The notes beneath the pieces were generated by a model that saw only the letters and a list, made by a program, of their open reading frames with translations, searched no databases and was not told the origin of the DNA. Positions 1 through 64,000 of a stretch of DNA of 64,000 bases are shown here, in pieces; positions within the stretch are counted from its first letter, which is position 1, and the number at the start of each line of letters is the position of its first letter. Source of the DNA: Sphingobacteriales bacterium (lineage in GTDB: Bacteria > Bacteroidota > Bacteroidia > Chitinophagales > Chitinophagaceae); NCBI GenBank assembly GCA_016185185.1, contig JACPOD010000012.1, positions 1 to 64,000 of the forward strand, given 5' to 3'. A program made the translations under genes and the position numbers.

Positions 1-2
1 CC

Positions 3-74
3 AATATCAAGAAAATGAAATCAAGGAAATATATTGAAGATTTGATTGCGAAGGGTGGAGCATCCCGATTTTAA
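3..74 (+). CDS. GIY-YIG nuclease family protein, C-terminal end (partial)
   Basis: Only the last 23 codons are in the window; the gene begins upstream. The peptide contains NIKKMKSRKYIEDLI, which I recognise as the typical C-terminal tail of the small single-domain GIY-YIG (UvrC/Slx1-like) proteins common in Bacteroidota. The frame stops at TAA 72-74. It runs directly into a tRNA-like T-arm and acceptor sequence, which is often seen behind these genes. No catalytic residues are inside the window, so the family call rests on the tail motif alone. Confidence 0.6.
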   Translation, partial: NIKKMKSRKYIEDLIAKGGASRF

Positions 75-110
75 TCGGGAGGGCCCTGGGTTCGAGTCCC
101 AGCGGGATCA
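62..110 (+). other. tRNA 3'-end-like sequence (T-arm plus acceptor strand) behind the GIY-YIG gene
   Basis: Bases 86-90 and 98-102 form a perfect 5-bp stem around the 7-base loop TTCGAGT, as in a tRNA T-arm. They are followed directly by a 7-base acceptor-like strand (103-109) and an A at the discriminator position. ATCCCG at 62-67 can pair with CGGGAT at 103-108, but also with ATCGGGA just downstream of it. There is no D-arm, no proper 7-base anticodon loop and no encoded CCA, so this is not a complete tRNA gene. It may be a tRNA remnant or a mobile-element end. Confidence 0.5.
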
Positions 111-111
111 C

Positions 112-141
112 AAAGGTTACCTCAAATGGGTAGCCTTTTTT
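112..141 (+). terminator. Rho-independent terminator after the GIY-YIG gene
   Basis: A 10-bp stem (112-121 with 129-138, one T-G wobble) has a 7-base loop and is followed by a run of T residues ending at 141. It separates the GIY-YIG gene and its tRNA-like tail from the GDSL lipoprotein gene starting at 208. Confidence 0.75.
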
Positions 142-207
142 GTTTTAAGGATTTGATACCTCATATTTCAGTATAACAGGTTAAATTTATCATCCTGATT
201 TTACTGT

Positions 208-882
208 ATGAAAAAACTATTTGTTATTTGGGTACTGATTGTTTCAATTTTAATTACTGGTTGTATGACAAGCAAACCAAAGAAAATAATATTTTTTGGA
301 GATTCCATAACACAACTCGGGGTGGATCCGGGTGGTTATATTGATTTGATTTATAAAAATTTTGTTGCCCAAAATAAGAGTGATAATTATGAACTGGTGG
401 GCTCCGGCATCAGCGGTAATAAAGTATATGATTTGTATTTACGCTTGGAGGAAGATGTGCTTTCTAAAAAACCAGATATAGTGGTTATATGGATTGGTGT
501 AAACGATGTATGGCATAAAGCTTCAATGGGCACCGGAACAGATGCAGACAAATTTTATAAATTTTATACAGCGCTTATTGAAAAGATGCTGGCCAAAAAA
601 ATAAAAGTGATTTTGGCTACTCCGGCTGTCATTGGTGAAAAATATGATAACACCAATGCCCAGGACGAAGATTTGAATTTATATTCGGATATCATCCGTA
701 AAATGGCAGAGCAATATAAATGCGGACTTTGTGATTTACGGAAACTGTTTATGGACTATGAGTTAAAAAATAATAAAGCAAATGCAGAAGCAGGGATATT
801 AACCGCCGACCGTGTACATCTAAATGCTGCGGGTAATGCTTTGGTGGCGGATGCAATGGCAAACATATTAAAATTACAATAG
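208..882 (+). CDS. SGNH/GDSL-type esterase lipoprotein
   Basis: A 224-residue protein starting with a lipoprotein signal (MKKLFVIWVL..., lipobox LITGC, Cys19), so probably anchored on the periplasmic or outer face of a membrane. The SGNH blocks are visible: GDSITQ (Ser33, block I), GSGISGN (Gly block), GVND (Asn99) and DRVH (Asp201/His204). The family removes acetyl or other acyl groups from glycans and lipids; the substrate cannot be read from sequence. Length fits a single-domain SGNH hydrolase. The downstream cupin gene starts 2 bases after this stop, so the two were probably cotranscribed. Confidence 0.85.
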   Translation: MKKLFVIWVLIVSILITGCMTSKPKKIIFFGDSITQLGVDPGGYIDLIYKNFVAQNKSDNYELVGSGISGNKVYDLYLRLEEDVLSKKPDIVVIWIGVNDVWHKASMGTGTDADKFYKFYTALIEKMLAKKIKVILATPAVIGEKYDNTNAQDEDLNLYSDIIRKMAEQYKCGLCDLRKLFMDYELKNNKANAEAGILTADRVHLNAAGNALVADAMANILKLQ

Positions 883-884
883 CA

Positions 885-1375
885 ATGCACCATAAAATAA
901 AAGTGTTTGATGATGTGGCTCTGTTGATGAGTCAATTTGGGTTTGCAATTCTTAAAGATGACATCAGCAGGCCATGGGGAGGTTTTTATGTAATTGATGA
1001 AACGCAGGCAGCAGCATTTGCCAAACATTTTTTTCCGGCAGAAGATTTGAAAGTTTATAAATCTCAGAGAAACTCAGCCCTAAAATTTTAATGGTGGCAT
1101 CGGGCAAATGCTGAAGCTGGCAATACCATCACCGCCGTGGAGAAATATGGAGATGTATTGAAGGTGAAGTGGCGGGGCTACCAGTAACTCCGATGATGAA
1201 ATGGAAAAACATATTTTAAAACACGGCGACAAAATAAAATTAAAGCAGGGCGAACACCACCGTCTTATTGGTTTGGTAAGCTGGGGGTTGTGGCAGAAAT
1301 ATGCAGCATAATGATGCCGCCAATTCTTGGGATGAAGATGATATTGTAAGGTTGCAGGATGATTTTTGGAGATGA
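885..1375 (+). pseudogene. Decayed cupin (mannose-6-phosphate isomerase type), frameshifted
   Basis: The first frame (885-1091) gives 68 residues including SRPWGGFYVIDE, a hallmark of the small Bacteroidota phosphomannose-isomerase-like cupins. The rest of the family signature is spread over other frames downstream: YHHRRGEIWRCIEGEV, then KHGDKIKLKQGEHHRLIGL, then VVAEI, then DEDDIVRLQDDFWR ending at TGA 1373-1375. Several small indels are needed to restore one frame, and total length is not a multiple of three. An intact homologue would be about 160 residues with a metal-binding cupin fold. This copy cannot make a full protein. The 68-residue N-terminal part could still be translated. Confidence 0.8.
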
Positions 1376-1519
1376 GCAAGGTACTATATGATACTGTGAT
1401 TATTATTGAAGTAAAAAAAATGAATGAATAATATTTGATAAATCATTTTTGCATTTCTTTTTTACTTCCGCTAAAAACATCTGTTAATCATATAAAGGCA
1501 CAGCTTTTCCTCTCTTTTC

Positions 1520-2284
1520 TCAATCTTTTCTTTTTATAAATTCAGATGGGCTAATGCCAAACTGTTTTTGAAAATTGCGGCCAAAATGGGTGGAGGAGGT
1601 ATAGCCAACCATTTCTGCAATTTCATTGATGTTATATTTCCCTTCGGTAAGCAGCAACGCTGCTTTTTTTAAACGGGTAATATTAATCACTTCATTGGGG
1701 GTTAAATCAGTAATCGCATTTAATTTCCTGTATAAAGTAGGCCGGCTCATATTCATGTATCTGGCTAAATGTTCCACATCCAAATTGGTGTCTTCAATAT
1801 GTGCCAGTACAATTTCATGGAGTGTTTCCAAAAAATGTTCATCTGCTTTTGTATGCGCCATTGAATTGATATGCGCCAAAGGGGAGTTGGCAAAATATTC
1901 TTTTATTTTATTGCGGTTAACTAACAGGTTAGCAATTTGCACATGCAGGTGTTCCGGCGAAAAAGGTTTATCTATATACGCATCGGCGCCCAGTTCAAGC
2001 CCGTCAATTTTTGACTGCAGTGTATTTTTAGCTGTAAGTAATATAACAGGTATATGGCTGGTTTCAATAGTTGATTTTATAAGTTTGCATAATTCAAACC
2101 CATCCATCACCGGCATCATTACATCGCTGATGATAAGCTGGGCCGTTTCATTCTTCAGCAATTCGATTGCTTCCTGCCCATTATGTGCTTTTAGTATGGA
2201 GTATTTTTCACTTAAATCGCCGGTAAGGAATTCCAGGATTTCTTCATTGTCATCCACTATCAGTATAGCAGGTTTGGGTATCAT
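1520..2284 (-). CDS. Response regulator with AraC-type DNA-binding domain
   Basis: A 254-residue protein with an N-terminal receiver domain (residues 5-120). Its acidic pocket is Asp11/Asp12, phospho-acceptor Asp54 in IISDVMMPVMDG, conserved Thr84 and Lys106. A linker is followed by an AraC/XylS double helix-turn-helix (about 150-252, with MSRPTLYRKLNAITDLTPNE and the HTH2 segment NEIAEMVGYTSSTHFGRNF). In many Bacteroidota PULs these domains are fused to the sensor kinase; here they form a separate gene whose ATG lies 5 bases after the kinase stop, so the two are almost certainly translationally coupled. Likely targets are the divergent PUL starting at 5812. Confidence 0.92.
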   Translation of the reverse strand: MIPKPAILIVDDNEEILEFLTGDLSEKYSILKAHNGQEAIELLKNETAQLIISDVMMPVMDGFELCKLIKSTIETSHIPVILLTAKNTLQSKIDGLELGADAYIDKPFSPEHLHVQIANLLVNRNKIKEYFANSPLAHINSMAHTKADEHFLETLHEIVLAHIEDTNLDVEHLARYMNMSRPTLYRKLNAITDLTPNEVINITRLKKAALLLTEGKYNINEIAEMVGYTSSTHFGRNFQKQFGISPSEFIKRKD

Positions 2285-2289
2285 TTTTT

Positions 2290-5200
2290 TCAGGCAATAT
2301 TTAATCCGTTATTTTGATTAACAGGCAGGCTTAATACAAAAGTATTTACACCGTTATCTGTTTCCTTTAGCCAGATGTTTCCTTTGTGTAAATCCACCAG
2401 CGATCTGGTGAGTGCCAGGCCAATCCCGCTGCCTGCTTTATTCTGGTTTTCTTTTAACCGGTAAAAAGGGTTAAAAATTTTTTCTTTCATCTCCGGCGGT
2501 ATAATATGCCCGTCATTACTGAATTCTATTGTAAAATTATTTTCATTTTCCTGCAACGGAAAAAGTTTAATATACACTTTATGTTTGCCATAGGTAAAAG
2601 CATTATACAAAAGGTTATTCAAAATTTTTTGAAACGAATCGGTATCCACCTCTGCCATCACTGCCTCATCGGGCATATTAAGGGTAAGCAGTATCTTTTT
2701 TTGTTCAGAAAGCGGCTTGAAACTACTGTGACGTTCATGCAGCAGTTCGTTAATATTTGTTCTTATAAAATACATACGCTGCCCGGTGGTTTCTATTTTC
2801 CTAAAATCAAGTATCTGGTTGGTAAGTTCCACCAGCCTGTCGGTATTGCGTTCCATTATTTTCAGGTGCTGTCCAATGTCAATATTATCACTGGCCTTTT
2901 TAATTATTTTTTCCATGGGTGCTTTTATCAATGTAAGCGGGGTTTTTATTTCATGCACCACATTGGTAAAAAATTCAATTTTAGCCTGGTATATTTCTTT
3001 TTCTTTTTCATGTTCCAGGTATTCTATGTGCCGCTTTGTTTTTTCTTTTAATTTATTATGGTAACTCCTGAAGAGGTAATAAATAATAAGCCCCGTTAAT
3101 AAAATATAAATAATATAAGCCAGGGGGCTGGCCCAAAAAGGCGGCAATATTTTAATTTGCAGTTCAGTAATTTTTTCTGTCCATATACCACTGCTGTTAG
3201 CTGCTTTTACTTTAAAGGTGTAAGTGCCTGGTGATAAATTAGTAAAATAAACTTTACGGTTGGTTTTAAGATAGGTCCAGTCCTTATCAAGCCCTTCCAT
3301 AATGTACTTGTACTCTGTCATTTCGGGGGCTGTAAAACTTAAGGCGGCAAAATCAATATTAAATGATGACTGTTTATACGTTAGTTCAATACTTTGCGTG
3401 TAAGAAATCGCTTTATGTAAAGAATGGGGCCCGGTATTAATGGATAATTCTTTGTCATTAATGTAAAAGCCGGTAATAAAAAGGGGAGGTACAAAATTAT
3501 TAGTAACAAATAAACCAGGGTTAAAACGGATTAATCCCTTTGCACTGCCAAAATACATGTTACCGGTTGAGTCTTTATATCCCGAATTATAATTAAACTG
3601 GTTACTCAGTAATCCGTTGGCCGTTGTATAAACCATTATTTTTTTTGAGGCGGGTGCAAACGAAACCAGCCCCTTTGAAGTAGTTATCCATAATTGCTGT
3701 TTACCATCTTCCAAAATTTTAAAAATAGTATTGCTGGGAAAACCTTCGTTGGCGGTATAATTCGTAAACGAACTGTCAGCTGTGTTAAATTTGCACAAAC
3801 CACCGCCTTCCGTTCCAATCCACAAATCCCGGCTGGCTGTTTCAAAAATGGTGGTTACAGAATTACTGGATATTCCCTTTTTATTTTGTGGCTGGTAAAT
3901 AAAGTTCTCACTTTTTTTGGTGGCTGCATCATAATAAAACAATCCATTCCCTAATGTGCCAATCCACAGTACCCCGTTTTTATCTTCAGTAATAGCATGT
4001 ATAAAACATTGCGAAGGGATTTCCGGAATAATATCAAAACTTTTACTGGCTTCATTAAAACGGTATAAACCCTGCCTGGTGCCAATTAAAATATCCCCCT
4101 TACGGGTTTGATAAATAACCACAATAAAATTACTCCTAAGCGTTTCAGCATTACTGTTACCGGGATAACGTTTTATTACCCTGCCGGTTTTTATATCCAT
4201 TATATCAAGCCCATGTTCAAAAGTGCCAATCCACAATTCATTTCCCCTTGCTAATAAACCATGGATATTGGGATAGGAAATATCGCCCCTGGCGCCAGTT
4301 GGTTTGTATTGGGTAAAGAGCCCGGTTTTTTTATTAAGTTTGTTCAGTCCTGCATCCTCTGTTCCTACCCACACATTTTCATATTTGTCTTCGCAAATTT
4401 CACGTACTGCATTACCGCTTAGTGAATAGGTATTATAATCCGGAAAAAATTTTTCAAAGGTGGCATATTGTTTTGGATAATAATTAATACCGCCAAAATA
4501 AGTGCCGGCCCAAATGCCCCCTTCTTTATCACGGCACAAAGTGTACACGGCATTATCCGAAACAGAATAAGGGTTGTTATATTGTTTTTTTAAGTTGACA
4601 GATTGGCCGCTAATCGTATTGTAAATAAAAATACCCGACTCTGTAGCCATCCAAAATTCGGTGAGTGAGGTTTGTACAAAATCCCTGGCAAATATTTCTG
4701 TTTTATCGGGGTTATAAGTAAGTATGTCCTTATAAGAAAAATCTTTAAGGTCAAATACCTTTACACCATAGTTAGAAGTGCCAACGAAAATTGACTGCTG
4801 GTTGGTTGCATAAATTTTCTCAATCCATTTTGGGGAAGAATAAATGGAATGAGAAAAAAGATTGTAAGGAGTAAATGAATCTGTTTGTTCATTATATTTT
4901 TCCAGGAAACCATTGGCTGTTGATGCCCACACTAAATTATGTTGGTCAATACAAATTGAAGTGGCAGCAAAATAATCACGGGTTGAAAAGGAATGTATTT
5001 TTTTGTTTTTTTCATTATAATTCATCAATGTTTGTCCGGCTACAAACCAAATATTTCCATTGCTGTCTTTTTTTATATCCCTTATTTCTTCACTTGTTTT
5101 ATAAAGTGCCGTAAAATTTTCGGTTACGGAGTTATAGCGGTATAAACCATTACGGGTGCCGGCATATAAAATATCGTCCTTATCAATATACAGGCTGCGT

Positions 5201-5451
5201 ATAAAATTATCGCCTATACTAAGGGAATCATCGGGGTTATTTCTAAACACTTTAAAAGTATATCCATCAAAGCGGTTTAGCCCATCTTTTGTTCCCATCC
5301 AAAAAAAGCCACGTTTGTCTTGGGCACTGCAAAAAACGGTGTTGTTAGATAAGCCCTGTTCTACCTGGTAATGCCTGAAATAAAAGGATTGCCCTCTAAG
5401 TTTTATAGTAATAAAAAATGAAACTGATATGAGGAATAAACACTTTTTCAT
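2290..5451 (-). CDS. Periplasmic-sensor histidine kinase (HTCS-like, two-component propeller)
   Basis: 1053 residues: signal peptide or anchor at 1-20, a long periplasmic region of regulator-propeller repeats (about 25-650, recurring WxGT..GL..F motifs), a Y_Y_Y domain (about 690-770), one membrane helix (about 776-795), then HisKA with His833 in VVHEIKTPLTLI and a HATPase domain with the N box NNLLYNAFTYG (about 945-955), G1-like FSNDG (about 978-982) and G2 GSGIGLAL (about 1007-1014). The G1 Asp motif is slightly unusual (SNDG). Such proteins bind oligosaccharides with the propeller and phosphorylate a response regulator; the partner here is the next gene. It ends at the ATPase domain, so this is a split rather than a hybrid kinase. 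Confidence 0.93.
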   Translation of the reverse strand: MKKCLFLISVSFFITIKLRGQSFYFRHYQVEQGLSNNTVFCSAQDKRGFFWMGTKDGLNRFDGYTFKVFRNNPDDSLSIGDNFIRSLYIDKDDILYAGTRNGLYRYNSVTENFTALYKTSEEIRDIKKDSNGNIWFVAGQTLMNYNEKNKKIHSFSTRDYFAATSICIDQHNLVWASTANGFLEKYNEQTDSFTPYNLFSHSIYSSPKWIEKIYATNQQSIFVGTSNYGVKVFDLKDFSYKDILTYNPDKTEIFARDFVQTSLTEFWMATESGIFIYNTISGQSVNLKKQYNNPYSVSDNAVYTLCRDKEGGIWAGTYFGGINYYPKQYATFEKFFPDYNTYSLSGNAVREICEDKYENVWVGTEDAGLNKLNKKTGLFTQYKPTGARGDISYPNIHGLLARGNELWIGTFEHGLDIMDIKTGRVIKRYPGNSNAETLRSNFIVVIYQTRKGDILIGTRQGLYRFNEASKSFDIIPEIPSQCFIHAITEDKNGVLWIGTLGNGLFYYDAATKKSENFIYQPQNKKGISSNSVTTIFETASRDLWIGTEGGGLCKFNTADSSFTNYTANEGFPSNTIFKILEDGKQQLWITTSKGLVSFAPASKKIMVYTTANGLLSNQFNYNSGYKDSTGNMYFGSAKGLIRFNPGLFVTNNFVPPLFITGFYINDKELSINTGPHSLHKAISYTQSIELTYKQSSFNIDFAALSFTAPEMTEYKYIMEGLDKDWTYLKTNRKVYFTNLSPGTYTFKVKAANSSGIWTEKITELQIKILPPFWASPLAYIIYILLTGLIIYYLFRSYHNKLKEKTKRHIEYLEHEKEKEIYQAKIEFFTNVVHEIKTPLTLIKAPMEKIIKKASDNIDIGQHLKIMERNTDRLVELTNQILDFRKIETTGQRMYFIRTNINELLHERHSSFKPLSEQKKILLTLNMPDEAVMAEVDTDSFQKILNNLLYNAFTYGKHKVYIKLFPLQENENNFTIEFSNDGHIIPPEMKEKIFNPFYRLKENQNKAGSGIGLALTRSLVDLHKGNIWLKETDNGVNTFVLSLPVNQNNGLNIA

Positions 5452-5811
5452 GCAGTTTAAATAAGCTTATCGAATGGAAGCATTACAAATATAACTACCT
5501 TTTTTGCTGAAATTTTTATTCTTCTTTTTTACAGAACCAATTATTACTATAAAAAAAGGTTGAGACTTTTTGATGAATTTATGATACAAAATATTGTCTC
5601 TTTTAAAAATAATAACTCAAACTTTATGGCTTCAACCGATTGCTGTGAGCTATACTATTACAATAAAAAAGATTGTCAGGGTGTTTTTAGTAACCTCCAT
5701 TGGTAAATATTGCCTGGAAACAAATCATCTTTCCTCATTATTTAAGCTTTTACCGTTTTTAAAAATAAGATTAGTTATACCATCTATTTCCAAACTAAAA
5801 ACTGCGAAAAA
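5452..5811. promoter_or_regulatory. Divergent intergenic region between sensor kinase and SusC
   Basis: About 360 AT-rich bases with no convincing gene. It must hold the promoters for the kinase/regulator pair (minus strand) and for PUL 1 (plus strand). On the minus strand a TATATTTG at 5486-5493 fits the Bacteroidota -7 consensus TAnnTTTG, but no good -33 TTTG lies 19-21 bases upstream. The 73-codon reading frame at 5594-5815 has no recognisable motif. No clear binding site for the AraC-type regulator could be identified by eye. Confidence 0.4.
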
Positions 5812-5970
5812 ATGAAACAGAAAAGACGACTGTGTAAACTTGCCATTAACACCGCTATTGCTATTTTGCTCAGCATAAGTGTTTTTGCACAGCAGGTAGT
5901 AAAGGGTACTTTGAAATCCCCCACAGGCGAACCATTGTCAGGTGCTACCGGGCGGCGCTGCAAAGATTGA
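5812..5970 (+). pseudogene. N-terminal fragment of SusC (signal peptide plus start of the carboxypeptidase-like domain)
   Basis: ATG at 5812 begins MKQKRRLCKLAINTA..., a typical SusC signal peptide ending SVFAQQ, then VVKGTLKSPTGEPLSGAT, the first strand of the CarboxypepD_reg-like domain. After codon 46 the sequence jumps directly to plug-domain sequence in a different frame; this frame stops at TGA 5968-5970. The rest of the carboxypeptidase-like domain, the TonB box and the start of the plug are absent. This is the detached 5' end of the receptor gene that continues at 5942. Confidence 0.8.
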
Positions 5971-8506
5971 CATCAGGGGTGCCGGAACTTTTGCCAATAA
6001 TAACCCATTGTATATAATTGATGGTATGTACAGCGATGCCACTCCTGATTTTAATCCGAGTGATATTGAATCCATACAAATATTAAAAGATGCTTCTGCT
6101 GCGGCTATTTACGGGAGCCGGGCCGCTAATGGCGTCATCATCATTACCACCAAAAAAGGTAAATCCGGTCCATTAGTACTAAGCGGTAGTATAAAAGCAG
6201 GTGTACAAGCTGTACATAAGCGTTATGATATGATGGATGTAAATGAATACCGGGCATTGGCTACCAGCCTTTACCAGGCAGGTGGATTAACAGTACCCAC
6301 TTCACTCAGCACAGAATTTGATCCGGCTATCAATACCAACTGGCAAAAAGAATTTTTGCGTACAGGTGCCGTTGGTGAGTATAATCTTTCATTATCAGGT
6401 GCCATAAAAAAAGTAAACTTCTATATAAGCGGGAACCATTTCAGCAATAAAGGACCGGTGATTGACAATAGTTTTTCACGCAGCGGTTTACGTATCAATA
6501 CCAATACTAAGTTTGGCCGCTTTACCATAGGACAGAATGTTTTATTTAGCTGGACAAATGAAGACCCGATTGCCAATGCAGGGGTGGGTGTAAATCCTTT
6601 TGTGGATATGATTTCCATGCCACCTGTAGTGCCACTAAAGGGTAGCCGTTATATTAGCCCGGAGAACCCAGAGGGTTGGGGTATAGGATTAAATAATGCC
6701 TATCTCAGTACACTTACTGCTAATGTACCCGCTCTTCAACGGTTAGATCAGTTCGAACAAAGAAATTTTAAAATCCGCGGCAATGCATTTCTTGATTTCA
6801 GGATTGCGAAAGGTTTAATTTACCGTTTCAATTTTGGTTTGGAAAAAACTGTTGATAAAGGTGAAGGCACCCGCAGCCCGGGTACAGTGCGGCAGGGCAC
6901 ACCTTCTCCTAATAATAACCAACCGGCAAGTTTCAGGAGCAGGGGCGAATTTAAATCAACATTGTTTGAACATACCGTTAACTATGATGAAACCTTTGGC
7001 AACCACAAAATAAGTGCTGTTGCCGGTATAAGCCTTCAGCGGTTTGATAACCCTATTTTCCGTTATACAACCATTGGAACAAATCCCACCAGCGAAGATC
7101 CTTATACAGAAAAGTCAAACTTCATTGGTATCCTTGGCAGGGTAAATTACAGCTATAAAGAAAAATATTTAACCAGTCTTACCTTTCGCCGTGACGGAAG
7201 TTCCAAGTTCAGTAAGAATTACCGCTGGGGAAATTTCCCATCTGCTTCTGTGGCATGGCGTATCTCCAAAGAAAATTTCTGGAAGGTGAATGCCGTAAAT
7301 GATTTGAAACTGCGGGCATCATATGGCTCATTGGGTAATTCTGAATTTTTAAATGCATGGATGTATTATGCTCAAATCAATCCATTTCCCAAAGCGGTTT
7401 TTGGACCTAATGAAGTGGAACAGCTTGGTGCCATCGTAACAAAATTAGCCAACAGTGACCTGCGGTGGGAGCGGAAGAACACCACCAATATTGGTTTGGA
7501 AGCTGCTTTCCTAAACAGCCTCTTTACACTCTCGGCCGATTATTTTATTGCTAAAACAAAAGATGTACTAATTGACCTGCCTATAAACCTTACTACCGGC
7601 AATGCCGGAGGCAACCCGGCAGTGAATGCAGCCTCTCTCCGTAACAATGGTTTTGAGTTAGCGTTAACTTACCGACCTAAAACTGCTAAGGATTTTAAAT
7701 GGGATGCTACTTTAAATTTTACTACTATCCGAAATAAAGTAATTGCTTTTGGTAACCAAAGTACCAAGTACACACAGGTAGGTGATGCCCGCACACAGTT
7801 AGGCAGATCAATTGGCGAATGGTATGTGCTAAAAACAGATGGAATATTTCAAAGCCAGGCAGAGATTGATGCATATAAAGGAAAAACAGGACAGGTGCTG
7901 CAACCCTGGTCAAAGCCCGGTGATATTCGTTATATTGATGTGGATAATGATGGGGTAATTGATCTGGATAAAGACCGTTACTATGCGGGAACCCCCTGGG
8001 CTAAATGGGAAAGCGGGTTATTACTGAATTTCAATTACAAAAATTTTAGCCTTAATATGCAATGGTATGCAGTGGTGGGTAATAAATTATATAACCGCCC
8101 GCGTTATACGGTTGACCGTATGGATCAAAATACCAATTTCCGCAAAGGCGCTACTTTCTGGACACCGCAAAACCCAAGTACAGAGTGGCCACGGGCTGCT
8201 ATTGGCGCACCCGATCAGGGCATACAGTTTAATGTTTTACCACAAAGCGACCGCTGGTTAGAAAATGGCAGCTACCTGCGCCTGCGTAACCTTGAAGTAG
8301 CATATACATTTAATAAAAATCAATTAAAGCGGATTGGTTTTAATGAATGCCGTGTTTTCCTGAGTGGCCAAAACCTGCTGACAATTACTAAATACAAAGG
8401 CCTTGACCCGGATATTACCGGTGTAAATATTTTTGAAAGGGGACTTGATAATGGTCAGTATCCGGCACTGCGTATTATATCCGCAGGGGTGAGGTTTGGT
8501 TTATAA
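5942..8506 (+). CDS. SusC/RagA-family TonB-dependent outer-membrane receptor, internally deleted and frameshifted at its 5' end
   Basis: The frame encodes 854 residues from within the plug: PGGAAKIDIRG, NNNPLYIIDGMY, SIQILKDASAAAIYGSRAANGVIIITTKKG, followed by the long beta-barrel ending in the usual C-terminal ...AGVRFGL. Intact SusC proteins are about 1000-1150 residues and pass oligosaccharides through the outer membrane with SusD as lid. About 150 residues between the fragment at 5812 and this frame are missing, and the two parts are in different frames. The apparent start is a GTG inside the old gene, with no signal peptide, so export is unlikely. SusD follows after 30 bases. Either a real inactivating deletion or an assembly gap explains this. 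Confidence 0.85.
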   Translation: MLPGGAAKIDIRGAGTFANNNPLYIIDGMYSDATPDFNPSDIESIQILKDASAAAIYGSRAANGVIIITTKKGKSGPLVLSGSIKAGVQAVHKRYDMMDVNEYRALATSLYQAGGLTVPTSLSTEFDPAINTNWQKEFLRTGAVGEYNLSLSGAIKKVNFYISGNHFSNKGPVIDNSFSRSGLRINTNTKFGRFTIGQNVLFSWTNEDPIANAGVGVNPFVDMISMPPVVPLKGSRYISPENPEGWGIGLNNAYLSTLTANVPALQRLDQFEQRNFKIRGNAFLDFRIAKGLIYRFNFGLEKTVDKGEGTRSPGTVRQGTPSPNNNQPASFRSRGEFKSTLFEHTVNYDETFGNHKISAVAGISLQRFDNPIFRYTTIGTNPTSEDPYTEKSNFIGILGRVNYSYKEKYLTSLTFRRDGSSKFSKNYRWGNFPSASVAWRISKENFWKVNAVNDLKLRASYGSLGNSEFLNAWMYYAQINPFPKAVFGPNEVEQLGAIVTKLANSDLRWERKNTTNIGLEAAFLNSLFTLSADYFIAKTKDVLIDLPINLTTGNAGGNPAVNAASLRNNGFELALTYRPKTAKDFKWDATLNFTTIRNKVIAFGNQSTKYTQVGDARTQLGRSIGEWYVLKTDGIFQSQAEIDAYKGKTGQVLQPWSKPGDIRYIDVDNDGVIDLDKDRYYAGTPWAKWESGLLLNFNYKNFSLNMQWYAVVGNKLYNRPRYTVDRMDQNTNFRKGATFWTPQNPSTEWPRAAIGAPDQGIQFNVLPQSDRWLENGSYLRLRNLEVAYTFNKNQLKRIGFNECRVFLSGQNLLTITKYKGLDPDITGVNIFERGLDNGQYPALRIISAGVRFGL

Positions 8507-8536
8507 ACTATCTAATTCATTATTCAATTTACAGCA

Positions 8537-10093
8537 ATGAAAAAAATAATTAAATTTTGTTTGGCAACCACACTGATGGTATCCGTTAGTTCCTGCAAAA
8601 AATATCTTGATTTGGATATTGCAAATCCAAACCGTGTAGATGAATCTAATTTCTGGAAAACCGGTGCAGATGCACTAAAAGGTATCAATGCGGTGTATGG
8701 AAATTTTTACCGCAATGGTTCACCCGGTTCCCGCTGGACACCTTTTTATTTTGATATCCGTTCGGATGATGGATATTCCACCAGCCCCTGGAATGAATTA
8801 AGAAGTGTGGGTGCATTGAATATAACACAATATAGTTTTGAAGTAAACTACGATACCTGGTGGCATCATTGGCGTGGCGTGTACAGGGCCAACCAGGTAT
8901 TGGCAAACGTTCCGGCTATTACAATGGATGAAACACTTAAAAAGCAATATATAGGCGAAGCAAAATTTTTAAGGGCGGTTTATTATTATAATCTAGTTAC
9001 TATATGGGGTAATATCCCATTGATACTTCAACCCTCTAAACCCGATGATAAACCATCACAGGTACCGCAAGAGCAGGTGTGGGCACAAATTGAAAAAGAT
9101 TTAACTGAAGCTGCCGAAGCACTTCCAACCTCCTATACTGGTGATGAAATTGGAAGGGCTACAAAAGGTGCAGCTTATGGTTTATTGGGCAGGGCGTATC
9201 TGCAGCAAAAAAAATATCAGCAGGCAGTTACTGCATTACAATGGTTAATCACCGGTCCTGGTCAGGCACTTTATGACCTTGTTCCCAATTTTGCTGATAA
9301 CTTTAAACACACCACAGAAAATAATAAAGAGTCGGTATTTGAAATACAATTTAAAATGCGTCCCGAAAATGGTGGCGATGATGGCCCTACTTCCAATGTA
9401 GGCACCAGCCGTGCCCCTTTCTTTGCACCTCCAGGTCATGGTTTTAGTGATGCTAATATGCAACGCTGGGTGGTTCAGGAATTTTTAAAAGAGCAAACAG
9501 CAACAGGTGAACGGGACCCACGGCTTGCCGCAACAGCATTATACGATTCAACAGATGAAAGAGGACCCGATTTCACCATTGTATATGGCTCTACATTTAC
9601 TTCTAAAAACTATGATAATAATTTTAAGAACAGGGTTTGGTACCATAAGTATTTAGATGATTATTTCCGTATTAACCAGTTTGAAGTTTTTAACAGCCCT
9701 ATTAATTTTCGTTTAATACGCTTTTCTGATGTATTGCTCATGTATGCAGAAGCATTAAATGCATCGGGACAAACCGCTGCTGCTTATCCTTATATTGACC
9801 GTGTGCGCCAACGGGCGGGTATGAAAACATTAACTGTTGCAATGCCGGGATTAACCCAGGCACAGTTTCAAAAACAATTAGAACACGAAAGGATTGTGGA
9901 ATTAACGGGTGAATCGCTCCGTTGGAATGATTTGGCCCGATGGGGATATTTTGATGATGCAGCAAAACTGGCTGAATTAAAAGCAAGGGATGCCGAATTT
10001 AATAATTTTATTATTGGCAGAAATAAATATATGCCTATCCCGCAAACTGAAATTGACATTAATCCTAATTTAAAACAAAACCCCAAATGGTAA
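8537..10093 (+). CDS. SusD/RagB-family nutrient-binding outer-membrane lipoprotein
   Basis: 518 residues starting with a lipoprotein signal (lipobox SVSSC, Cys20) and the family opening KKYLDLDI. TPR-like N-terminal helices include the typical YIGEAKFLRAVYYYNLVTIWG segment. The C-terminal part carries RFSDVLLMYAEALN and LEHERIVELTGESLRWNDLARWG, both strong SusD signatures, and ends with the usual NPNLKQNPKW. It lies 30 bases after SusC and forms the outer-membrane binding and lid unit with it. The gene is intact although its SusC partner is damaged. Confidence 0.96.
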   Translation: MKKIIKFCLATTLMVSVSSCKKYLDLDIANPNRVDESNFWKTGADALKGINAVYGNFYRNGSPGSRWTPFYFDIRSDDGYSTSPWNELRSVGALNITQYSFEVNYDTWWHHWRGVYRANQVLANVPAITMDETLKKQYIGEAKFLRAVYYYNLVTIWGNIPLILQPSKPDDKPSQVPQEQVWAQIEKDLTEAAEALPTSYTGDEIGRATKGAAYGLLGRAYLQQKKYQQAVTALQWLITGPGQALYDLVPNFADNFKHTTENNKESVFEIQFKMRPENGGDDGPTSNVGTSRAPFFAPPGHGFSDANMQRWVVQEFLKEQTATGERDPRLAATALYDSTDERGPDFTIVYGSTFTSKNYDNNFKNRVWYHKYLDDYFRINQFEVFNSPINFRLIRFSDVLLMYAEALNASGQTAAAYPYIDRVRQRAGMKTLTVAMPGLTQAQFQKQLEHERIVELTGESLRWNDLARWGYFDDAAKLAELKARDAEFNNFIIGRNKYMPIPQTEIDINPNLKQNPKW

Positions 10094-10199
10094 TTTAATT
10101 TGACGGGAGATTTCCTGAAGACAAAAATGGTGTATCATTAATAAATAAAACGTTTATTACTGTTTGTTGTTACCTGAATAAAAATAAAAACACAGTATT

Positions 10200-11321
10200 A
10201 TGAAATTGATTAAGCCTTTTGCCCTGCTGCTTTTATTTACAGTTATGGCAGTTGAGGTAACAACAGCACAATCAAGAACAGTATGGCCGGAAAAAAAGGC
10301 AAATGACTGGTATGCACAACAACCCTGGCTGGTGGGTTGTAATTTTTCACCCAGCACAGCCATTAATCAGTTAGAAATGTGGCAGGCCGAAACTTTTGAT
10401 ACAGCCACCATCAATAGGGAACTTGGTTGGGCAGCTTCTATAGGTATGAATTGTGTACGTGTTTTTTTACACGATTTATTATACCAGCAGGATGCAGATG
10501 GTTTTCTTAAACGGATGGATATTTTTTTAGCTATAGCTCAGCGCCATCATATAAAAGTAATGTTTGTACTGTTCGATTCTGTATGGGATCCTTTTCCAAA
10601 ATTGGGTAAGCAAAAAGAACCCACGCCGCATGTACATAATTCAGGCTGGGTACAAAGCCCCGGTGTAAAAGTTTTATTAGACAGTTCACAATATCCAAGA
10701 CTGGAAGAATATGTAAAATCAGTGGTAAAATATTTTAAAGACGATGGCAGGATACTTGCATGGGATGTATGGAACGAACCTGATAACCTTAACCCCGGAA
10801 GTTATGGAAAATACGAACCCAAAAATAAAGGATTGATTGTGGCGCCTTTATTAAAAAAAGTATTTGTATGGGCAAGGACTGTTAACCCATCGCAACCGCT
10901 TACATCGGGAATATGGTTAGGTGACTGGAGCACACACCAAAAATTAAAAATTTGGCAAAAGGTTCAGCTTGAACAATCGGATATAATCAGTTTTCATAAT
11001 TATGATGCCCCCGCCGAACTGGAAAAACGTATAAAACAATTAAAGCGCTATGGCCGCCCAATGCTCAATACAGAATATATGAGCCGGGGCAATGGAAGTT
11101 TTTTTGAAGGTTCCTTACCCATTTTTAAAAAATATAATGTAGCGGCTTTTAACTGGGGATTGGTTGCCGGTAAAACCAACACCATTTATCCCTGGGATAG
11201 CTGGGAAAAGAAATATACCGGCGAACCCAAATTATGGTTTCATGATATTTTCAGGGCAGATGGTACACCGTATAAACAGTCAGAAGTAAATTTTATTAAA
11301 AAGATTACCGGGGAAAAATAA
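10200..11321 (+). CDS. GH5-like (cellulase-type TIM barrel) secreted glycoside hydrolase
   Basis: 373 residues with a Sec signal peptide (cleavage near ATTAQ, residue 24). The (beta/alpha)8 clan-A signature is clear: NCVRVFLHD on an early strand, AWDVWNEPDN with the predicted acid/base Glu193, SFHNYDAP, and MLNTEYMSRG with the predicted nucleophile Glu292. Relatives in Bacteroidota are often labelled cellulase-family hydrolase or 1,4-beta-xylanase without biochemical proof. In this operon, next to GH43 and Leloir genes, an endo-acting enzyme on a galactose-containing hemicellulose is plausible, but linkage specificity is not readable. Retaining mechanism follows from the family. Confidence 0.8.
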   Translation: MKLIKPFALLLLFTVMAVEVTTAQSRTVWPEKKANDWYAQQPWLVGCNFSPSTAINQLEMWQAETFDTATINRELGWAASIGMNCVRVFLHDLLYQQDADGFLKRMDIFLAIAQRHHIKVMFVLFDSVWDPFPKLGKQKEPTPHVHNSGWVQSPGVKVLLDSSQYPRLEEYVKSVVKYFKDDGRILAWDVWNEPDNLNPGSYGKYEPKNKGLIVAPLLKKVFVWARTVNPSQPLTSGIWLGDWSTHQKLKIWQKVQLEQSDIISFHNYDAPAELEKRIKQLKRYGRPMLNTEYMSRGNGSFFEGSLPIFKKYNVAAFNWGLVAGKTNTIYPWDSWEKKYTGEPKLWFHDIFRADGTPYKQSEVNFIKKITGEK

Positions 11322-11379
11322 TTTTTTAAAATGAATTTTCAGCTAAGCAGCAAAGAGTCATAATCAACTAACTCCTTAA

Positions 11380-11408
11380 CCCTTCTCCTTATGGAGAAGG
11401 GGCGGGGT
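11380..11408 (+). repeat. GC-rich palindromic repeat (hairpin followed by GGGG), intergenic copy
   Basis: CCCTTCTCC at 11380-11388 pairs perfectly with GGAGAAGGG at 11393-11401, loop TTAT, followed by GCGGGG. It has the same design as the copies at 30602 and 34249, but sits between the GH5 and GH43 genes rather than inside an ORF. Confidence 0.7.
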
Positions 11409-11426
11409 TGAAAAATAATTGCCGTT

Positions 11427-12494
11427 ATGCTTTCATACATAAAAAAATATATCATTCTAACAGTGATACTAACTGCAGTTTTTCTTTTCCCCTTTTGCGG
11501 AAAGAAAGGCGGGGGTACAGTAAACCCGCCACCTCCGCCACCGGCCGGTAAAACATTTACTAATCCAATCATCAATGGCTCCGACCCCTGGGTTTTTCAA
11601 AAAGATGGTTTTTATTATTACACGCAAACATCGGGAAACAAAGTGGCTTTATGGAAAACAACTGCCATCACCAAAGTTAACAGTGCAGTAAGCACAACTA
11701 TTTTTTCACCAACTGGTGGCACTGCTAATTCATCCAATATCTGGGCGCCTGAAATACATTTTTTAGATGGTAAATGGTATGCGTATTATACTGCCGGTTC
11801 AGGGCCCGATGAAACACAACGTACATGGGTTTTAGAAAACAGTAATGCCGACCCAACAACAGGAACCTGGGTTGATAAAGGACGCATCTTTACCACCGAT
11901 GCAGATTTTTGGGCTATTGACGGAACCGTGCTTGAATATAATGGCAGTAAATATTTTTTATGGAGCGGCCGGCCTAACCCCGCCGTTCAAAATCAAAATA
12001 TTTATATCGCAAAAATGATCAATGCCTTTACATTACAATCACCCGCCACTATGCTTAGTAAACCTGAATTATCGTGGGAAATAAATGGCGGGCCGGTTAA
12101 CGAAGGACCGGAGATTTTAAAAAATAAAGATGGGAAAGTTTTTCTTATTTACTCTGCCAGCGGATGCTGGACGGATGATTATGCATTGGGCATGCTTACA
12201 TTAAAAGATGGTGGCGACCCTTTAATACTTGCAGACTGGACAAAGAATGCACAACCGGTTTTTACAAAAAAACCAGATAGTAAAGCTTTTGGCCCCGGGC
12301 ATAATTCATTTTTTAAATCTCCTGATGCTAAAGAAGACTGGATAATCTATCATGCCAATACCAACAGTAATGAAGGATGTGGCGATAAAAGAAATGTACG
12401 CATACAAAAATTTACATGGAATGCAGATGGCACCCCCAACTTTGGTGTGCCCGTTGCAACGGGTTTAGCTATTACTGTTCCATCGGGGGAATAA
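11427..12494 (+). CDS. GH43 glycoside hydrolase, proline-linker lipoprotein
   Basis: 355 residues: lipoprotein signal with Cys24, then a Gly/Pro spacer (GKKGGGTVNPPPPPPAGK), then a five-bladed propeller domain of GH43. Expected catalytic residues are visible: base Asp53 in GSDPWV, Asp165 in WAIDGT (pKa modulator) and acid Glu226 in VNEGPE; WAPEIHF is the usual blade motif. GH43 enzymes are inverting arabinofuranosidases, xylosidases, arabinanases or exo-beta-1,3-galactosidases. Given the Leloir genes that follow, an arabinose or galactose side-chain role is likely but unproven. It resembles the second GH43 in this operon (17051) over most of its length. Confidence 0.9.
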   Translation: MLSYIKKYIILTVILTAVFLFPFCGKKGGGTVNPPPPPPAGKTFTNPIINGSDPWVFQKDGFYYYTQTSGNKVALWKTTAITKVNSAVSTTIFSPTGGTANSSNIWAPEIHFLDGKWYAYYTAGSGPDETQRTWVLENSNADPTTGTWVDKGRIFTTDADFWAIDGTVLEYNGSKYFLWSGRPNPAVQNQNIYIAKMINAFTLQSPATMLSKPELSWEINGGPVNEGPEILKNKDGKVFLIYSASGCWTDDYALGMLTLKDGGDPLILADWTKNAQPVFTKKPDSKAFGPGHNSFFKSPDAKEDWIIYHANTNSNEGCGDKRNVRIQKFTWNADGTPNFGVPVATGLAITVPSGE

Positions 12495-12551
12495 AGTGGT
12501 TGTTCAGCTAAATAATTATGTTCATTTTTTTCTAACAACAATAAAAAAAGA

Positions 12552-13739
12552 ATGCAGATAAACAAAGTAGCAGCAGGTATCGCCGAAAAATTCAGGCAGG
12601 CTTTTAACAGCGAACCATTAGTGGTTCGTTCCCCCGGCCGTGTTAATTTAATTGGTGAACATACGGATTATAATGGCGGCTTTGTATTACCGGCTGCTAT
12701 TGATAAAGCAGTATATGTGGCATTGGGAAAATCAAATGATGATATGTGCCAGTTTATTGCAGCCGATATGCAGGAACAATATTCGGGTAATATTAATAAC
12801 CTCAAAAAAATTGAAAGGCATTGGTACGATTATATAAATGGGGTGGTGGACCAGTTGCAGAAAGCCGGTTATACTATTCCCGGTTTTAACTGTGTTATTG
12901 GCGGCGATATACCAACGGGTGCAGGCATGTCCTCATCCGCTGCTGTTGAATGTGCAGTGTTGTATGCACTCAATGAAACTTTTCATCTTAAACTCGATAC
13001 ACTCAGCATGGTAAAGCTGGCGCAAAAAGCAGAAAATGAATATGTGGGGGTGCAATGCGGTATTATGGACCAGTTTGCCAGTATGTTTGGAAAAAAGGGC
13101 AATGTAATAAAACTCGATTGCCGTTCGCTGGAATTTGAATACACACCCTTTGTTACTGATGATATTAAAATTGTATTATTTGATACCAATATAAAACATT
13201 CACTCGCTTCTTCCGAATACAATACCCGCAGGCTGCAGTGCGAAACCGGCGTGGCCATGATTCAGGAATTTCATCCGCAGGTAAAAACTTTGAGAGATGC
13301 AAATATGGATATGCTTACTAAATATGTATTGCCAAAAGATAAAGTGGTGTATGATAGGTGCCGCTATGTAGTGGAAGAAATACAACGCCTGCAGGCTGCT
13401 TGTATTGATTTAGTACATAATGACAGAGTTGCTTTTGGAAAAAAGATGTACGCCACACATGAAGGTTTGAGTAAACTGTATGATGTTAGTTGCAGGGAAT
13501 TGGACTTCCTGGTGGAGTTTGTAAAAAATGAAAAAGCAGTATTGGGCGCCAGGATGATGGGTGGCGGCTTTGGCGGCTGCACTATTAATTTAATAAAGGA
13601 AGGTGCCATAGCAGAAATTGCTGCCCGTATTGCAAAAGCATACCAGGATGCTTTTAATATGGAAATGAAAATGTATGTAACACAAATTGAAGACGGGACA
13701 AATATTATAAATGTGCACCACTATGCCGCTCAGCTTTAA
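12552..13739 (+). CDS. galK: Galactokinase
   Basis: 395 residues, full length for the GHMP-kinase galactokinase family. Motifs in order: galactose signature GRVNLIGEHTDYNGGFVLPAAID (N-terminus), ATP loop GDIPTGAGMSSSAAVECA, and C-terminal MMGGGFGGCTINLI. It phosphorylates alpha-D-galactose at C1 in the cytoplasm, the first committed Leloir step. It is followed by galT (overlapping its end) and galE, so this is a complete Leloir operon embedded in a PUL. Confidence 0.97.
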   Translation: MQINKVAAGIAEKFRQAFNSEPLVVRSPGRVNLIGEHTDYNGGFVLPAAIDKAVYVALGKSNDDMCQFIAADMQEQYSGNINNLKKIERHWYDYINGVVDQLQKAGYTIPGFNCVIGGDIPTGAGMSSSAAVECAVLYALNETFHLKLDTLSMVKLAQKAENEYVGVQCGIMDQFASMFGKKGNVIKLDCRSLEFEYTPFVTDDIKIVLFDTNIKHSLASSEYNTRRLQCETGVAMIQEFHPQVKTLRDANMDMLTKYVLPKDKVVYDRCRYVVEEIQRLQAACIDLVHNDRVAFGKKMYATHEGLSKLYDVSCRELDFLVEFVKNEKAVLGARMMGGGFGGCTINLIKEGAIAEIAARIAKAYQDAFNMEMKMYVTQIEDGTNIINVHHYAAQL

Positions 13740-14784
13740 TATAAAAGAACATCCGCATAAGCGGTTAAATATACTTACCGGCGAATGGGTATTGGTATCG
13801 CCGCACCGTACCAAACGTCCCTGGCAGGGAAAGATGGAAACAATAGCTGCTGATAAAAGACCAGCTTATGATGCCGGTTGTTATTTATGTCCCGGAAATA
13901 AACGTTCAGACGGTACAGTTAATCCTGCTTATATAAAACCTTATGCATTCACCAATGATTTTTCTGCTTTGCTAAAAGATACACCGGATGGTTCTTATAA
14001 TAATGATGATTTATTGCAGGCTGTAAGTGAAAAAGGTATTTGCCGGGTAATTTGTTTTTCACCGCAACACAACCTTACTTTATCACAGATGGAATTAAAT
14101 GATATTGTAAAGGTGATTGAATTATGGCAGGAAGAATTTATTTCATTGGGCAATGAACACTGGATAAAATACATCCAGGTTTTTGAAAACAAAGGGGAGA
14201 TAATGGGCTGCAGCAACCCGCATCCGCACGGGCAAATTTGGGCACAGGCCAATTTGCCGGTTGAAATAAATAAAGAAACCATACAGCAAAAAAAATATTT
14301 TGAAGCCAACAGTAAAAGTTTATTGGGCAGTTATTTAAATATTGAATTAGAAAAGCAGGAACGTATTGTTTATGCCAATGAAAACTTTGTTGCCTTAGTT
14401 CCTTTTTGGGCAGTATGGCCTTACGAAACAATCATTATCAGCCGCAGACAGGTTAAAAATATTTTGGAATTTAATGAGTATGAAAAAAAATCGCTGGCCG
14501 ATATTTTACAAAAGCTAACTATCCGTTACGATAATTTATTTGAAACCTCTTTTCCCTATTCAGCCGGGATGCATCAAAGCCCGGTTAATGATGGGGAACA
14601 TAATGAGTGGCACTGGCATATGCATTTTTATCCGCCACTGTTACGCAGTGCAACGGTAAAAAAGTTTATGGTGGGTTACGAAATGCTGGCCAATCCCCAG
14701 CGGGATATTACACCGGAGTGGGCGGCCGAAAAATTAAGGAACCTGGCAGATGTACATTATACTAAACAAAAAGAATTAGCATAA
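13723..14784 (+). CDS. galT: Galactose-1-phosphate uridylyltransferase
   Basis: About 353 residues. The active-site motif NPHPHGQIWA (catalytic His between Pro residues) is intact; the N-terminal CYLCPGN gives two zinc-ligand Cys, and HQSPVNDGEHNEWHWHMHFYPP near the C-terminus is a family hallmark. It exchanges UMP between UDP-glucose and Gal-1-P. ATG 13723 is preferred because MPLSFNIKEHPHKR matches the family start; an ATG at 13711 in the same frame would add four residues. Either start overlaps the end of galK, indicating translational coupling. Confidence 0.96.
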   Translation: MPLSFNIKEHPHKRLNILTGEWVLVSPHRTKRPWQGKMETIAADKRPAYDAGCYLCPGNKRSDGTVNPAYIKPYAFTNDFSALLKDTPDGSYNNDDLLQAVSEKGICRVICFSPQHNLTLSQMELNDIVKVIELWQEEFISLGNEHWIKYIQVFENKGEIMGCSNPHPHGQIWAQANLPVEINKETIQQKKYFEANSKSLLGSYLNIELEKQERIVYANENFVALVPFWAVWPYETIIISRRQVKNILEFNEYEKKSLADILQKLTIRYDNLFETSFPYSAGMHQSPVNDGEHNEWHWHMHFYPPLLRSATVKKFMVGYEMLANPQRDITPEWAAEKLRNLADVHYTKQKELA

Positions 14785-14789
14785 CAGCA

Positions 14790-15821
14790 ATGAACAAAAG
14801 AGTATTAGTTACCGGTGGATTAGGTTATATAGGTTCACATACCGTAGTAGAATTATTGCAATCCGGTTATAATGTGGTGATTGCAGATGATTTAAGCAAT
14901 TCAAAGGAATTTATTTTGGACAGGATAGAAATGATTACCAAACAACGGCCTGTATTTTATTGTATTGATTTGTGTGAGGCAGATGCCGTAAAAAATTTGT
15001 TTGATAAAGAACATTCTTTTGATGTTATCATTCATTTTGCTGCTTTTAAAGCCGTGGGTGAATCGGTGGTACAGCCATTAAAATATTTTCAAAACAATTT
15101 AGTTTCCCTGCTTAACCTGCTGCGATGTATGGATGGGCATTGTATCAATTTTGTATTTTCTTCATCCGCTACAGTTTATGGTGAACCGCAGGAGCTGCCT
15201 TTAAAAGAAACCACTCCTTTAAGTAAAGCATTATCAGCCTATGGAAGCACCAAACAAATGGGCGAAGAAATTTTGGAGAAAGTGGCGGCGGCAGGAAAAG
15301 TACAGGTAATATCGCTCCGGTATTTTAATCCGGTGGGTGCACATTCTTCTGCTTTAATTGGTGAACTGCCATTAGGCACACCTAATAACCTGTTGCCTTT
15401 TGTGGCGCAAACGGCTATGGGCAAACAAAAACAATTAACGGTTTATGGCGATGATTATGATACACCCGATGGAACCTGTATAAGGGATTATATCCATGTG
15501 GTGGATTTAGCCAGGGCCCATGTAGTAAGCTGCAACCGGCAGGTGGAAAAAAATAATCAATCTGCTTACGAAGTTTTTAATATTGGCACCGGCAAAGGTT
15601 TATCGGTAATGGAAGTAATAAAAACTTTTGAAAAAGAAAACCAGTTGAAATTAAATTATATTGTTGGGCGGAGGAGAAGTGGGGATGCGGCATCGGTATA
15701 TGCAGATGTTGAAAAAGCCCATACTGTTTTACAATGGAAAGCAGAAAAAGATATAGTGGATATGGTAAAAGATGCCTGGCGATGGGAATCAGCATTACAG
15801 TTACAGGCCGTTGAAAAATAA
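14790..15821 (+). CDS. galE: UDP-glucose 4-epimerase
   Basis: 343 residues, an extended short-chain dehydrogenase: NAD-binding GGLGYIGSHT at the N-terminus, FSSSATVYGEP with the catalytic Ser/Thr region, and the YGSTK motif (catalytic Tyr and Lys). RYFNPVGAH and TPDGTCIRDYIHVVDLARAH are GalE-specific. It interconverts UDP-galactose and UDP-glucose and closes the Leloir cycle. The ATG is 5 bases after galT's stop. Confidence 0.97.
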   Translation: MNKRVLVTGGLGYIGSHTVVELLQSGYNVVIADDLSNSKEFILDRIEMITKQRPVFYCIDLCEADAVKNLFDKEHSFDVIIHFAAFKAVGESVVQPLKYFQNNLVSLLNLLRCMDGHCINFVFSSSATVYGEPQELPLKETTPLSKALSAYGSTKQMGEEILEKVAAAGKVQVISLRYFNPVGAHSSALIGELPLGTPNNLLPFVAQTAMGKQKQLTVYGDDYDTPDGTCIRDYIHVVDLARAHVVSCNRQVEKNNQSAYEVFNIGTGKGLSVMEVIKTFEKENQLKLNYIVGRRRSGDAASVYADVEKAHTVLQWKAEKDIVDMVKDAWRWESALQLQAVEK

Positions 15822-15846
15822 ATTCATCATCAATCAATCTTTCTTC

Positions 15847-17025
15847 ATGAATAATTTTAAAACTATTTTTTGGATGTTATTAGTGGCTGTTGTAAATGGC
15901 TGTAATAATGAAACCGCTAAAACAACTGAAGAAAATACAAACCGGAATAAAGAAGCTATGGAAATAAAATTGCCTGATGCAGCCGCTTACCGGCAAACTA
16001 TTGATGGTAAATCCACCAATCTTTATATTTTAAAAAATAAAAATAATATGCAGGCGGCCATCACCAATTATGGCGGAAGGTTAGTAAGCCTTTTAGTGCC
16101 GGATAAAAATGGAAAATTAACCGATGTAGTGGTGGGGTTCGACAGTGTGCAGCAATATATATCATCTTCCGAACCTTATTTTGGCGCCACTATTGGCCGC
16201 TATGGTAACCGTATAGCCAAAGGGAAGTTTACATTAGATGGCGTGCAGTATACTTTAGCAACCAATAATGGCACCAATCATTTGCATGGCGGTAAAAAAG
16301 GTTTTCAATATGTGGTATGGGATGCCAAACAAATTGGCGATACCATTTTAGAGCTGACTTATTTATCAAAAGATATGGAAGAAGGTTATCCCGGAAATTT
16401 AAATGTAAAAGTGGTTTATACATTAACAGGTGACAACGAATTGAAATTGGATTACAAAGCAACTACTGATAAAAAAACGGTTATCAATCTAACCAATCAT
16501 GCTTTCTTTAATTTAAACGGGCAGGGTAGTGGCGCCATCAACAACCACCTGCTGATGATTAATGCCAGCAGCTATACACCTGTTGATTCTACTTTAATAC
16601 CCACTGGTAAAATAGAACCCGTTGCCAATACCCCTTTTGATTTTAGTAAACCCACCACCATCGGCGCAAATGTGGAAGCAGAGAATGTTCAATTAAAAAA
16701 CGGAAAAGGGTACGACCATAATTTTGTACTCAATGCCAATAACGGAACGGGTCTTAACCTGGCAGCAACTGTACTGGGCGATCAAACAGGAATTTATATG
16801 GAAGTGTTTACACAGGAACCGGGCATACAGTTTTATGGCGGAAATTTTATGCAAAGCAAAAACACCATTAAAGGTGGTGCCAAAGATGATTTTCGTACAG
16901 CCTTTTGTTTAGAGACACAACATTTTCCTGATTCACCTAATCAGCCTTCTTTTCCATCTACTATTTTGGAATCGGGCAAAGAATATAAAACAAGTTCTGT
17001 ATATAAATTTTCGGTAAAAAAATAA
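15847..17025 (+). CDS. galM: Aldose 1-epimerase (mutarotase), lipoprotein form
   Basis: ATG 15847 begins MNNFKTIFWMLLVAVVNGC, a lipoprotein signal with lipobox VVNGC; upstream in-frame codons overlap galE and are unlikely to be used. The 392-residue protein has the galactose mutarotase fold: NYGGRLVSLLVPDK, FGATIGRYGNRIAKG, NGTNHLHGGKKGF, and LTNHAFFNLNGQGSG with the active-site His. It interconverts alpha and beta anomers so that GalK receives alpha-galactose. The lipid anchor places it in the periplasm or on a membrane, so it would act on sugar before uptake rather than in the cytoplasm. Confidence 0.94.
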   Translation: MNNFKTIFWMLLVAVVNGCNNETAKTTEENTNRNKEAMEIKLPDAAAYRQTIDGKSTNLYILKNKNNMQAAITNYGGRLVSLLVPDKNGKLTDVVVGFDSVQQYISSSEPYFGATIGRYGNRIAKGKFTLDGVQYTLATNNGTNHLHGGKKGFQYVVWDAKQIGDTILELTYLSKDMEEGYPGNLNVKVVYTLTGDNELKLDYKATTDKKTVINLTNHAFFNLNGQGSGAINNHLLMINASSYTPVDSTLIPTGKIEPVANTPFDFSKPTTIGANVEAENVQLKNGKGYDHNFVLNANNGTGLNLAATVLGDQTGIYMEVFTQEPGIQFYGGNFMQSKNTIKGGAKDDFRTAFCLETQHFPDSPNQPSFPSTILESGKEYKTSSVYKFSVKK

Positions 17026-17050
17026 TTGCTTCATTTTTTACAGGTATAAA

Positions 17051-18097
17051 ATGAAAAAAAATATATCGGTTACTTTCGTTACACTTCTAACAATTTTGTT
17101 TTGTGGTATAGCCAATGCCCAGGATACAAAAACTTTTACCAATCCATTATTGCCCTCCGGTCCCGACCCCTGGTGTATTTATAAAGATGGTTATTACTAT
17201 TATACTAATACTACCGGTAACAATATCACTATCTGGAAAACAAAAAATATTGCAGATTTAAAAACAGCCCAAAAGAAAATTGTTTTTACCCCACCGGCAA
17301 CAGGGCCTTATTCAAAAGAATTATGGGCGCCGGAAATCCATTTCCTCTATGGCAAATGGTATATTTATTTTGCTGCTGATAGTGGAAATAATATTGACCA
17401 CCGTATATGGGTGCTGGAAAATAGCACTGCTGACCCATTGAAAGGCAAATGGGAGATGAAAGGAAAATTAACCACGCCGGATGATAAATGGAGTATTGAC
17501 GGTTCGTCATTTGAACATAAGGGAATGATGTATTTTATCTGGTCAGGGTGGGAAGGAGATGTAAATGAGCAGCAGAATATTTATATCGCAAAAATGAAAA
17601 ACCCGTGGACGATTGAAGGTAAACGGGTAAAAATATCTTCACCAGAATTAGATTGGGAAAAACATGGCGATTTAAATAATCCCAATGATGTGCCGCATGT
17701 AAATGTAAATGAAGGCCCGGAAGTATTAAAACATGGTAATAATTTGTTTCTTATTTATTCAGCCAGTGGTTGCTGGACGGATTATTATGCATTGGGTATG
17801 TTAACCGCTTTGGCTGAAAGTGATTTGATGGATGCTGCCTTCTGGAAAAAATCACCACAACCGGTATTTAAACAATCCGTGGAAAATGAAGTGTATGCCC
17901 CCGGGCATAATTCTTTTTTTAGATCACCCAATGGTAAAGAGGATTGGATATTGTATCATGCCAATGACAAACCGGGACAAGGCTGTGGCGAATTCCGTTC
18001 GCCCCGTGCCCAGAAATTTATTTGGACAAAAGAGGGTGTGCCCCATTTTGGTGTGCCGGTAAAAAAAGGCGTTCCATTAAAAATCCCTTCAAAATAA
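17051..18097 (+). CDS. GH43 glycoside hydrolase, secreted
   Basis: 348 residues with a cleavable signal peptide (ending ANAQ) and a single GH43 propeller. Catalytic positions correspond to the paralogue at 11427: Asp39 in GPDPWC, Asp in WSIDGS and Glu in VNEGPE; both also share APGHNSFFRSPNGKEDWILYHA-type sequence near the end. The paralogue is a lipoprotein with a proline linker and this one is soluble, which suggests one surface and one periplasmic enzyme acting in sequence. Substrate is unknown; arabinan, xylan side chains or galactan are possible. Confidence 0.9.
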   Translation: MKKNISVTFVTLLTILFCGIANAQDTKTFTNPLLPSGPDPWCIYKDGYYYYTNTTGNNITIWKTKNIADLKTAQKKIVFTPPATGPYSKELWAPEIHFLYGKWYIYFAADSGNNIDHRIWVLENSTADPLKGKWEMKGKLTTPDDKWSIDGSSFEHKGMMYFIWSGWEGDVNEQQNIYIAKMKNPWTIEGKRVKISSPELDWEKHGDLNNPNDVPHVNVNEGPEVLKHGNNLFLIYSASGCWTDYYALGMLTALAESDLMDAAFWKKSPQPVFKQSVENEVYAPGHNSFFRSPNGKEDWILYHANDKPGQGCGEFRSPRAQKFIWTKEGVPHFGVPVKKGVPLKIPSK

Positions 18098-18145
18098 AGA
18101 ACTAAACTTATATTGATATCCCAATCACCATAACAACAACGCTGT

Positions 18146-19644
18146 ATGAAACAGTTACAAACTTCCGATTACATAGTATTTCTTATTTATTTTTTAGCTG
18201 TATCTGGTTATGGTTATTGGGATTACCGTAGAAAAAAAACAGCATAAACAAGTTCCACCGATTTTTTTTTAGCAGAAGGGCAATTAACCTGGTCGGCCAT
18301 TGGTGCCTCCCTGATTGCTTCTAATATTTAAGCCAAACAATTTATTGGTATGAGTGGAAATGGGTTTCGGTTAGGGTTGGCTATATCTTCTTACGAATGG
18401 CTGGCAGGAGTATCCTTAGTTATTGTATCATGATTGGGCTTGCCGTATTTGCATTAATAATTACACTGGGCGGGATGAAAGTAATTGGTTATACCGATGT
18501 AATACAGGTATTGGTATTAATAGCAGGTGGTTTAATAACTTCTTATATAGCCCTCACCGTGGTGAGCGAAAAATTTGGTTATGGTAAAGATGCATTGGCA
18601 GGGTTTAACCAACTATTAAAAACAGCACCTGATCATTTTAAAATGATATTTGATAAGCCAGTTGCCGGTTCGTCGCAACAGGAAATAAATCATTATTCCA
18701 GTTTACCGGGATTAGCAATGCTGGCTGCAGGTATGTGGGTGGCAAATTTAAATTACTGGGGTTGCAATCAATACATTACCCAAAGGGCTTTAGGTGCTAA
18801 TTTAAAAAAAGCCAGGACCGGGATTTTATTTGCAGCTTTTTTAAAACTGATGATGCCGTTGCTGGTGGTACTGCCTGGTATAGCGGTTTATGTACTGCAT
18901 CAAAACGGGGAACTGCAGCAGCAGATGTTAACCAATGGCGAATTAAGGGAAGATAATCCTTACTCAGCCGTGCTTGGATTTTTACCAACAGGGTTACGGG
19001 GGTTGTCAATGGCTGCATTAACAGCGGCTATTGTTGCCTCCCTCGCCGGTAAGGCCAATAGCATTTCTGCCATTTATACATTAGGTATTAAAAAAAAATA
19101 TATTAAGAAGGATGCGGAAGAAAAGAAATTAGTATGGATGGGGAGTATGGTGGTGATAACTGCATTAATCATTGCCATCATTGTTAACTGGAAAGATGCA
19201 TTGGGTATTGGCGGTAAAGGCGGGTTTGAATTTATGAAGAAATATACCGGGTATATTTCACCAGCTATCTTTCCCGTTTTTCTATTGGGTTTCTTCTGGA
19301 AAAAAACAACTTCCAAAGCAGCTATTACAGGAATTATCGGCGGCGTTTTATTAGCCATCTTGTTCGATATATTTTTACCGGGCATTGCCGGTAACGATAC
19401 GATATTATATACAGCATATCCAACTGGTGGTGGATATGACATACCATTCCTTATACAGATGGGCTGGGTATTTTTCTTTACTTCCATTTTAATTATAACG
19501 GTGAGTTTATTGGATGCAAAAGGCCGGGCACATATACATGCACTGGAAGTGGATAAGAGTTTGTATAAAGTAACACCGGGTATAATGACGGTGATTATAA
19601 TTTTATTGATACTGATAGCAGGATTATATATACGTTTCTGGTAA
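18146..19644 (+). pseudogene. Sodium/sugar symporter (SSS/SGLT family), inactivated
   Basis: ATG 18146 starts SDYIVFLIYFLAVSGYGYW, the first membrane helix of an SGLT-type symporter. In-frame stops lie at TAA 18245-18247 and TAA 18329-18331 (within SNI*AKQFIGMSGNGF, where relatives have SNISAEQF). Near 18400-18435 the sequence jumps from SYEWLAG to VFALIITLGGMKVIGYTDVIQ in another frame, losing roughly 80-90 residues of transmembrane helices. A 415-codon frame from 18397 to 19644 keeps the C-terminal helices. The two stops are substitutions rather than homopolymer slips, so this looks like genuine decay. It was probably the inner-membrane galactose transporter of the operon. Confidence 0.88.
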
Positions 19645-19651
19645 TTGATGT

Positions 19652-19705
19652 TGTACAGTGAAGCTCCGGCTACACGGCAGGTGTACAGCGAAGCTCCAGC
19701 TTCGC
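19652..19705 (+). repeat. Short direct repeat with hairpin between symporter remnant and EF-G2
   Basis: Two 20-base copies, TGTACAGYGAAGCTCCRGCT, lie at 19652-19671 and 19682-19701. The second extends into a perfect 8-bp hairpin (GCGAAGCT-CC-AGCTTCGC, 19688-19705). It sits in the convergent gap after PUL 1. Confidence 0.65.
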
Positions 19706-19814
19706 TAATAAATCAATAAAAACTGTTGTTATCTGCCAGCATAAAAAACTTTTATAACAAGAAAGGATTTTAACCGAATTAATTTCATCAGCCCTTCACA
19801 TTTTCAAACCATTA

Positions 19815-19845
19815 AAAAAGCGGAGAAAATTTTTCTCCGCTTTTT
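19815..19845. terminator. Bidirectional rho-independent terminator
   Basis: A near-perfect palindrome: AAAAAGCGGAGAAAA followed by TTTTCTCCGCTTTTT around a single central T. The GC-rich core is flanked by A and T runs on both sides, so it can stop transcripts from PUL 1 (plus) and from the EF-G2 gene, which ends at 19865 (minus). Confidence 0.85.
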
Positions 19846-19864
19846 ATTGAAACAATAGAAATTA

Positions 19865-22006
19865 TTAAGCCATCACAATCTCATCTTTACCAGATTTACT
19901 GTATTCATCCACCAACTTCCTCTGAATTTCAAATGGTACCGTTGCATATTCAGCAAAAGTCATTTTGAATTTTGCACGGCCCTGAGTTAGAGAACGCAGC
20001 GTGGAGCAATAATCACTCAACTCTGCCAAAGGAACACGGGCATTGATCTTTGAAAAATGTCCTTCACTGTTCATCCCTTCCACAATACCTCTTCTTGTTT
20101 GCAGATCACCCATTACGGTACCCGTTAAATCATCGGGACTCAATACTTCCACTTCGTAAATAGGTTCAAGCAATTGAGGATCGGCCTGCTGAAATGCCTG
20201 GCGGAAAGCTTGTAATCCTGCTATTTTGAAAGAAATATCATTGCTGTCAACAGGGTGCATTTTACCATCATACACACACACCCGTACATCTCTTACATAA
20301 GAACCCGTTAATGGACCTTCATGCATTTTTTCCATTACTCCTTTTAATATCGAAGGAAGAAACCTGGTATCAATAGCACCACCAACGATACAATTAAAGA
20401 AAACAAGTTTGCCACCCCAGTCTAAGGGATGTTCTTCTCTGCCACGAACATTTAATCCTTTGGGATCAGGCATGCCTTCATACCAGGGTTCTATCCGCAT
20501 AAATACTTCACCAAATTGCCCCGCACCACCCGATTGTTTTTTATGACGATAGGTAGATTCAGCCATTTTGCGAATAGTTTCCCGGTAAGGAATCCTTGTT
20601 TTGGTAAACTTCACCTGTATTTTTTGCAGATGTTCTATTTTCCATTTGATCACTGCAAGGTGCATATCACCCTGGCAATAAATAATGGTTTGTTTTAATT
20701 CAGGAGAAACCACAACTGATATTGTAGGATCTTCTTCTACCAATTGGTGCAGGGCTATTGATAATTTTTCTTCATCCCCTTTTTGGGTGGATTCAATAGC
20801 CACACTCATATTAGCAGGCGGAAATTCTATTGGAGGCAGTTCAATATTTTTCCCTTTAATGTGCAGTGTATTATTAACATGTGTATTCCGTAATTTTAAA
20901 GTGGCACCAATATCGCCTGCTACCAATTCATTAACCGGAGTACGTTTGTTGCCTTCCACCACAAATAACTGGTTTAATTTTTCAGCTATATTGGTGGTTT
21001 CATTTACCAGTTCCATTCCAACTTTTATGGTACCGGAAAAAACTTTAAAGAAAGATAATTCACCTACATGCGGTTCGCTTACCGTTTTGTAAACAAAGAT
21101 GCAGGCAGGTCCGGCAGCATCACAGGGCAGTTCATCTCCTTCTTTTGTTTTTTGGGCTGGCATTTCATTGGCACTGGGGCAAACATTATCAATAAAACCC
21201 ATCAGGCGTCCGCTGCCCATATTCCTTTCCGCACTTAAACAAAACAGTGGGAAAAGATCGTGATGGATCATAGCATTTTTTAGTCCCACTTTCATTTCAT
21301 CTTCATCCAGCTCTCCTTTATCAAAATATTTTTCCATTAATGTTTCATCGTTGCTGGCAATTGCTTCAATCAATTCTTTATGTAATTCATCTGCTCTTGC
21401 TTTTTCTTCATCGGGTATGGCTAATTTCTCCGGCTTACCGCCATGGTCTGTAAACTTATACATAACCATCCGCAACACATCAATGATCTCATGAAAACCG
21501 GCGCCTACCTGTCGTGGATATTGTACCACCACTACATTGGGGCCAAAATGATTTTTAGCTTCCTTAACCGTTTTATCAAAATCTGCATTATCATCATCCA
21601 GCTTGTTTAATGCAAAGATCATTGGTGTTTTAAATTTCTCTGTGTATTGCCAAATGATATCCGTTCCCACTTCCACACCCGATGCTGCATTGATAAGCAT
21701 TACACCGGTATCAGCCACTCTTAACGCAGATAATACTTCGCCTACAAAGTCGTCGTAACCCGGTGTATCAATAATGTTTATTTTATAACCACGCCATTTA
21801 GTGTGCAATAATTTAGAGAAGATCGTATTACCTCTTTCCTGTTCCAGTTCGTGGTAATCACCAGTAGTATTTTTTTCGTTTACGGAACCTCTGCGGTTAA
21901 TAATGCCGGCCTCGTATAACATGCATTCCGCTAAGGTTGTCTTACCGCAGCCGGTATGGCCCAGCAAGACTATATTTTTTACGTGTGAGGTATCAAATTC
22001 AGCCAT
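19865..22006 (-). CDS. fusA2: EF-G2-like translation elongation factor (EF-G paralogue)
   Basis: 713 residues, full length for EF-G: GTPase domain with P-loop GHTGCGKTT (16-24), switch II DTPGYDDF (80-87) and NKLDDD; then domains II-V with KKQSGGAGQFGEV (domain IV) and the domain V segment GDLQTRRGIVEGM. Canonical EF-G has DTPGHVDF; here the catalytic His is Tyr84. From memory, the Bacteroides EF-G2 induced in carbon starvation and reported to translocate without GTP hydrolysis is also altered at this point, so this protein may belong to that group. It is not the housekeeping fusA of the str operon: no ribosomal protein genes are nearby. Its own upstream region shows no clear promoter. Confidence 0.88.
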   Translation of the reverse strand: MAEFDTSHVKNIVLLGHTGCGKTTLAECMLYEAGIINRRGSVNEKNTTGDYHELEQERGNTIFSKLLHTKWRGYKINIIDTPGYDDFVGEVLSALRVADTGVMLINAASGVEVGTDIIWQYTEKFKTPMIFALNKLDDDNADFDKTVKEAKNHFGPNVVVVQYPRQVGAGFHEIIDVLRMVMYKFTDHGGKPEKLAIPDEEKARADELHKELIEAIASNDETLMEKYFDKGELDEDEMKVGLKNAMIHHDLFPLFCLSAERNMGSGRLMGFIDNVCPSANEMPAQKTKEGDELPCDAAGPACIFVYKTVSEPHVGELSFFKVFSGTIKVGMELVNETTNIAEKLNQLFVVEGNKRTPVNELVAGDIGATLKLRNTHVNNTLHIKGKNIELPPIEFPPANMSVAIESTQKGDEEKLSIALHQLVEEDPTISVVVSPELKQTIIYCQGDMHLAVIKWKIEHLQKIQVKFTKTRIPYRETIRKMAESTYRHKKQSGGAGQFGEVFMRIEPWYEGMPDPKGLNVRGREEHPLDWGGKLVFFNCIVGGAIDTRFLPSILKGVMEKMHEGPLTGSYVRDVRVCVYDGKMHPVDSNDISFKIAGLQAFRQAFQQADPQLLEPIYEVEVLSPDDLTGTVMGDLQTRRGIVEGMNSEGHFSKINARVPLAELSDYCSTLRSLTQGRAKFKMTFAEYATVPFEIQRKLVDEYSKSGKDEIVMA

Positions 22007-22141
22007 GACTTTATTTTTTTAAAGTGAATAAATGGACACTGGCAGTTACGTGGTGCCAATGCAATTTTAAATAGGATTTCCTAGGGGTCAGTAGTGATTT
22101 GACATGTGATGTATGATAAGGATGGAGAGTAGAGGGAGTAA

Positions 22142-22507
22142 TTAGCTCGATCGGCTCAGAAATATGTTGAAGTCGGTTCTCAGGTCAGAAATTATATGTT
22201 CCAGGTTTTGGTACTCCTGGTGTAAATGATCATGCTTTCCTACTAATTCATCAGAAACATCTTGTCCGGAAAGATTATGTTCATAATCTTTAATGGCATG
22301 TTTTAAATCGTGAATGTTGATGAGTTGAATGTAGAATTGGTTGTGATAATGTTCTACGTCAGTGAGGAGGTCTTTGGGTGGATTTTTGGCGGCTATTTCC
22401 TGCAAACGGTGTTTGAGTTCGCCAATTTCGTTACGATCGGAACGTAACTGCTGCCGCCAGTTGTGGCAATCTTGCGACAACTGTGCGATGTCTGGAGCTT
22501 GAACCAT
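22142..22507 (-). CDS. Hypothetical coiled-coil protein
   Basis: 121 residues, cytoplasmic (no signal or membrane segment), rich in Gln, His, Asp and Leu, with long predicted helices (residues about 8-40 and 45-115) such as LRSDRNEIGELKHRLQEIAA and LVGKHDHLHQEYQNLEHIISDLR. No family was recognised. It ends 135 bases upstream of the EF-G2 start in the same orientation and could share regulation with it. The ORF is clean, with codon use like its neighbours, so it is probably a real gene. Confidence 0.65.
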   Translation of the reverse strand: MVQAPDIAQLSQDCHNWRQQLRSDRNEIGELKHRLQEIAAKNPPKDLLTDVEHYHNQFYIQLINIHDLKHAIKDYEHNLSGQDVSDELVGKHDHLHQEYQNLEHIISDLRTDFNIFLSRSS

Positions 22508-22593
22508 GGCATTAAATTTTAGTTAGAAAATATTAAAAGAACTTGTCTTTTGATTTGACTCCATTAAGTTAGGACAAGTTTGTTTGTAAACAA

Positions 22594-22636
22594 AAAGAAA
22601 AGTGTACAAAAGTTAACAATTTGTGCACTTTTCTTT
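22594..22636 (-). terminator. Second hairpin terminator downstream of the GH30 operon
   Basis: A 17-bp stem (22594-22610 with 22620-22636, one T-G wobble) has the 9-base loop AGTTAACAA and a T-rich stretch on the minus-strand side. Together with the hairpin at 22667 it makes a double stop for the long minus-strand operon ending at 22713. Confidence 0.65.
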
Positions 22637-22666
22637 CAAACATTTACCTGTGTAACTATGTCTTAC

Positions 22667-22696
22667 AAAACCACTGACTTTATTCAGTGGTTTTAT
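22667..22696 (-). terminator. Hairpin terminator just after GH30
   Basis: AAAACCACTGA (22667-22677) pairs perfectly with TCAGTGGTTTT (22684-22694). It lies 17-46 bases after the stop of the GH30 gene. The terminal T residues are part of the stem. Confidence 0.65.
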
Positions 22697-22712
22697 TGAG
22701 TATTATCATCCA

Positions 22713-24176
22713 TTAAAACACAAGTGTTGCTATGGAATGCGGCAAACTGGTTACTTCAGCGGCTTTGCCATCAATCCATAAATAATAAGGTAATTTCTGA
22801 TTGGTGTCATTCATCACCACCACTGCAATTGTACCGTCAGGATTTTTAAAGGCTGTTGCTATTAACTGGCTCCGGCTGGGGGAAGATTGAATTCTTTTAG
22901 CACCCGGTTTAATAAATTTTGAAAAATGCCCGATATAATAATAAGCATTGGTATAAATGAGCTGCCCGGTTCTTGTATCTGCATGTATTGGTGAAAAACA
23001 GAAATTTTGTACATGGTTAGGCCCTCCGGTTTCATCTAACAGAACATTCCAATCGCACCATGCTACTGTTCCATTATTAAAATCATTAATCATAGAACGA
23101 CCATATCTTTCCCCTAAGGGCCATGCATAATATCTTGCACTGTCAAATTTTTCGTTACAGCCTTCTGTAAACATGATGTTTTTATCCGGATATGTTTCAT
23201 GTACTTTTCTAACATTATCAAACATGGGTTGTCCGCCGCTCCAGCTTTCGTACCAGTGAAAACCAATACCCCAGGCATATTTGGAAGCAGCGGGGTCATC
23301 AAAATAGGTTTTGGCCCGATGAAACATCAGATCCCTGTTATGGTCCCAAACAATAATTTTTTTATCACGCAATCCTTCTTTCTCCATGGTAGGGCCTAAA
23401 TTGTTTTTAAGAAAATCTCTCTCTTCTTCAGCAGTATAAATGCAGCTTTCCCAACGTTGTGTTGCCATCGGTTCATTTTGAACAGAAATACCCCAGACAG
23501 GCATGCCTTCTGCTTCATAAGCTTTTACAAATTTTGCATAATAATGGGCCCATGCATCATAAAACTCCGGTTTCAATTTTCCACCATGCAGTATATCATT
23601 ATTTGTTTTCATCCATCCCGGAGGGCTCCATGGGCTGGCAAATAAAGTAAGGTTACCACCTGCAGCAGCAATTGCCTGTTTAATAAGCGGTATCCTGAAT
23701 TTTTTATCATGGTCAATTGAAAATGATTTTAATTCTTTATCTCCATCGCTTACATAAGTATAAGTATCGCTGCTGAAATCACAACTATGAATATTTGTTC
23801 TTCCCAGTGAATAGCCAATTCCTTTACTGGCACTATAATAAGCGTTTAAAAATTCTTCCTGTTTTTCTTTGGGAAGTTTGGCAAAAACTTCAGCCGATGC
23901 ATCAGTGATGGCGCCGCCGATTCCCAAAAAAGATTGAAAGGTTTTAGCAGGATCAACAAATACGCATAATTGTGTTTCGAGTGGTTGCCCCATCTCTTTA
24001 AATACAACAGTGTCTGTAATACTCAGTTTATCGTTTGTACTATCAGCAGTAGTATATACAATTATTTTTTTGCCTTCAGTGGTGAAGGGAGAGTTGCCTG
24101 TATTTGTTTCTTTTGATGCCTGCTGATTACAACCGGCAAACAAAAGTGTGAGGACTAAAAAAGAAATTAGTTTCAT
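22713..24176 (-). CDS. GH30 glycoside hydrolase lipoprotein (beta-glucan type)
   Basis: 487 residues with lipobox LLFAGC (Cys16). The GH30 clan-A barrel is clear: GIGGAITDASAEVF near the N-terminus, FASPWSPPGWMKTN, acid/base Glu235 in GISVQNEP, nucleophile Glu338 in NIMFTEGC, and a C-terminal beta-sandwich (about 405-487). Related Bacteroidota GH30 enzymes next to SusC/D and GH3 genes are endo-beta-1,6-glucanases (GH30_3); glucosylceramidase is the default label. The neighbouring GH30 and two GH3 genes support a beta-glucan role. It is the last gene of its minus-strand operon, 19 bases after the paralogue. Confidence 0.92.
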   Translation of the reverse strand: MKLISFLVLTLLFAGCNQQASKETNTGNSPFTTEGKKIIVYTTADSTNDKLSITDTVVFKEMGQPLETQLCVFVDPAKTFQSFLGIGGAITDASAEVFAKLPKEKQEEFLNAYYSASKGIGYSLGRTNIHSCDFSSDTYTYVSDGDKELKSFSIDHDKKFRIPLIKQAIAAAGGNLTLFASPWSPPGWMKTNNDILHGGKLKPEFYDAWAHYYAKFVKAYEAEGMPVWGISVQNEPMATQRWESCIYTAEEERDFLKNNLGPTMEKEGLRDKKIIVWDHNRDLMFHRAKTYFDDPAASKYAWGIGFHWYESWSGGQPMFDNVRKVHETYPDKNIMFTEGCNEKFDSARYYAWPLGERYGRSMINDFNNGTVAWCDWNVLLDETGGPNHVQNFCFSPIHADTRTGQLIYTNAYYYIGHFSKFIKPGAKRIQSSPSRSQLIATAFKNPDGTIAVVVMNDTNQKLPYYLWIDGKAAEVTSLPHSIATLVF

Positions 24177-24195
24177 TATTTTCTGTTTAATTTAA

Positions 24196-25662
24196 TTACC
24201 AAGTATAAGTTGCCACAGCACCAGCCGGTAGTGTTGTGGTTGTCCATTTATTGTTATACTTTATGTTAAATGTATTATCAGCAGCACCATCGTTTTCTGC
24301 AATCAGCACTTTTTTCCCGGAAGGTGTTTTAAAAGCAACCGTATATAAGCTCCCTGAATTATTACTGGCTATGCGAACAGAACCGGGAGGTACAAATTTA
24401 GAGGCATGTGCTACAATATAATAACTTTCATTTTTTGAAACGGAGGAACCTATTGAAAGGGCTCCTTTACATTCAGAACATCCGCCGGGTGTATGTGGTA
24501 AGTAATTAATATCACTAGCCAGGTTCCATTCCAGGGCAACACAACTCCAATTACGCATGCTGCCAATGATCACATTTTTTACATGCCATTTTAAATTGCC
24601 TGAAAAACTTTCTTTGGAGCCGGTCCATTGTTCGGTAAAATATAAATCTTTATCAGGGTAGGCCGAATGAACAGCGCTTAATGCACTAATATCACCGGCA
24701 TAGAGGTGAAAGGCAGAGCCACTAACATATTGTTTTGCGGCGGCATCGTTAAAAACCGATAAAGGGTAATCAGGACGATCACAATTATGATCGTAGGTAA
24801 TAATTTTAGTGGTGATACCAGCAGCCTGAAAAGCAGGACCTAAACTATTTTTGATAAATTCTGCCTGTTGTACAGCCGTCATAACCATACTGGGGTTATT
24901 GCCGCCATATAAAGGTTCGTTTTGTGGAGTAATGGCATCTATGGTAATGCCTTCGGTTTTCATTTGCTGGATATATTTTACAAAATACTGTGCATATACA
25001 TTATAATATTGTGGTTGTAAACTACCGCCAATACTGCTGCCATTGTCTTTCATCCATACAGGTGGGCTCCAGGGCGAACCAAGGATTTTGATATTGGGGT
25101 TGATAGCAATAATTTCTTTTAGTAAAGGAATTAAGTCTGTTTTATCATTATCCAAACTGAAATTTGATAGTGTTAGATCCGTTTGTCCTGCCGGCACATC
25201 ATCATAACTGAAAACAGATGCATTTAAGTCGGATGCACCTATGCTGATACGCAGGTAACTAATGCCGATTGAATTTGAATTACTGCCAAATAGTTCCTGT
25301 AGTAAAGCAGCTTTATCTGATGCGGATAATTTATTAATGACATAAGCACTTCCTCCTGTTATTGTATACCCAAAGCCCTTTATGGTTTGATACGTTTGTG
25401 TGCTGTCTATTTCTATAGTGGAATAAATATTAGTAGTTGTACCAAAGGAAAGTATGGTGGATTGTTTTTGTAAAAGAGCGGATTGATCCCCTTTAGTGAG
25501 CCAAAACTCAACATCATTTGTAGCCGGAGGCGGCGGAGGGGGAGGAGGATTGCCGCCACCGCTATTCCCGGTTGTTTTTTTGCTGCAGGATAACAGGATG
25601 GCAGCTAAAAAATAAATAATTAATGCAACTTGTATTTTTTTATTGAAAATTATGTTTTTCAT
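24196..25662 (-). CDS. GH30 glycoside hydrolase, proline-linker lipoprotein
   Basis: Start chosen at ATG 25662 (MKNIIFNKKIQVALIIYFLA) because it gives a proper lipoprotein signal with Cys26 (lipobox ILLSC); a longer in-frame start ten codons upstream adds only polar sequence. The spacer SKKTTGNSGGGNPPPPPPPP precedes the catalytic domain. Barrel motifs: GFGYTITGGSAYVIN, LGSPWSPPVWMKDNGS, acid/base Glu in TPQNEPLYGG, nucleophile Glu in LYFTEQWTG. It is a diverged paralogue of the GH30 at 22713. The linker suggests surface display, with the shorter paralogue acting beside or below it. Confidence 0.91.
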   Translation of the reverse strand: MKNIIFNKKIQVALIIYFLAAILLSCSKKTTGNSGGGNPPPPPPPPATNDVEFWLTKGDQSALLQKQSTILSFGTTTNIYSTIEIDSTQTYQTIKGFGYTITGGSAYVINKLSASDKAALLQELFGSNSNSIGISYLRISIGASDLNASVFSYDDVPAGQTDLTLSNFSLDNDKTDLIPLLKEIIAINPNIKILGSPWSPPVWMKDNGSSIGGSLQPQYYNVYAQYFVKYIQQMKTEGITIDAITPQNEPLYGGNNPSMVMTAVQQAEFIKNSLGPAFQAAGITTKIITYDHNCDRPDYPLSVFNDAAAKQYVSGSAFHLYAGDISALSAVHSAYPDKDLYFTEQWTGSKESFSGNLKWHVKNVIIGSMRNWSCVALEWNLASDINYLPHTPGGCSECKGALSIGSSVSKNESYYIVAHASKFVPPGSVRIASNNSGSLYTVAFKTPSGKKVLIAENDGAADNTFNIKYNNKWTTTTLPAGAVATYTW

Positions 25663-25813
25663 ATTTTTATTTTTTAGGGATAAGTAAAACATTTTTCACT
25701 TTCCATTTTTTAATCATAAATAATTTGAATTCTAATGTTTATCATTATGAATCCTCATCTATGACAAGATATTTACAAGTTTCTACTAAGTTCCAGTAAA
25801 AAAAATGAACTAT

Positions 25814-27988
25814 TTATTTACTGGAAGGTAATGCAAATGCAAGATACCTATCACCTGATTTCTTTTTCAGCTTACCACCGCCACAGGCAATTACTACATA
25901 TTGCCTGCCATTTATTGCATAAACAGAAGGTGTGGCAAACCCGCAGGCAGGTAAATCTTTTTCCCATAATAACTGACCCGTTCGTTTATTGAATGCTCTT
26001 ATTTTACTGTCACTGGTGGCGGCGATAAATAACAACCCTCCGGCAGTAACAACTGGTCCGCCATAATTTTCTGTTCCACTGTGAATACCTTTTGCTTTTA
26101 ATTCAGGATAGTCACCCAATGTATCCTTCCATATATATTCACCGGTGTTTAAATTAATAGCTGACAAAGTTCCCCATGGAGGTGCTACGGCCGGGTAACC
26201 TTCTTTGGTTAGAAATTTATTGTAGCCCGTTGCCCGGTATGGTAACTTGTTCCAGCTACTGGTATCTTTTGGCGGAGCGACAAATACCAGTGATTGTTTT
26301 TGTTTGCTATCTAACAAATAGGAAGCCAGCGCTTCTTTTTCAGAGGCAGTTAATTGAGTAAAGGCAGGCATCATTCTTCTTCCGGCAGAAATAATTTCGG
26401 TGAATTGTGCTTCGTTATATTTTTTATTAAGATTGGGCAGTGTTGGGAAATTGGCATTTACTTCTTTTGTTTCACCATGACAAGCCTTGCACGTGGAAAG
26501 ATAAATGCGTTTACCAGCTTCCAGATTGTTTTCTTTTTTATTGCTGATTTCTTCTTTTGCATCCACCATCGTTAATACCCACGGCATTTCACTGGCATTA
26601 ACGTATAGAATACCGGTTTGCGGGTCAACAGCGGGGCCGCCCCATTCAGCGCCACCATCAAAGCCGGGAAAGATTATGGTGCCTTGTTTGGAAGAAGGAT
26701 TAAAGATGAAGCCAGTTTTATAAGAAGCCAAACGGTTTTTTATATCGTTGTAAGATGAATCAGCTACTAATCTGTTCAAATCTTTTTCTGTGAGTGATTG
26801 CCGGGCAAATGGTAAAGGAACTGTTGGCCATGGCTGAGTGGCAAATGGTTTTTCTCCGGCTAATTCTGTTTCAACTGGTACCGGCTTTTCTTCAATTGGA
26901 TAAACAGGTTCACCGGTAACACGGTCAAATAAAAACACAAATCCACTTTTTGAAACCTGTGCTACGGCATCAATCTTTATCCCATCTTTCATAATTGTTA
27001 CCAAAGCCGGAGCAGTTGGCAAATCCCTGTCCCATATATCATGATGCACTGTTTGAAAATGCCAGATACGCTTACCCGTTGCAGCATCAATGGCAATTAA
27101 ACTATTGGCATAAAGATTTTTGCCCAATCGTTTTCCTCCATAAAAATCATACACTGCAGAGCCAACCGGTGCAAATAATATTCCTCTTGCTTCATCCAAA
27201 CTAAAACCCGACCAGACATTGGCACCGCCAACATGTTTGTATGCTTCTTTATCTTCCCATGTTTCAAAACCTTCTTCACCGGGTTGTGGAATGGTATGAA
27301 ATATCCAGCGCAGTTTACCGGTGTGCACATCGTATGCTCTTATATGTCCCGGTGCAGCCGGCATTTCTTCTGACACACGTCCACCAACAATAATCATGTC
27401 TTTGTAAATGACGCCGGGTGTGGTTAAAGCGATGTATAATTTACTGGCATCAAATCCTAAATCATTATGCAGATCAATGGCTCCTTTGTTTCCAAATGAT
27501 TCAATGGGTTTGCCGGTGTGTGCATCAATACAATACAATTTAGAACTGGCACCATAGAAAATCCGCTGGTCGTTTTCGCCATCATTGTAGAAGGTGACAC
27601 CACGACAAACATTCATAGAGAAATATCCTAACCCTGTTACTTCTGCCGAAGCAGCTGATAATGGATCGAATACCCATTTTGACTGGCCGCTGGCTGCATC
27701 CAGTGCAAACAATTTTAATTTAGGAGTTACTCCGTATAATACATTGTCAATAATTATTGGATTAACCTGGATTTGTGTTAATGAATCCGCATCACCGGTA
27801 TGGTATTCCCAGGCAACTTCCAGTTGAGCAACATTGCTGGTATCAACTTGAGTTAAGGAAGAGTAGTGATTATTCTCCTTGTTCCCACCATACACTGACC
27901 AGTTATTATAATCAGCGTTCTTCTTTTGCTGACAAGACAATACAGCCATAATACTAAGAATAGCTATAACATATTTCGATAAACTCAT
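25814..27988 (-). CDS. PQQ-dependent dehydrogenase with inserted cytochrome c domain, lipoprotein
   Basis: 724 residues, lipobox MAVLSC (Cys19). An eight-bladed quinoprotein propeller resembling membrane glucose dehydrogenase starts with WSVYGGNKENNHYSSLTQ and contains WHFQTVHHDIWDRDLPTAP, a strong family motif. A mono-heme cytochrome c domain with CKACH (about residues 499-503) interrupts the last blades, after which the propeller resumes (GTLSAINLNTGEYIWKDTLGDYPE). It would oxidise a sugar or alcohol in the periplasm and pass electrons through its heme to the respiratory chain. It lies between GH3 and GH30 genes, 6 bases after the GH3 stop, so glucose or gluco-oligosaccharides released there are plausible substrates. 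Confidence 0.9.
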   Translation of the reverse strand: MSLSKYVIAILSIMAVLSCQQKKNADYNNWSVYGGNKENNHYSSLTQVDTSNVAQLEVAWEYHTGDADSLTQIQVNPIIIDNVLYGVTPKLKLFALDAASGQSKWVFDPLSAASAEVTGLGYFSMNVCRGVTFYNDGENDQRIFYGASSKLYCIDAHTGKPIESFGNKGAIDLHNDLGFDASKLYIALTTPGVIYKDMIIVGGRVSEEMPAAPGHIRAYDVHTGKLRWIFHTIPQPGEEGFETWEDKEAYKHVGGANVWSGFSLDEARGILFAPVGSAVYDFYGGKRLGKNLYANSLIAIDAATGKRIWHFQTVHHDIWDRDLPTAPALVTIMKDGIKIDAVAQVSKSGFVFLFDRVTGEPVYPIEEKPVPVETELAGEKPFATQPWPTVPLPFARQSLTEKDLNRLVADSSYNDIKNRLASYKTGFIFNPSSKQGTIIFPGFDGGAEWGGPAVDPQTGILYVNASEMPWVLTMVDAKEEISNKKENNLEAGKRIYLSTCKACHGETKEVNANFPTLPNLNKKYNEAQFTEIISAGRRMMPAFTQLTASEKEALASYLLDSKQKQSLVFVAPPKDTSSWNKLPYRATGYNKFLTKEGYPAVAPPWGTLSAINLNTGEYIWKDTLGDYPELKAKGIHSGTENYGGPVVTAGGLLFIAATSDSKIRAFNKRTGQLLWEKDLPACGFATPSVYAINGRQYVVIACGGGKLKKKSGDRYLAFALPSSK

Positions 27989-27994
27989 TACTTT

Positions 27995-30235
27995 TTATTT
28001 AACAAGCGTAAACGATACTTCTTTAACATGGTTACTGGCGCCGCCAATATATAATTTGAAATCACCTGGTTCGTATATCTTTTCCAGTTTATCATTAAAG
28101 AATTTTAAGTCTTCTGTTGTAATGATGAAGCTGACTTCTTTGGATTCACCCTTCTTTAAAAATATTTTTTGAAATCCTTTTAATTCTTTCACTGGCCTCA
28201 CCACACTGCCAAATAAATCCTGTATATATAATTGCACTGTTTCTTCTCCATCGTAGTTACCGGTGTTTTTAACGGTAACAGTAACCGTTAACTTTTCAGT
28301 TGGTTTGAATGATGATTTATTTAGTTTGATATCACTGTATTCAAAGTTGGTATAGCTTAGGCCATAGCCAAAAGCATACTTTGGATATAAAGACAAATCA
28401 ATATAAGCGGAACGATAGAAGCGGTCATTATCATTTTGCGCCGGACGGCCAGTGGTGTAATGATTATAATAAATAGGAATCTGTCCTTCTGTTAATGGAA
28501 AACTCATTGGCAATTTGCCCGATGGATTGTAATCGCCAAATAAAACATCAGCAATAGCATTACCTGCCTCTGTACCTAACCACCAGGTGTATAGAATGGA
28601 GGGAACATGATCAGCTGTCCAGTTAAAGACCAATGGTCTGCCCGCATTAATCATTACTACTACCGGTTTTCCGGTTGCCATTACTGCTTTAATTAACTCT
28701 TCCTGTACGCCGGGTAAATGAATATTGCTGCGGCTTTTTGCTTCGCCGGTCATATCTCTTGCCTCACCTACTTGTATCACAACAATGTCTGCTTGTTTGG
28801 CTGTTTCCACTGCTTCCGAAAAACCTGCTGTTGAACTATCATTGATATTGCATCCTTTTGCATACAGCAATTTTGCATCTGCATTTAGTTTACTTTTTAT
28901 CCCATCGTAAGTAGAAACGATTCTTGATGAATCATCCGGCCAGTCATAACTCCAGAAACCAAGGTTGTCGCTTACCGCTTTGATGAAAGGGCCAATCAAT
29001 GCAATGGTTTTTGTTTGTTTTGATAAGGGCAATGTTTGTTTCTCATTCTTCAACAATACAATACTTTTCTTCGCCATCTCTCTTTCAATCTTCCGGTTTT
29101 CTGCATTATTCCATTGTTGTTTTTCTCTTTCTTCATTACTGAATTTATAGGGGTCATCAAATAATCCCATCATAAACTTCATTCGTAAAATTCTTTTCAC
29201 AGCTTCATCAATCACACTCAGCTTTACTTTTCCAGCTTTTACGAGTTTCGATAAGTTTTGAATATAACTGCGGCTTTCCATATCCATATCACTGCCGGCA
29301 TTGGCTGCTAACATTGCTGCTTCGTAATTGTCTTTTGCATATCCATGATTGATCATTTCACCCACACTGCCCCAATCACTCACTACAAATCCCTTAAATT
29401 TCCACTGGCCTTTTAAAATATCTCTTTGCAAATATTTATTGCCTGTTGCCGGAATTCCATTTAAATCATTGAATGAATTCATAAAAGTGGCAACACCTGC
29501 ATCAGCTGCTGCTTTAAATGGAGGCAGATACACTTCATGCAATTGACGTAAACTCATATCAACGCTATTGTAATCTCTTCCACCAACAGCCGCACCATAA
29601 GCAGCAAAATGTTTGGCGCAAGCCATTACTGCATCCGTATTACCCAATCCTTTTCCCTGGAAACCTTTTACTCTTGCCGTAGCAATCAAAGAACCGAGAT
29701 AAGTATCTTCTCCTGCACCTTCCATTACTCTTCCCCAACGTGGGTCCCTTGCAATGTCCACCATTGGAGCAAATGTCCAGTGTACACCGGCTGCGGAACA
29801 TTCGGTTGCTGCCACTCTTGCTGATTGTTCAATTAAATTCATATCCCAACTGGCAGCTTCTGCCAATGGAATAGGAAAGATGGTGCGGTAACCATGAATC
29901 ACATCTTGTCCGAATAATAATGGAATTTTCAATCTTGTTTGCATAGCCAGTTCCTGTAACTCTCTTGTTCTTTTAGCACCGGTTACATTCAGCATAGAAC
30001 CAACTTTACCTGCTTTTACCTGGTCTAATAATTTATCATCATTGGTGAGCGGACCAGTAGCTGCCCACGGACCATTATACTGATTCATCTGCCCGATCTT
30101 TTCATCCAGCGTCATCAGTTTTAAAACAGAATCTACTTTTTGGTCAATTGTTTTCTTCTGTGCAAAGGCAGATAGACAAATAAAGGTAAATGCGCAAACA
30201 ATAAGTATGTACTTTTTTATTTTCATCCTAATCAT
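27995..30235 (-). CDS. bglX: GH3 beta-glucosidase (BglX type)
   Basis: 746 residues with a signal peptide (ends SAFAQ). GH3 N-terminal barrel: MTLDEKIGQMNQ, HWTFAPMVDIARDPRWGRVMEGAGEDTYL (split family motif), and the nucleophile Asp287 in KGFVVSDWGSV. The alpha/beta sandwich and C-terminal Fn3-like domain are complete (GYGLSYTNFEYSDI...). Periplasmic exo-beta-glucosidase is the family norm; Bacteroidota members include beta-1,2- and beta-1,6-active forms. ATG 30235 and ATG 30226 (MKIKKYIL) are both possible starts. The second GH3 lies 38 bases upstream, in the same orientation. Confidence 0.93.
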   Translation of the reverse strand: MIRMKIKKYILIVCAFTFICLSAFAQKKTIDQKVDSVLKLMTLDEKIGQMNQYNGPWAATGPLTNDDKLLDQVKAGKVGSMLNVTGAKRTRELQELAMQTRLKIPLLFGQDVIHGYRTIFPIPLAEAASWDMNLIEQSARVAATECSAAGVHWTFAPMVDIARDPRWGRVMEGAGEDTYLGSLIATARVKGFQGKGLGNTDAVMACAKHFAAYGAAVGGRDYNSVDMSLRQLHEVYLPPFKAAADAGVATFMNSFNDLNGIPATGNKYLQRDILKGQWKFKGFVVSDWGSVGEMINHGYAKDNYEAAMLAANAGSDMDMESRSYIQNLSKLVKAGKVKLSVIDEAVKRILRMKFMMGLFDDPYKFSNEEREKQQWNNAENRKIEREMAKKSIVLLKNEKQTLPLSKQTKTIALIGPFIKAVSDNLGFWSYDWPDDSSRIVSTYDGIKSKLNADAKLLYAKGCNINDSSTAGFSEAVETAKQADIVVIQVGEARDMTGEAKSRSNIHLPGVQEELIKAVMATGKPVVVMINAGRPLVFNWTADHVPSILYTWWLGTEAGNAIADVLFGDYNPSGKLPMSFPLTEGQIPIYYNHYTTGRPAQNDNDRFYRSAYIDLSLYPKYAFGYGLSYTNFEYSDIKLNKSSFKPTEKLTVTVTVKNTGNYDGEETVQLYIQDLFGSVVRPVKELKGFQKIFLKKGESKEVSFIITTEDLKFFNDKLEKIYEPGDFKLYIGGASNHVKEVSFTLVK

Positions 30236-30273
30236 ATAAATCCAATAAATCCAATAAATCCTGGTTCAGCCAA

Positions 30274-32568
30274 TTATTTATTCCAGTTTACTTTACCAAC
30301 TTTTACCTGTTGAGAACTGCTGCCAATCATAATTTCAAATTCACCAGCTTCCCAACCATAACTCATATCATTATGGTAATATTTCAAATCATCGGTAGTG
30401 ATAGTAAACGATACTGTTTTGCTTTCACCAGCTTTCAAATCTATCTTTTGAAACCCTTTTAATTCTTTAACTGGTCTTGTGTTAGCGCCTACTACGTCGT
30501 GAATATATAATTGAACAATTTCTTTGCCATCAACTTTGCCACTGTTGGTTACGGTAACCGATGCTGTTAATGTTTGATTACCTTTTAAAGTGATTTTTCC
30601 TCCCTCTCCTTTGGAGAGGGTTGGGGAGAGGCTTATATCACTGTAATTAAAATTAGCATAGCTCAAGCCATAACCAAAAGGATAAACAGGGTCGTTACTT
30701 ACATCCAAATAGTTGCTGCGGAATTTTTGAAACCATTGACTATCGGGTAATGGGCGGCCAGTATTCTTGTGTGCATAATAGATAGGAACCTGTCCTACAT
30801 TTTGCGGCCAGGTAGTAGTGAGTTTGCCAGATGGATTTACATCACCAAACAAAACATCAGCAATGGCAGAACCGGCTTCACTTCCTCCAAACCATACATT
30901 CAATATAGCCGGAACATTTTCACTTTCCCATTTAATGGCCAATGGTCTTCCGGTGAATAAAACCAGGACAACCGGCTTGCCTGTTTTTACCAATGCTTTT
31001 AATAAGTCCTGTTGTACACCGGGAATTTCGATATTGCTCCTGCTGGATGATTCACCACTCATCTCTGCGCTTTCGCCCAATGCTGCAACAATCACATCCG
31101 CATCTTTAGAAACTTCCAATGCTTCTTTAATAATTTCCTCTGCCGGACGGGTATCTCTTTTGAAATCTTTACCAAACATGCCCGCTCTTTCTTCAAATTT
31201 TGCATCCGCATCTAAATTGCTTCCTTTGGCATACACTAATTTGGCTTTGTCACCTGCCACAGATTTTAATCCATCAATTAATGATATGGCTTTATCAAAT
31301 CTTGCCGCTACTGACCATGTGCCCGGCATATTTTCTTTAGCATCTACTAATGGACCAACCACTGCGATAGTCCCACTTTTCTTCAATGGCAAAATATTGT
31401 TTTGATTTTTCAATAATACAAAACAATCAGCGGCAATCTTTCTTGCTTCGGCACGGTTAGCTGCATTGAATACATCCGTCTTTGCACGGTTATCATCACA
31501 ATATTTATAAGGATTAGCGAATAATCCGAGTTTATATTTTGCTTCAAGAATTAAACGGCAGGCACGGTCAATATCTGCTTGTGATACTTTTCCTTCTTTT
31601 AAAGATTGGTTGAGTGTGGTTAAAAAACCTTCTCCTACCATATCCATATCTATACCTGCTTTTAATGCAAGAGCAGATACTGTTTGCAAATTTCCCAAAC
31701 CATGTGCTTCCATTTCATTGATGCCTGTATAATCCGTTACTACAAAACCTTTAAAGCCCCATTGTTTGCGTAATACATCCGTCATTAAAAATTTATTGGC
31801 CGTAGCAGGAACACCATTTACATCATTAAAAGAAGCCATCACACTTCCCACACCTGCATCTACTGCTGCTTTGTACGGCGGCATATATTCGTTAAACATT
31901 CTTGGAAAACTCATATCAGTAGTGTTATAATCACGACCAGCTTCCGCAGCGCCATACAAAGCATAGTGTTTTACACAAGCCAGGATGTTGGTGTTCTTTG
32001 ATAAATCACCCTGGTAACCTTTCACCATCGCTTTAGCAATAGCAGAACCAAGAAATGGGTCTTCACCATTTCCTTCAGCGATACGGCCCCAGCGTGGGTC
32101 ACGGGCAATATCCACCATAGGAGAGAAGGTCCAGCAAATACCATCGGCACTTGCTTCCAGTGCGGCAATTTGTGCACTGCGTTCAATGGCTTTCATGTCC
32201 CAGCTGCAACTTAATCCTAATGGAATAGGGAATACTGTTTCATAACCATGAATGACATCCATACCGAATATCAAAGGGATTTTTAAACGGCTTTCTTCCA
32301 CCGCTACTCTTTGCACATCTTTTATCTTGGCTACGGATTTAATGTTAAAGAGTCCGCCCACTTTTCCTTCCCGGATTTTTTTACCAATGTCAGCGCTTTG
32401 TGCCTGGCCTGTTACGATATCACCGCTGCCGGGGAGATTTAACTGGCCCAATTTTTCTTCCAATGTCATTTTCTTCATCAACCCGTCAATAAAGATTTTC
32501 ATTTTTGCATCCTGCGCATTGGCACTAATGGCAAAACTCATTACCAATGCAAACAACCATTTTTTCAT
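30274..32568 (-). CDS. bglX: GH3 beta-glucosidase with an in-frame palindromic-repeat insertion
   Basis: Start set at ATG 32568 (MKKWLFALVMSFAISANAQ, a signal peptide); the longer in-frame extension is derived from the repeat at 32616 and would bury the signal. The protein is about 764 residues with complete GH3 domains: MTLEEKLGQLNLP, CWTFSPMVDIARDPRWGRIAEGNGEDPFL, nucleophile Asp in KGFVVTDYTGIN, and the C-terminal Fn3-like domain. Between YSDIS and KITLKGNQTL lies LSPTLSKGEGG, encoded by a GC-rich palindrome (30602-30631) and absent from the sister GH3 at 27995. The insert falls at the edge of the Fn3-like domain, so the enzyme can be active. Confidence 0.92.
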   Translation of the reverse strand: MKKWLFALVMSFAISANAQDAKMKIFIDGLMKKMTLEEKLGQLNLPGSGDIVTGQAQSADIGKKIREGKVGGLFNIKSVAKIKDVQRVAVEESRLKIPLIFGMDVIHGYETVFPIPLGLSCSWDMKAIERSAQIAALEASADGICWTFSPMVDIARDPRWGRIAEGNGEDPFLGSAIAKAMVKGYQGDLSKNTNILACVKHYALYGAAEAGRDYNTTDMSFPRMFNEYMPPYKAAVDAGVGSVMASFNDVNGVPATANKFLMTDVLRKQWGFKGFVVTDYTGINEMEAHGLGNLQTVSALALKAGIDMDMVGEGFLTTLNQSLKEGKVSQADIDRACRLILEAKYKLGLFANPYKYCDDNRAKTDVFNAANRAEARKIAADCFVLLKNQNNILPLKKSGTIAVVGPLVDAKENMPGTWSVAARFDKAISLIDGLKSVAGDKAKLVYAKGSNLDADAKFEERAGMFGKDFKRDTRPAEEIIKEALEVSKDADVIVAALGESAEMSGESSSRSNIEIPGVQQDLLKALVKTGKPVVLVLFTGRPLAIKWESENVPAILNVWFGGSEAGSAIADVLFGDVNPSGKLTTTWPQNVGQVPIYYAHKNTGRPLPDSQWFQKFRSNYLDVSNDPVYPFGYGLSYANFNYSDISLSPTLSKGEGGKITLKGNQTLTASVTVTNSGKVDGKEIVQLYIHDVVGANTRPVKELKGFQKIDLKAGESKTVSFTITTDDLKYYHNDMSYGWEAGEFEIMIGSSSQQVKVGKVNWNK
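30602..30631 (+). repeat. GC-rich palindromic repeat inside the GH3 coding region
   Basis: CCCTCTCC (30602-30609) and GGAGAGGG (30613-30620) form a perfect hairpin with loop TTT, followed by TTGGGGAGAGG. It is read in frame on the minus strand by the GH3 gene. Confidence 0.75.
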
Positions 32569-32615
32569 TGCTTTAATTTTTATATAGTCAATAATCGATT
32601 TTCTATTGAGCATTT

Positions 32616-32635
32616 GTTGCGTCGCACACTTGTAC
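32616..32635 (-). repeat. 20-bp inverted-repeat partner of 35316-35335
   Basis: The minus strand here reads GTACAAGTGTGCGACGCAAC, identical to the plus strand at 35316-35335. It lies just upstream of the GH3 gene and enters the in-frame extension of that ORF as YKCATQ. Confidence 0.8.
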
Positions 32636-32660
32636 AACAGCAATACTATTCATCTTTTTA

Positions 32661-32727
32661 GAACCACGGCGACACTACGACACAGAGGTACACTGTGTTA
32701 GTTTGTGTCTCTCTGTACCTGTGGTTC
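32661..32727. repeat. Imperfect inverted repeat between GDSL esterase and GH3
   Basis: GAACCAC at 32661-32667 pairs with GTGGTTC at 32721-32727. The inner arms partly match (GACACAGAGGTACA on the left and TGTCTCTCTGTACC on the right). It resembles the short intergenic repeats of Bacteroidota genomes and could form a large hairpin between the two genes. No reading frame is evident. Confidence 0.5.
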
Positions 32728-32780
32728 AATTTAATCTTCTTTACCCGGCAGACTCCTCCTTCGTCGGATTCAGACGGGTG

Positions 32781-33467
32781 TTATTTTAAATAAGGTTTCA
32801 GCAGCTTTTGCCAAATCTTATATCCTTTGGCATTCATATGCAGCTTATCTTCTGTAAAAATATCATCCAAAGGTGTTCCATCGGGCATTAACATATGATG
32901 GTACACATCAATAAACCTTGTTTTTCTTTTGCTGGCCAGGAAATTTTTTATCATCACATTCGCCACGTTGTATTTGGCCATCAGATTTTTCCTGGATGGG
33001 CTTGGTTTCATTGAAACATAAATAACGGGTATCTTCTTGTATTTACTCCTGATCATTGTAAAAAGCTGGAAAAAGCGTTCTGCCACCTGTGCCGGGTAGA
33101 GCGTACTGTCGTATGCTAAATCATTCTCGCCAAAATAAATTACTATTTGATTTGGCTGGTATTTAAAAATAACATCATCGGCCCGGTAGATAACATCTTT
33201 AAGCGTAGAGCCACCAAAGGCCCTGTTTAATATTTTGTGTTTGGGAAAATAATCCTGCACATCCGTCCATTTGGTAAAAGAGGAACTGCCAATGAAAAGT
33301 ATTTGATTCGGTTTGGGCATGGCAATACTGTCCTGCTGTTTGAATTTTTGTATATCCTCCCAGTAGTCAGGTTTTTTATCCTGTGCCATTAACGGAACAG
33401 AAAATATTACAAACAGGAAACTGTATAATAATTTTTTATTCAACTGTAATAAGTTTAGATTTTTCAC
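32781..33467 (-). CDS. SGNH/GDSL-type esterase, secreted
   Basis: 228 residues starting at GTG 33467, because the only in-frame ATG codons downstream would destroy the signal peptide (LLYSFLFVIFSVPLMAQ). SGNH blocks: FIGSSSF with predicted nucleophile Ser62 (Ser replaces the usual Asp before it), NRAFGGSTL, YFGENDLAYD (Asn block) and TEDKLHMNAKGY (Asp/His). The family commonly deacetylates glycans. It overlaps the end of the upstream GH43-discoidin gene by 32 bases, so the two are coupled and probably act on the same decorated polysaccharide. Confidence 0.87.
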   Translation of the reverse strand: MKNLNLLQLNKKLLYSFLFVIFSVPLMAQDKKPDYWEDIQKFKQQDSIAMPKPNQILFIGSSSFTKWTDVQDYFPKHKILNRAFGGSTLKDVIYRADDVIFKYQPNQIVIYFGENDLAYDSTLYPAQVAERFFQLFTMIRSKYKKIPVIYVSMKPSPSRKNLMAKYNVANVMIKNFLASKRKTRFIDVYHHMLMPDGTPLDDIFTEDKLHMNAKGYKIWQKLLKPYLK

Positions 33468-35385
33468 TTACACCATTTTCATTGATTGCTTCTATAATGA
33501 AATAATATGTTTTCATCAGATCCATTCCCTTATAATAATACTCGTTGGCATCATGTACCATAATGCAGTTGTATAATTTATCCGGCATTGTGCCAAAGTA
33601 AATATTGTATGCATAGGCGTTGTCAACAGGCTGCCATTTGATCCAGGCACTCCTTTTATCTTTTTCTGTTCGTAAAACAAAAAATTGTTTAACGGGTGAA
33701 GGCTTTTCTCCATTGCCATTTCCAAAAACCCTTAACCCGCTGATGGCAAATTTACCGGTAGGCATATGAATATTTTCAACTTTAATGAATCTTGCCTGTA
33801 CCGGTGTGGTTAACTCAACATATTCATGCGGAATATCTGTTTTATTATTGCTCTTATCAACTAATACATTCCACTTTTTACCATCGGTTGAATAATACAT
33901 TTTGTATTGATGATATTGTTCGCCTCCGTTGATTTTACCGAGATGATCATCCGCCACATCCTGATCAGCATAATTTATTTGTACTGCATTTACAATGGAA
34001 ATATTTCCTAAATCAGTTTGAACCCATTCACCGGTTTTTGAAGTGGTGGCACTCCAGTATGTTTTGATGCTTTCATCATTAATATTATTTGCATAATGAC
34101 TGCCAAGTGTTGAAGAAACTAAAACGGGTTTTTTATAATTCAGCAACATCCAGCCGGTGAAAGCTCCGGCTCCCCCACCCCCCAACGGGGGGATTTGAGA
34201 AAGATCATTATAAGATGAAACATTTACTTTTTGTGCGACTACTAAAGTCCCTCCTTTGGAGGGGTTTGGGGAGGCTGGCAGATACAAAGGGTAATCACCA
34301 AATGCTGTATTGCACCACATAACTCCATCTTTATCAAAACCGGCGGGCCATATGCCTAATCTTCTTTCAAATGTATTTTTTACATTTATACCAAGCGTTG
34401 ATGTGTGCCAGTAATTATTCCAATTATCTGTAAACGTACTTCCATGTCCCGGCCCACGAACAAAACCTCCCGGCTTAAAACTTATGGGGTCTGATTGTGG
34501 TGTAAATGGCCCTAAGGGTGCATCACCCACTAATGTTGCATCTGCAGAGCCACTCATTTCAGTGCCGGGTGCACAATATTGTAAATAATATTTTCCGTTA
34601 TGTTTTGTCATCCATGACCCTTCAATAAACGGGTCAAGAAAAGTATTGTCCATATATTCACCAAAGCGTTGCCATCCATACCGCCACGATTCAAGTGAAT
34701 ATGTTTCAACTCTTGTACCAATGGGTTTAAATGTCTTTCGGTCTAATTCAATTCCGTACAATGGATAGCGATTGCTGCTTCCATTATACATATAAAATCT
34801 TTCATCATCATCCGTAAAAAAAGCAGGATCCCATCCGCCAATATCAAAAGAATCTACCAATGGTTTCCATTCATTGGCTTTTGGGTTAGTGCTCATCCAC
34901 AGTGTAAATTTTCTTGTGTAGGTTGAGCCAAAGACGAGCATGGTGTCACCTACAATGCCAACAGCAGGCGCACAAAGCTCATCATACGTATTCGTATTCC
35001 ATGGACGAAGAAATTTTTTGGAGATAAAATTCCATTTGAGCATATCATTACTCCACCAGTAACCCCATTGGTTGGTAGAGAATAAATAATACTCACCTTT
35101 ATAATTTACAATAACCGGGTCGGCGGTGGCACGATGACGACCCCATTCACTGAAATTGGGAATGGGAGTGTAGCCATAATCTATATTGATGGGATTGCAA
35201 TAAGTTGCCCCCCCGCCCCCCGAAGGGTGGATTTGAGAAGAAGCCTTTATGTACAATAATAAAAAGCTGAATAGAATTATGGGTGTACAAGTACACCGCC
35301 GAATAAAGCTATGGCGTACAAGTGTGCGACGCAACGGAAGCCTGTTAAAAGTTACTGAAACTGGTATCATAAAATTTATTCTCAT
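33436..35385 (-). CDS. GH43-like hydrolase with discoidin (CBM32-type) and Fn3 domains
   Basis: 649 residues: extended N-terminus and membrane-type signal (CTPIILFSFLLLYIKASSQ), a five-bladed GH43-like catalytic region (about 60-365; GRHRATADPVIVNYKGEYYLFSTN, GGWDPAFFTDDDERFYMYNG), an F5/8 type C (discoidin) carbohydrate-binding domain (about 415-555; YWSATTSKTGEWVQTDLG, ARFIKVENI) and an Fn3-like C-terminus (about 560-649). The start overlaps the DoxX stop as ATGA, supporting ATG 35385. Three palindromic repeats and part of a fourth repeat family are read in frame: IHPSGGGGA, IPPLGGGGAGAF, SPNPSKGG and RTLVRHSF. Substrate is unknown; xylosidase or arabinosidase are usual guesses. Confidence 0.87.
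   Translation of the reverse strand: MRINFMIPVSVTFNRLPLRRTLVRHSFIRRCTCTPIILFSFLLLYIKASSQIHPSGGGGATYCNPINIDYGYTPIPNFSEWGRHRATADPVIVNYKGEYYLFSTNQWGYWWSNDMLKWNFISKKFLRPWNTNTYDELCAPAVGIVGDTMLVFGSTYTRKFTLWMSTNPKANEWKPLVDSFDIGGWDPAFFTDDDERFYMYNGSSNRYPLYGIELDRKTFKPIGTRVETYSLESWRYGWQRFGEYMDNTFLDPFIEGSWMTKHNGKYYLQYCAPGTEMSGSADATLVGDAPLGPFTPQSDPISFKPGGFVRGPGHGSTFTDNWNNYWHTSTLGINVKNTFERRLGIWPAGFDKDGVMWCNTAFGDYPLYLPASPNPSKGGTLVVAQKVNVSSYNDLSQIPPLGGGGAGAFTGWMLLNYKKPVLVSSTLGSHYANNINDESIKTYWSATTSKTGEWVQTDLGNISIVNAVQINYADQDVADDHLGKINGGEQYHQYKMYYSTDGKKWNVLVDKSNNKTDIPHEYVELTTPVQARFIKVENIHMPTGKFAISGLRVFGNGNGEKPSPVKQFFVLRTEKDKRSAWIKWQPVDNAYAYNIYFGTMPDKLYNCIMVHDANEYYYKGMDLMKTYYFIIEAINENGVSEKSKLITVE
34172..34199 (-). 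repeat. GC-rich palindromic repeat inside GH43-discoidin ORF (copy 1)
   Basis: The plus strand has CCCCCACCCCCC-AAC-GGGGGG followed by ATTTGAG. On the minus strand it is read in frame as QIPPLGGGGAG. It shares the trailing ATTTGAG and the architecture with the copy at 35207. Confidence 0.65.
34249..34274 (+). repeat. GC-rich palindromic repeat inside GH43-discoidin ORF (copy 2)
   Basis: CCCTCC-TTT-GGAGGGG followed by TTTGGGGAGG, the same design as the copy in the GH3 gene at 30602. Read in frame on the minus strand it gives SPNPSKGG. Confidence 0.7.
35207..35236 (-). repeat. GC-rich repeat inside GH43-discoidin ORF (copy 3)
   Basis: The plus strand has a C-rich stretch ending CCCCCC-GAA-GGGTGG then ATTTGAG, matching the copy at 34172. 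Read in frame on the minus strand it gives QIHPSGGGGAT, just after the signal sequence. Confidence 0.6.
35316..35335 (+). repeat. 20-bp inverted-repeat partner of 32616-32635
   Basis: GTACAAGTGTGCGACGCAAC occurs here and, inverted, at 32616-32635. It sits in the 5' coding part of the GH43-discoidin gene. A palindrome GGTGTACAAGTACACC lies just before it (35282-35297). Confidence 0.8.
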
Positions 35386-35789
35386 CTTTTTTGAAACAAC
35401 ATGTTATCCAATGAAAATTTAACAGGGCCGGTGAAGAAAAAAAGTAAACCAAACAGTGCAAAAAGAAAAGGGTACTGATCGTCCATCCAGAATTTACCGG
35501 TGCCAACAAAAAAACAGATATAAGTAAATGTGCCGATGATGGTGAGGCAGGCAACTCTTGTAAATAAACCGGGCAATAACATTGCTCCTGCAGTAAACTC
35601 GGCCCCTTTACCAATGTAAGGCATAATGTTGTTTGATTTGAATGTATCCCATTTTACATACTCGGCCATTTTATCCGGCATGAGTACTTTCATTCCATGA
35701 TAAACTACAAAGGCACCAATAAGGATGCGAATAGTGGCTAATCCATTTTCCTGCCAGATGGGTTGTGGTGATAAAAGTTTTTTCAGCAT
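35382..35789 (-). CDS. DoxX family membrane protein
   Basis: 135 residues with four predicted membrane helices (about 16-36, 60-80, 83-103, 106-122) and the DoxX-like start IRILIGAFVVYHGMKVL. DoxX proteins accompany sugar and quinone oxidoreductases, but their precise function is often unknown. It lies 1 base after the GMC oxidoreductase stop and overlaps the GH43-discoidin start by 4 bases, so all three are one operon. A role supporting the GMC dehydrogenase is an inference. Confidence 0.85.
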   Translation of the reverse strand: MLKKLLSPQPIWQENGLATIRILIGAFVVYHGMKVLMPDKMAEYVKWDTFKSNNIMPYIGKGAEFTAGAMLLPGLFTRVACLTIIGTFTYICFFVGTGKFWMDDQYPFLFALFGLLFFFTGPVKFSLDNMLFQKR

Positions 35790-35790
35790 A

Positions 35791-37206
35791 TCAGAGGTTT
35801 CGTTTTTTCATTTCTTCCACCGCATGATTCACTGCTCTTGCTGTGAAAGCCATGTATAAAATAGATGGGCTTTGACTTCCGGTGCTGGTCATACAAGCTC
35901 CATCGGTTACAAATACATTTTTACAATGATGCAGCTGATTGAATTCATTGAGTATGGAATTTTTCGGGTCTTTTCCCATTCTTACTCCACCCATTTCATG
36001 TATATCCAATCCCGGTGCCTGGTGACTATCATAAGTGCTGATGTTTTTTACTCCGGCTGCTTCCAGCATGGCTTGCCCCTGTTCTAAAAAATCTTTTACC
36101 ATTTTATCATCATTCTCATCATAACCAACAGAAGTAATTAATAATGGAATGCCCCATTGATCTTTTTTATCGGTACTTAAACGAACATGATTTGTTTCTT
36201 TGGCAATTGTTTCACCCTGCATGTACATATAGGCTGCCCACGGACCTGCTTCACTTAATGCTTCTTTAAATTCAGCACCCACTACTTCTTTGGTGGCGGC
36301 ATCACTGTATCTTGAACGACTGGCACCTGAATAGATAACATAACCCCCAAAGAAATCAGTATCTCTTTTTTCTACATTAACAACTGAGAATGGACGAATA
36401 GTTAAGTTGCCTGTTTTGTTAGCCCATGGCAACGTGCAGCTCACCGAACTGAAATAACCTCCCAGGGGACAGCCACGCATACAGGCATTTCTATTTAAAC
36501 ATTGAATTCGTCCCTGTTCTTTATGTATTGGTTGCGGTTCAGTAATATGTGCCCATCTGCCGGAAACATAATGACGGTTGAATTTTTCTTTAATTACTTT
36601 TTGCAGATGTTGCTCCACCATGTTCAATTCATACGCCGGAAGAAATTCACCATCGGGCATGGAAGGAATACCTTCTTTGTTGCCACAAACACCAATAAAT
36701 TTTTCAACATGGCTGTACCAGTCTTTAATATCATCATAACCAATAGGGAAGGACATACCATAACCATAACGTTCCGGTGCTGTAAAATCAAAAGGACTCC
36801 ACCTGGCACAGGCACGACCCCACGTAAGGGATTTGCCGCCCACCTGGTAACCACGAACCCATTCAAATGGTTTTTCCTGTACATAGGGATGTTCGGCATC
36901 TTTTACAAAGAAATGCTGCGTGGCTTCATCATAACCTGCTGCACGACTGATGAAAGGATTATTCTTTCTCGTATCCTGTGTTATATCACCACGGTGCGGT
37001 AACTCCCAGCGGGAAAGATTAGCGGTAGGATAATCTTTGATGTGCTCCACATTTCTTCCTCTTTCCAATACTAATGTCTTCAATCCTTTTTCACATAATT
37101 CTTTGGCAGCCCAACCGCCACTGATACCACTGCCGACAACAATAGCATCATAAGTGTTTTGCTCAACTCCTTTTGTATTTATATAAACACTGGTACTGTC
37201 TGGCAT
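35791..37206 (-). CDS. GMC family FAD-dependent oxidoreductase, apparently missing an internal segment
   Basis: 471 residues: FAD dinucleotide fold (VVGSGISGGWAAKELCEKG, residues 23-42; LERGR), WVRGYQVGGKSLTWGRACARW, the Cys cluster NRNACMRGCPLGGYFSS, and the C-terminal GMC_oxred_C region with DIHEMGGVRMG and GACMTSTGSQSPSILYMAFTARAV. Related sugar dehydrogenases in this phylum are about 560-570 residues. Here RPFSVVN (about 277) runs straight into FFGGYVIYSGASRS (about 285), so about 90-100 residues of the middle region are absent, although the frame stays open. Relatives oxidise sugars such as gluconate or 3-position hydroxyls with a cytochrome or quinone acceptor. Activity of this version is doubtful. 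Confidence 0.88.
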   Translation of the reverse strand: MPDSTSVYINTKGVEQNTYDAIVVGSGISGGWAAKELCEKGLKTLVLERGRNVEHIKDYPTANLSRWELPHRGDITQDTRKNNPFISRAAGYDEATQHFFVKDAEHPYVQEKPFEWVRGYQVGGKSLTWGRACARWSPFDFTAPERYGYGMSFPIGYDDIKDWYSHVEKFIGVCGNKEGIPSMPDGEFLPAYELNMVEQHLQKVIKEKFNRHYVSGRWAHITEPQPIHKEQGRIQCLNRNACMRGCPLGGYFSSVSCTLPWANKTGNLTIRPFSVVNVEKRDTDFFGGYVIYSGASRSRYSDAATKEVVGAEFKEALSEAGPWAAYMYMQGETIAKETNHVRLSTDKKDQWGIPLLITSVGYDENDDKMVKDFLEQGQAMLEAAGVKNISTYDSHQAPGLDIHEMGGVRMGKDPKNSILNEFNQLHHCKNVFVTDGACMTSTGSQSPSILYMAFTARAVNHAVEEMKKRNL

Positions 37207-37266
37207 TTTTATTACTGATTATTCATTATTAATTATTTTACTACTCATTCGAAGTAGTTGAATTAA

Positions 37267-37346
37267 GTTGTCAGGCTGAGCCTGTCGAAGCCTTGATGAG
37301 TTAAGTACAAATGCTGGGCTATCCTTTGGCAAGCTCAGGATGACAG
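37267..37346. repeat. Inverted pair of short intergenic repeats
   Basis: GTTGTCAGGCTGAGCCTGTCGAAG at 37267-37290 matches, in reverse, the arm TTTGGCAAGCTCAGGATGACAG at 37325-37346. These are versions of the widespread bacterial intergenic repeat around GTCATCCTGAGC. Together they can form a long imperfect hairpin in the gap between the GMC gene and the deaminase gene, where it may act as a terminator or RNA-stability element. Confidence 0.7.
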
Positions 37347-37394
37347 CATCGTTGGTCTTAACTAAACGACATTGATTAATCATTATTTATCCTC

Positions 37395-38807
37395 TTATTT
37401 TTTATAGCTTTCACCATGTTTTAAAACTTTGTACGGCTGATTAATTTTTTCAGCTTCAATTACAAACTCATTTACATCAGCTGTATTGAAAGTGAATAAA
37501 TCATAATGACAGGGAATAACACATTTGGCATTGATGGCTTTTCCTAATTCGGCTGCTTCTCTACAATCCAGGTTACCGGCTACTTTTCTTTCTGGTTTAT
37601 TGCCGTTGATGGGAAGTATAGCCAAATCCACGGCAAAAAGTCTCAGCATTTCCACCATTCCATCAAACCATAAAGTATCACCGCTGTGATAAATTTTATA
37701 CGGGCCAAACTCAATTACATAGCCCATGCATTTGCAATTGCCTCTCTCATCTCTTTCAATTTCATTGTGCTTTGCAGGAATGCCATGAAAGACAAATCCA
37801 TCTATCGAAATACTTTGCCCGTCATTTAAACCTATCGGAAAATCAACGGCACATTTTATTCGTTCTGCTACAAAATTTCTGTTCGCTTCCGGTATGATGA
37901 ATTTAATGCCGGGATTATTTTCTATAACCGGTATTAACGTTGCTGCATCCAAATGATCGGTATGATTATGACTGGAGCTGACAATTGAAATGTTATTCAG
38001 CAATTCAGGTTTTATCACCAGCTCACTCATTCTTGTATGCGGCTTATCGGTATGCAGGTATTTTTTTGAAAGTGAATCTGATAAATATGGATCAACTAAT
38101 ACTCTTTTCCCTTTCCATTGTAATAAATAACCACTCTGACCTAACCACCACAAATGAAAATGTTTTTCATCAGTGAGACAGGCATCTATCCCCTTTAATA
38201 ACTCAGCATCTTTTTTTATAGCTTTTATCAATTCCATTTTTGCTTTCAATACCTGTGCCAGTCCGAGTGTAATGCCTTTGCTGATGGGAGTGGGCTCCTT
38301 AAAATAATGCTGACCGGATGCTAATGTACTTTCATGCAAATCCTGTTCATGTGCTTTTAAGGTAACATCCACGCCGGGTTCATTAAAACCAATATGTCCA
38401 TTAATGCCGATGCCCACTACCATACAATCAACACCACCCTTGCTGTCAATCACATTATCCATCTTAATACACTCAGCTTTTATATCCGTATTCATACCGT
38501 CAAAAATGTGAATTTGTGAAGATTGAATGTCTAATGGATTAAAAACCTGCTGATGCAATAAATAATGACAAGTGCCATATTTTTCTTTCGGTACACCAAT
38601 CCATTCATCTAGCCCAATGGAAAAACATTTACTGAAATCAATATTGGAAGTTTTAGCTTTTTCAATCAATATTTCATAGGTGCGAACAGGTGTGTTACCA
38701 GTTGCAAAACATAATAATGCATCCGGTTTGTTTTTTACTGTTTCAATAATGATATCTGCTGCTGCGGCAGACATGCTGTTATAATCTTCAAAAATCTTTA
38801 CTGTCAT
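37395..38807 (-). CDS. Glucosamine-6-phosphate deaminase fused to metallo-beta-lactamase-fold hydrolase
   Basis: 471 residues from ATG 38807 (MTVKIFEDYNSMSAAAADII), which lies just after the MetE-like stop; a longer frame would overlap that gene. Residues 1-190 match NagB-type deaminase/isomerase (LLCFATGNTPVRTYEIL, SIGLDEWIG, GIGINGHIGFNEPG), but its last 50-60 residues are missing. Residue 191 is a Met that begins what looks like a separate protein: MELIKAIKKDAELLKGI, HLWWLGQSGYLLQWKGKRVLVDPYLSD, SSSHNHTDHLD (metal ligands), YHSGDT, and CHYD. The two halves were probably adjacent genes joined by an in-frame deletion near 38237. The deaminase would convert GlcN-6-P to Fru-6-P and ammonia; the hydrolase substrate is unknown. 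Confidence 0.85.
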   Translation of the reverse strand: MTVKIFEDYNSMSAAAADIIIETVKNKPDALLCFATGNTPVRTYEILIEKAKTSNIDFSKCFSIGLDEWIGVPKEKYGTCHYLLHQQVFNPLDIQSSQIHIFDGMNTDIKAECIKMDNVIDSKGGVDCMVVGIGINGHIGFNEPGVDVTLKAHEQDLHESTLASGQHYFKEPTPISKGITLGLAQVLKAKMELIKAIKKDAELLKGIDACLTDEKHFHLWWLGQSGYLLQWKGKRVLVDPYLSDSLSKKYLHTDKPHTRMSELVIKPELLNNISIVSSSHNHTDHLDAATLIPVIENNPGIKFIIPEANRNFVAERIKCAVDFPIGLNDGQSISIDGFVFHGIPAKHNEIERDERGNCKCMGYVIEFGPYKIYHSGDTLWFDGMVEMLRLFAVDLAILPINGNKPERKVAGNLDCREAAELGKAINAKCVIPCHYDLFTFNTADVNEFVIEAEKINQPYKVLKHGESYKK

Positions 38808-38809
38808 CT

Positions 38810-39838
38810 TTATAATTTTTCTCTTACTTGTTTCGCTCCTTTTACCATGTTGATCAATTTCTGTCTTGATGCCCATCTTGCCGTTTGACTTAATCCGCAA
38901 TCAGGAGCAACAGAAAGTTTATCGGCAGGAACATATTTCAAACATTTATTAATTCTTTCCACCACATCATTTACCGATTCGATATAATAATTCTTCACAT
39001 CAATAATTCCTACGGCTACATGCATCTTTTCAGCAAATGGTGCCAGCAATTCTATTTCAGCAAACTCACGGTTGGCCATTTCAATATGAATTTCGTCCAC
39101 CGTCATATCAAGAAAATCGGGTAACATGGGTTTAATACTTCTGTAACCAACCGGTCTTCCTTTAAAATTGCCAAAACATAAATGAGTGCTGAGATTGCAT
39201 TTGCCAACAACAGGTTTTACGGTGCGGTTGAAAATATCAACAAAGCGTTTAGTGTCTTCTTTGTAAGCATAACAACTCATGGATGGTTCATCAACGGTTA
39301 TCTCAGTGCAGCCAGCATCTACTAAAGCTTTTAATTCATTACTGATGATGGGCAGTAATGCTTCTGTTATTTCAAATCGGTCTTTGTATTGTTTATTAGG
39401 TAATAATCTTCCACTTAAAGTGTATGGGCCGGGTACACTTGCTTTTAATGTTGGTCCGGCGGGTGCTAATTTTTTCAAGCGCTGAAATTCTTTTACGGCT
39501 CCTAATCCGTTGGGAGCAACCAGTTCTCCTATGATATTATTTTTACCACGTTGGTCATGTGCAGGCGGACCAAACTTCCTGGTTTCGGTTTCATTATTCT
39601 CAATGCCTTTAATAAATCCGTAAAAAGATAAATTAAAATCCAGCCTTGTTTGTTCACCATCAGTAATAACATCTAACCCCGCATTTACCTGATCATGAAT
39701 CGCTGCGATCACCGCATCTTCAATCATCTCGTCAATATCAGCTGCACCAAATTTGTTTAAGTTTTGTGAGGCAAACTCCAGCCAGCCGGGAAAGGGGTAA
39801 CTGCCTACTACTGTTGTTCTGATTGGAATGTGATTCAT
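38810..39838 (-). CDS. MetE-like cobalamin-independent methyltransferase, catalytic domain only
   Basis: 342 residues resembling the C-terminal zinc domain of methionine synthase MetE: start TTVVGSYPFPGWL, DGEQTRLDFN, TEITVDEPSMS, LSTHLCFGNF (His/Cys zinc ligands), IHIEMANREFAEIELL and APDCGLSQTARW (second Cys ligand). The N-terminal MetE half that binds polyglutamyl folate is absent, as in a family of standalone enzymes with unknown methyl donors. It sits in an amino-sugar block, 2 bases before the deaminase start, which is odd for a methionine enzyme. Confidence 0.88.
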   Translation of the reverse strand: MNHIPIRTTVVGSYPFPGWLEFASQNLNKFGAADIDEMIEDAVIAAIHDQVNAGLDVITDGEQTRLDFNLSFYGFIKGIENNETETRKFGPPAHDQRGKNNIIGELVAPNGLGAVKEFQRLKKLAPAGPTLKASVPGPYTLSGRLLPNKQYKDRFEITEALLPIISNELKALVDAGCTEITVDEPSMSCYAYKEDTKRFVDIFNRTVKPVVGKCNLSTHLCFGNFKGRPVGYRSIKPMLPDFLDMTVDEIHIEMANREFAEIELLAPFAEKMHVAVGIIDVKNYYIESVNDVVERINKCLKYVPADKLSVAPDCGLSQTARWASRQKLINMVKGAKQVREKL

Positions 39839-39933
39839 ATTTTATTAATTAATATCGAATATTGAACAGGGAATAACGAATGATGAATGTTAATTCAATT
39901 CAATTATTATTTCGGTGTTCGATATTCATTGTT

Positions 39934-39968
39934 CATTATTCATTATTCATTATTCGTTATTCATTATT
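39934..39968 (+). repeat. Tandem heptanucleotide repeat (CATTATT x5)
   Basis: Five consecutive 7-base units CATTATT, the fourth being CGTTATT, lie in the short gap between the SIS-domain gene and the MetE-like gene, touching the SIS stop codon. Related AATAATGAATA-type sequence recurs in neighbouring gaps (around 37215 and 41640). Confidence 0.75.
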
Positions 39969-40746
39969 ATTTCCCGGCATTCTTATACAACTCCGCCATA
40001 CGATGTGCATGTTCATCATAAGCCGCTTCAAACAGTGCCGTTGCTTTTTCAGAACCAACAATGCAGGAGGCTGTCAAGACTTTTGGCGGCTGACCTGCGG
40101 CTGTCAACAAGTTTGCTAACTCTGCTTTAATGCAATTAATAATTATTGCTCCGCCAACAGTTGAACCCGGTGATACTGGTGTTTCCATTCCATCAATCAT
40201 AATCATCGAATCGCCGGCAGGGGCACCGCTATCAATTACTAAATCTGCAAAATCACTTAGCTTCTTTCCATCTTTTCTTTTACTGGTGCTTTTATCAGAG
40301 TGTTCTTTAGTAATGATGGCAACGACTTTTATTTTCTTTTGCTGAAAAAGTTCAGCCATTTCAACAGGAACGATATTACATCCGCTGGAAGAAATTACTA
40401 AGGCACAATCTTCTTCACTCAGCCCAAAGTTTCTTAAAATTCTTTCTGCGAAGCCTGAGATGTTTTCTAAGAACATCGCCTGTCTTTGTCCGTTAGCGCC
40501 AACTACATTGTTATGATTGGTTAATGACAATTCTACGATTGGATTAAACCCAGGGAATGAACCATATCTCGGCCACATCTCTTCCACCATAATACGGCTA
40601 TGACCTGAACCAAAACAATGCACCACTCTTCCTTTTAAAATACTTTGAGCAAACCAATTGGCTGCCTGCTGAATTTTATCTTCCTGTCCTTTTACTGTTT
40701 CAATAATGGCTGCACATTTCTGTAAATATGTTTCTGTCAAACTCAT
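39967..40746 (-). CDS. SIS-domain sugar-phosphate-binding protein
   Basis: 259 residues, a single SIS (sugar isomerase) domain: FGSGHSRIMVEEMWPRYGSFPG, ALVISSSGCNIVPVEMAELFQQ (phosphosugar-binding loop) and VDSGAPAGD-like sequence VIDSGAPAGDSM. It resembles the uncharacterised SIS family sometimes found with PTS or GlcNAc genes, where it acts as isomerase, deaminase or regulator. The start lies 3 bases after the ROK kinase stop, so the order of expression is ROK, SIS, MetE-like, deaminase. Confidence 0.87.
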   Translation of the reverse strand: MSLTETYLQKCAAIIETVKGQEDKIQQAANWFAQSILKGRVVHCFGSGHSRIMVEEMWPRYGSFPGFNPIVELSLTNHNNVVGANGQRQAMFLENISGFAERILRNFGLSEEDCALVISSSGCNIVPVEMAELFQQKKIKVVAIITKEHSDKSTSKRKDGKKLSDFADLVIDSGAPAGDSMIMIDGMETPVSPGSTVGGAIIINCIKAELANLLTAAGQPPKVLTASCIVGSEKATALFEAAYDEHAHRMAELYKNAGK

Positions 40747-40749
40747 AGT

Positions 40750-41640
40750 TTATATTTTTTCAATGGCAAAACAGGCAGCACCAACCGCTCCTGCCATATC
40801 GCCCTGCATTGCTTTTACAATTTCTACTTTATTACCACCGGCTCTCCATTCATATTGTACTATAAATTCTCTTAATGGTTCAAATAAATCTTTGCCTGCT
40901 TCAGTTATCCCGCCACCTAACACTATAATTTCCGGCGAGAGGATATTGGTGACAGATGCCAAGCCAATGGCCAATTGCTTTACTGATTTTAACCAAACAG
41001 TTTTTGCAAACTCATCACCAGTACGATAAGCTTCCAGTAATTCATGCGTGGATTTGAATTTTCCCCTGCTTCTTTTTTCAATAGTGCAATTGCCAATACA
41101 TTCTTCCAAACTGCCCGGCATGCCTGTTACATCGCAATCGCCTTCATCATTAATGACCATATGGCCAATGTGGCCTGCTTTACTGAATGAACCCTGGTAA
41201 GGTTTGCCATCAATTAAAATAGCGCCGCCTACTCCGGTTCCCAGTGTTAGCATAACTACATTTTTTTTATTGATTGCTGCACCAAACTTTAGTTCAGCCA
41301 TTAATGCTGCCACTGCATCATTTAAAACATAAGTTGGTTGTTTTAAGTAATCCCTCCAGTAAAAGCTTTCCAACCCTTCCATTCTTCCCGGCATAAAAGC
41401 GATGGCAGTATTTTCTTCATTGGGTAAACCCGGAGCAGAGATGCCAACAATACAATTCGTAGCTTTTATTTTTTCCAAAAGATCATTCACCACATCGGCA
41501 ACAGCCTGTTTCCATACTGCGCCTTCACCATCATTAGTGGGATGGTACAGTTGATGTAATACTTCATAAGCACTGTTGATAGCAACAGCTTTTATCCTTG
41601 TTCCGCCTAAATCAATTCCTATGGTTATTTGATTATTCAA
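40750..41640 (-). CDS. ROK family sugar kinase
   Basis: 296 residues starting at TTG 41640; there is no usable ATG because a stop lies just upstream and IGIDLGGTRIKAV must be retained. ROK/ASKHA motifs: phosphate-1 DLGGT, VLNDAVAALMAE with the catalytic Asp, LGTGVGGAILIDG, and VLGGGI. The usual CXCGXXGCXE zinc motif is degenerate here (GDCDVTGMPGSLEECIG). Candidate substrates are glucose, GlcNAc or ManNAc; the adjacent deaminase and SIS gene favour an amino sugar. It opens the amino-sugar block on the minus strand. Confidence 0.88.
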   Translation of the reverse strand: MNNQITIGIDLGGTRIKAVAINSAYEVLHQLYHPTNDGEGAVWKQAVADVVNDLLEKIKATNCIVGISAPGLPNEENTAIAFMPGRMEGLESFYWRDYLKQPTYVLNDAVAALMAELKFGAAINKKNVVMLTLGTGVGGAILIDGKPYQGSFSKAGHIGHMVINDEGDCDVTGMPGSLEECIGNCTIEKRSRGKFKSTHELLEAYRTGDEFAKTVWLKSVKQLAIGLASVTNILSPEIIVLGGGITEAGKDLFEPLREFIVQYEWRAGGNKVEIVKAMQGDMAGAVGAACFAIEKI

Positions 41641-41743
41641 TTATTGATTAATTCCCTTATTTAATTTTCTCATTCCTTATTTCACGTTTCTTATTCTTTA
41701 TTTCTTTTTTCAAATAAATGTTTTCAATACCGTTCAGACCGGT

Positions 41744-42523
41744 TTAGCCTTGGCCTTCGCTCACACTCCATCCTCCATCCACGGCTATCATTTGCCCGGT
41801 AGTATATTTTGACTGATCACTCATGAAATGAACTGCCAGTCCATCCACATCTTCCGGCTTTCCAATTCTTCTTCCGTCTAATGGCTGTTTGGTTTTTAAA
41901 TAGTTTATTATTGATTCATCTTTCGCTGCTCTTTGTGCCATTGGCGTTTCTATTACTGCTGGTGCAATTACATTGACACGAATATTATGTGCAGCATAAT
42001 AAGCTGCCAATGATTTTGAAAAACCAATGATGGCTGATTTAGCAGCTGCGTATGTATGTGTGGAGAAATGAGCAGGAGCAGGGGAGAAGCCCAGCACCGA
42101 GCCCATATTTAAAATAGTGCCGCCTTTATTCAATTCCAAAAACTTTCTTATAGCAGCCCGGTTACTCAGCATAAGTGAAGTAAGATTTAATTCCAATGTT
42201 TTATTCCATCCATCCAATGTTAGTTCATGTAATGGACCATCACCTAATTTTCTGCCACTGCCGCCGGCTACATGATATAATCCATCAAATCCGCCAAACT
42301 TATTTATACATTGTTCAATGGCATTTTCAGCAACGCCTTCTGTTGACGCATCACCGGTTAAGGCTATGGCTTTATTGCCTAATTGATTTTGTGCTTCCTC
42401 CACACTTTCCTGTTTTCTTCCAACCACTATTACATTAGCTCCATTAGTGATGAATGCTTTGGCGGCCGATAATCCCAGTCCGGTAGTACCACCAATGATG
42501 ACTATGTTTTTTTTATCAAGCAT
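41744..42523 (-). CDS. Short-chain dehydrogenase/reductase (SDR)
   Basis: 259 residues from ATG 42523; the TTG just upstream is less likely. Classical SDR: IIGGTTGLGLSAAKAF (cofactor-binding TGxxxGxG variant), ILNMGSVLGFSP (catalytic Ser) and YAAAKSAIIGFSKSLA (Tyr/Lys), then NVIAPAVIETPMAQ and GQMIAVDGGWSV. It reduces or oxidises a small alcohol or sugar in the cytoplasm. It overlaps the SRPBCC stop as TGATG, so it belongs to the Gfo/Idh-SRPBCC-SDR operon. Confidence 0.9.
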   Translation of the reverse strand: MLDKKNIVIIGGTTGLGLSAAKAFITNGANVIVVGRKQESVEEAQNQLGNKAIALTGDASTEGVAENAIEQCINKFGGFDGLYHVAGGSGRKLGDGPLHELTLDGWNKTLELNLTSLMLSNRAAIRKFLELNKGGTILNMGSVLGFSPAPAHFSTHTYAAAKSAIIGFSKSLAAYYAAHNIRVNVIAPAVIETPMAQRAAKDESIINYLKTKQPLDGRRIGKPEDVDGLAVHFMSDQSKYTTGQMIAVDGGWSVSEGQG

Positions 42524-42957
42524 CAATGTATTTTAATTTTTTCTAAGGCAGCTTCAAGCCTGTTTAAGTTTTCTTCATTCTTTTCCGGTACGATATTTTT
42601 TAATGCTTCGTATGCTTTATCAGTAGTAAAAACCATTTTCCATACCAATGACGATGAATTGTTATCATTGGACGAGAAAATAAATTCTGCCCTGTATTCC
42701 GGTTTTGAAAGGTGATGCAGCATGATTAATTCATTCTCTTTAATTATTTCAAACATACTTTCATTCTCATAATCTTTTCCATCGGGCCCGTGCATGGTAA
42801 AGCGCCAATGACCACCGTTTCTAAAATCAAATTCGTAAAATGTATTAGTAAAGCCATCTGGCCCCCACCAATTTTTAATATGTTCTGCCTGCGACCAGGC
42901 CTTGAACAAAATTTCACCCGGCACATTAAAACTTCTCTGGTTTATTATTTCATTCAT
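42523..42957 (-). CDS. SRPBCC (AHSA1-like) domain protein
   Basis: 144 residues, a single START/Bet v1-like fold of the AHSA1 family: RSFNVPGEILFKAWSQAEHIKNWWGPDGFTN is the characteristic opening, followed by FDFRNGGHWRFTMHGPDGKDYENE. No signal peptide. The family binds small hydrophobic ligands or aids Hsp90; most members have no known function. It overlaps the Gfo/Idh stop by 4 bases (ATGA) and the SDR start by 1 base, so it is tightly coupled to two sugar oxidoreductases. Confidence 0.88.
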   Translation of the reverse strand: MNEIINQRSFNVPGEILFKAWSQAEHIKNWWGPDGFTNTFYEFDFRNGGHWRFTMHGPDGKDYENESMFEIIKENELIMLHHLSKPEYRAEFIFSSNDNNSSSLVWKMVFTTDKAYEALKNIVPEKNEENLNRLEAALEKIKIH

Positions 42958-44135
42958 CGCTTTTCTATGGAACCAGTTTGTTTATGTTTAACAATTGTTT
43001 TCTTTTCACCGGAAGGCAGAATCTCTTCTTTAATGAGATAATAGTTTTCATCATAACTGGCAAATTCGTGTTGCTGTTTTACTACATTGCTGCCACGCCA
43101 GTCTTCAATGATCACTGGTTCCCATTGTTTGGTTTTGGCTGATTTGTATGCAGCATCCAATATGGCATTGACAATATAACCGTCGTAGAACGTTTCTGCA
43201 GGCTGTGTTCCTTTTTCAATCGAATCAAACATATCGGTGAACATATGATTGTAACCTAACTCATGCACCTCATCACCTACTGGGAATAACCAGCCGCTGC
43301 TGCTTTCTGCTTTCTCAGCCACATAATTCACGCCTTTACCAGTGGAAAACATTTCAAAGCCTGTTCGTAAAAAGTTATTGGCCCAGATGGTTCCTTCTGT
43401 TCCCATCACTTCATCTCTTAAGTCCATACCACCACGGAACGACCAGCTAACTTCAAATTGCCCGATAGCACCATTGGCATATTTCACTAAAGCCACGGCA
43501 TTGTCTTCTGCATCTATGGGATGCATTCTTGTATCGGCCCAGCACATCACTTCCACCGGTCGGATATCTTTTCCAATAAAATTTCTGGATATCTCCACAC
43601 AATGACAACCCAGATCAATCATCGCACCACCACCGGCTTTTTCTTTATCCCAGAACCAATCACTATGCGGACCGGGATGTGTTTCCCTGCTCTTGGCCCA
43701 TATCACTTCACCAATAGAACCACCTTTAATAGCGGCTAATGATTTTAAAAATTTAGGAGTATAACAAAGATCCTCCAGGTAACCACCAGTGATGCCGGCA
43801 GCATCTACTGCCTTCAGCATTTGCAATGCTTCGTGTGTATTACGGCCTAAAGGCTTTGTACAAACAACATGTTTCTTTGCTTCGGCACAGGCTAATACAG
43901 CTTCGAGGTGAACATAATTGGCTGTGCCAATAATTACCAGTTCTACGTCAGGGTGAGAAACGGCTTCTTTTAAATCGGTAGTGTAATGACGAATATTGTA
44001 ATCGGCCGCAAACTGTTTTACTCTTTCTTTGTCTCTTCCGCAAACCATCACAAGTTCATCTTTACGCCGTTGAGCAACTAATGATTCAGCATAGAACCTT
44101 GAAATAAAACCAGTACCTAAAATTGCAAGCTTCAT
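42954..44135 (-). CDS. Gfo/Idh/MocA family NAD(P)-dependent sugar oxidoreductase
   Basis: 393 residues: Rossmann fold LAILGTGFISRFYAESL, VCTKPLGRNTHEALQML with the conserved Lys, and C-terminal sequence GGAMIDLGCHCVEISRNFIG with the expected Asp/His active-site pair. No signal peptide is present, so it is cytoplasmic. The family oxidises or epimerises sugars and inositols, and related proteins take part in 3-keto-glycoside breakdown. It starts the SRPBCC-SDR set and lies 20 bases after the GH31 remnant, so it probably handles a sugar released by that enzyme. Confidence 0.9.
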   Translation of the reverse strand: MKLAILGTGFISRFYAESLVAQRRKDELVMVCGRDKERVKQFAADYNIRHYTTDLKEAVSHPDVELVIIGTANYVHLEAVLACAEAKKHVVCTKPLGRNTHEALQMLKAVDAAGITGGYLEDLCYTPKFLKSLAAIKGGSIGEVIWAKSRETHPGPHSDWFWDKEKAGGGAMIDLGCHCVEISRNFIGKDIRPVEVMCWADTRMHPIDAEDNAVALVKYANGAIGQFEVSWSFRGGMDLRDEVMGTEGTIWANNFLRTGFEMFSTGKGVNYVAEKAESSSGWLFPVGDEVHELGYNHMFTDMFDSIEKGTQPAETFYDGYIVNAILDAAYKSAKTKQWEPVIIEDWRGSNVVKQQHEFASYDENYYLIKEEILPSGEKKTIVKHKQTGSIEKR

Positions 44136-44155
44136 ATATCGTTACGTTTAATTAT

Positions 44156-45277
44156 TTACCATTTGATTTCTATCAAATCAGTGCTGTTATTAATGACAAA
44201 AGATTTAGTGGTTGATTTGCCCGCAGCTTCTTTCAAACTGCTGTAATACGATGGGTCGTAAATATCAGAAAGATTCTCCAGCGGGTCTAATATTTTATTA
44301 CCCATTTCATCCACGATTTCAATTTTTTCATTCAGAAAACTAACGTGTTTTAGTTCTTTTGAAAATCCATTTAGAATGATTTTAAGTTTGGTAAACCCGG
44401 AACTAAAAGAACCTTCCTGTTTGCCAATGATTATCTTTTTTTCAGCCGGACTGAATTCAATCAGTTTTTTGCAATAAACTCCCTTTTTGTATTCAAATCC
44501 GTCACCAGCATCTTCATAGTATGCGAACTGATTTTTTTCTTTACCATTATAGATATGTATGAATAAAGTATCAGATGGTTTATCTTTTGTTGACTGTACC
44601 AGGCTTTGCATGGGAATGATGGAAGATGATTTTGCAAACACCGGTATCTGGTAAATGGGTGTTTCTTTTTGAATTTCTTGTTCGCCCTCTACTAATTCAT
44701 CGGAAAAAAAATCATACCACTCGCCTTTGGGTAAATAAACCTTTTTACTGCTCTCTTTACTGGTAACAGGAGTTACCATCAATGCATCACCAAATAAAAA
44801 TTGGTATTGATAGGTATTATCAAACACTCTATCATCAAAAGGATAATTGATGCACAAACTGCGGGCAATGGGCATTCCTTTTTGTGATGCTTCATAGAAT
44901 GCAGAATAGATATAAGGCATTAAGCGGTAACGAAAGCCGATATAAGTTTTAGAGATGGCTTCTGCTTCTTCACCATAACTCCACGGTTCATTGGCCGTGG
45001 CAAAATATTCTTTATGATTGCGAACGTAAGGGGAGAAGATGCCCACTTCCATCCAGCGTTTGAATAAATCTTTGATGCCATCACCAATATATCCGCCCAA
45101 ATCAGGGCCAACAAAAGGAATTCCTGACAAACTCATCTGGCTGTTTAATAAAACTCTACTCAACAAACCATCATCACTGGCTGTATTATCACCACTCCAT
45201 ACAGCGGAGTAACGTTGCACACCGGCAAAGGCAGAACGGGTTAATATGAATGGACGTTTTCCATTACGATATTTCAA
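44156..45277 (-). pseudogene. GH31 alpha-glucosidase-like, C-terminal fragment
   Basis: The 373-codon frame covers the second half of a GH31 enzyme: KRPFILTRSAFAGVQRYSAVWSGDNTASDDGLL (late barrel with the acid/base region), GIPFVGPDLGGYIGDG, RWMEVGIFSPYVRNH, RYRLMPYIYSAFYEAS, and the C-terminal beta domains. The same frame is open upstream to about 45350 (ALEAKNVYG...). Together with the fragment at 45331 it would make one protein, but the segment with the nucleophile motif (WNDMNE in relatives) is gone and the two halves are in different frames. GH31 enzymes hydrolyse alpha-glucosides or alpha-xylosides; this copy should be inactive. Confidence 0.85.
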
Positions 45278-45330
45278 TCCGGCTTCATAACTGCTTTTTG
45301 CTAACAGAAAGCCATATACATTTTTTGCTT

Positions 45331-46404
45331 CTAAGGCATTGGCTTTAACCCATCCGTGTAAGAATCATAAGTGCTGTCAATCTTTACTCCGGGATAAACT
45401 GAGGCTGTTAATTCAATATTTTTCTTTGCTAAGTTTGCAGATAACCCCGGCATATCAGGGAATCTTTCTTTATTGGTACGAAAGGGTTGATAGTTGAGCT
45501 GATAATCTGCATCCAATACAATCCCGTCTATCGGAATTTGTTTTTTGCGGAATGTTTCAGCAATCCATTCAACTTTTTCCTGTGGAAAATAGCTGCATCT
45601 GGATTGATGATAACCCATACTCCACGCCGGAGGCAAGGGCATCTTGCCAGTGATGGTTGAATAATGTTCTAAAATTTTTGAAATGGAATTATCGTAAATA
45701 AAAAAATAATCTGCATCACCACCATCAGCTGAAATGAAAGTGAAAGGAGTAGACAAGCCAAAATTGAAAATTGTTTTATAGGTATTGTTATAAAACAAAC
45801 CATACACCTGCTGATGATGGATGCCAATAATGAAAGGTATGCTGATATACATGGATAATCTTGGGTCACCGTATTTATAAGTATCAGTATTATTTAGCGT
45901 ATAACCACTTCCACGTTTATCTAAATTACCGAGCACTTCACCGAGGCCAGCAAAGCGTTCGCCTTCCTGCAATTTTTTATAAGAACTTACTTTACTGCCT
46001 GTAAAACTGGTGCCGAATGCTTCACCAGATTCATCTTCATTGATTGTTTCCCCGTTTTTATTTTTAAAACTGATACGGAAGACGGGTGATTTCTCAACAA
46101 TTGCAATAATTGAACTGGTTGTTATTTCAACTGTATTACCCTTATCGGCAACTGTTGCATTGAAAGAAGAGAAAGCGTTGCTGTCCAGCGCATAATTAAC
46201 CGTATTAAAATTTTTATTTTTCGAAACCCTTACCCTGATGATATTATCACTACAGGCATGCACATCAAAAATGGCATTAGTGGTTTTGCCTTCAATGCCG
46301 CCTGTTATTTTTTTATAGGAAATAATTTTTCCTGCATTAGGCTGCGCCTGGCAGTCTAATATACCAGTTATAAATATCGATGTGATAAGAATATACCGTT
46401 TCAT
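45331..46404 (-). pseudogene. GH31 alpha-glucosidase-like, N-terminal fragment
   Basis: Starts at ATG 46404 with a signal peptide (MKRYILITSIFITGILDCQAQ), then the N-terminal beta-sandwich and the first half of the barrel: YGLFYNNTYKTIFNFG, PLPPAWSMGYHQSRCSYFPQEKVEWIAETFRKKQIPIDGIVLDADYQ and TASVYPGVKID. After DSYTDG the frame stops (TAG 45331-45333), and the downstream sequence resumes about 70-90 residues further into the family in another frame. The junction lies near 45340-45360. The clean reading frame on either side suggests a recent deletion or an assembly error. Confidence 0.85.
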
Positions 46405-46411
46405 CAATTAG

Positions 46412-47842
46412 TTATTCTTTGAACCATTTGCTTTTAAATCCAAGCTTCTTCAAACCATTCTGTATGTCAGGAATTTTCATAAAGAGTTTCCACAGCAAAC
46501 CGGTACGGTAGTTTTCAAGCATGGTTACAATTGGCCCCTGATCTATTGCGAGGTGCGATTTTGCATACCAGTTATGATGAATGCTGAACCCATCCACAAA
46601 ACCATACCTGCTCCAAATTTTATTTCCCATTTCATAATAGAAATAGCGTAATGCTTCCATACTCTCTTTCGGTGTATAGGGCATGGAGGAGATAGCTGCG
46701 GTTGGTTGAATCACTCCTCTGTCGTTTTCGGGACTGTGGGCAACATAGCCTTTATAACTATCACCGGCTGTTAGGCCCCAGCATTTATCACTGTAACCTT
46801 TAAACTTGTTGGGGTTTTCTATACAGTATGCACGGTTAATAAGTGTATGGTTTTTTCCCTGCATGAAATAATCGTTGTTTAATGAATCCACTAAACCATT
46901 TGGATCAATTCCCTGGAAAGTATATTGTTCAAAAAATAATGGGCCGCCTTTATCTTTATCGTAATTGCCCAATGGAAGTTTGTAGCCATAATATTCTTTT
47001 CCATTAGTAAATCCATTGCTACCGGCCCATGTGCCGTTGTAAACATCTTTTGATATAGAATGAAATTGGGATGAAGCAGACATAATGTAAGTAATCAAAC
47101 ATTCATTCCAGCCCCACACGGGAAAGTTCATATCAAAACCATTGTTGGGACTCCAGTGCCAGAATAGTTTGTTTTGCCCGTTGGTATGCCAGTTCCAGTT
47201 GGCGGCTCCCCACATTTGATTGATGCGTTTACGTAAATAAATTTCTCTCGGTGTTTCTTTATTAAAATATTCTCTTGCACATAAAAAGCCCATCAGTAAA
47301 TAAGAAGTCTCAACAATATCTGCTCCATCATCTAAACGGTCAAACTTAATCGTCTTACCAGTTCTTCCATTCATAAAATGCGGATAGATACCATGATAGC
47401 AATCTGCATTAATTAAAAAATCTGCAATTTTAATTAAGTGGCGTACAGCCGTATCTCTTCCAATCCAACCTCTTTCCACAGCAACCACAGTACTCATAAT
47501 TCCAAAACCTGTTCCGCCAATAGCACCGGCATCCGGGCCAAATGTTGTATGAGAGAAATTGGGTTCGTCCCATGCTTCGTTAATATAATCCCAGTAATGT
47601 TCGGCTAAAACAGTATTGCTTCTTTCCAATGCCAATCCACTATATGGATGGGCTCCGTGCCAAAAGAAACGAAAGGTTTGTTTTTGCACTACTTCCAGCA
47701 ATTGATCATCGGTTAAACCTTTGATGATACCAACAGGTGCAATGCTGTCGGGGCCATCACCATACTTTCCTTTGGTTAGAGTTTGAGCATAACTGTTAAA
47801 TGTTACTACAGAAAGTAGTAATAAGCAAATCAATCGGTTCAT
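46412..47842 (-). CDS. GH144-type / putative glucoamylase family protein (copy 1)
   Basis: 476 residues with a signal peptide (ends SYAQ). Family motifs shared by all three tandem copies: LLEVVQKQTFRFFWHGAHPYSGLALER, GGTGFGIMSTVVAVERGWI, DGADIVETSYLLMGFL, LFWHWSPNNGF, GWNECLITYIMSASS, CWGLTAGDSYKGYVAHSPENDRGVIQPTAAISSMPYTP and AIDQGPIVTMLENYRTGLLW. The family (Pfam 'putative glucoamylase') contains GH144 endo-beta-1,2-glucanases first described from Chitinophaga, an (alpha/alpha)6 toroid with inverting chemistry. Beta-1,2-glucan is therefore the best substrate guess, without proof. It lies 25 bases downstream of the second copy. Confidence 0.87.
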   Translation of the reverse strand: MNRLICLLLLSVVTFNSYAQTLTKGKYGDGPDSIAPVGIIKGLTDDQLLEVVQKQTFRFFWHGAHPYSGLALERSNTVLAEHYWDYINEAWDEPNFSHTTFGPDAGAIGGTGFGIMSTVVAVERGWIGRDTAVRHLIKIADFLINADCYHGIYPHFMNGRTGKTIKFDRLDDGADIVETSYLLMGFLCAREYFNKETPREIYLRKRINQMWGAANWNWHTNGQNKLFWHWSPNNGFDMNFPVWGWNECLITYIMSASSQFHSISKDVYNGTWAGSNGFTNGKEYYGYKLPLGNYDKDKGGPLFFEQYTFQGIDPNGLVDSLNNDYFMQGKNHTLINRAYCIENPNKFKGYSDKCWGLTAGDSYKGYVAHSPENDRGVIQPTAAISSMPYTPKESMEALRYFYYEMGNKIWSRYGFVDGFSIHHNWYAKSHLAIDQGPIVTMLENYRTGLLWKLFMKIPDIQNGLKKLGFKSKWFKE

Positions 47843-47867
47843 CTTATTCTGTTGAGTAATGAATAAT

Positions 47868-49253
47868 TTATTTTTTAATCCATGGACTCTCGAAACCCAA
47901 TTTCTTCAATCCATCCTGTATCTCTGAACAACTCATAAAAAGTTTCCACAATAAACCAGTCCGGTAGTTTTCTATCATTACAGGTATTGGTCCCTGGTCA
48001 ATGGCAAGATATCGTTTTGGATACCAGTTTTCGGTTTCGCTAAAAGCATCATAAAAACCATATGGGCCCCATAACTTATCGTTCATATCGTAATACCAAT
48101 GTCTCATGGCTGCGATGGATTTTTCAGGTGTATAGGGCATTGCTGCTAACGCTGCTGTAGGCGAGATAACACCAAGATCATCGTTTGGATTGGGCGCATG
48201 GGCTGCATATCCTTTTACAGAATAACTGGCTGTTAATCCCCAGTTATTTTCTCCATAACCTTTATACTTTAGGTTATTAACACTGCACCATGTATAGTTA
48301 ATCATTGCCTGACTGGTATTTTCTTTCCAGTAGTCAGTATATTGATCTTTTAAACCATGCGGATCTAAACCGAGATAAGAATATTGTGACCAGAATAACG
48401 GTGCACCATTTGGCGGATTACCCTGGTATCGTAATCTTAAAAGAAAACCTAATGATGCATGATGTTGCATTATTTTTCCCCCTTCAGCCCATCCTTCGTG
48501 ATATACTTCAGCGGGAACACCATGCGTAGGAGAGGAGGCAGCCAATATATATGCAATCATACATTCATTATACCCTCTTATAGGAAAATTCATTTCCCAT
48601 TGATAATCGGGACTCCAATGCCAGTATAAAACATTTTGACCGTGACGGTACCAATCATATTCTACTTCTTTCCAAAGTTTATCTGCACGGTTAGCTAATG
48701 CCTTTTCCCGTCCGACCAGGCCATCCGGGCGGGCTTTTTCATTACCATCTTTGAAATACTGACGAACACAGAGCAATCCCTGCATCATGTAAGAGGTTTC
48801 TACAATATCACCACCATTATCTTTTTGGCCAAATGGTTTTACTTTACCTGTTTCCCCATTCCACCAATGGGGAAAGGCGCCATGAAAGCGATCGGATGTT
48901 TCTAAGAAATGAACGATCTTTTCTAGTCGCTGTAATCCTTCTTCACGGGTAATGAATTTTCTTTCCATTGCTACAATCAAAGCCATTACACCAAAGCCAC
49001 TGCCACCGCTGGTTACAACATTTTTATCATTATCAGGATAGTTGCCATCCACATGAAAACGTTCTCTTGCCATGCCGCTAACGGGTTCAGCGCCTGTAGT
49101 AAAATAGTTGATGGTTTGTTTTTGCACTGAATCCAGTAAGAAAGAGTCAATTATTTCTGCCGGATTTTGATTGGAAACTTTTTTCTCTGAATCCTGTGAA
49201 TTATAGGCAAAGAAGAAAAATACTATCAGTCCAATTGTAATTAATCGTATCAT
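47868..49253 (-). CDS. GH144-type / putative glucoamylase family protein (copy 2)
   Basis: 461 residues, N-terminal hydrophobic signal (MIRLITIGLIVFFFFAYNSQ). It has the same motif set as its neighbours: QKQTINYFTTGAEPVSGMARER, GGSGFGVMALIVAMERKFI, NGGDIVETSYMMQGLL, LYWHWSPDYQWEMNFP, GYNECMIAYILAASS, NNWGLTASYSVKGYAAHAPNPNDDLGVISPTAALAAMPYTP. It differs from copy 1 by extra sequence around 165-175 (KARPDGLVGREKALA) and by charged changes in the active-cleft motifs, so specificity may have diverged. The gaps to both tandem partners are short (25 and 13 bases). Confidence 0.87.
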   Translation of the reverse strand: MIRLITIGLIVFFFFAYNSQDSEKKVSNQNPAEIIDSFLLDSVQKQTINYFTTGAEPVSGMARERFHVDGNYPDNDKNVVTSGGSGFGVMALIVAMERKFITREEGLQRLEKIVHFLETSDRFHGAFPHWWNGETGKVKPFGQKDNGGDIVETSYMMQGLLCVRQYFKDGNEKARPDGLVGREKALANRADKLWKEVEYDWYRHGQNVLYWHWSPDYQWEMNFPIRGYNECMIAYILAASSPTHGVPAEVYHEGWAEGGKIMQHHASLGFLLRLRYQGNPPNGAPLFWSQYSYLGLDPHGLKDQYTDYWKENTSQAMINYTWCSVNNLKYKGYGENNWGLTASYSVKGYAAHAPNPNDDLGVISPTAALAAMPYTPEKSIAAMRHWYYDMNDKLWGPYGFYDAFSETENWYPKRYLAIDQGPIPVMIENYRTGLLWKLFMSCSEIQDGLKKLGFESPWIKK

Positions 49254-49266
49254 TTTTTATTTTTCA

Positions 49267-50949
49267 TTAATTTAAATACGGGGCACTAAATCCAAGTTTT
49301 TTCATACCAGCTATTATTTCCGGGCAACTGGTAAATAAACTCCAGGGTAAACCGGTTCTGTAATTTTCTATCATAACAATTTCCGGTCCCTGGTCAATGG
49401 CAAGAAATGAACTTGCATACCATTGTTCATTTAACGAAAAGGCATCTGTAAAACCGTAATCTTTCCAAATCTTATCTCCCAGTACGTAATAGAAAAATTT
49501 AATGGCTTTCATTGATTCTGTTGGTGTATAGGGTAATGATGATATAGCAGCAGTTGGGGCTATAACGCCAACATCATTTGTTGGAGAACTGGCCGTATAA
49601 CCGTTTTTGATATCGCTGGCAGTTAAACCCCAGCAACTGTCGCTGTACCCGGGATAATTTTTTGGGTTGTCTTTACAATAATTATAATTGATCAAAGTAT
49701 GGTTAGTTGTTTGTGTTTGATAATTGGCATACAGATCACTCAACCCATTTGGATTAATTCCCATAAATGAATAATGCGAAAAGAAGAGTGGTCCACCATA
49801 TGCCTGGCCCAACGGAAGTTTATAATTATAGTAACTATTATTGTTTATCATAGCACCATTTCTTGCATATCCACTATCGTACACAGCTTTGTCAATGGTA
49901 TGTGCAGGTGAAGATGCTGCCAATACATAAGTAATCAGGCATTCATTCCAGCCCTGTACCGGTACATTCACTGCAAACCCGGTATTAGGGCTCCAGTTCC
50001 AATACAAAACTTTTTTTCCGTTTTGCCTGAACCAGTCCCATTCAACTCCATTATAAAGGGCGTTGATATCAGAACGTAAGTTTGTTTCAGCCATGTCAAT
50101 ACCGTTAAAATATTGCCGAACGGACAGCAATCCCATCATTAAGTAAGATGTTTCTACAATATCTGCACCATCATCATTAGGGCCAAAGGGAATTACGGCA
50201 CCTGTACTTCCATTCATCCAATGTGAGAAAGCTCCGTGAAATTTGGGAGCTGTATTTTTTAAAAAAGATACTATGGTTTGTAATCTTGTAAAACCTTCTG
50301 CTCTTGTAATAAATCCACGGTTAATGGCAACCGGTACAGACATAATACCAAAACCACTTCCCCCTGATGTTACTGTATTTGGATCTGTATTTCTTTCCCT
50401 TGCCATCCCACTTACCGGGTGACCAAAATCCCAGAAGTATTTGAATGTTTGTTTTTGTATTAATGTAAGCAGGCTATCATCTGTTATTGCCGGAAATTTA
50501 CGGGTTGAATCAAGTGCTGTTAAAAATGATAAAGAGGAGACACCTGAGATTAATCCACCTTGTGCGGATTTAACACTATTGCCAACTGTAATACTAAAAT
50601 TGGAAAGACCATTTAACGGACTGACAGGACTCAAGAGAATACTACTATCGGAATTTTGAAAGCTTATATTGTAAGATACCTGTGACACACCGTTTTCAAT
50701 GAACGTAAGTGATGACGAAGTAACAGTACTTTTTGATATGGCTGCCGAAAAACTAATCTTAATAAGAGGAGTTCTGCTAACATTAATAATATTAGAGGTA
50801 ACAGACGTACCATTAATTGTCCATGATTTGATGAAATAGTTAGAGGGAGGCGGTGGGGGTGTTGTTCCTCCACCGGATTTTTTACTGCATTCTGTTACCA
50901 GCAACGCAATAAAAGAACAGCATAAAATAATTTTTAATCCCGTCACCAT
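49267..50949 (-). CDS. GH144-type protein with N-terminal Ig-like domain, proline-linker lipoprotein (copy 3)
   Basis: 560 residues: lipobox LLVTEC (Cys near 20), spacer SKKSGGGTTPPPPP, an Ig-like (Big_5/BACON-type) domain of about 110 residues (FIKSWTINGTSVTSNIINV ... SSLSFLTALDS), then the full GH144-type catalytic domain (LLTLIQKQTFKYFWDFGHPVSGMARER ... AIDQGPEIVMIENYRTGLPW). The linker and Ig domain are what one expects of a surface-displayed endo-enzyme, while copies 1 and 2 lack them. It is the first of the three copies to be transcribed and lies 3 bases after the CRTAC1-type gene. Confidence 0.88.
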   Translation of the reverse strand: MVTGLKIILCCSFIALLVTECSKKSGGGTTPPPPPSNYFIKSWTINGTSVTSNIINVSRTPLIKISFSAAISKSTVTSSSLTFIENGVSQVSYNISFQNSDSSILLSPVSPLNGLSNFSITVGNSVKSAQGGLISGVSSLSFLTALDSTRKFPAITDDSLLTLIQKQTFKYFWDFGHPVSGMARERNTDPNTVTSGGSGFGIMSVPVAINRGFITRAEGFTRLQTIVSFLKNTAPKFHGAFSHWMNGSTGAVIPFGPNDDGADIVETSYLMMGLLSVRQYFNGIDMAETNLRSDINALYNGVEWDWFRQNGKKVLYWNWSPNTGFAVNVPVQGWNECLITYVLAASSPAHTIDKAVYDSGYARNGAMINNNSYYNYKLPLGQAYGGPLFFSHYSFMGINPNGLSDLYANYQTQTTNHTLINYNYCKDNPKNYPGYSDSCWGLTASDIKNGYTASSPTNDVGVIAPTAAISSLPYTPTESMKAIKFFYYVLGDKIWKDYGFTDAFSLNEQWYASSFLAIDQGPEIVMIENYRTGLPWSLFTSCPEIIAGMKKLGFSAPYLN

Positions 50950-50952
50950 ATT

Positions 50953-53900
50953 TTATTTTTTATAACTATAAAATTCTAAAGCCTGATTATTTCTTGCAAC
51001 CACAAGTATATCACCATATTTTACTGTATGCAGCCATTTTATATCTCTTACCTGCCCTTTCAGGGATAATAATTCCGGACGATGCTGATAGAAAATATTT
51101 CCCTGCTTATCTGTATTGAACAAGGCAAGCGGCTGAGCATCATATCTGCCTTCGTAGGGGAGGACATCAAAAAAGTTTCCACCGGAAATATAATCCCAGG
51201 CATCTTCCTTTTTATTCAACTGCTGAAACGCAAAAACAGGTGCCAGTTGTAATGTTTGTGGTAACTCTTTGAGTACAAACCCGCCTTTCCCATCATTTAT
51301 AAATACAGAAGATCCCAGTACTTCCGCTTTTAATTCCACATAGTCCTTAAACAGATCATATAATACATAATCAACCGTTTTGCCAGCAATCTCTGAGTAC
51401 GTTAAATAAGCTTTTTTTAATACCGGCAAAGATCTTTCCAATTCATCTTTGGCAAGGAACGGATATTCTTTCCCATCTTTTGTATAACACATTATTTGCT
51501 CCAATGAGCCATTATGATCAAAATCGGCAACGTATAATTTTAGCGGCCCGTTCTTTCCGGCAGAAAATTTATTATTCAGCCCCCAATTGCCTGCGAGAAT
51601 ATCGGGTACCCCGTCTTTATTAATATCAGTTATATAAAGCCTTTGCCAAAGCCCTGTGGATTGGGGGATATCTTGTTCTTTAAATACCCCTTTGTTATTC
51701 ATAAAGATTTTAACAGGCATCCATTCACCTGCAACAACAAGATCGGGCCAGCCATCATTGTTGAGATCAGTAAAAGAAGCTGAGGTTACCATGCCAAGAT
51801 TGAGCAGGTTTATTGTGTCATTACTGGCAATTGTAAATTTTCCTTTCCCGTTATTTTTATACAAATAGGAGTTTTGAACAATCCCATATCGTTGGGGGTT
51901 GCTTAAAAAACCAACAAATACATCTTGGTCTCCATCATGGTCAATATCGGCCACGGCAACGCATGATTTGTTTTCATATAGTTGCGGTACATTTTTTAAA
52001 ATCGTGGAGAAATGACCTTTCCCATCGTTTAAAAATAACCTGTCTGCAGAAGCCACATCATTGGCAGGCATTTCATTGCCGCCACTCACTACCCATAAAT
52101 CAAGATCTCCATCATTATCCGCATCAAAGAATGTGGCGTCCACATCTTCACATATGGCAAATTCATTAAATAGTGAAGTGTCGGTTGGAAGAAAAGAACC
52201 ATCTTTTTGTTGTGTCATTAACCTGCCGGCTTGTCCTTTGGCACCGCATAGGTACATATCATCCAGTCCATCTTTATTAATGTCTCCAATAGCCACTTTG
52301 GGTCCTCTGGTAGATTCTTCGTGCGGAATGAGGTATTGCGAATTATAATCAACAAAATCATTTTCCCTGTGTTTCCAGTTAAGATTTATTTTTTTGGTAA
52401 TGTCCTGTAAAACTTCGGGAGATTCGGGGAAAAATTCTTTGTATTGAAAAATTCCGGTTGAAATTTTTTGATCAACGGTAAGTAGTTTATTAGCTCCCAC
52501 ATTTTTTATTACCTGGTAATGCTGGTTTGGCCACACCACTAAAAGACTATCTATAGTGGAAGCGCTATCCAGCCCAAAATGTAAACGCAGATCGGAAGAC
52601 GATTCAAATCCATGTGTACCCATTAGCTGCTGGTACTGAATTTTATTTTTTTGAAAAAGATAAGCTTTACATCCTATGCCAAAAGTATTGGCTTCAGAAC
52701 CTTTAAACGCCACCGGCAGAAAGTTTTTCTTAGGCGTGTTATTCTTCAAAATCACTGCCGGGGCTTCAATACAATTCATTACAAGATCCAGGTTGCCGTC
52801 ATTGTCTAAGTCAGCATAAGCGGCACCATTAAAGTAACCTTTCATTTTTTCAGTACCCCAACTGTTGCTTACATCTTTAAACGATAAAGCGCCATCTCCT
52901 TTAAATAAGAAAGGATGTGATGCGCCATCGGGCATTGCTTTAATCGCTTCTTCATCGTGAATATCTGTTTTGTCAAATCCTCTCATTTTTAAGTCTGAAA
53001 CATACCGTACGTAATCCATATCAACCGGTCTTTTGACAATACCACTGGTTATTAAAAGATCTTTATTACCATCATTGTCTAAATCTGCAACTAATGGACA
53101 CCAGCTCCAGTCAGTAGCTGAGATGCCACTTATTAAACCGGTTTCACTAAAGCTCATGCCATCGCCGTTATTTCGTTGAAGACAGTTTTTTGAAGATTGT
53201 TGCTGGTAGCCATTTAATTCCAGTTTTACTTTGTATATATCCGGGTTTTCATCACTCCCGTAGGTCTTCAGTGTTTTTTCGTCCGGTGGCAGCATATCCA
53301 CCGTTACCAAATCCATTTGTCCGTCATTGTTATAATCGCCGGCATCATTTCCCATACTAAACCTGCTGTAGTGACCAAAGTGATTAGCGCCGCTTTCGGT
53401 AAAAGTACCATTTCCATTATTGAGGTAATAGTAATCGTTTTCGTGAAAATCATTTCCGATGTAAATATCTTCCCACCCATCGTTGTTAAAATCAGCGACC
53501 GAGATTCCAAGTCCGTAACCAAGATTACTCTGGTAAATTCCGGCTGCTTTAGATACATCAGTAAATGTATGTGCAGGTGTATTTAAGTCATTGCGATACA
53601 AGCGGTCTCCCGATAAGGAATCATATTTATGCCGGTTGGAAGTATCGATAATATTTTCATGCGGATGGTGAGATTGGTTGAGGATATAGCAATCTAAATC
53701 CCCATCATGATCGTAATCAAAAAAAACTGTTTGGGTAGTAAAGCAGGAGAGATTTAAACCATACTCCTTCGATTTTTCCGAAAAAGTGGTATCTCCATTG
53801 TTAATGTATAATTCATTATGTCCCGCTAATCCATACCGGTTGCTTACAGTGGAAACGTAAATATCGAGCAGACCATCTCCGTTGATATCAGCCATTGTAG

Positions 53901-54261
53901 AACCGGTACACCAATCGGCAGTACCGGCCACGCCTGCTTTATCAGTTATATCTTCAAATTTGAAATTACCTTTATTTAAATAGAGTTTATTGCCACTTTT
54001 ATGATTGGCCGTAAAATAAATATCCGGTAAGCCATCATTGTTAATATCTCCCACCGAAACGCCCCCGCCATTGTAATAATATAGATAATATAGTATGCTT
54101 AATCCTTTGTGTTTTTCCAATGTATTCACAAAGTTGATATTGGTAACGGAGGAAGACAGGTTTTCGAAAACCGGTTTCTTGTTTTTACAGGCGGTAGTTA
54201 ATACAATAGCAATCGCCAAAGCGAATATTCTGTTTTTAGTCGTCATATTTAATATTTTCAT
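50953..54261 (-). CDS. FG-GAP/VCBS and UnbV (ASPIC)-domain lipoprotein, CRTAC1-like
   Basis: About 1102 residues from ATG 54261 (ATG 54246 is also possible). Lipoprotein signal (ALAIAIVLTTAC). It carries at least eight calcium-binding FG-GAP/VCBS repeats of the form DxNxDGxxD (GDINNDGLPDIYF, ADINGDGLLDIYV, DYDHDGDLDCYIL, ADFNNDGWEDIYI, DYNNDGQMDLVTV, DADNDGDLDLWVV, DIDHDGDQDVFVG, DLNNDGWPDLVVA), and an ASPIC/UnbV domain (about 540-600, SDLRLHFGLDSASTIDSLLVVWP). The fold is a beta-propeller, integrin-alpha-like, used for extracellular binding. Bacteroidota place these beside SusC/D and glycosidase genes, but their function is unproven. It precedes GH144 copy 3 and follows the cytochrome, all on the minus strand. 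Confidence 0.88.
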   Translation of the reverse strand: MKILNMTTKNRIFALAIAIVLTTACKNKKPVFENLSSSVTNINFVNTLEKHKGLSILYYLYYYNGGGVSVGDINNDGLPDIYFTANHKSGNKLYLNKGNFKFEDITDKAGVAGTADWCTGSTMADINGDGLLDIYVSTVSNRYGLAGHNELYINNGDTTFSEKSKEYGLNLSCFTTQTVFFDYDHDGDLDCYILNQSHHPHENIIDTSNRHKYDSLSGDRLYRNDLNTPAHTFTDVSKAAGIYQSNLGYGLGISVADFNNDGWEDIYIGNDFHENDYYYLNNGNGTFTESGANHFGHYSRFSMGNDAGDYNNDGQMDLVTVDMLPPDEKTLKTYGSDENPDIYKVKLELNGYQQQSSKNCLQRNNGDGMSFSETGLISGISATDWSWCPLVADLDNDGNKDLLITSGIVKRPVDMDYVRYVSDLKMRGFDKTDIHDEEAIKAMPDGASHPFLFKGDGALSFKDVSNSWGTEKMKGYFNGAAYADLDNDGNLDLVMNCIEAPAVILKNNTPKKNFLPVAFKGSEANTFGIGCKAYLFQKNKIQYQQLMGTHGFESSSDLRLHFGLDSASTIDSLLVVWPNQHYQVIKNVGANKLLTVDQKISTGIFQYKEFFPESPEVLQDITKKINLNWKHRENDFVDYNSQYLIPHEESTRGPKVAIGDINKDGLDDMYLCGAKGQAGRLMTQQKDGSFLPTDTSLFNEFAICEDVDATFFDADNDGDLDLWVVSGGNEMPANDVASADRLFLNDGKGHFSTILKNVPQLYENKSCVAVADIDHDGDQDVFVGFLSNPQRYGIVQNSYLYKNNGKGKFTIASNDTINLLNLGMVTSASFTDLNNDGWPDLVVAGEWMPVKIFMNNKGVFKEQDIPQSTGLWQRLYITDINKDGVPDILAGNWGLNNKFSAGKNGPLKLYVADFDHNGSLEQIMCYTKDGKEYPFLAKDELERSLPVLKKAYLTYSEIAGKTVDYVLYDLFKDYVELKAEVLGSSVFINDGKGGFVLKELPQTLQLAPVFAFQQLNKKEDAWDYISGGNFFDVLPYEGRYDAQPLALFNTDKQGNIFYQHRPELLSLKGQVRDIKWLHTVKYGDILVVARNNQALEFYSYKK

Positions 54262-54302
54262 CAACACGTTAAGATGGTTAACCGATACTTTTCAATACAA
54301 TC

Positions 54303-55547
54303 TTATTTTTTAGTACTTCGGGCTAAATCATCTAAATATTTTTGGGTTTCTACCGGATAGTTGGTGATGTAGTGCGTTCGTATTAAAGAGGAACTTAGTT
54401 TGTCTTCGCCGGGTAAAAAAACAGCAATCGCTCTGGAAGGCTCTTTTGGCATATGGCAATCGATACAATTACGCTTCAGGATTTTTTCATCAACGGATGT
54501 GATGGTACAAAAATTATTATGCTCTTTATTATGACAACTCATACACCGCTGTGAAAAAACAATTAATTCGTTTTTTTCATTTTGATGCGGGTTGTGACAT
54601 GTAGTGCAGGTTAAGGTGCTTTTTTGCAAGAAGCATTTACTTAGCTTAAGCAAGCCCAGTTGGTTGCCATGCACATCAATATCCAGGGCTTCCCTGGCAG
54701 TGGAATCCCATGTAAAGAAATCAGCTAATTTATCACCAGCCACAAAACTGAAAGATGGTTTTGTCTTTTGCAGTTTTCCTCCATGGCATAGTGCACATAA
54801 GTCTAAACTTTGTTGCCGGGTAAACTTAGCCGGGTTAATAATGAATTTGGCGGTACTGTCAGCAGGATGTTGTGTTTGGTAAGCCACATGATCTGCTCCG
54901 GGGCCGTGACATCTTTCACAATCAATACCGTAGATAATTGTGTTTTTGTCAAAATCTTCTTTTGGTATTTCCGGAGCAGAAATTTTATTAATAAAAGTTG
55001 TATGACATTCCAGGCAGCGGGAAGTGATGATTCTGTTGAACACCGCTCTTTCGGGAAAGCCGGGGCTGTTACACCATTGATGTGCCTGTGTAAAATAAGT
55101 GATAGGAAGTTGATAGAGTTTATTGGCATCCCACCATAAATAGGTTTGACCTTTTGTACCTGAGCCGGTGACGATATCAAAGGGATGACTTTGTAATTTA
55201 TTTGCTCCGGAATATTGAACCTGGAAAAAACCATCAGCCGTTTTCTCCATGGCCATAAAGGTTCCGTTTGCATATGGAAATATATTATTGCCTGCTTCAA
55301 AACTTCCTTTGATACTTGCGGCAGTAGCTAATTCAGAAGTATGAAAATGTGCCGTATTAATATGGGTATCATAAATATTTTTATGACAGGACTGGCAGGA
55401 AGCGGAGCCGGCGAAATCTTTGGATGTTATTTTTTTAGCAGTTTTTTCTTTACGCATACACATGGTGAGGAATGAAACCGCAGCAATAATCAGCGACAGG
55501 GTGATGGCTGTTTTAATCCGGAATGGTATGGCAATCGTTTTATTCAT
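54303..55547 (-). CDS. Heptaheme c-type cytochrome
   Basis: About 414 residues from ATG 55547 (the TTG upstream is less likely). N-terminal membrane or lipoprotein signal (LSLIIAAVSFLTMC). Seven CxxCH heme motifs: CQSCH, CLECH, CERCH, CALCH, CTTCH, CMSCH, CIDCH. The arrangement with DCERCHGPGADH and NCIDCHMPKEPS matches multiheme cytochromes of the octaheme/pentaheme nitrite-reductase-like superfamily, which often pair with TPR or FG-GAP proteins. It probably moves electrons in the periplasm. It lies behind the terminator at 55589 and before the CRTAC1-type gene; a redox role in sugar oxidation here is an inference. Confidence 0.88.
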   Translation of the reverse strand: MNKTIAIPFRIKTAITLSLIIAAVSFLTMCMRKEKTAKKITSKDFAGSASCQSCHKNIYDTHINTAHFHTSELATAASIKGSFEAGNNIFPYANGTFMAMEKTADGFFQVQYSGANKLQSHPFDIVTGSGTKGQTYLWWDANKLYQLPITYFTQAHQWCNSPGFPERAVFNRIITSRCLECHTTFINKISAPEIPKEDFDKNTIIYGIDCERCHGPGADHVAYQTQHPADSTAKFIINPAKFTRQQSLDLCALCHGGKLQKTKPSFSFVAGDKLADFFTWDSTAREALDIDVHGNQLGLLKLSKCFLQKSTLTCTTCHNPHQNEKNELIVFSQRCMSCHNKEHNNFCTITSVDEKILKRNCIDCHMPKEPSRAIAVFLPGEDKLSSSLIRTHYITNYPVETQKYLDDLARSTKK

Positions 55548-55588
55548 TAAAAGATTCAAGACGAGAAATGATAATCGAGTATGCTGTT

Positions 55589-55619
55589 AAAAAAGGGTTG
55601 CACAGAACTGGCAACCCTT
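55589..55619 (-). terminator. Rho-independent terminator after the LamG gene
   Basis: A 9-bp perfect stem (AAGGGTTGC 55593-55601 with GCAACCCTT 55611-55619) has a 9-base loop and, on the minus strand, a run of T residues (complement of the A run from 55589). It separates PUL 2 (sigma to LamG) from the cytochrome gene. Confidence 0.85.
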
Positions 55620-55641
55620 AATGTATGACCCAAAACTACTG

Positions 55642-56496
55642 CTATTGTTTGCCGCTGTAAAGCACTGCTACTTCCGTTGCAGTTAATGCTTTTCCGTAGA
55701 AGCGGAACTGGTCTAAACCTCCATCCCAGTGCTGACCCCAGCCCATGTCTTTAATATTTCTGTTACCACCAATATCAAGACCCTGAACTTTTCCTGGGTC
55801 AATATTTTCGGCGCCGTGCGTTCCCCACTGAGGCACATTGGGATTAGCTACTCCATCCACATACAAGGTGAGTTTAGAAGTAGTAGCATCGTAAACAAAA
55901 GCCATGTGATGCCAGTTGTTATCCTGTACACCCGGAACTTTATTCCCTCCTTCCCAGGTGAGCCAGGTATCACATTTGCAATTATCATCTACCATGTAGA
56001 ATTTCACGATGGCAGAACTGGTGGGTGTCCATGTACCCCAGTCAAAAAGTAAAAACATGGAGAAGCCATAATCTCCCCATTTTTTATTAGCAGAAGGTAT
56101 AGTAAAGACAAAAGAAGCATTACCATTTGGAATGCCATTTCGTTTTTCCCAGAAGGAAATGGTAAAGCTTTTTGCATTAGCAGGAAAATCATTTACACCC
56201 GAATACTTGATAAATTTGGTACCATCGCCCTGGACGCCCTTGCCGGAAATCCCGGTAATGGGGGTTAACGGGTTGTCAGAAGGGAAATTAGCCCGGATGC
56301 TATCCACCGCATTCATCTGTGTACTGGTGGTAGTGCCGTCAAAAGCAGCATAAAATTTTAATGGTCCTCCCGGGGGGTTGCTATCCTGTGGATAATCACC
56401 CAATGCCGGGCGACTCAACTTTTTACATGCCGACCCTACTATTAGTATCGTCATGAATAAAGCAACGGCTTTGATATTTTTAATTGAATAATTCAT
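55642..56496 (-). CDS. LamG/concanavalin-like jellyroll lipoprotein (PUL surface glycan-binding candidate)
   Basis: About 284 residues from ATG 56496, lipobox IVGSAC. A single LamG-like laminin/pentraxin jellyroll: FTISFWEKRNG, NWHHMAFVYDATTSKLTLYVDGV and GGLDQFRFYGKALTATEVAVLY are its strand and calcium-loop motifs. It lies directly after SusD in PUL 2, the place of SusE/SusF-like surface glycan-binding proteins. The N-terminus has a short linker (RPALGDYPQDSNPPGGPLKF) before the domain. Ligand is unknown. The terminator at 55589 follows it. Confidence 0.88.
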   Translation of the reverse strand: MNYSIKNIKAVALFMTILIVGSACKKLSRPALGDYPQDSNPPGGPLKFYAAFDGTTTSTQMNAVDSIRANFPSDNPLTPITGISGKGVQGDGTKFIKYSGVNDFPANAKSFTISFWEKRNGIPNGNASFVFTIPSANKKWGDYGFSMFLLFDWGTWTPTSSAIVKFYMVDDNCKCDTWLTWEGGNKVPGVQDNNWHHMAFVYDATTSKLTLYVDGVANPNVPQWGTHGAENIDPGKVQGLDIGGNRNIKDMGWGQHWDGGLDQFRFYGKALTATEVAVLYSGKQ

Positions 56497-56527
56497 TGTC
56501 AAAAATTTTATTGATTAAAGTATTTTA

Positions 56528-58120
56528 TTACCACTCTGGATTTTGTTTTAAAACGTTTCCAGACAAATCAATGGCTTTCTGTGGAATGGGGTAATATCGG
56601 CAGCGGTTGGTATAGCCTAAACTACCGAGTACGCCAACAGCATCACCCCATCTAACCAAGTCATGGAAACGGTAGCCTTCCATAGCAAATTCCCATCTTC
56701 TTTCGTTTTTAATAGCCGTTCTCATTTGCGATTGACTGGTGAAACTTATAGGTGGCAAAATAGATGCGTTAGTGCCACGGGATCTGGCACGCACCATTTC
56801 CAGCATGGTTTCAGCAGTGGAGCCATCTCCTAATTCATTGGCTGCTTCTGCTTTCATTAATATAACATCTGCATAGCGGAAAATCCGGTGATTTAACCAG
56901 TCTGCTCCGCCGGAAGGACCGATTTGGCCGGTGAACTTTCTCATTTCCGGATCAGAATAAACTTTCTTGTTCCAATAGGGTTGATCTAATGAGGAGCCGG
57001 GATTATAAGGAGGTAACGTAGCTCCATATCCTCCGGAATCGGGTCCGCCATCATATTTTCCTGAATATAAAATAGTATATGTTTTTCTTGGGTCGCTGTT
57101 ATCCCATTCGTCTACTAATTTTTGGGTGGGTGTGTTCCATCCCCAGCCGAGATTCCAAACATTAGTGGCGCCGCCCTGGCGTACGTTTTGGCTGGTACCC
57201 CATGCTGTACCATTGTTATTGGTACCATCTTTTCCAATATTTGCCTGCATTTCGAAAATAGATTCAGAACTATTTTTTCCTTTTCCATCTATTCCATCTT
57301 TCCACAAGTCAGGGAATTTTGAAACCAACGTATATTGTCCCGAATTAATTACCGCATTACAATTGTCCAACGCTTTTTGGTAATGTTCGTTTGGGGTTCC
57401 AATACCGATTCCCGCTACACCTGCACGGTACATATGTGTCTGAGCCCACAAAGTGTAAGCCGCCCCTTTGGTTAATCTTCCCGGATAACCATTTACACCC
57501 GCAACAGCCCAGGTTAGGGGGAGGTATTGTGTGGCATTAGTGAGGTCTCTGTCAATTAATGCATAAATACTGTCTATTGGTGCTTTTGGTTTAATTCCAT
57601 CAGCTGCTTTGGTAAAGTAGAAGTCAATCTTGGGTACTTCACCGTAAGCTTTTGCTAATTCAAAATAGGAGTAAGCTCTGAAGAAATGTGCTTCTCCCAC
57701 ATTTCTTAAAGAAGCTTCATCCGTTAACTTTAATGAATCTGCATAATAGATTAATTTATTCGCAAGGCCTATCATGTAGTAATGATCATTCCAGTAAGTA
57801 TTGGTGGCCCAATCATCTTTTGTATACTGAAAAGTTTCAAATTCGGCGTTAATTTCAGCACCATCAGTAGTACTACTTCCCTTTTGTGCATCATCATCCC
57901 GGATACTGTTAAAATCGAGCCACGGAAGAGTGGAGAAACCTGCATACGATCTCAGGGTATTATACATACCAAGGCTTTGTGCTTCCAGTGTGCCTTGCGT
58001 TAAATCATCGAGTGTGGCGGAGAGGGGTTTGCGGTCTAAAAATTTCTTACAACCTGTAACTGTTATCAGCATAGGGATGGCCAGAATTAAACCCCACGTT
58101 ATTTTTTTTAATTTTTTCAT
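56528..58120 (-). CDS. SusD/RagB-family nutrient-binding lipoprotein (PUL 2)
   Basis: 530 residues, lipobox TVTGC and the opening KKFLDRKPLSATLDD typical of SusD. TPR helices (NVGEAHFFRAYSYFELAKAYGEVP), a central insertion, and the C-terminal signatures HRIFRYADVILMKAEAANELGD and IKNERRWEFAMEGYRFHDLVRWGD, ending NVLKQNPEW. It partners the SusC at 58150. It starts 29 bases after that SusC's stop and is followed by the LamG lipoprotein, giving the classic SusC-SusD-surface-protein order. Confidence 0.96.
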   Translation of the reverse strand: MKKLKKITWGLILAIPMLITVTGCKKFLDRKPLSATLDDLTQGTLEAQSLGMYNTLRSYAGFSTLPWLDFNSIRDDDAQKGSSTTDGAEINAEFETFQYTKDDWATNTYWNDHYYMIGLANKLIYYADSLKLTDEASLRNVGEAHFFRAYSYFELAKAYGEVPKIDFYFTKAADGIKPKAPIDSIYALIDRDLTNATQYLPLTWAVAGVNGYPGRLTKGAAYTLWAQTHMYRAGVAGIGIGTPNEHYQKALDNCNAVINSGQYTLVSKFPDLWKDGIDGKGKNSSESIFEMQANIGKDGTNNNGTAWGTSQNVRQGGATNVWNLGWGWNTPTQKLVDEWDNSDPRKTYTILYSGKYDGGPDSGGYGATLPPYNPGSSLDQPYWNKKVYSDPEMRKFTGQIGPSGGADWLNHRIFRYADVILMKAEAANELGDGSTAETMLEMVRARSRGTNASILPPISFTSQSQMRTAIKNERRWEFAMEGYRFHDLVRWGDAVGVLGSLGYTNRCRYYPIPQKAIDLSGNVLKQNPEW

Positions 58121-58149
58121 ATCTCAAAAAATTAAGTTTTTTAATTTTT

Positions 58150-61100
58150 TTAAAAGGTTATATTTAATCCCATTGTAGTCACTACCGGTATAGCGCCACC
58201 GGCATTATCATATCCAAAGGCTGTTGCATCACCTCCAAATTCCGTCGTGTAACCATAGTTATTTTTCCATGTCTTCAGATTCTGTGCATTAATGTAAACA
58301 CGCAGGTTTTTTATTTTATATCTTGAAATCAGATTTTGACTGAAAGTATAACTCAATTGGACATTCCTGAGCCGGAAATAACTACCGTCTTCAATATTGT
58401 AGGTAGAACCATTGTAGTTAAAGCGACGTGCCTGGCTGATGATTGGTACCCAGTTTGAAGTTCCGGGGCCATGCCACCTGTCTATTTTATCACCGGAATA
58501 ATTAACCCGCTGGAAGGGTGATTCCAAAGATCCCCATGTTCTGAATACCTGGTTGCCATATACACCTCCCATATCTATGGCCAACGCAATTCCTTTATAA
58601 TTGAGGTTTATATAACTGCCATAAGTAAACTTAGGTGTGGGGTTGCCAATGATTGTTCTGTCGTCCGGCGTAATCACACCATCTCTATTTACATCTTTGA
58701 ATTTAAAATCACCTGGCCCGTATGAACCGACAGATGAAGCCACAGGTGATTTTAAAATATCAGCATAGCTTTGATAGATACCTTCCACTACATACCCGTA
58801 AAATGAACCGATAGGCTCTCCGGGCATGGTCCTGCTTTCTGCACTTCCGTTATTTTGAAAGGCTCTAATCAACACACCTGTGGGCAGGTCTTTCGCCAGG
58901 CTTACCACTTTATTCTTGAGGAAAGTGATGTTGCCACCAAAATTTATTGAAAAGTCTTTGTTTATATTTTGATTCCATGAAGCAGTAAATTCTTCTCCCA
59001 TATTTTTAATACTACCTCCGTTGATCAATTCATTGGGCAAACCCAGTGAAGAGCGGTCAACATAGGTCATCAGATCCTTAGTCACTTTATTAAAGTAGTT
59101 CGCTTCAAAGCGTAAGCGGTTGCGGAAGGCATTTAACTCCACGCCTACTTCACCGGCATGTACGGTTTCCCATTTTAAATCCGGGTTAGGAATATAATCG
59201 GGCTGGGCTGCAGAAAAAATATTAGTGCCAAAAACCGCATTTGTTCCTGTTCTTAAGTTAGGATAGAAGGGGTAATTCAAAGGAGAACCATCCAGCCTGG
59301 AAGCTGTTTGGTTACCTAATACGCCAATAGAACCTTTAACTTTTACGTAATCAAATATTTTTTGATTTGACATAAAATCTTCCTTGCTTAATTCCCAGGC
59401 AGCACCCACAGCCCAGAATTTCTGTTGCCTGTTTTTCGCCGGTATTTGAGAGGAGGCGTCATTTCTAAGGGAAGCATTTAAGTAATATTTCCCTTTATAG
59501 TTATAAAGGATCCTTCCTAAAACAGATACAGTAGCATATTCATTTTGAAAGGAATTGGTATTGTTGGGATCCGGATCCACCACGCCAAAATTATAACCAG
59601 TATTCACGTACCAGAATCTTTTATCATTTGGGATTGGCAAGGCTGTAGCATCTGTTCCTTGTTTAACGGTTACTTTTCTGCCAAATGCGCCAAAGTAATA
59701 GGTGGTAAAGCCTGCAGTAGCCGTTATATTGTGGTCACCAAATGATTTTTTGAAAGTCAGGATATGATCCTGCTGGAATTTTTTATAATCCGCATTATTT
59801 TGTACAAATTGAGTACGGCTACTGTACAAATATGGGTTATTCGTTAATGGGTCATAGGCATAATACAAAGGGGTGTATTGTCTTTTATCCCTGTTACTAA
59901 TGTCTGCATAAAATGTTGATCTTAAATTGAAGTATTTTAAGAAGGTTAAATCTCCATATATACTTCCCACATTTCTGTATTCAATGTCAATATTTTTATT
60001 CCAGGTATTTTGCAATTCTAAAATAGGATTGACAACGCCGGAATTTTGAAGTGCATTATCCAGGCCGGAATATAAATTGGTAGTCACACTGTCTCCGCTG
60101 TAGGGATCCTGTATTTTAAATGATTTAGAACGGGCGGATACCTGTGGCATTACTTTTCTTGCCTCATCTAATACTCCAGTAGCATCATACGGATATTTTA
60201 TTCTGGTAGTATTAAAAACAACTCCCACTTTTAATGCTTTATTCAGCTTTAATTCATCGCTGAATGAAAGTTGCATTTTTTCCAGTTTTTCATGTAAAAT
60301 GATTCCCTCATCTGTAGTATAACCTAAGCCTAACGTGAAGCGGTTCTTTTCTGTACTGCCGGAGATACTCAGGTTATTGGCATTGAACTTTCCCGTCCTG
60401 GTAACTGCATCAATCCAATCTGTGTTAGAAGTGAGTGCAGAATAATCAGGAGTGGCTACACCGTTATTTGCATTTTCTTCTGCAAAAAGGGTGTTGAAGG
60501 CTGCCGCATCGGTCACCTTTATTTTATCCACCAGTTTTTTAAAACCGAAAGAAGTATTGAAGTTTACAACCACCTGTCCTACTTTAGCTTTTTTAGTCGT
60601 GATGGCTATCACACCGGTAGCGCCTTTTACCCCGAATATGGCGAGAGAGGAGGGGTCTTTTAAGATTTCAATGGATTCAATATCATTCGGATTCAGGTAA
60701 TCAATATTATCATTGAGTATACCATCTACCACATACAATGGGTGTACCTGGCCAATACTAACGGTACCTCTGATACGAATATCCGGAGCTTGTCCCGGTG
60801 TGCCGTTATTTACTACCGATAAACCGGCTACTCTTCCTTGTAAGGAGGCAATGGGATTGGTATTCGGTTTATCTGCGATGTCTTTTCCACTCACTTTTAC
60901 GATTGAACCCGTTAAGTCCCGTTTGCTGGCAGTACCATAACCAATAACCACCACTTCATCTAATTTTTGGGTAGACAATTTAAGCGATACATTAATAAAA
61001 TTTTTTCCTGCCACACTTACTTCTACGCTTTCGTATCCTACTGCAGAAATTTTCAGCACGGCATTATCAGACACCAGCAGCGAAAAGCCACCGGCTGCAT

Positions 61101-61575
61101 CCGTCACTGTACCACTCCGGGTTCCTTTAATCATAATACTGGCACTAGCAATAGCGTCCCCAGTTTCAGAGGTAACCCTTCCGGTAATTCTCATGTCAGG
61201 AGCAACAGTTTTTAATGAGTAAATAACCACCAGATTAGAACCGATTAGTTTGTAGCCTAAATCTTTTCCCGCTAGTAGTTTTGGCATAAACTCGCTCAGT
61301 TCCGCATTATTTGCCTCAACACTTACTTTGTCTTTAAGACCTTTAATGTCGCTGTTATAAAGAAAACGGTAAGTTCCCTGTTTTTCAATAGCCTTAAGAA
61401 CCTTGGTAATTTCGGTTTCATCAAGTTTCAGGCTGATCTTGTTTTGCCCTTTTGCCCCGGCAGAAACATGTAAGGAACCGATTAAAATTACAGCAGCAAT
61501 CAATTTCATAATCAGTAGAATTTTTTTGCATTGCCGGAGTGTATTTTCTCCAAGCGTTAGTCTGGATTTTTTCAT
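58150..61575 (-). CDS. SusC/RagA TonB-dependent receptor with N-terminal STN domain (PUL 2)
   Basis: About 1141 residues from ATG 61575 (MKKSRLTLGENT), chosen because it precedes a signal-type segment (KILLIMKLIAAVILIGSLHVSAGA); codons upstream overlap the intergenic region. Order: STN signalling domain (about 45-95, ISLKLDETEITKVLKAIEKQ), carboxypeptidase-like domain (about 125-205, ITGRVTSETGDAIASASIMIKG), TonB box region (LDEVVVIGYGTASKRDLTGSI), plug (IRIRGTVS, PLYVVDGILNDN, EILKDPSSLAIFGVKGATG) and beta-barrel with complete C-terminus. The STN domain contacts the anti-sigma FecR in the periplasm. Unlike the PUL 1 receptor this one is intact. Confidence 0.96.
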   Translation of the reverse strand: MKKSRLTLGENTLRQCKKILLIMKLIAAVILIGSLHVSAGAKGQNKISLKLDETEITKVLKAIEKQGTYRFLYNSDIKGLKDKVSVEANNAELSEFMPKLLAGKDLGYKLIGSNLVVIYSLKTVAPDMRITGRVTSETGDAIASASIMIKGTRSGTVTDAAGGFSLLVSDNAVLKISAVGYESVEVSVAGKNFINVSLKLSTQKLDEVVVIGYGTASKRDLTGSIVKVSGKDIADKPNTNPIASLQGRVAGLSVVNNGTPGQAPDIRIRGTVSIGQVHPLYVVDGILNDNIDYLNPNDIESIEILKDPSSLAIFGVKGATGVIAITTKKAKVGQVVVNFNTSFGFKKLVDKIKVTDAAAFNTLFAEENANNGVATPDYSALTSNTDWIDAVTRTGKFNANNLSISGSTEKNRFTLGLGYTTDEGIILHEKLEKMQLSFSDELKLNKALKVGVVFNTTRIKYPYDATGVLDEARKVMPQVSARSKSFKIQDPYSGDSVTTNLYSGLDNALQNSGVVNPILELQNTWNKNIDIEYRNVGSIYGDLTFLKYFNLRSTFYADISNRDKRQYTPLYYAYDPLTNNPYLYSSRTQFVQNNADYKKFQQDHILTFKKSFGDHNITATAGFTTYYFGAFGRKVTVKQGTDATALPIPNDKRFWYVNTGYNFGVVDPDPNNTNSFQNEYATVSVLGRILYNYKGKYYLNASLRNDASSQIPAKNRQQKFWAVGAAWELSKEDFMSNQKIFDYVKVKGSIGVLGNQTASRLDGSPLNYPFYPNLRTGTNAVFGTNIFSAAQPDYIPNPDLKWETVHAGEVGVELNAFRNRLRFEANYFNKVTKDLMTYVDRSSLGLPNELINGGSIKNMGEEFTASWNQNINKDFSINFGGNITFLKNKVVSLAKDLPTGVLIRAFQNNGSAESRTMPGEPIGSFYGYVVEGIYQSYADILKSPVASSVGSYGPGDFKFKDVNRDGVITPDDRTIIGNPTPKFTYGSYINLNYKGIALAIDMGGVYGNQVFRTWGSLESPFQRVNYSGDKIDRWHGPGTSNWVPIISQARRFNYNGSTYNIEDGSYFRLRNVQLSYTFSQNLISRYKIKNLRVYINAQNLKTWKNNYGYTTEFGGDATAFGYDNAGGAIPVVTTMGLNITF

Positions 61576-61690
61576 ACTTTTATTTAATGTTAAAGGGTTA
61601 TTTAAACGAAACTTGATTTCATTTTCAAGTTTCAAACGTAACCTGAGGGGATACCGCTGCAACGGTGCCCCTTTTCTTTTTTAGCTTGTA

Positions 61691-62791
61691 TTATTTAGTA
61701 AATATTTCAATGTTGTTACCGTTTATTTTATAGTTAAAATCACCACTTAGTTTTAAAGCCTGAAGGGCTTCGGAAATAGTTTCATTAATGAAGCTGCCCC
61801 TGAACACTATTTTTTTAGCAGATTCATCACGAAATTCAATTTTTACATTATACCATCTTTCCAGTTGCGTGGCAAGATCTTCGAATGGCATATCTTCAAA
61901 AGCCAGCCGGTTTTGGATCCACGATGTTTCTACAATAGAATTATCTGTTTTAGCATAAGTAAAGCCGGAAATTTTATAGGTTTCAACTGTATTCGCTTTT
62001 TCATCAAAATCTGGCTTGCTTTTGCTTGGTACTTCTGGCTCAGCTTTTTTAACTACAATAATCTTTTCATTAGGTTTCAACAGTACTTTTTTATCCGGTT
62101 TGCCAAGCCTTGTAACTTCAATGACCCCCCTTACCAGGCTCGCTTCAACCGTTTTGTCATTTGGGTATGACTTTACATTAAAAGCAGTACCCAAAACTCT
62201 TATGTCAATAACATTGGTATGTACAATGAATGGACGTTTAGGATCTTTAATTACATCAAAAAATGCTTCCCCTTCCAAAACCACTTCTCTTTGGGTGTTA
62301 TTAAAAGTGAGGAATGTAAGTTTACTGCCAGAATTCAACCAAACTTTAGAACCATCTGGTAAAATCGAATTTGTTTTGGTTCCATTAGTTGTTTGAATTT
62401 CCTTTACCACAGGTTGAGCAACTGCTTCTTTGACAGTAGATGCGGAAAAGTATAGAATGATCAAACTCAACCCAGCTATAGCCACAAAGATGGCTGCAGC
62501 CTTGAATATATTATGGGTGAATACTCGTTTTAGTAAGGAAACATTAGCTGCTTCTTCCACCTCAGTTTCCTCATTTTTTATTGCAGATAATAAGTGGGTA
62601 TTAAAAATTTCATCAATGTTATCAGGAGCTTCTTCTTTAACCGGGTGTTCCCAAAAGGAGGAAAGGGCTTCGTATGTTACCTGCGCATGGGGATTATTTC
62701 TCAATACTTCATTGAGTTGTTCTATTTCCTCAGCAGTAGCTTCGCCTGAGAGTTTACGGGCTATAAATCTCCACAACAAGTTTTCTTCCAT
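61691..62791 (-). CDS. FecR-family anti-sigma factor
   Basis: 366 residues: cytoplasmic N-terminal sigma-binding part (RFIARKLSGEATAEEIEQLNEVL), one membrane helix (about 95-115, AAAIFVAIAGLSLIILYF), the periplasmic FecR domain (about 130-220, TTNGTKTNSILPDGSKVWLNSGSKL ... VLEGEAFFDVIKDPKRPFIVHT) and the DUF4974 domain at the C-terminus (about 298-366, LAFEDMPFEDLATQLERWYNVKI ... FNYKINGNNIEIFTK). It binds the STN domain of the SusC encoded next and releases or activates the sigma factor encoded before it. Confidence 0.96.
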   Translation of the reverse strand: MEENLLWRFIARKLSGEATAEEIEQLNEVLRNNPHAQVTYEALSSFWEHPVKEEAPDNIDEIFNTHLLSAIKNEETEVEEAANVSLLKRVFTHNIFKAAAIFVAIAGLSLIILYFSASTVKEAVAQPVVKEIQTTNGTKTNSILPDGSKVWLNSGSKLTFLTFNNTQREVVLEGEAFFDVIKDPKRPFIVHTNVIDIRVLGTAFNVKSYPNDKTVEASLVRGVIEVTRLGKPDKKVLLKPNEKIIVVKKAEPEVPSKSKPDFDEKANTVETYKISGFTYAKTDNSIVETSWIQNRLAFEDMPFEDLATQLERWYNVKIEFRDESAKKIVFRGSFINETISEALQALKLSGDFNYKINGNNIEIFTK

Positions 62792-62849
62792 TTGCAGAAT
62801 TTGGCTATAAGCTAAGACAGGGAAATCGAATTAATCTACTAAAGGGTTC

Positions 62850-63437
62850 TTAATTATTTTTAGAAATAATTTCTTTCAGGCGGGAAAGGTTCTTAAACTC
62901 CAGGTTTATGGCCATAGCAATTCTTTTTACAGCAATGGCCATCTGGGCGTCAATGGTATTAACAGAAAGGCTGAGAATTTCAGATACCTCCTTGTATTTT
63001 AACCCATCTTCCCGTATAAGTTTAAAAATAATTTTACAACGTGGGGGGAGTTCATCAATGGCCTTGTTCAGTTTTTTCAGCATTTCAGAACTTATCAGGA
63101 TTTGCTCGGGGCTGGCATCATATTCTGCTATATCAATAGAAATGTCATCATATGGGGCAGTTGTAATTTCATGGGCCTTTTTGGCTATGTAATTAAGTGA
63201 ATTGTTTTTAGTTGCGGTATATAAATAAACCTTTATATTCTTAATCTCGTTAAGATGCGAACGATTGCGCCAGAGGTTAATAAAAACATCTTCTGTTATT
63301 TCTTCAGCTCTTTCTTTATTCTTGATAAAAGCAAATGCAAAATGGAAAAGCTTATTATAAAAGAGGTAGTATAGCTCCTTAAAAGCCTGTTCGTCATTGT
63401 ATAACGCTATCCTTTCCTGTAAGGATTGTAGGTCCAT
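62850..63437 (-). CDS. ECF-type RNA polymerase sigma factor (PUL/FecI-like)
   Basis: 195 residues. Sigma region 2: LFHFAFAFIKNKERAEEITEDVFINLWRNR; region 4: ELPPRCKIIFKLIREDGLKYKEVSEILSLSVNTIDAQMAIAVKRI. It is the first gene of PUL 2, followed by the FecR anti-sigma factor and the STN-type SusC, which makes a cell-surface signalling cascade: substrate at the receptor, FecR, sigma, then transcription of the locus. A possible promoter lies 43 bases upstream of the start. Confidence 0.95.
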   Translation of the reverse strand: MDLQSLQERIALYNDEQAFKELYYLFYNKLFHFAFAFIKNKERAEEITEDVFINLWRNRSHLNEIKNIKVYLYTATKNNSLNYIAKKAHEITTAPYDDISIDIAEYDASPEQILISSEMLKKLNKAIDELPPRCKIIFKLIREDGLKYKEVSEILSLSVNTIDAQMAIAVKRIAMAINLEFKNLSRLKEIISKNN

Positions 63438-63479
63438 CGCAAGCGGCAGTTTATAATCGCAGTTGAAGAAATCGAGAAC

Positions 63480-63510
63480 CGAATTTAGGATTTCTTAAAC
63501 AAATAACAAG
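63480..63510 (-). promoter_or_regulatory. Possible promoter of the sigma factor gene
   Basis: On the minus strand TTG (63507-63509) and TAAATTCG (63480-63487) are separated by 19 bases, close to the Bacteroidota consensus TTTG-N19-TAnnTTTG with one mismatch in the -7 element. It lies 43 bases before the sigma factor start. Found by eye only. Confidence 0.35.
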
Positions 63511-63533
63511 TAGAAATATATTTTAAAGGAAAA

Positions 63534-64000
63534 TCAGGCCACCACGAAACTGCCTTTCATCTTTTCCAGCAGTTTGGTTTCAATCATCTTTTGAGCGAGA
63601 AGGATCATATTTTTAAAAGCCACAGCAGTAGAAATACCGTGACCAATAACAACCGGTTTACTTACACCCAACACCGGCGTACCCCCGTAATTTTCAAAAT
63701 AGAAACGTTTGAAGTATTCATCTTCCTGCAGGTTGCGTTTGCCTGCAATATCATACATGCTTTCGGCGAGTTTTAAAATGATGTTGCCAGTAAAACCTTC
63801 GCAAACCATTACATCAGCTTTATCAAAAAATACATCACGGCCTTCGATATTTCCAATAAAGTTGATTTGTTTATTTTCTTTCAGCAGGGGATAAGTGGCC
63901 TGTGCTAAAATATTTCCCTTGCCTTCTTCTTCTCCAATATTTATTAAACCCACTTTGGGATTTTCAACACCTAAAATAGTTTGTGCATATAAGCTGCCGA
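63534..64000 (-). CDS. plsX: Phosphate acyltransferase PlsX, C-terminal part (partial)
   Basis: The frame stays open to the right edge of the window, so the N-terminus is missing. Visible sequence includes VGLINIGEEEGKGN, DVMVCEGFTGNIILKLAES and GGTPVLGVSKPVVIGHG, all typical of PlsX near its C-terminus. PlsX converts acyl-ACP to acyl-phosphate, the first step of phospholipid synthesis. It is a housekeeping gene and marks the end of the polysaccharide region. No terminator is seen between it and the sigma gene promoter region. Confidence 0.94.
   Translation of the reverse strand, partial: GSLYAQTILGVENPKVGLINIGEEEGKGNILAQATYPLLKENKQINFIGNIEGRDVFFDKADVMVCEGFTGNIILKLAESMYDIAGKRNLQEDEYFKRFYFENYGGTPVLGVSKPVVIGHGISTAVAFKNMILLAQKMIETKLLEKMKGSFVVA

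Follow-up and report, generated by a model that had tools for sequence, protein, structure and literature searches.

How does a GC-rich palindromic repeat come to lie in frame inside protein-coding genes, and by what means might it have reached them? The question is raised by a stretch of 64,000 nucleotides from a Sphingobacteriales bacterium (assembly GCA_016185185.1, contig JACPOD010000012.1, positions 1 to 64,000), hereafter called the window, in which a preliminary description had reported a hairpin followed by a run of G in frame once in a GH3 gene and three times in a GH43 gene. The sequences and the open reading frames (30274-32643 for GH3, 33436-35385 for GH43) confirm that all four coding copies are in frame, one of the three in GH43 being degenerate. 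A further copy reported between genes at 11380 is also present, with one mismatch in its mirror arm. The window is contig C18 of a 2.84 Mb genome assembled in 122 contigs and 81% complete, whose proteins suggest a Bacteroidota of the Chitinophaga kind. Here we describe evidence that these repeats are probably non-autonomous copies of a small mobile element, in which a DUF559 gene lies between inverted triplex motifs; the movement of this element is inferred.

Table 1. Positions of the triplex motifs and of their host genes in the window
Feature	Coordinates	Strand	Description	Remark
Copy A	30602..30631	+	Class II triplex motif in GH3	Absent from 29/29 best-scoring orthologues
Copy A, pyrimidine arm	30602-30609			
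Copy A, purine arm	30613-30620			
Copy A, third arm	30624-30631			
Copy B	34165..34192	-	Hairpin CCCCCC-GTT-GGGGGG plus TGGGGGAG	In frame in GH43 (IPPLGGGGAG)
Copy C	34248..34274	+	CCCTCC-TTT-GGAGGG then GGGAGG	In frame in GH43 (ASPNPSKGGT)
Inverted pair B+C	34165..34274	-	Third arms outside	
Copy D	35207..35230	-	Degenerate motif near GH43 N-terminus	IHPSGGGGATY
Copy E	11380..11412	+	CCCTTCTCC-TTAT-GGAGAAGGG then GCGGGGTTGAA	Intergenic
Sister GH3 gene	27995..30235	-		No insert
GH3 host gene	30274..32568	-	764 aa	
GH43 / F5-F8 type C host gene	33436..35385	-	649 aa	

The repeats are intrastrand-triplex motifs of the BoxC/PIT/TM kind

Copy A has the letters CCCTCTCC-TTT-GGAGAGGG-TTG-GGGAGAGG, where the final arm is the mirror of the purine arm; it is in frame with GH3 and reads SLSPTLSKGEGG on the minus strand. 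Since the G-run mirrors the purine arm, the element is a BoxC/PIT/TM intrastrand-triplex motif rather than a plain hairpin, which the preliminary description had overlooked together with the linked nuclease gene, DUF559. Copies B and D do not satisfy the strict mirror rule: B is degraded, and D, with one arm mismatch, is missed both by our triplex finder and by the covariance model R1 described below. Besides its single mismatch, the mirror arm of copy E has T in place of A. The finder, which demands a mirrored third arm, returns three matches in the window (30602, 34249 and, with one mismatch, 11380) and none in 8 dinucleotide shuffles of it. With the hairpin pattern CCCTCYCC-NNN-GGRGAGGG and up to 3 mismatches the window gives 1 match, compared to a shuffle mean of 0.09, with at least one match in 9 of 100 shuffles. 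Genome-wide, the strict hairpin with up to 2 mismatches occurs at only 4 sites because the arm sequences vary.

Repeats of the BoxC type have been known since the 1990s. Their layout has been identified as a class II purine-motif intrastrand triplex, formerly called BoxC and PIT (Holder et al. 2015, PMC4666352). Copies A and C share with it the pyrimidine arm, the purine arm and the mirrored third arm (G.GC, A/T.AT), as does E with one mismatch. The class II layout, the occurrence in many phyla and the inverted pairs, also found in E. coli, are further likenesses. In contrast, the 23 copies of E. coli MG1655 are always intergenic in that account, with no mobility gene beside them, whereas copies here also lie in frame within genes and are linked to DUF559. 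An intergenic location is, however, a property reported for one strain (MG1655) and not a definition, and the window repeats belong to this known kind. The E. coli motif forms a triplex in vitro, which has not been shown for the window copies, and it has been linked to local variability in E. coli; for a stable triplex in vivo Holder et al. found no support (PMC4666352). Their main text uses none of the terms Bacteroidetes, open reading frame and in-frame. In Enterobacter sp. 638 one hundred hairpins of the form CCCTCTCCC-XX(X)-GGGAGAGGG have been described (PMC2869309). An exact gapped pattern run on genome contigs found at least 117 stretches from more than ten phyla.

The window also holds other repeat families. 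A second repeat, TTGCGTCGCACACTTGTAC, lies at 32617-32635 (+) upstream of the GH3 start and at 35316-35334 (-) inside the N-terminal coding part of GH43, and GTTGCGTCGCA occurs near the start of the GH43 ORF of locus L171. Two further intergenic palindrome-like stretches were seen by eye between 32660 and 32780, around CACAGAGGTACACTGTG and GACTCCTCCTTCGTCGGATTCAGAC.

Distribution of the motif in the genome

R1, a covariance model built from 38 training sequences and applied with E up to 5 (its E-values are rough), lists 62 candidate places in the genome. Five of these were training sequences: C110:1464 and the four window matches at 30603, 11383, 34165 and 34248 (E 7.6e-5 to 0.014). R1 misses at least three motifs that flank DUF559 genes of the same genome, two at L225 and one at L245, so the 62 places are neither complete nor, given the permissive threshold, free of chance matches. 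The strict triplex rule, which is absent from R1 itself, is satisfied by 52 of the 62. Inside ORFs of at least 150 aa lie 17 of the 62; this test is mechanical, and a 189-aa ORF at C19:94400 looks spurious. Judged by eye, the host ORFs include MurC, NuoL, HemF, TrpF, a carbamoyltransferase, LeuS and an IcmF-like mutase (six host ORFs of this genome were run against Pfam).

The three strands of the motif covary. Across 58 hairpins the identity of the third arm to its own purine arm is 0.959, compared to 0.791 when arms are permuted (0/2000 permutations), and the third arm is a perfect mirror in 46 of the 58, compared to 7.8 expected by permutation (0/2000). Neighbouring motifs less than 250 nt apart (n=10) lie on opposite strands with the third arms outside in 9 cases and inside in none; the remaining pair is on the same strand.

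Coding copies compared with orthologues

That the sister GH3 gene lacks the insert had already been pointed out, and conservation of the segments in distant orthologues had been named as the result that would refute an insertion. The sister gene does lack it, and the nine extra residues are found in none of 29 aligned orthologues (64-94% identity), the best-scoring among 80 genomes with a match, own genome included; the closest is a same-genus protein with 94% identity. As judged from this alignment, the GH3 copy is an insert. The DNA flanks have diverged from those of the orthologues, and no target-site duplication is visible. The suggestion that palindromic elements spread through coding sequence is thereby supported, with the spreading itself inferred and not observed.

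In GH43 the best-scoring 29 of 62 orthologues were aligned, and 3 of them (L169, L170 and L171), on scattered branches, carry a comparable motif pair in the same loop. The L170 pair falls below the strict rule, and the L171 pair has other arms with the mirror kept (CTCCCCC/GGGGGAG/GAGGGGG and CCTTCCC/GGGAAGG/GGATGGG). L187 has a shorter remnant in the loop, plus an N-terminal copy resembling D at the same place; in the remaining orthologues the finder saw no motif pair. On a GH43 tree of 30 sequences, built with the insert region left out, the four carriers require four changes, and a single origin, that is one clade of carriers, is rejected (AU p 0.0185), with only 7 of 27 inner branches well supported. 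The GH43 loop was thus entered on more than one occasion, or else the pair spread laterally.

The left end of the window pair, GCCTCCCCAAACCCCTCCAAAGGAGGGACTTTAG, is nearly that of a DUF559 element in metG of G026, and it is also close to an end of the cut-short DUF559 copy at L245 in the genome studied here. On the strength of this likeness we infer that the inverted pair B+C may be a DUF559 element that has lost its gene. In G006 one GH43 motif is identical to a motif at a DUF559 gene. The L245 copy itself (G000:C74) lies in an adenine deaminase-like gene, the frame of which is broken after the element.

A DUF559 gene between matching motifs

Between motifs an extra domain was found in leuS-like ORFs (G028, Cytophagales MAG), a priA-like ORF (Gastranaerophilales) and a restriction-modification-like ORF (Prolixibacteraceae), which Pfam identifies as DUF559 (PF04480). 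The genome studied here has three PF04480 matches, one protein matching with E 1.7e-38. The sole PDB match of DUF559 is 3hrl, 'Endonuclease-Like Protein' (E 3.8e-20), and E8, D37, E48, D50, H54 and D63 are kept in 99-100% of 79 DUF559 domains. The PF04480 match and these residues place DUF559 in a Vsr-like nuclease family, its nuclease activity being predicted only.

The DUF559 loci were sampled from 50 of 58 places in relatives and 30 of 101 places in genomes chosen for the motif. A motif no more than 260 nt away accompanies 57 of the 76 distinct domains on one side or more, and 32 of them on both sides, with none in shuffles; three shuffle replicates of the DUF559 loci contain no triplex motif. 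A looser scan of the 19 domains without a strict motif in this range found a possible one near 4. In loci chosen only for DUF559 (78 domain matches, some repeated), the domain is no more than 200 nt away for 117 of the 156 triplex motifs, and beyond 500 nt from it there are 20 motifs in about 146 kb. Duplicate domains, dropped for n=76, are kept in this count of 156 and in that of 164 hairpins below. For 73 domains with enough flank, motifs pointing outward occur within 150 nt on both sides in 22 and on at least one side in 36; an inward motif is present in 29, often in nested inverted pairs outside Bacteroidota.

The two sides of a gene also match each other. Among 47 distinct purine arms near DUF559, arm identity is 0.875 across the two sides of one gene versus 0.707 between loci (0/2000 permutations), and identical arms stand on both sides of one gene in 11 of 32 cases versus 2.7% between loci. 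Of the 164 strand-counted hairpins near DUF559, 54 have a perfect mirror and 6 a perfect direct repeat as third arm, with no perfect mirror upstream. As a separate observation, the Nomurabacteria genome of L061 (G162) has six DUF559 matches in only 0.8 Mb.

In-frame fusion of DUF559 into host genes

In 20 of the 76 domains DUF559 is fused in frame into a host ORF such as leuS, metG, aroC or priA, fusion meaning here that the frame stays open over 60 or more codons to one side of the domain and over 100 or more to the other. Every strict flanking motif in these cases is read through. In AroC and MetRS two stretches of the protein match the host Pfam family, with DUF559 outside the best one; the position of the second host stretch is not given in the Pfam output.

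LeuS accepts DUF559 at two sites, each found both filled and empty. Site 1 is empty in 1 protein (32 residues) and filled in 5 (183-252 residues); site 2 is empty in 5 (29-36 residues) and filled in 2 (193-196 residues). In five genomes that are 95-100% complete (G009, G015, G028, G030 and G032) the sole LeuS over the family cut-off is free of stops and holds DUF559. Two genomes were not counted: G014 (72% complete), where one of two interrupted LeuS exceeds the cut-off, and G176, where the LeuS pieces are on two contigs. The G015 leuS (L202 / L226) carries a DUF559 domain at each of the two sites and, ahead of KMSKS, a lone motif, and the LeuS over the cut-off in G000 carries a lone motif. 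LeuS is essential, and therefore the interrupted protein must either work as it is or be spliced. No splicing domain was detected at E 0.001 in a Pfam run on three fused proteins or fragments, without a dedicated search. The leuS cases point to an essential synthetase at work with a nuclease domain of ~100 residues, set within an insert of ~150-220 residues; that the interrupted host proteins are functional is inferred.

A second recurrent host, by eye, are IcmF-type mutase-like ORFs, with DUF559 at L213, L229, L234 and L275. An ORF of this type in the genome studied here holds a motif-like copy (C79:59585).

Co-occurrence of motif and DUF559

From the motif loci (at least 117) 48 genomes were hand-chosen for spread, three of them (those of L039, L082 and L091) already known to be DUF559-positive. 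DUF559 is present in 43 of these 48 (40 of 45 without the three) versus 25 of 59 relatives, own genome included (Fisher 2.7e-7 for 43 of 48); the two sets comprise different taxa. Among the relatives it is found in 13 of 14 R1-positive versus 12 of 45 R1-negative genomes (p 1.4e-5), an association that is partly circular because R1 was trained on DUF559 flanks. A pattern free of R1 and near that of the preliminary description gives 6 of 7 versus 19 of 52 genomes (p 0.035).

When the ORFs of 80 motif loci were clustered by blastp, one cluster was adjacent to the motif in 4 of 4 loci, an example being the L091 ORF, which holds DUF559. In this coarse test no other cluster of at least three loci had a motif nearby in all of them; the largest, ABC transporter-like by eye, comprises 23 ORFs in 18 loci, 9 of them near a motif.

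The motif also occurs in genomes in which DUF559 was not found. G038 has it and no DUF559. The E. coli genome among 14 controls gave no DUF559 match, and one Enterobacter DUF559 gene had no blastn match in 20,395 E. coli records. As E. coli has BoxC, its copies are either kept in the absence of DUF559 or rely on a different enzyme.

Discussion

Our analysis leads to a model in which the full element would consist of a gene for a Vsr-like DUF559 nuclease between two inverted intrastrand-triplex motifs with the third arms outermost, the copies in the window being single ends plus one pair of ends. When single-stranded, on the lagging-strand template or during repair, the motif could form a hairpin joined by a third strand. 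This folded motif may be recognised by the DUF559 protein, which would nick at or near it and so assist in copying or pasting the element, or one end alone, to a new position; structure recognition, cleavage and movement are all inferred. Read by hand, five of the six frames of the consensus motif contain no stop, and where DUF559 is fused its frame continues open across both element ends. Hence a copy of a length that preserves the frame can occupy a loop of a host protein and undergo translation with it. Such a copy may serve as a linker or extra domain, and frame-breaking copies would be lost by selection.

This arrangement works like REP sequences and their RAYT transposases, which comprise small dispersed palindromes and a nuclease-type gene flanked by copies (PMC6006769, PMC3733652), with some REP palindromes in frame in genes, including tnpAREP itself (PMC3733652); intragenic palindromes of other families are thus already in print. 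It fails the defining features and is therefore not classed as REP/RAYT: no GT[AG]G or CGTC foot was seen at the hairpin (in motif listings, by eye only), a third mirrored arm is present, and the partner is DUF559 rather than an HUH Y1 transposase. Rickettsia palindromic elements likewise lie in frame in ORFs (as cited in PMC3733652). Homing endonuclease genes, those of the EDxHD family included, and inteins resemble the fused cases in placing nuclease coding sequence within conserved genes (PMC9403480), but DUF559 elements end in triplex motifs, and derivatives without the nuclease are common. Neither a tie of DUF559 to triplex repeats nor the in-frame use of BoxC/PIT/TM motifs was found in print among open-licence PMC papers. 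For the Rickettsia elements we know of no partner nuclease gene.

Several other readings have to be weighed. The peptides are rich in Pro and Gly, as ordinary loop sequence might be, but a reading as such loops or as chance hairpins is refuted by their absence from all 29 best-scoring GH3 orthologues, by the lack of matches in 8 shuffles and by the three-strand covariation, and the same motif is found outside ORFs as well; we give it next to no credence. It also appears very improbable that the repeats are REP-like elements moved by a RAYT (Y1_Tnp, PF01797) transposase. The genome does have 5 PF01797 matches, and Bacteroidetes RAYTs of subclass 2.6 are described as bordered by atypical hairpins that also have copies in the genome (PMC6006769); however, no triplex motif lies in these 5 Y1_Tnp loci, some of which have other palindromes (by eye), and PF01797 shows no association with the motif in relatives (11 of 14 R1-positive versus 33 of 45 R1-negative, p = 1), two motif carriers, G014 (22 R1 matches, 72% complete) and G026 (4), having no PF01797 match. 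RAYT was rejected as the mobiliser on these grounds. Separately, at L009, 1214-1300 and 1900-2070, a Y1_Tnp match is flanked by several CCTGTCAGGTG-type palindromes (by eye) and is likely a REPtron of a different repeat family in this genome, and its best PF01797 match (L005 1501-1842) has an in-frame TGA and may be decayed.

The motif might instead be a passive, instability-prone sequence and DUF559 a repair nuclease that is merely its neighbour, or that works on it but causes no movement. The local variability with which Holder et al. connect the motif in E. coli (PMC4666352) fits this idea, as does the Caulobacter DUF559 protein VsrA, a predicted mismatch-repair nuclease (PMC12907096). Filled and empty sites, scattered GH43 carriers, matched sides and unrelated hosts are hard to account for without movement, and we consider it unlikely. 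We attach an equally low probability to a unit that is mobilised in trans by an unrelated enzyme, with DUF559 as cargo or as a homing nuclease whose part is confined to converting empty alleles. As homing would predict, the same loops (GH43, LeuS) carry inserts in several genera; a DUF559 gene has been placed in the EDxHD homing endonuclease family (PMC9403480), and in Legionella, segments that combine a transposase with DUF559 are hotspots of recombination (PMC12308824). But the inserts also occur in many different genes, and the coarse clustering of 80 loci revealed no other cluster of three or more loci that is near the motif throughout.

An element with DUF559 between its triplex ends remains our preferred explanation, and it faces difficulties of its own. 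No movement has been observed, and insertion ends and target-site duplications are unresolved. DUF559 domains without a motif (19/76), DUF559 in relatives without an R1 match (12/45) and the motif without detected DUF559 in E. coli and G038 count against it, as do E. coli copies with no mobility genes found beside them (PMC4666352). DUF559 may moreover have other roles, as in Caulobacter mismatch repair (PMC12907096) and the Legionella hotspots (PMC12308824). Taken more broadly, the idea is that BoxC/PIT/TM motifs are the ends of widespread, undescribed mobile elements whose DUF559 protein reads the intrastrand triplex, which are translated through and so colonise essential genes without splicing, and whose non-autonomous offspring are the dispersed repeats. 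For this wider proposition the balance tips only just in favour.

Filled and empty sites are present among the orthologues of both GH3 and LeuS. Segments of the form PNPLPxGEG or LTPxLSxGE recur in protein databases, and the wider proposition, if true, would account for them. For a mobile element, recognising its own ends by means of a nuclease that reads a triplex would be out of the ordinary. The DUF559 element could explain how a long-known repeat spreads, and a candidate enzyme makes the spread of the BoxC-type repeat directly testable.
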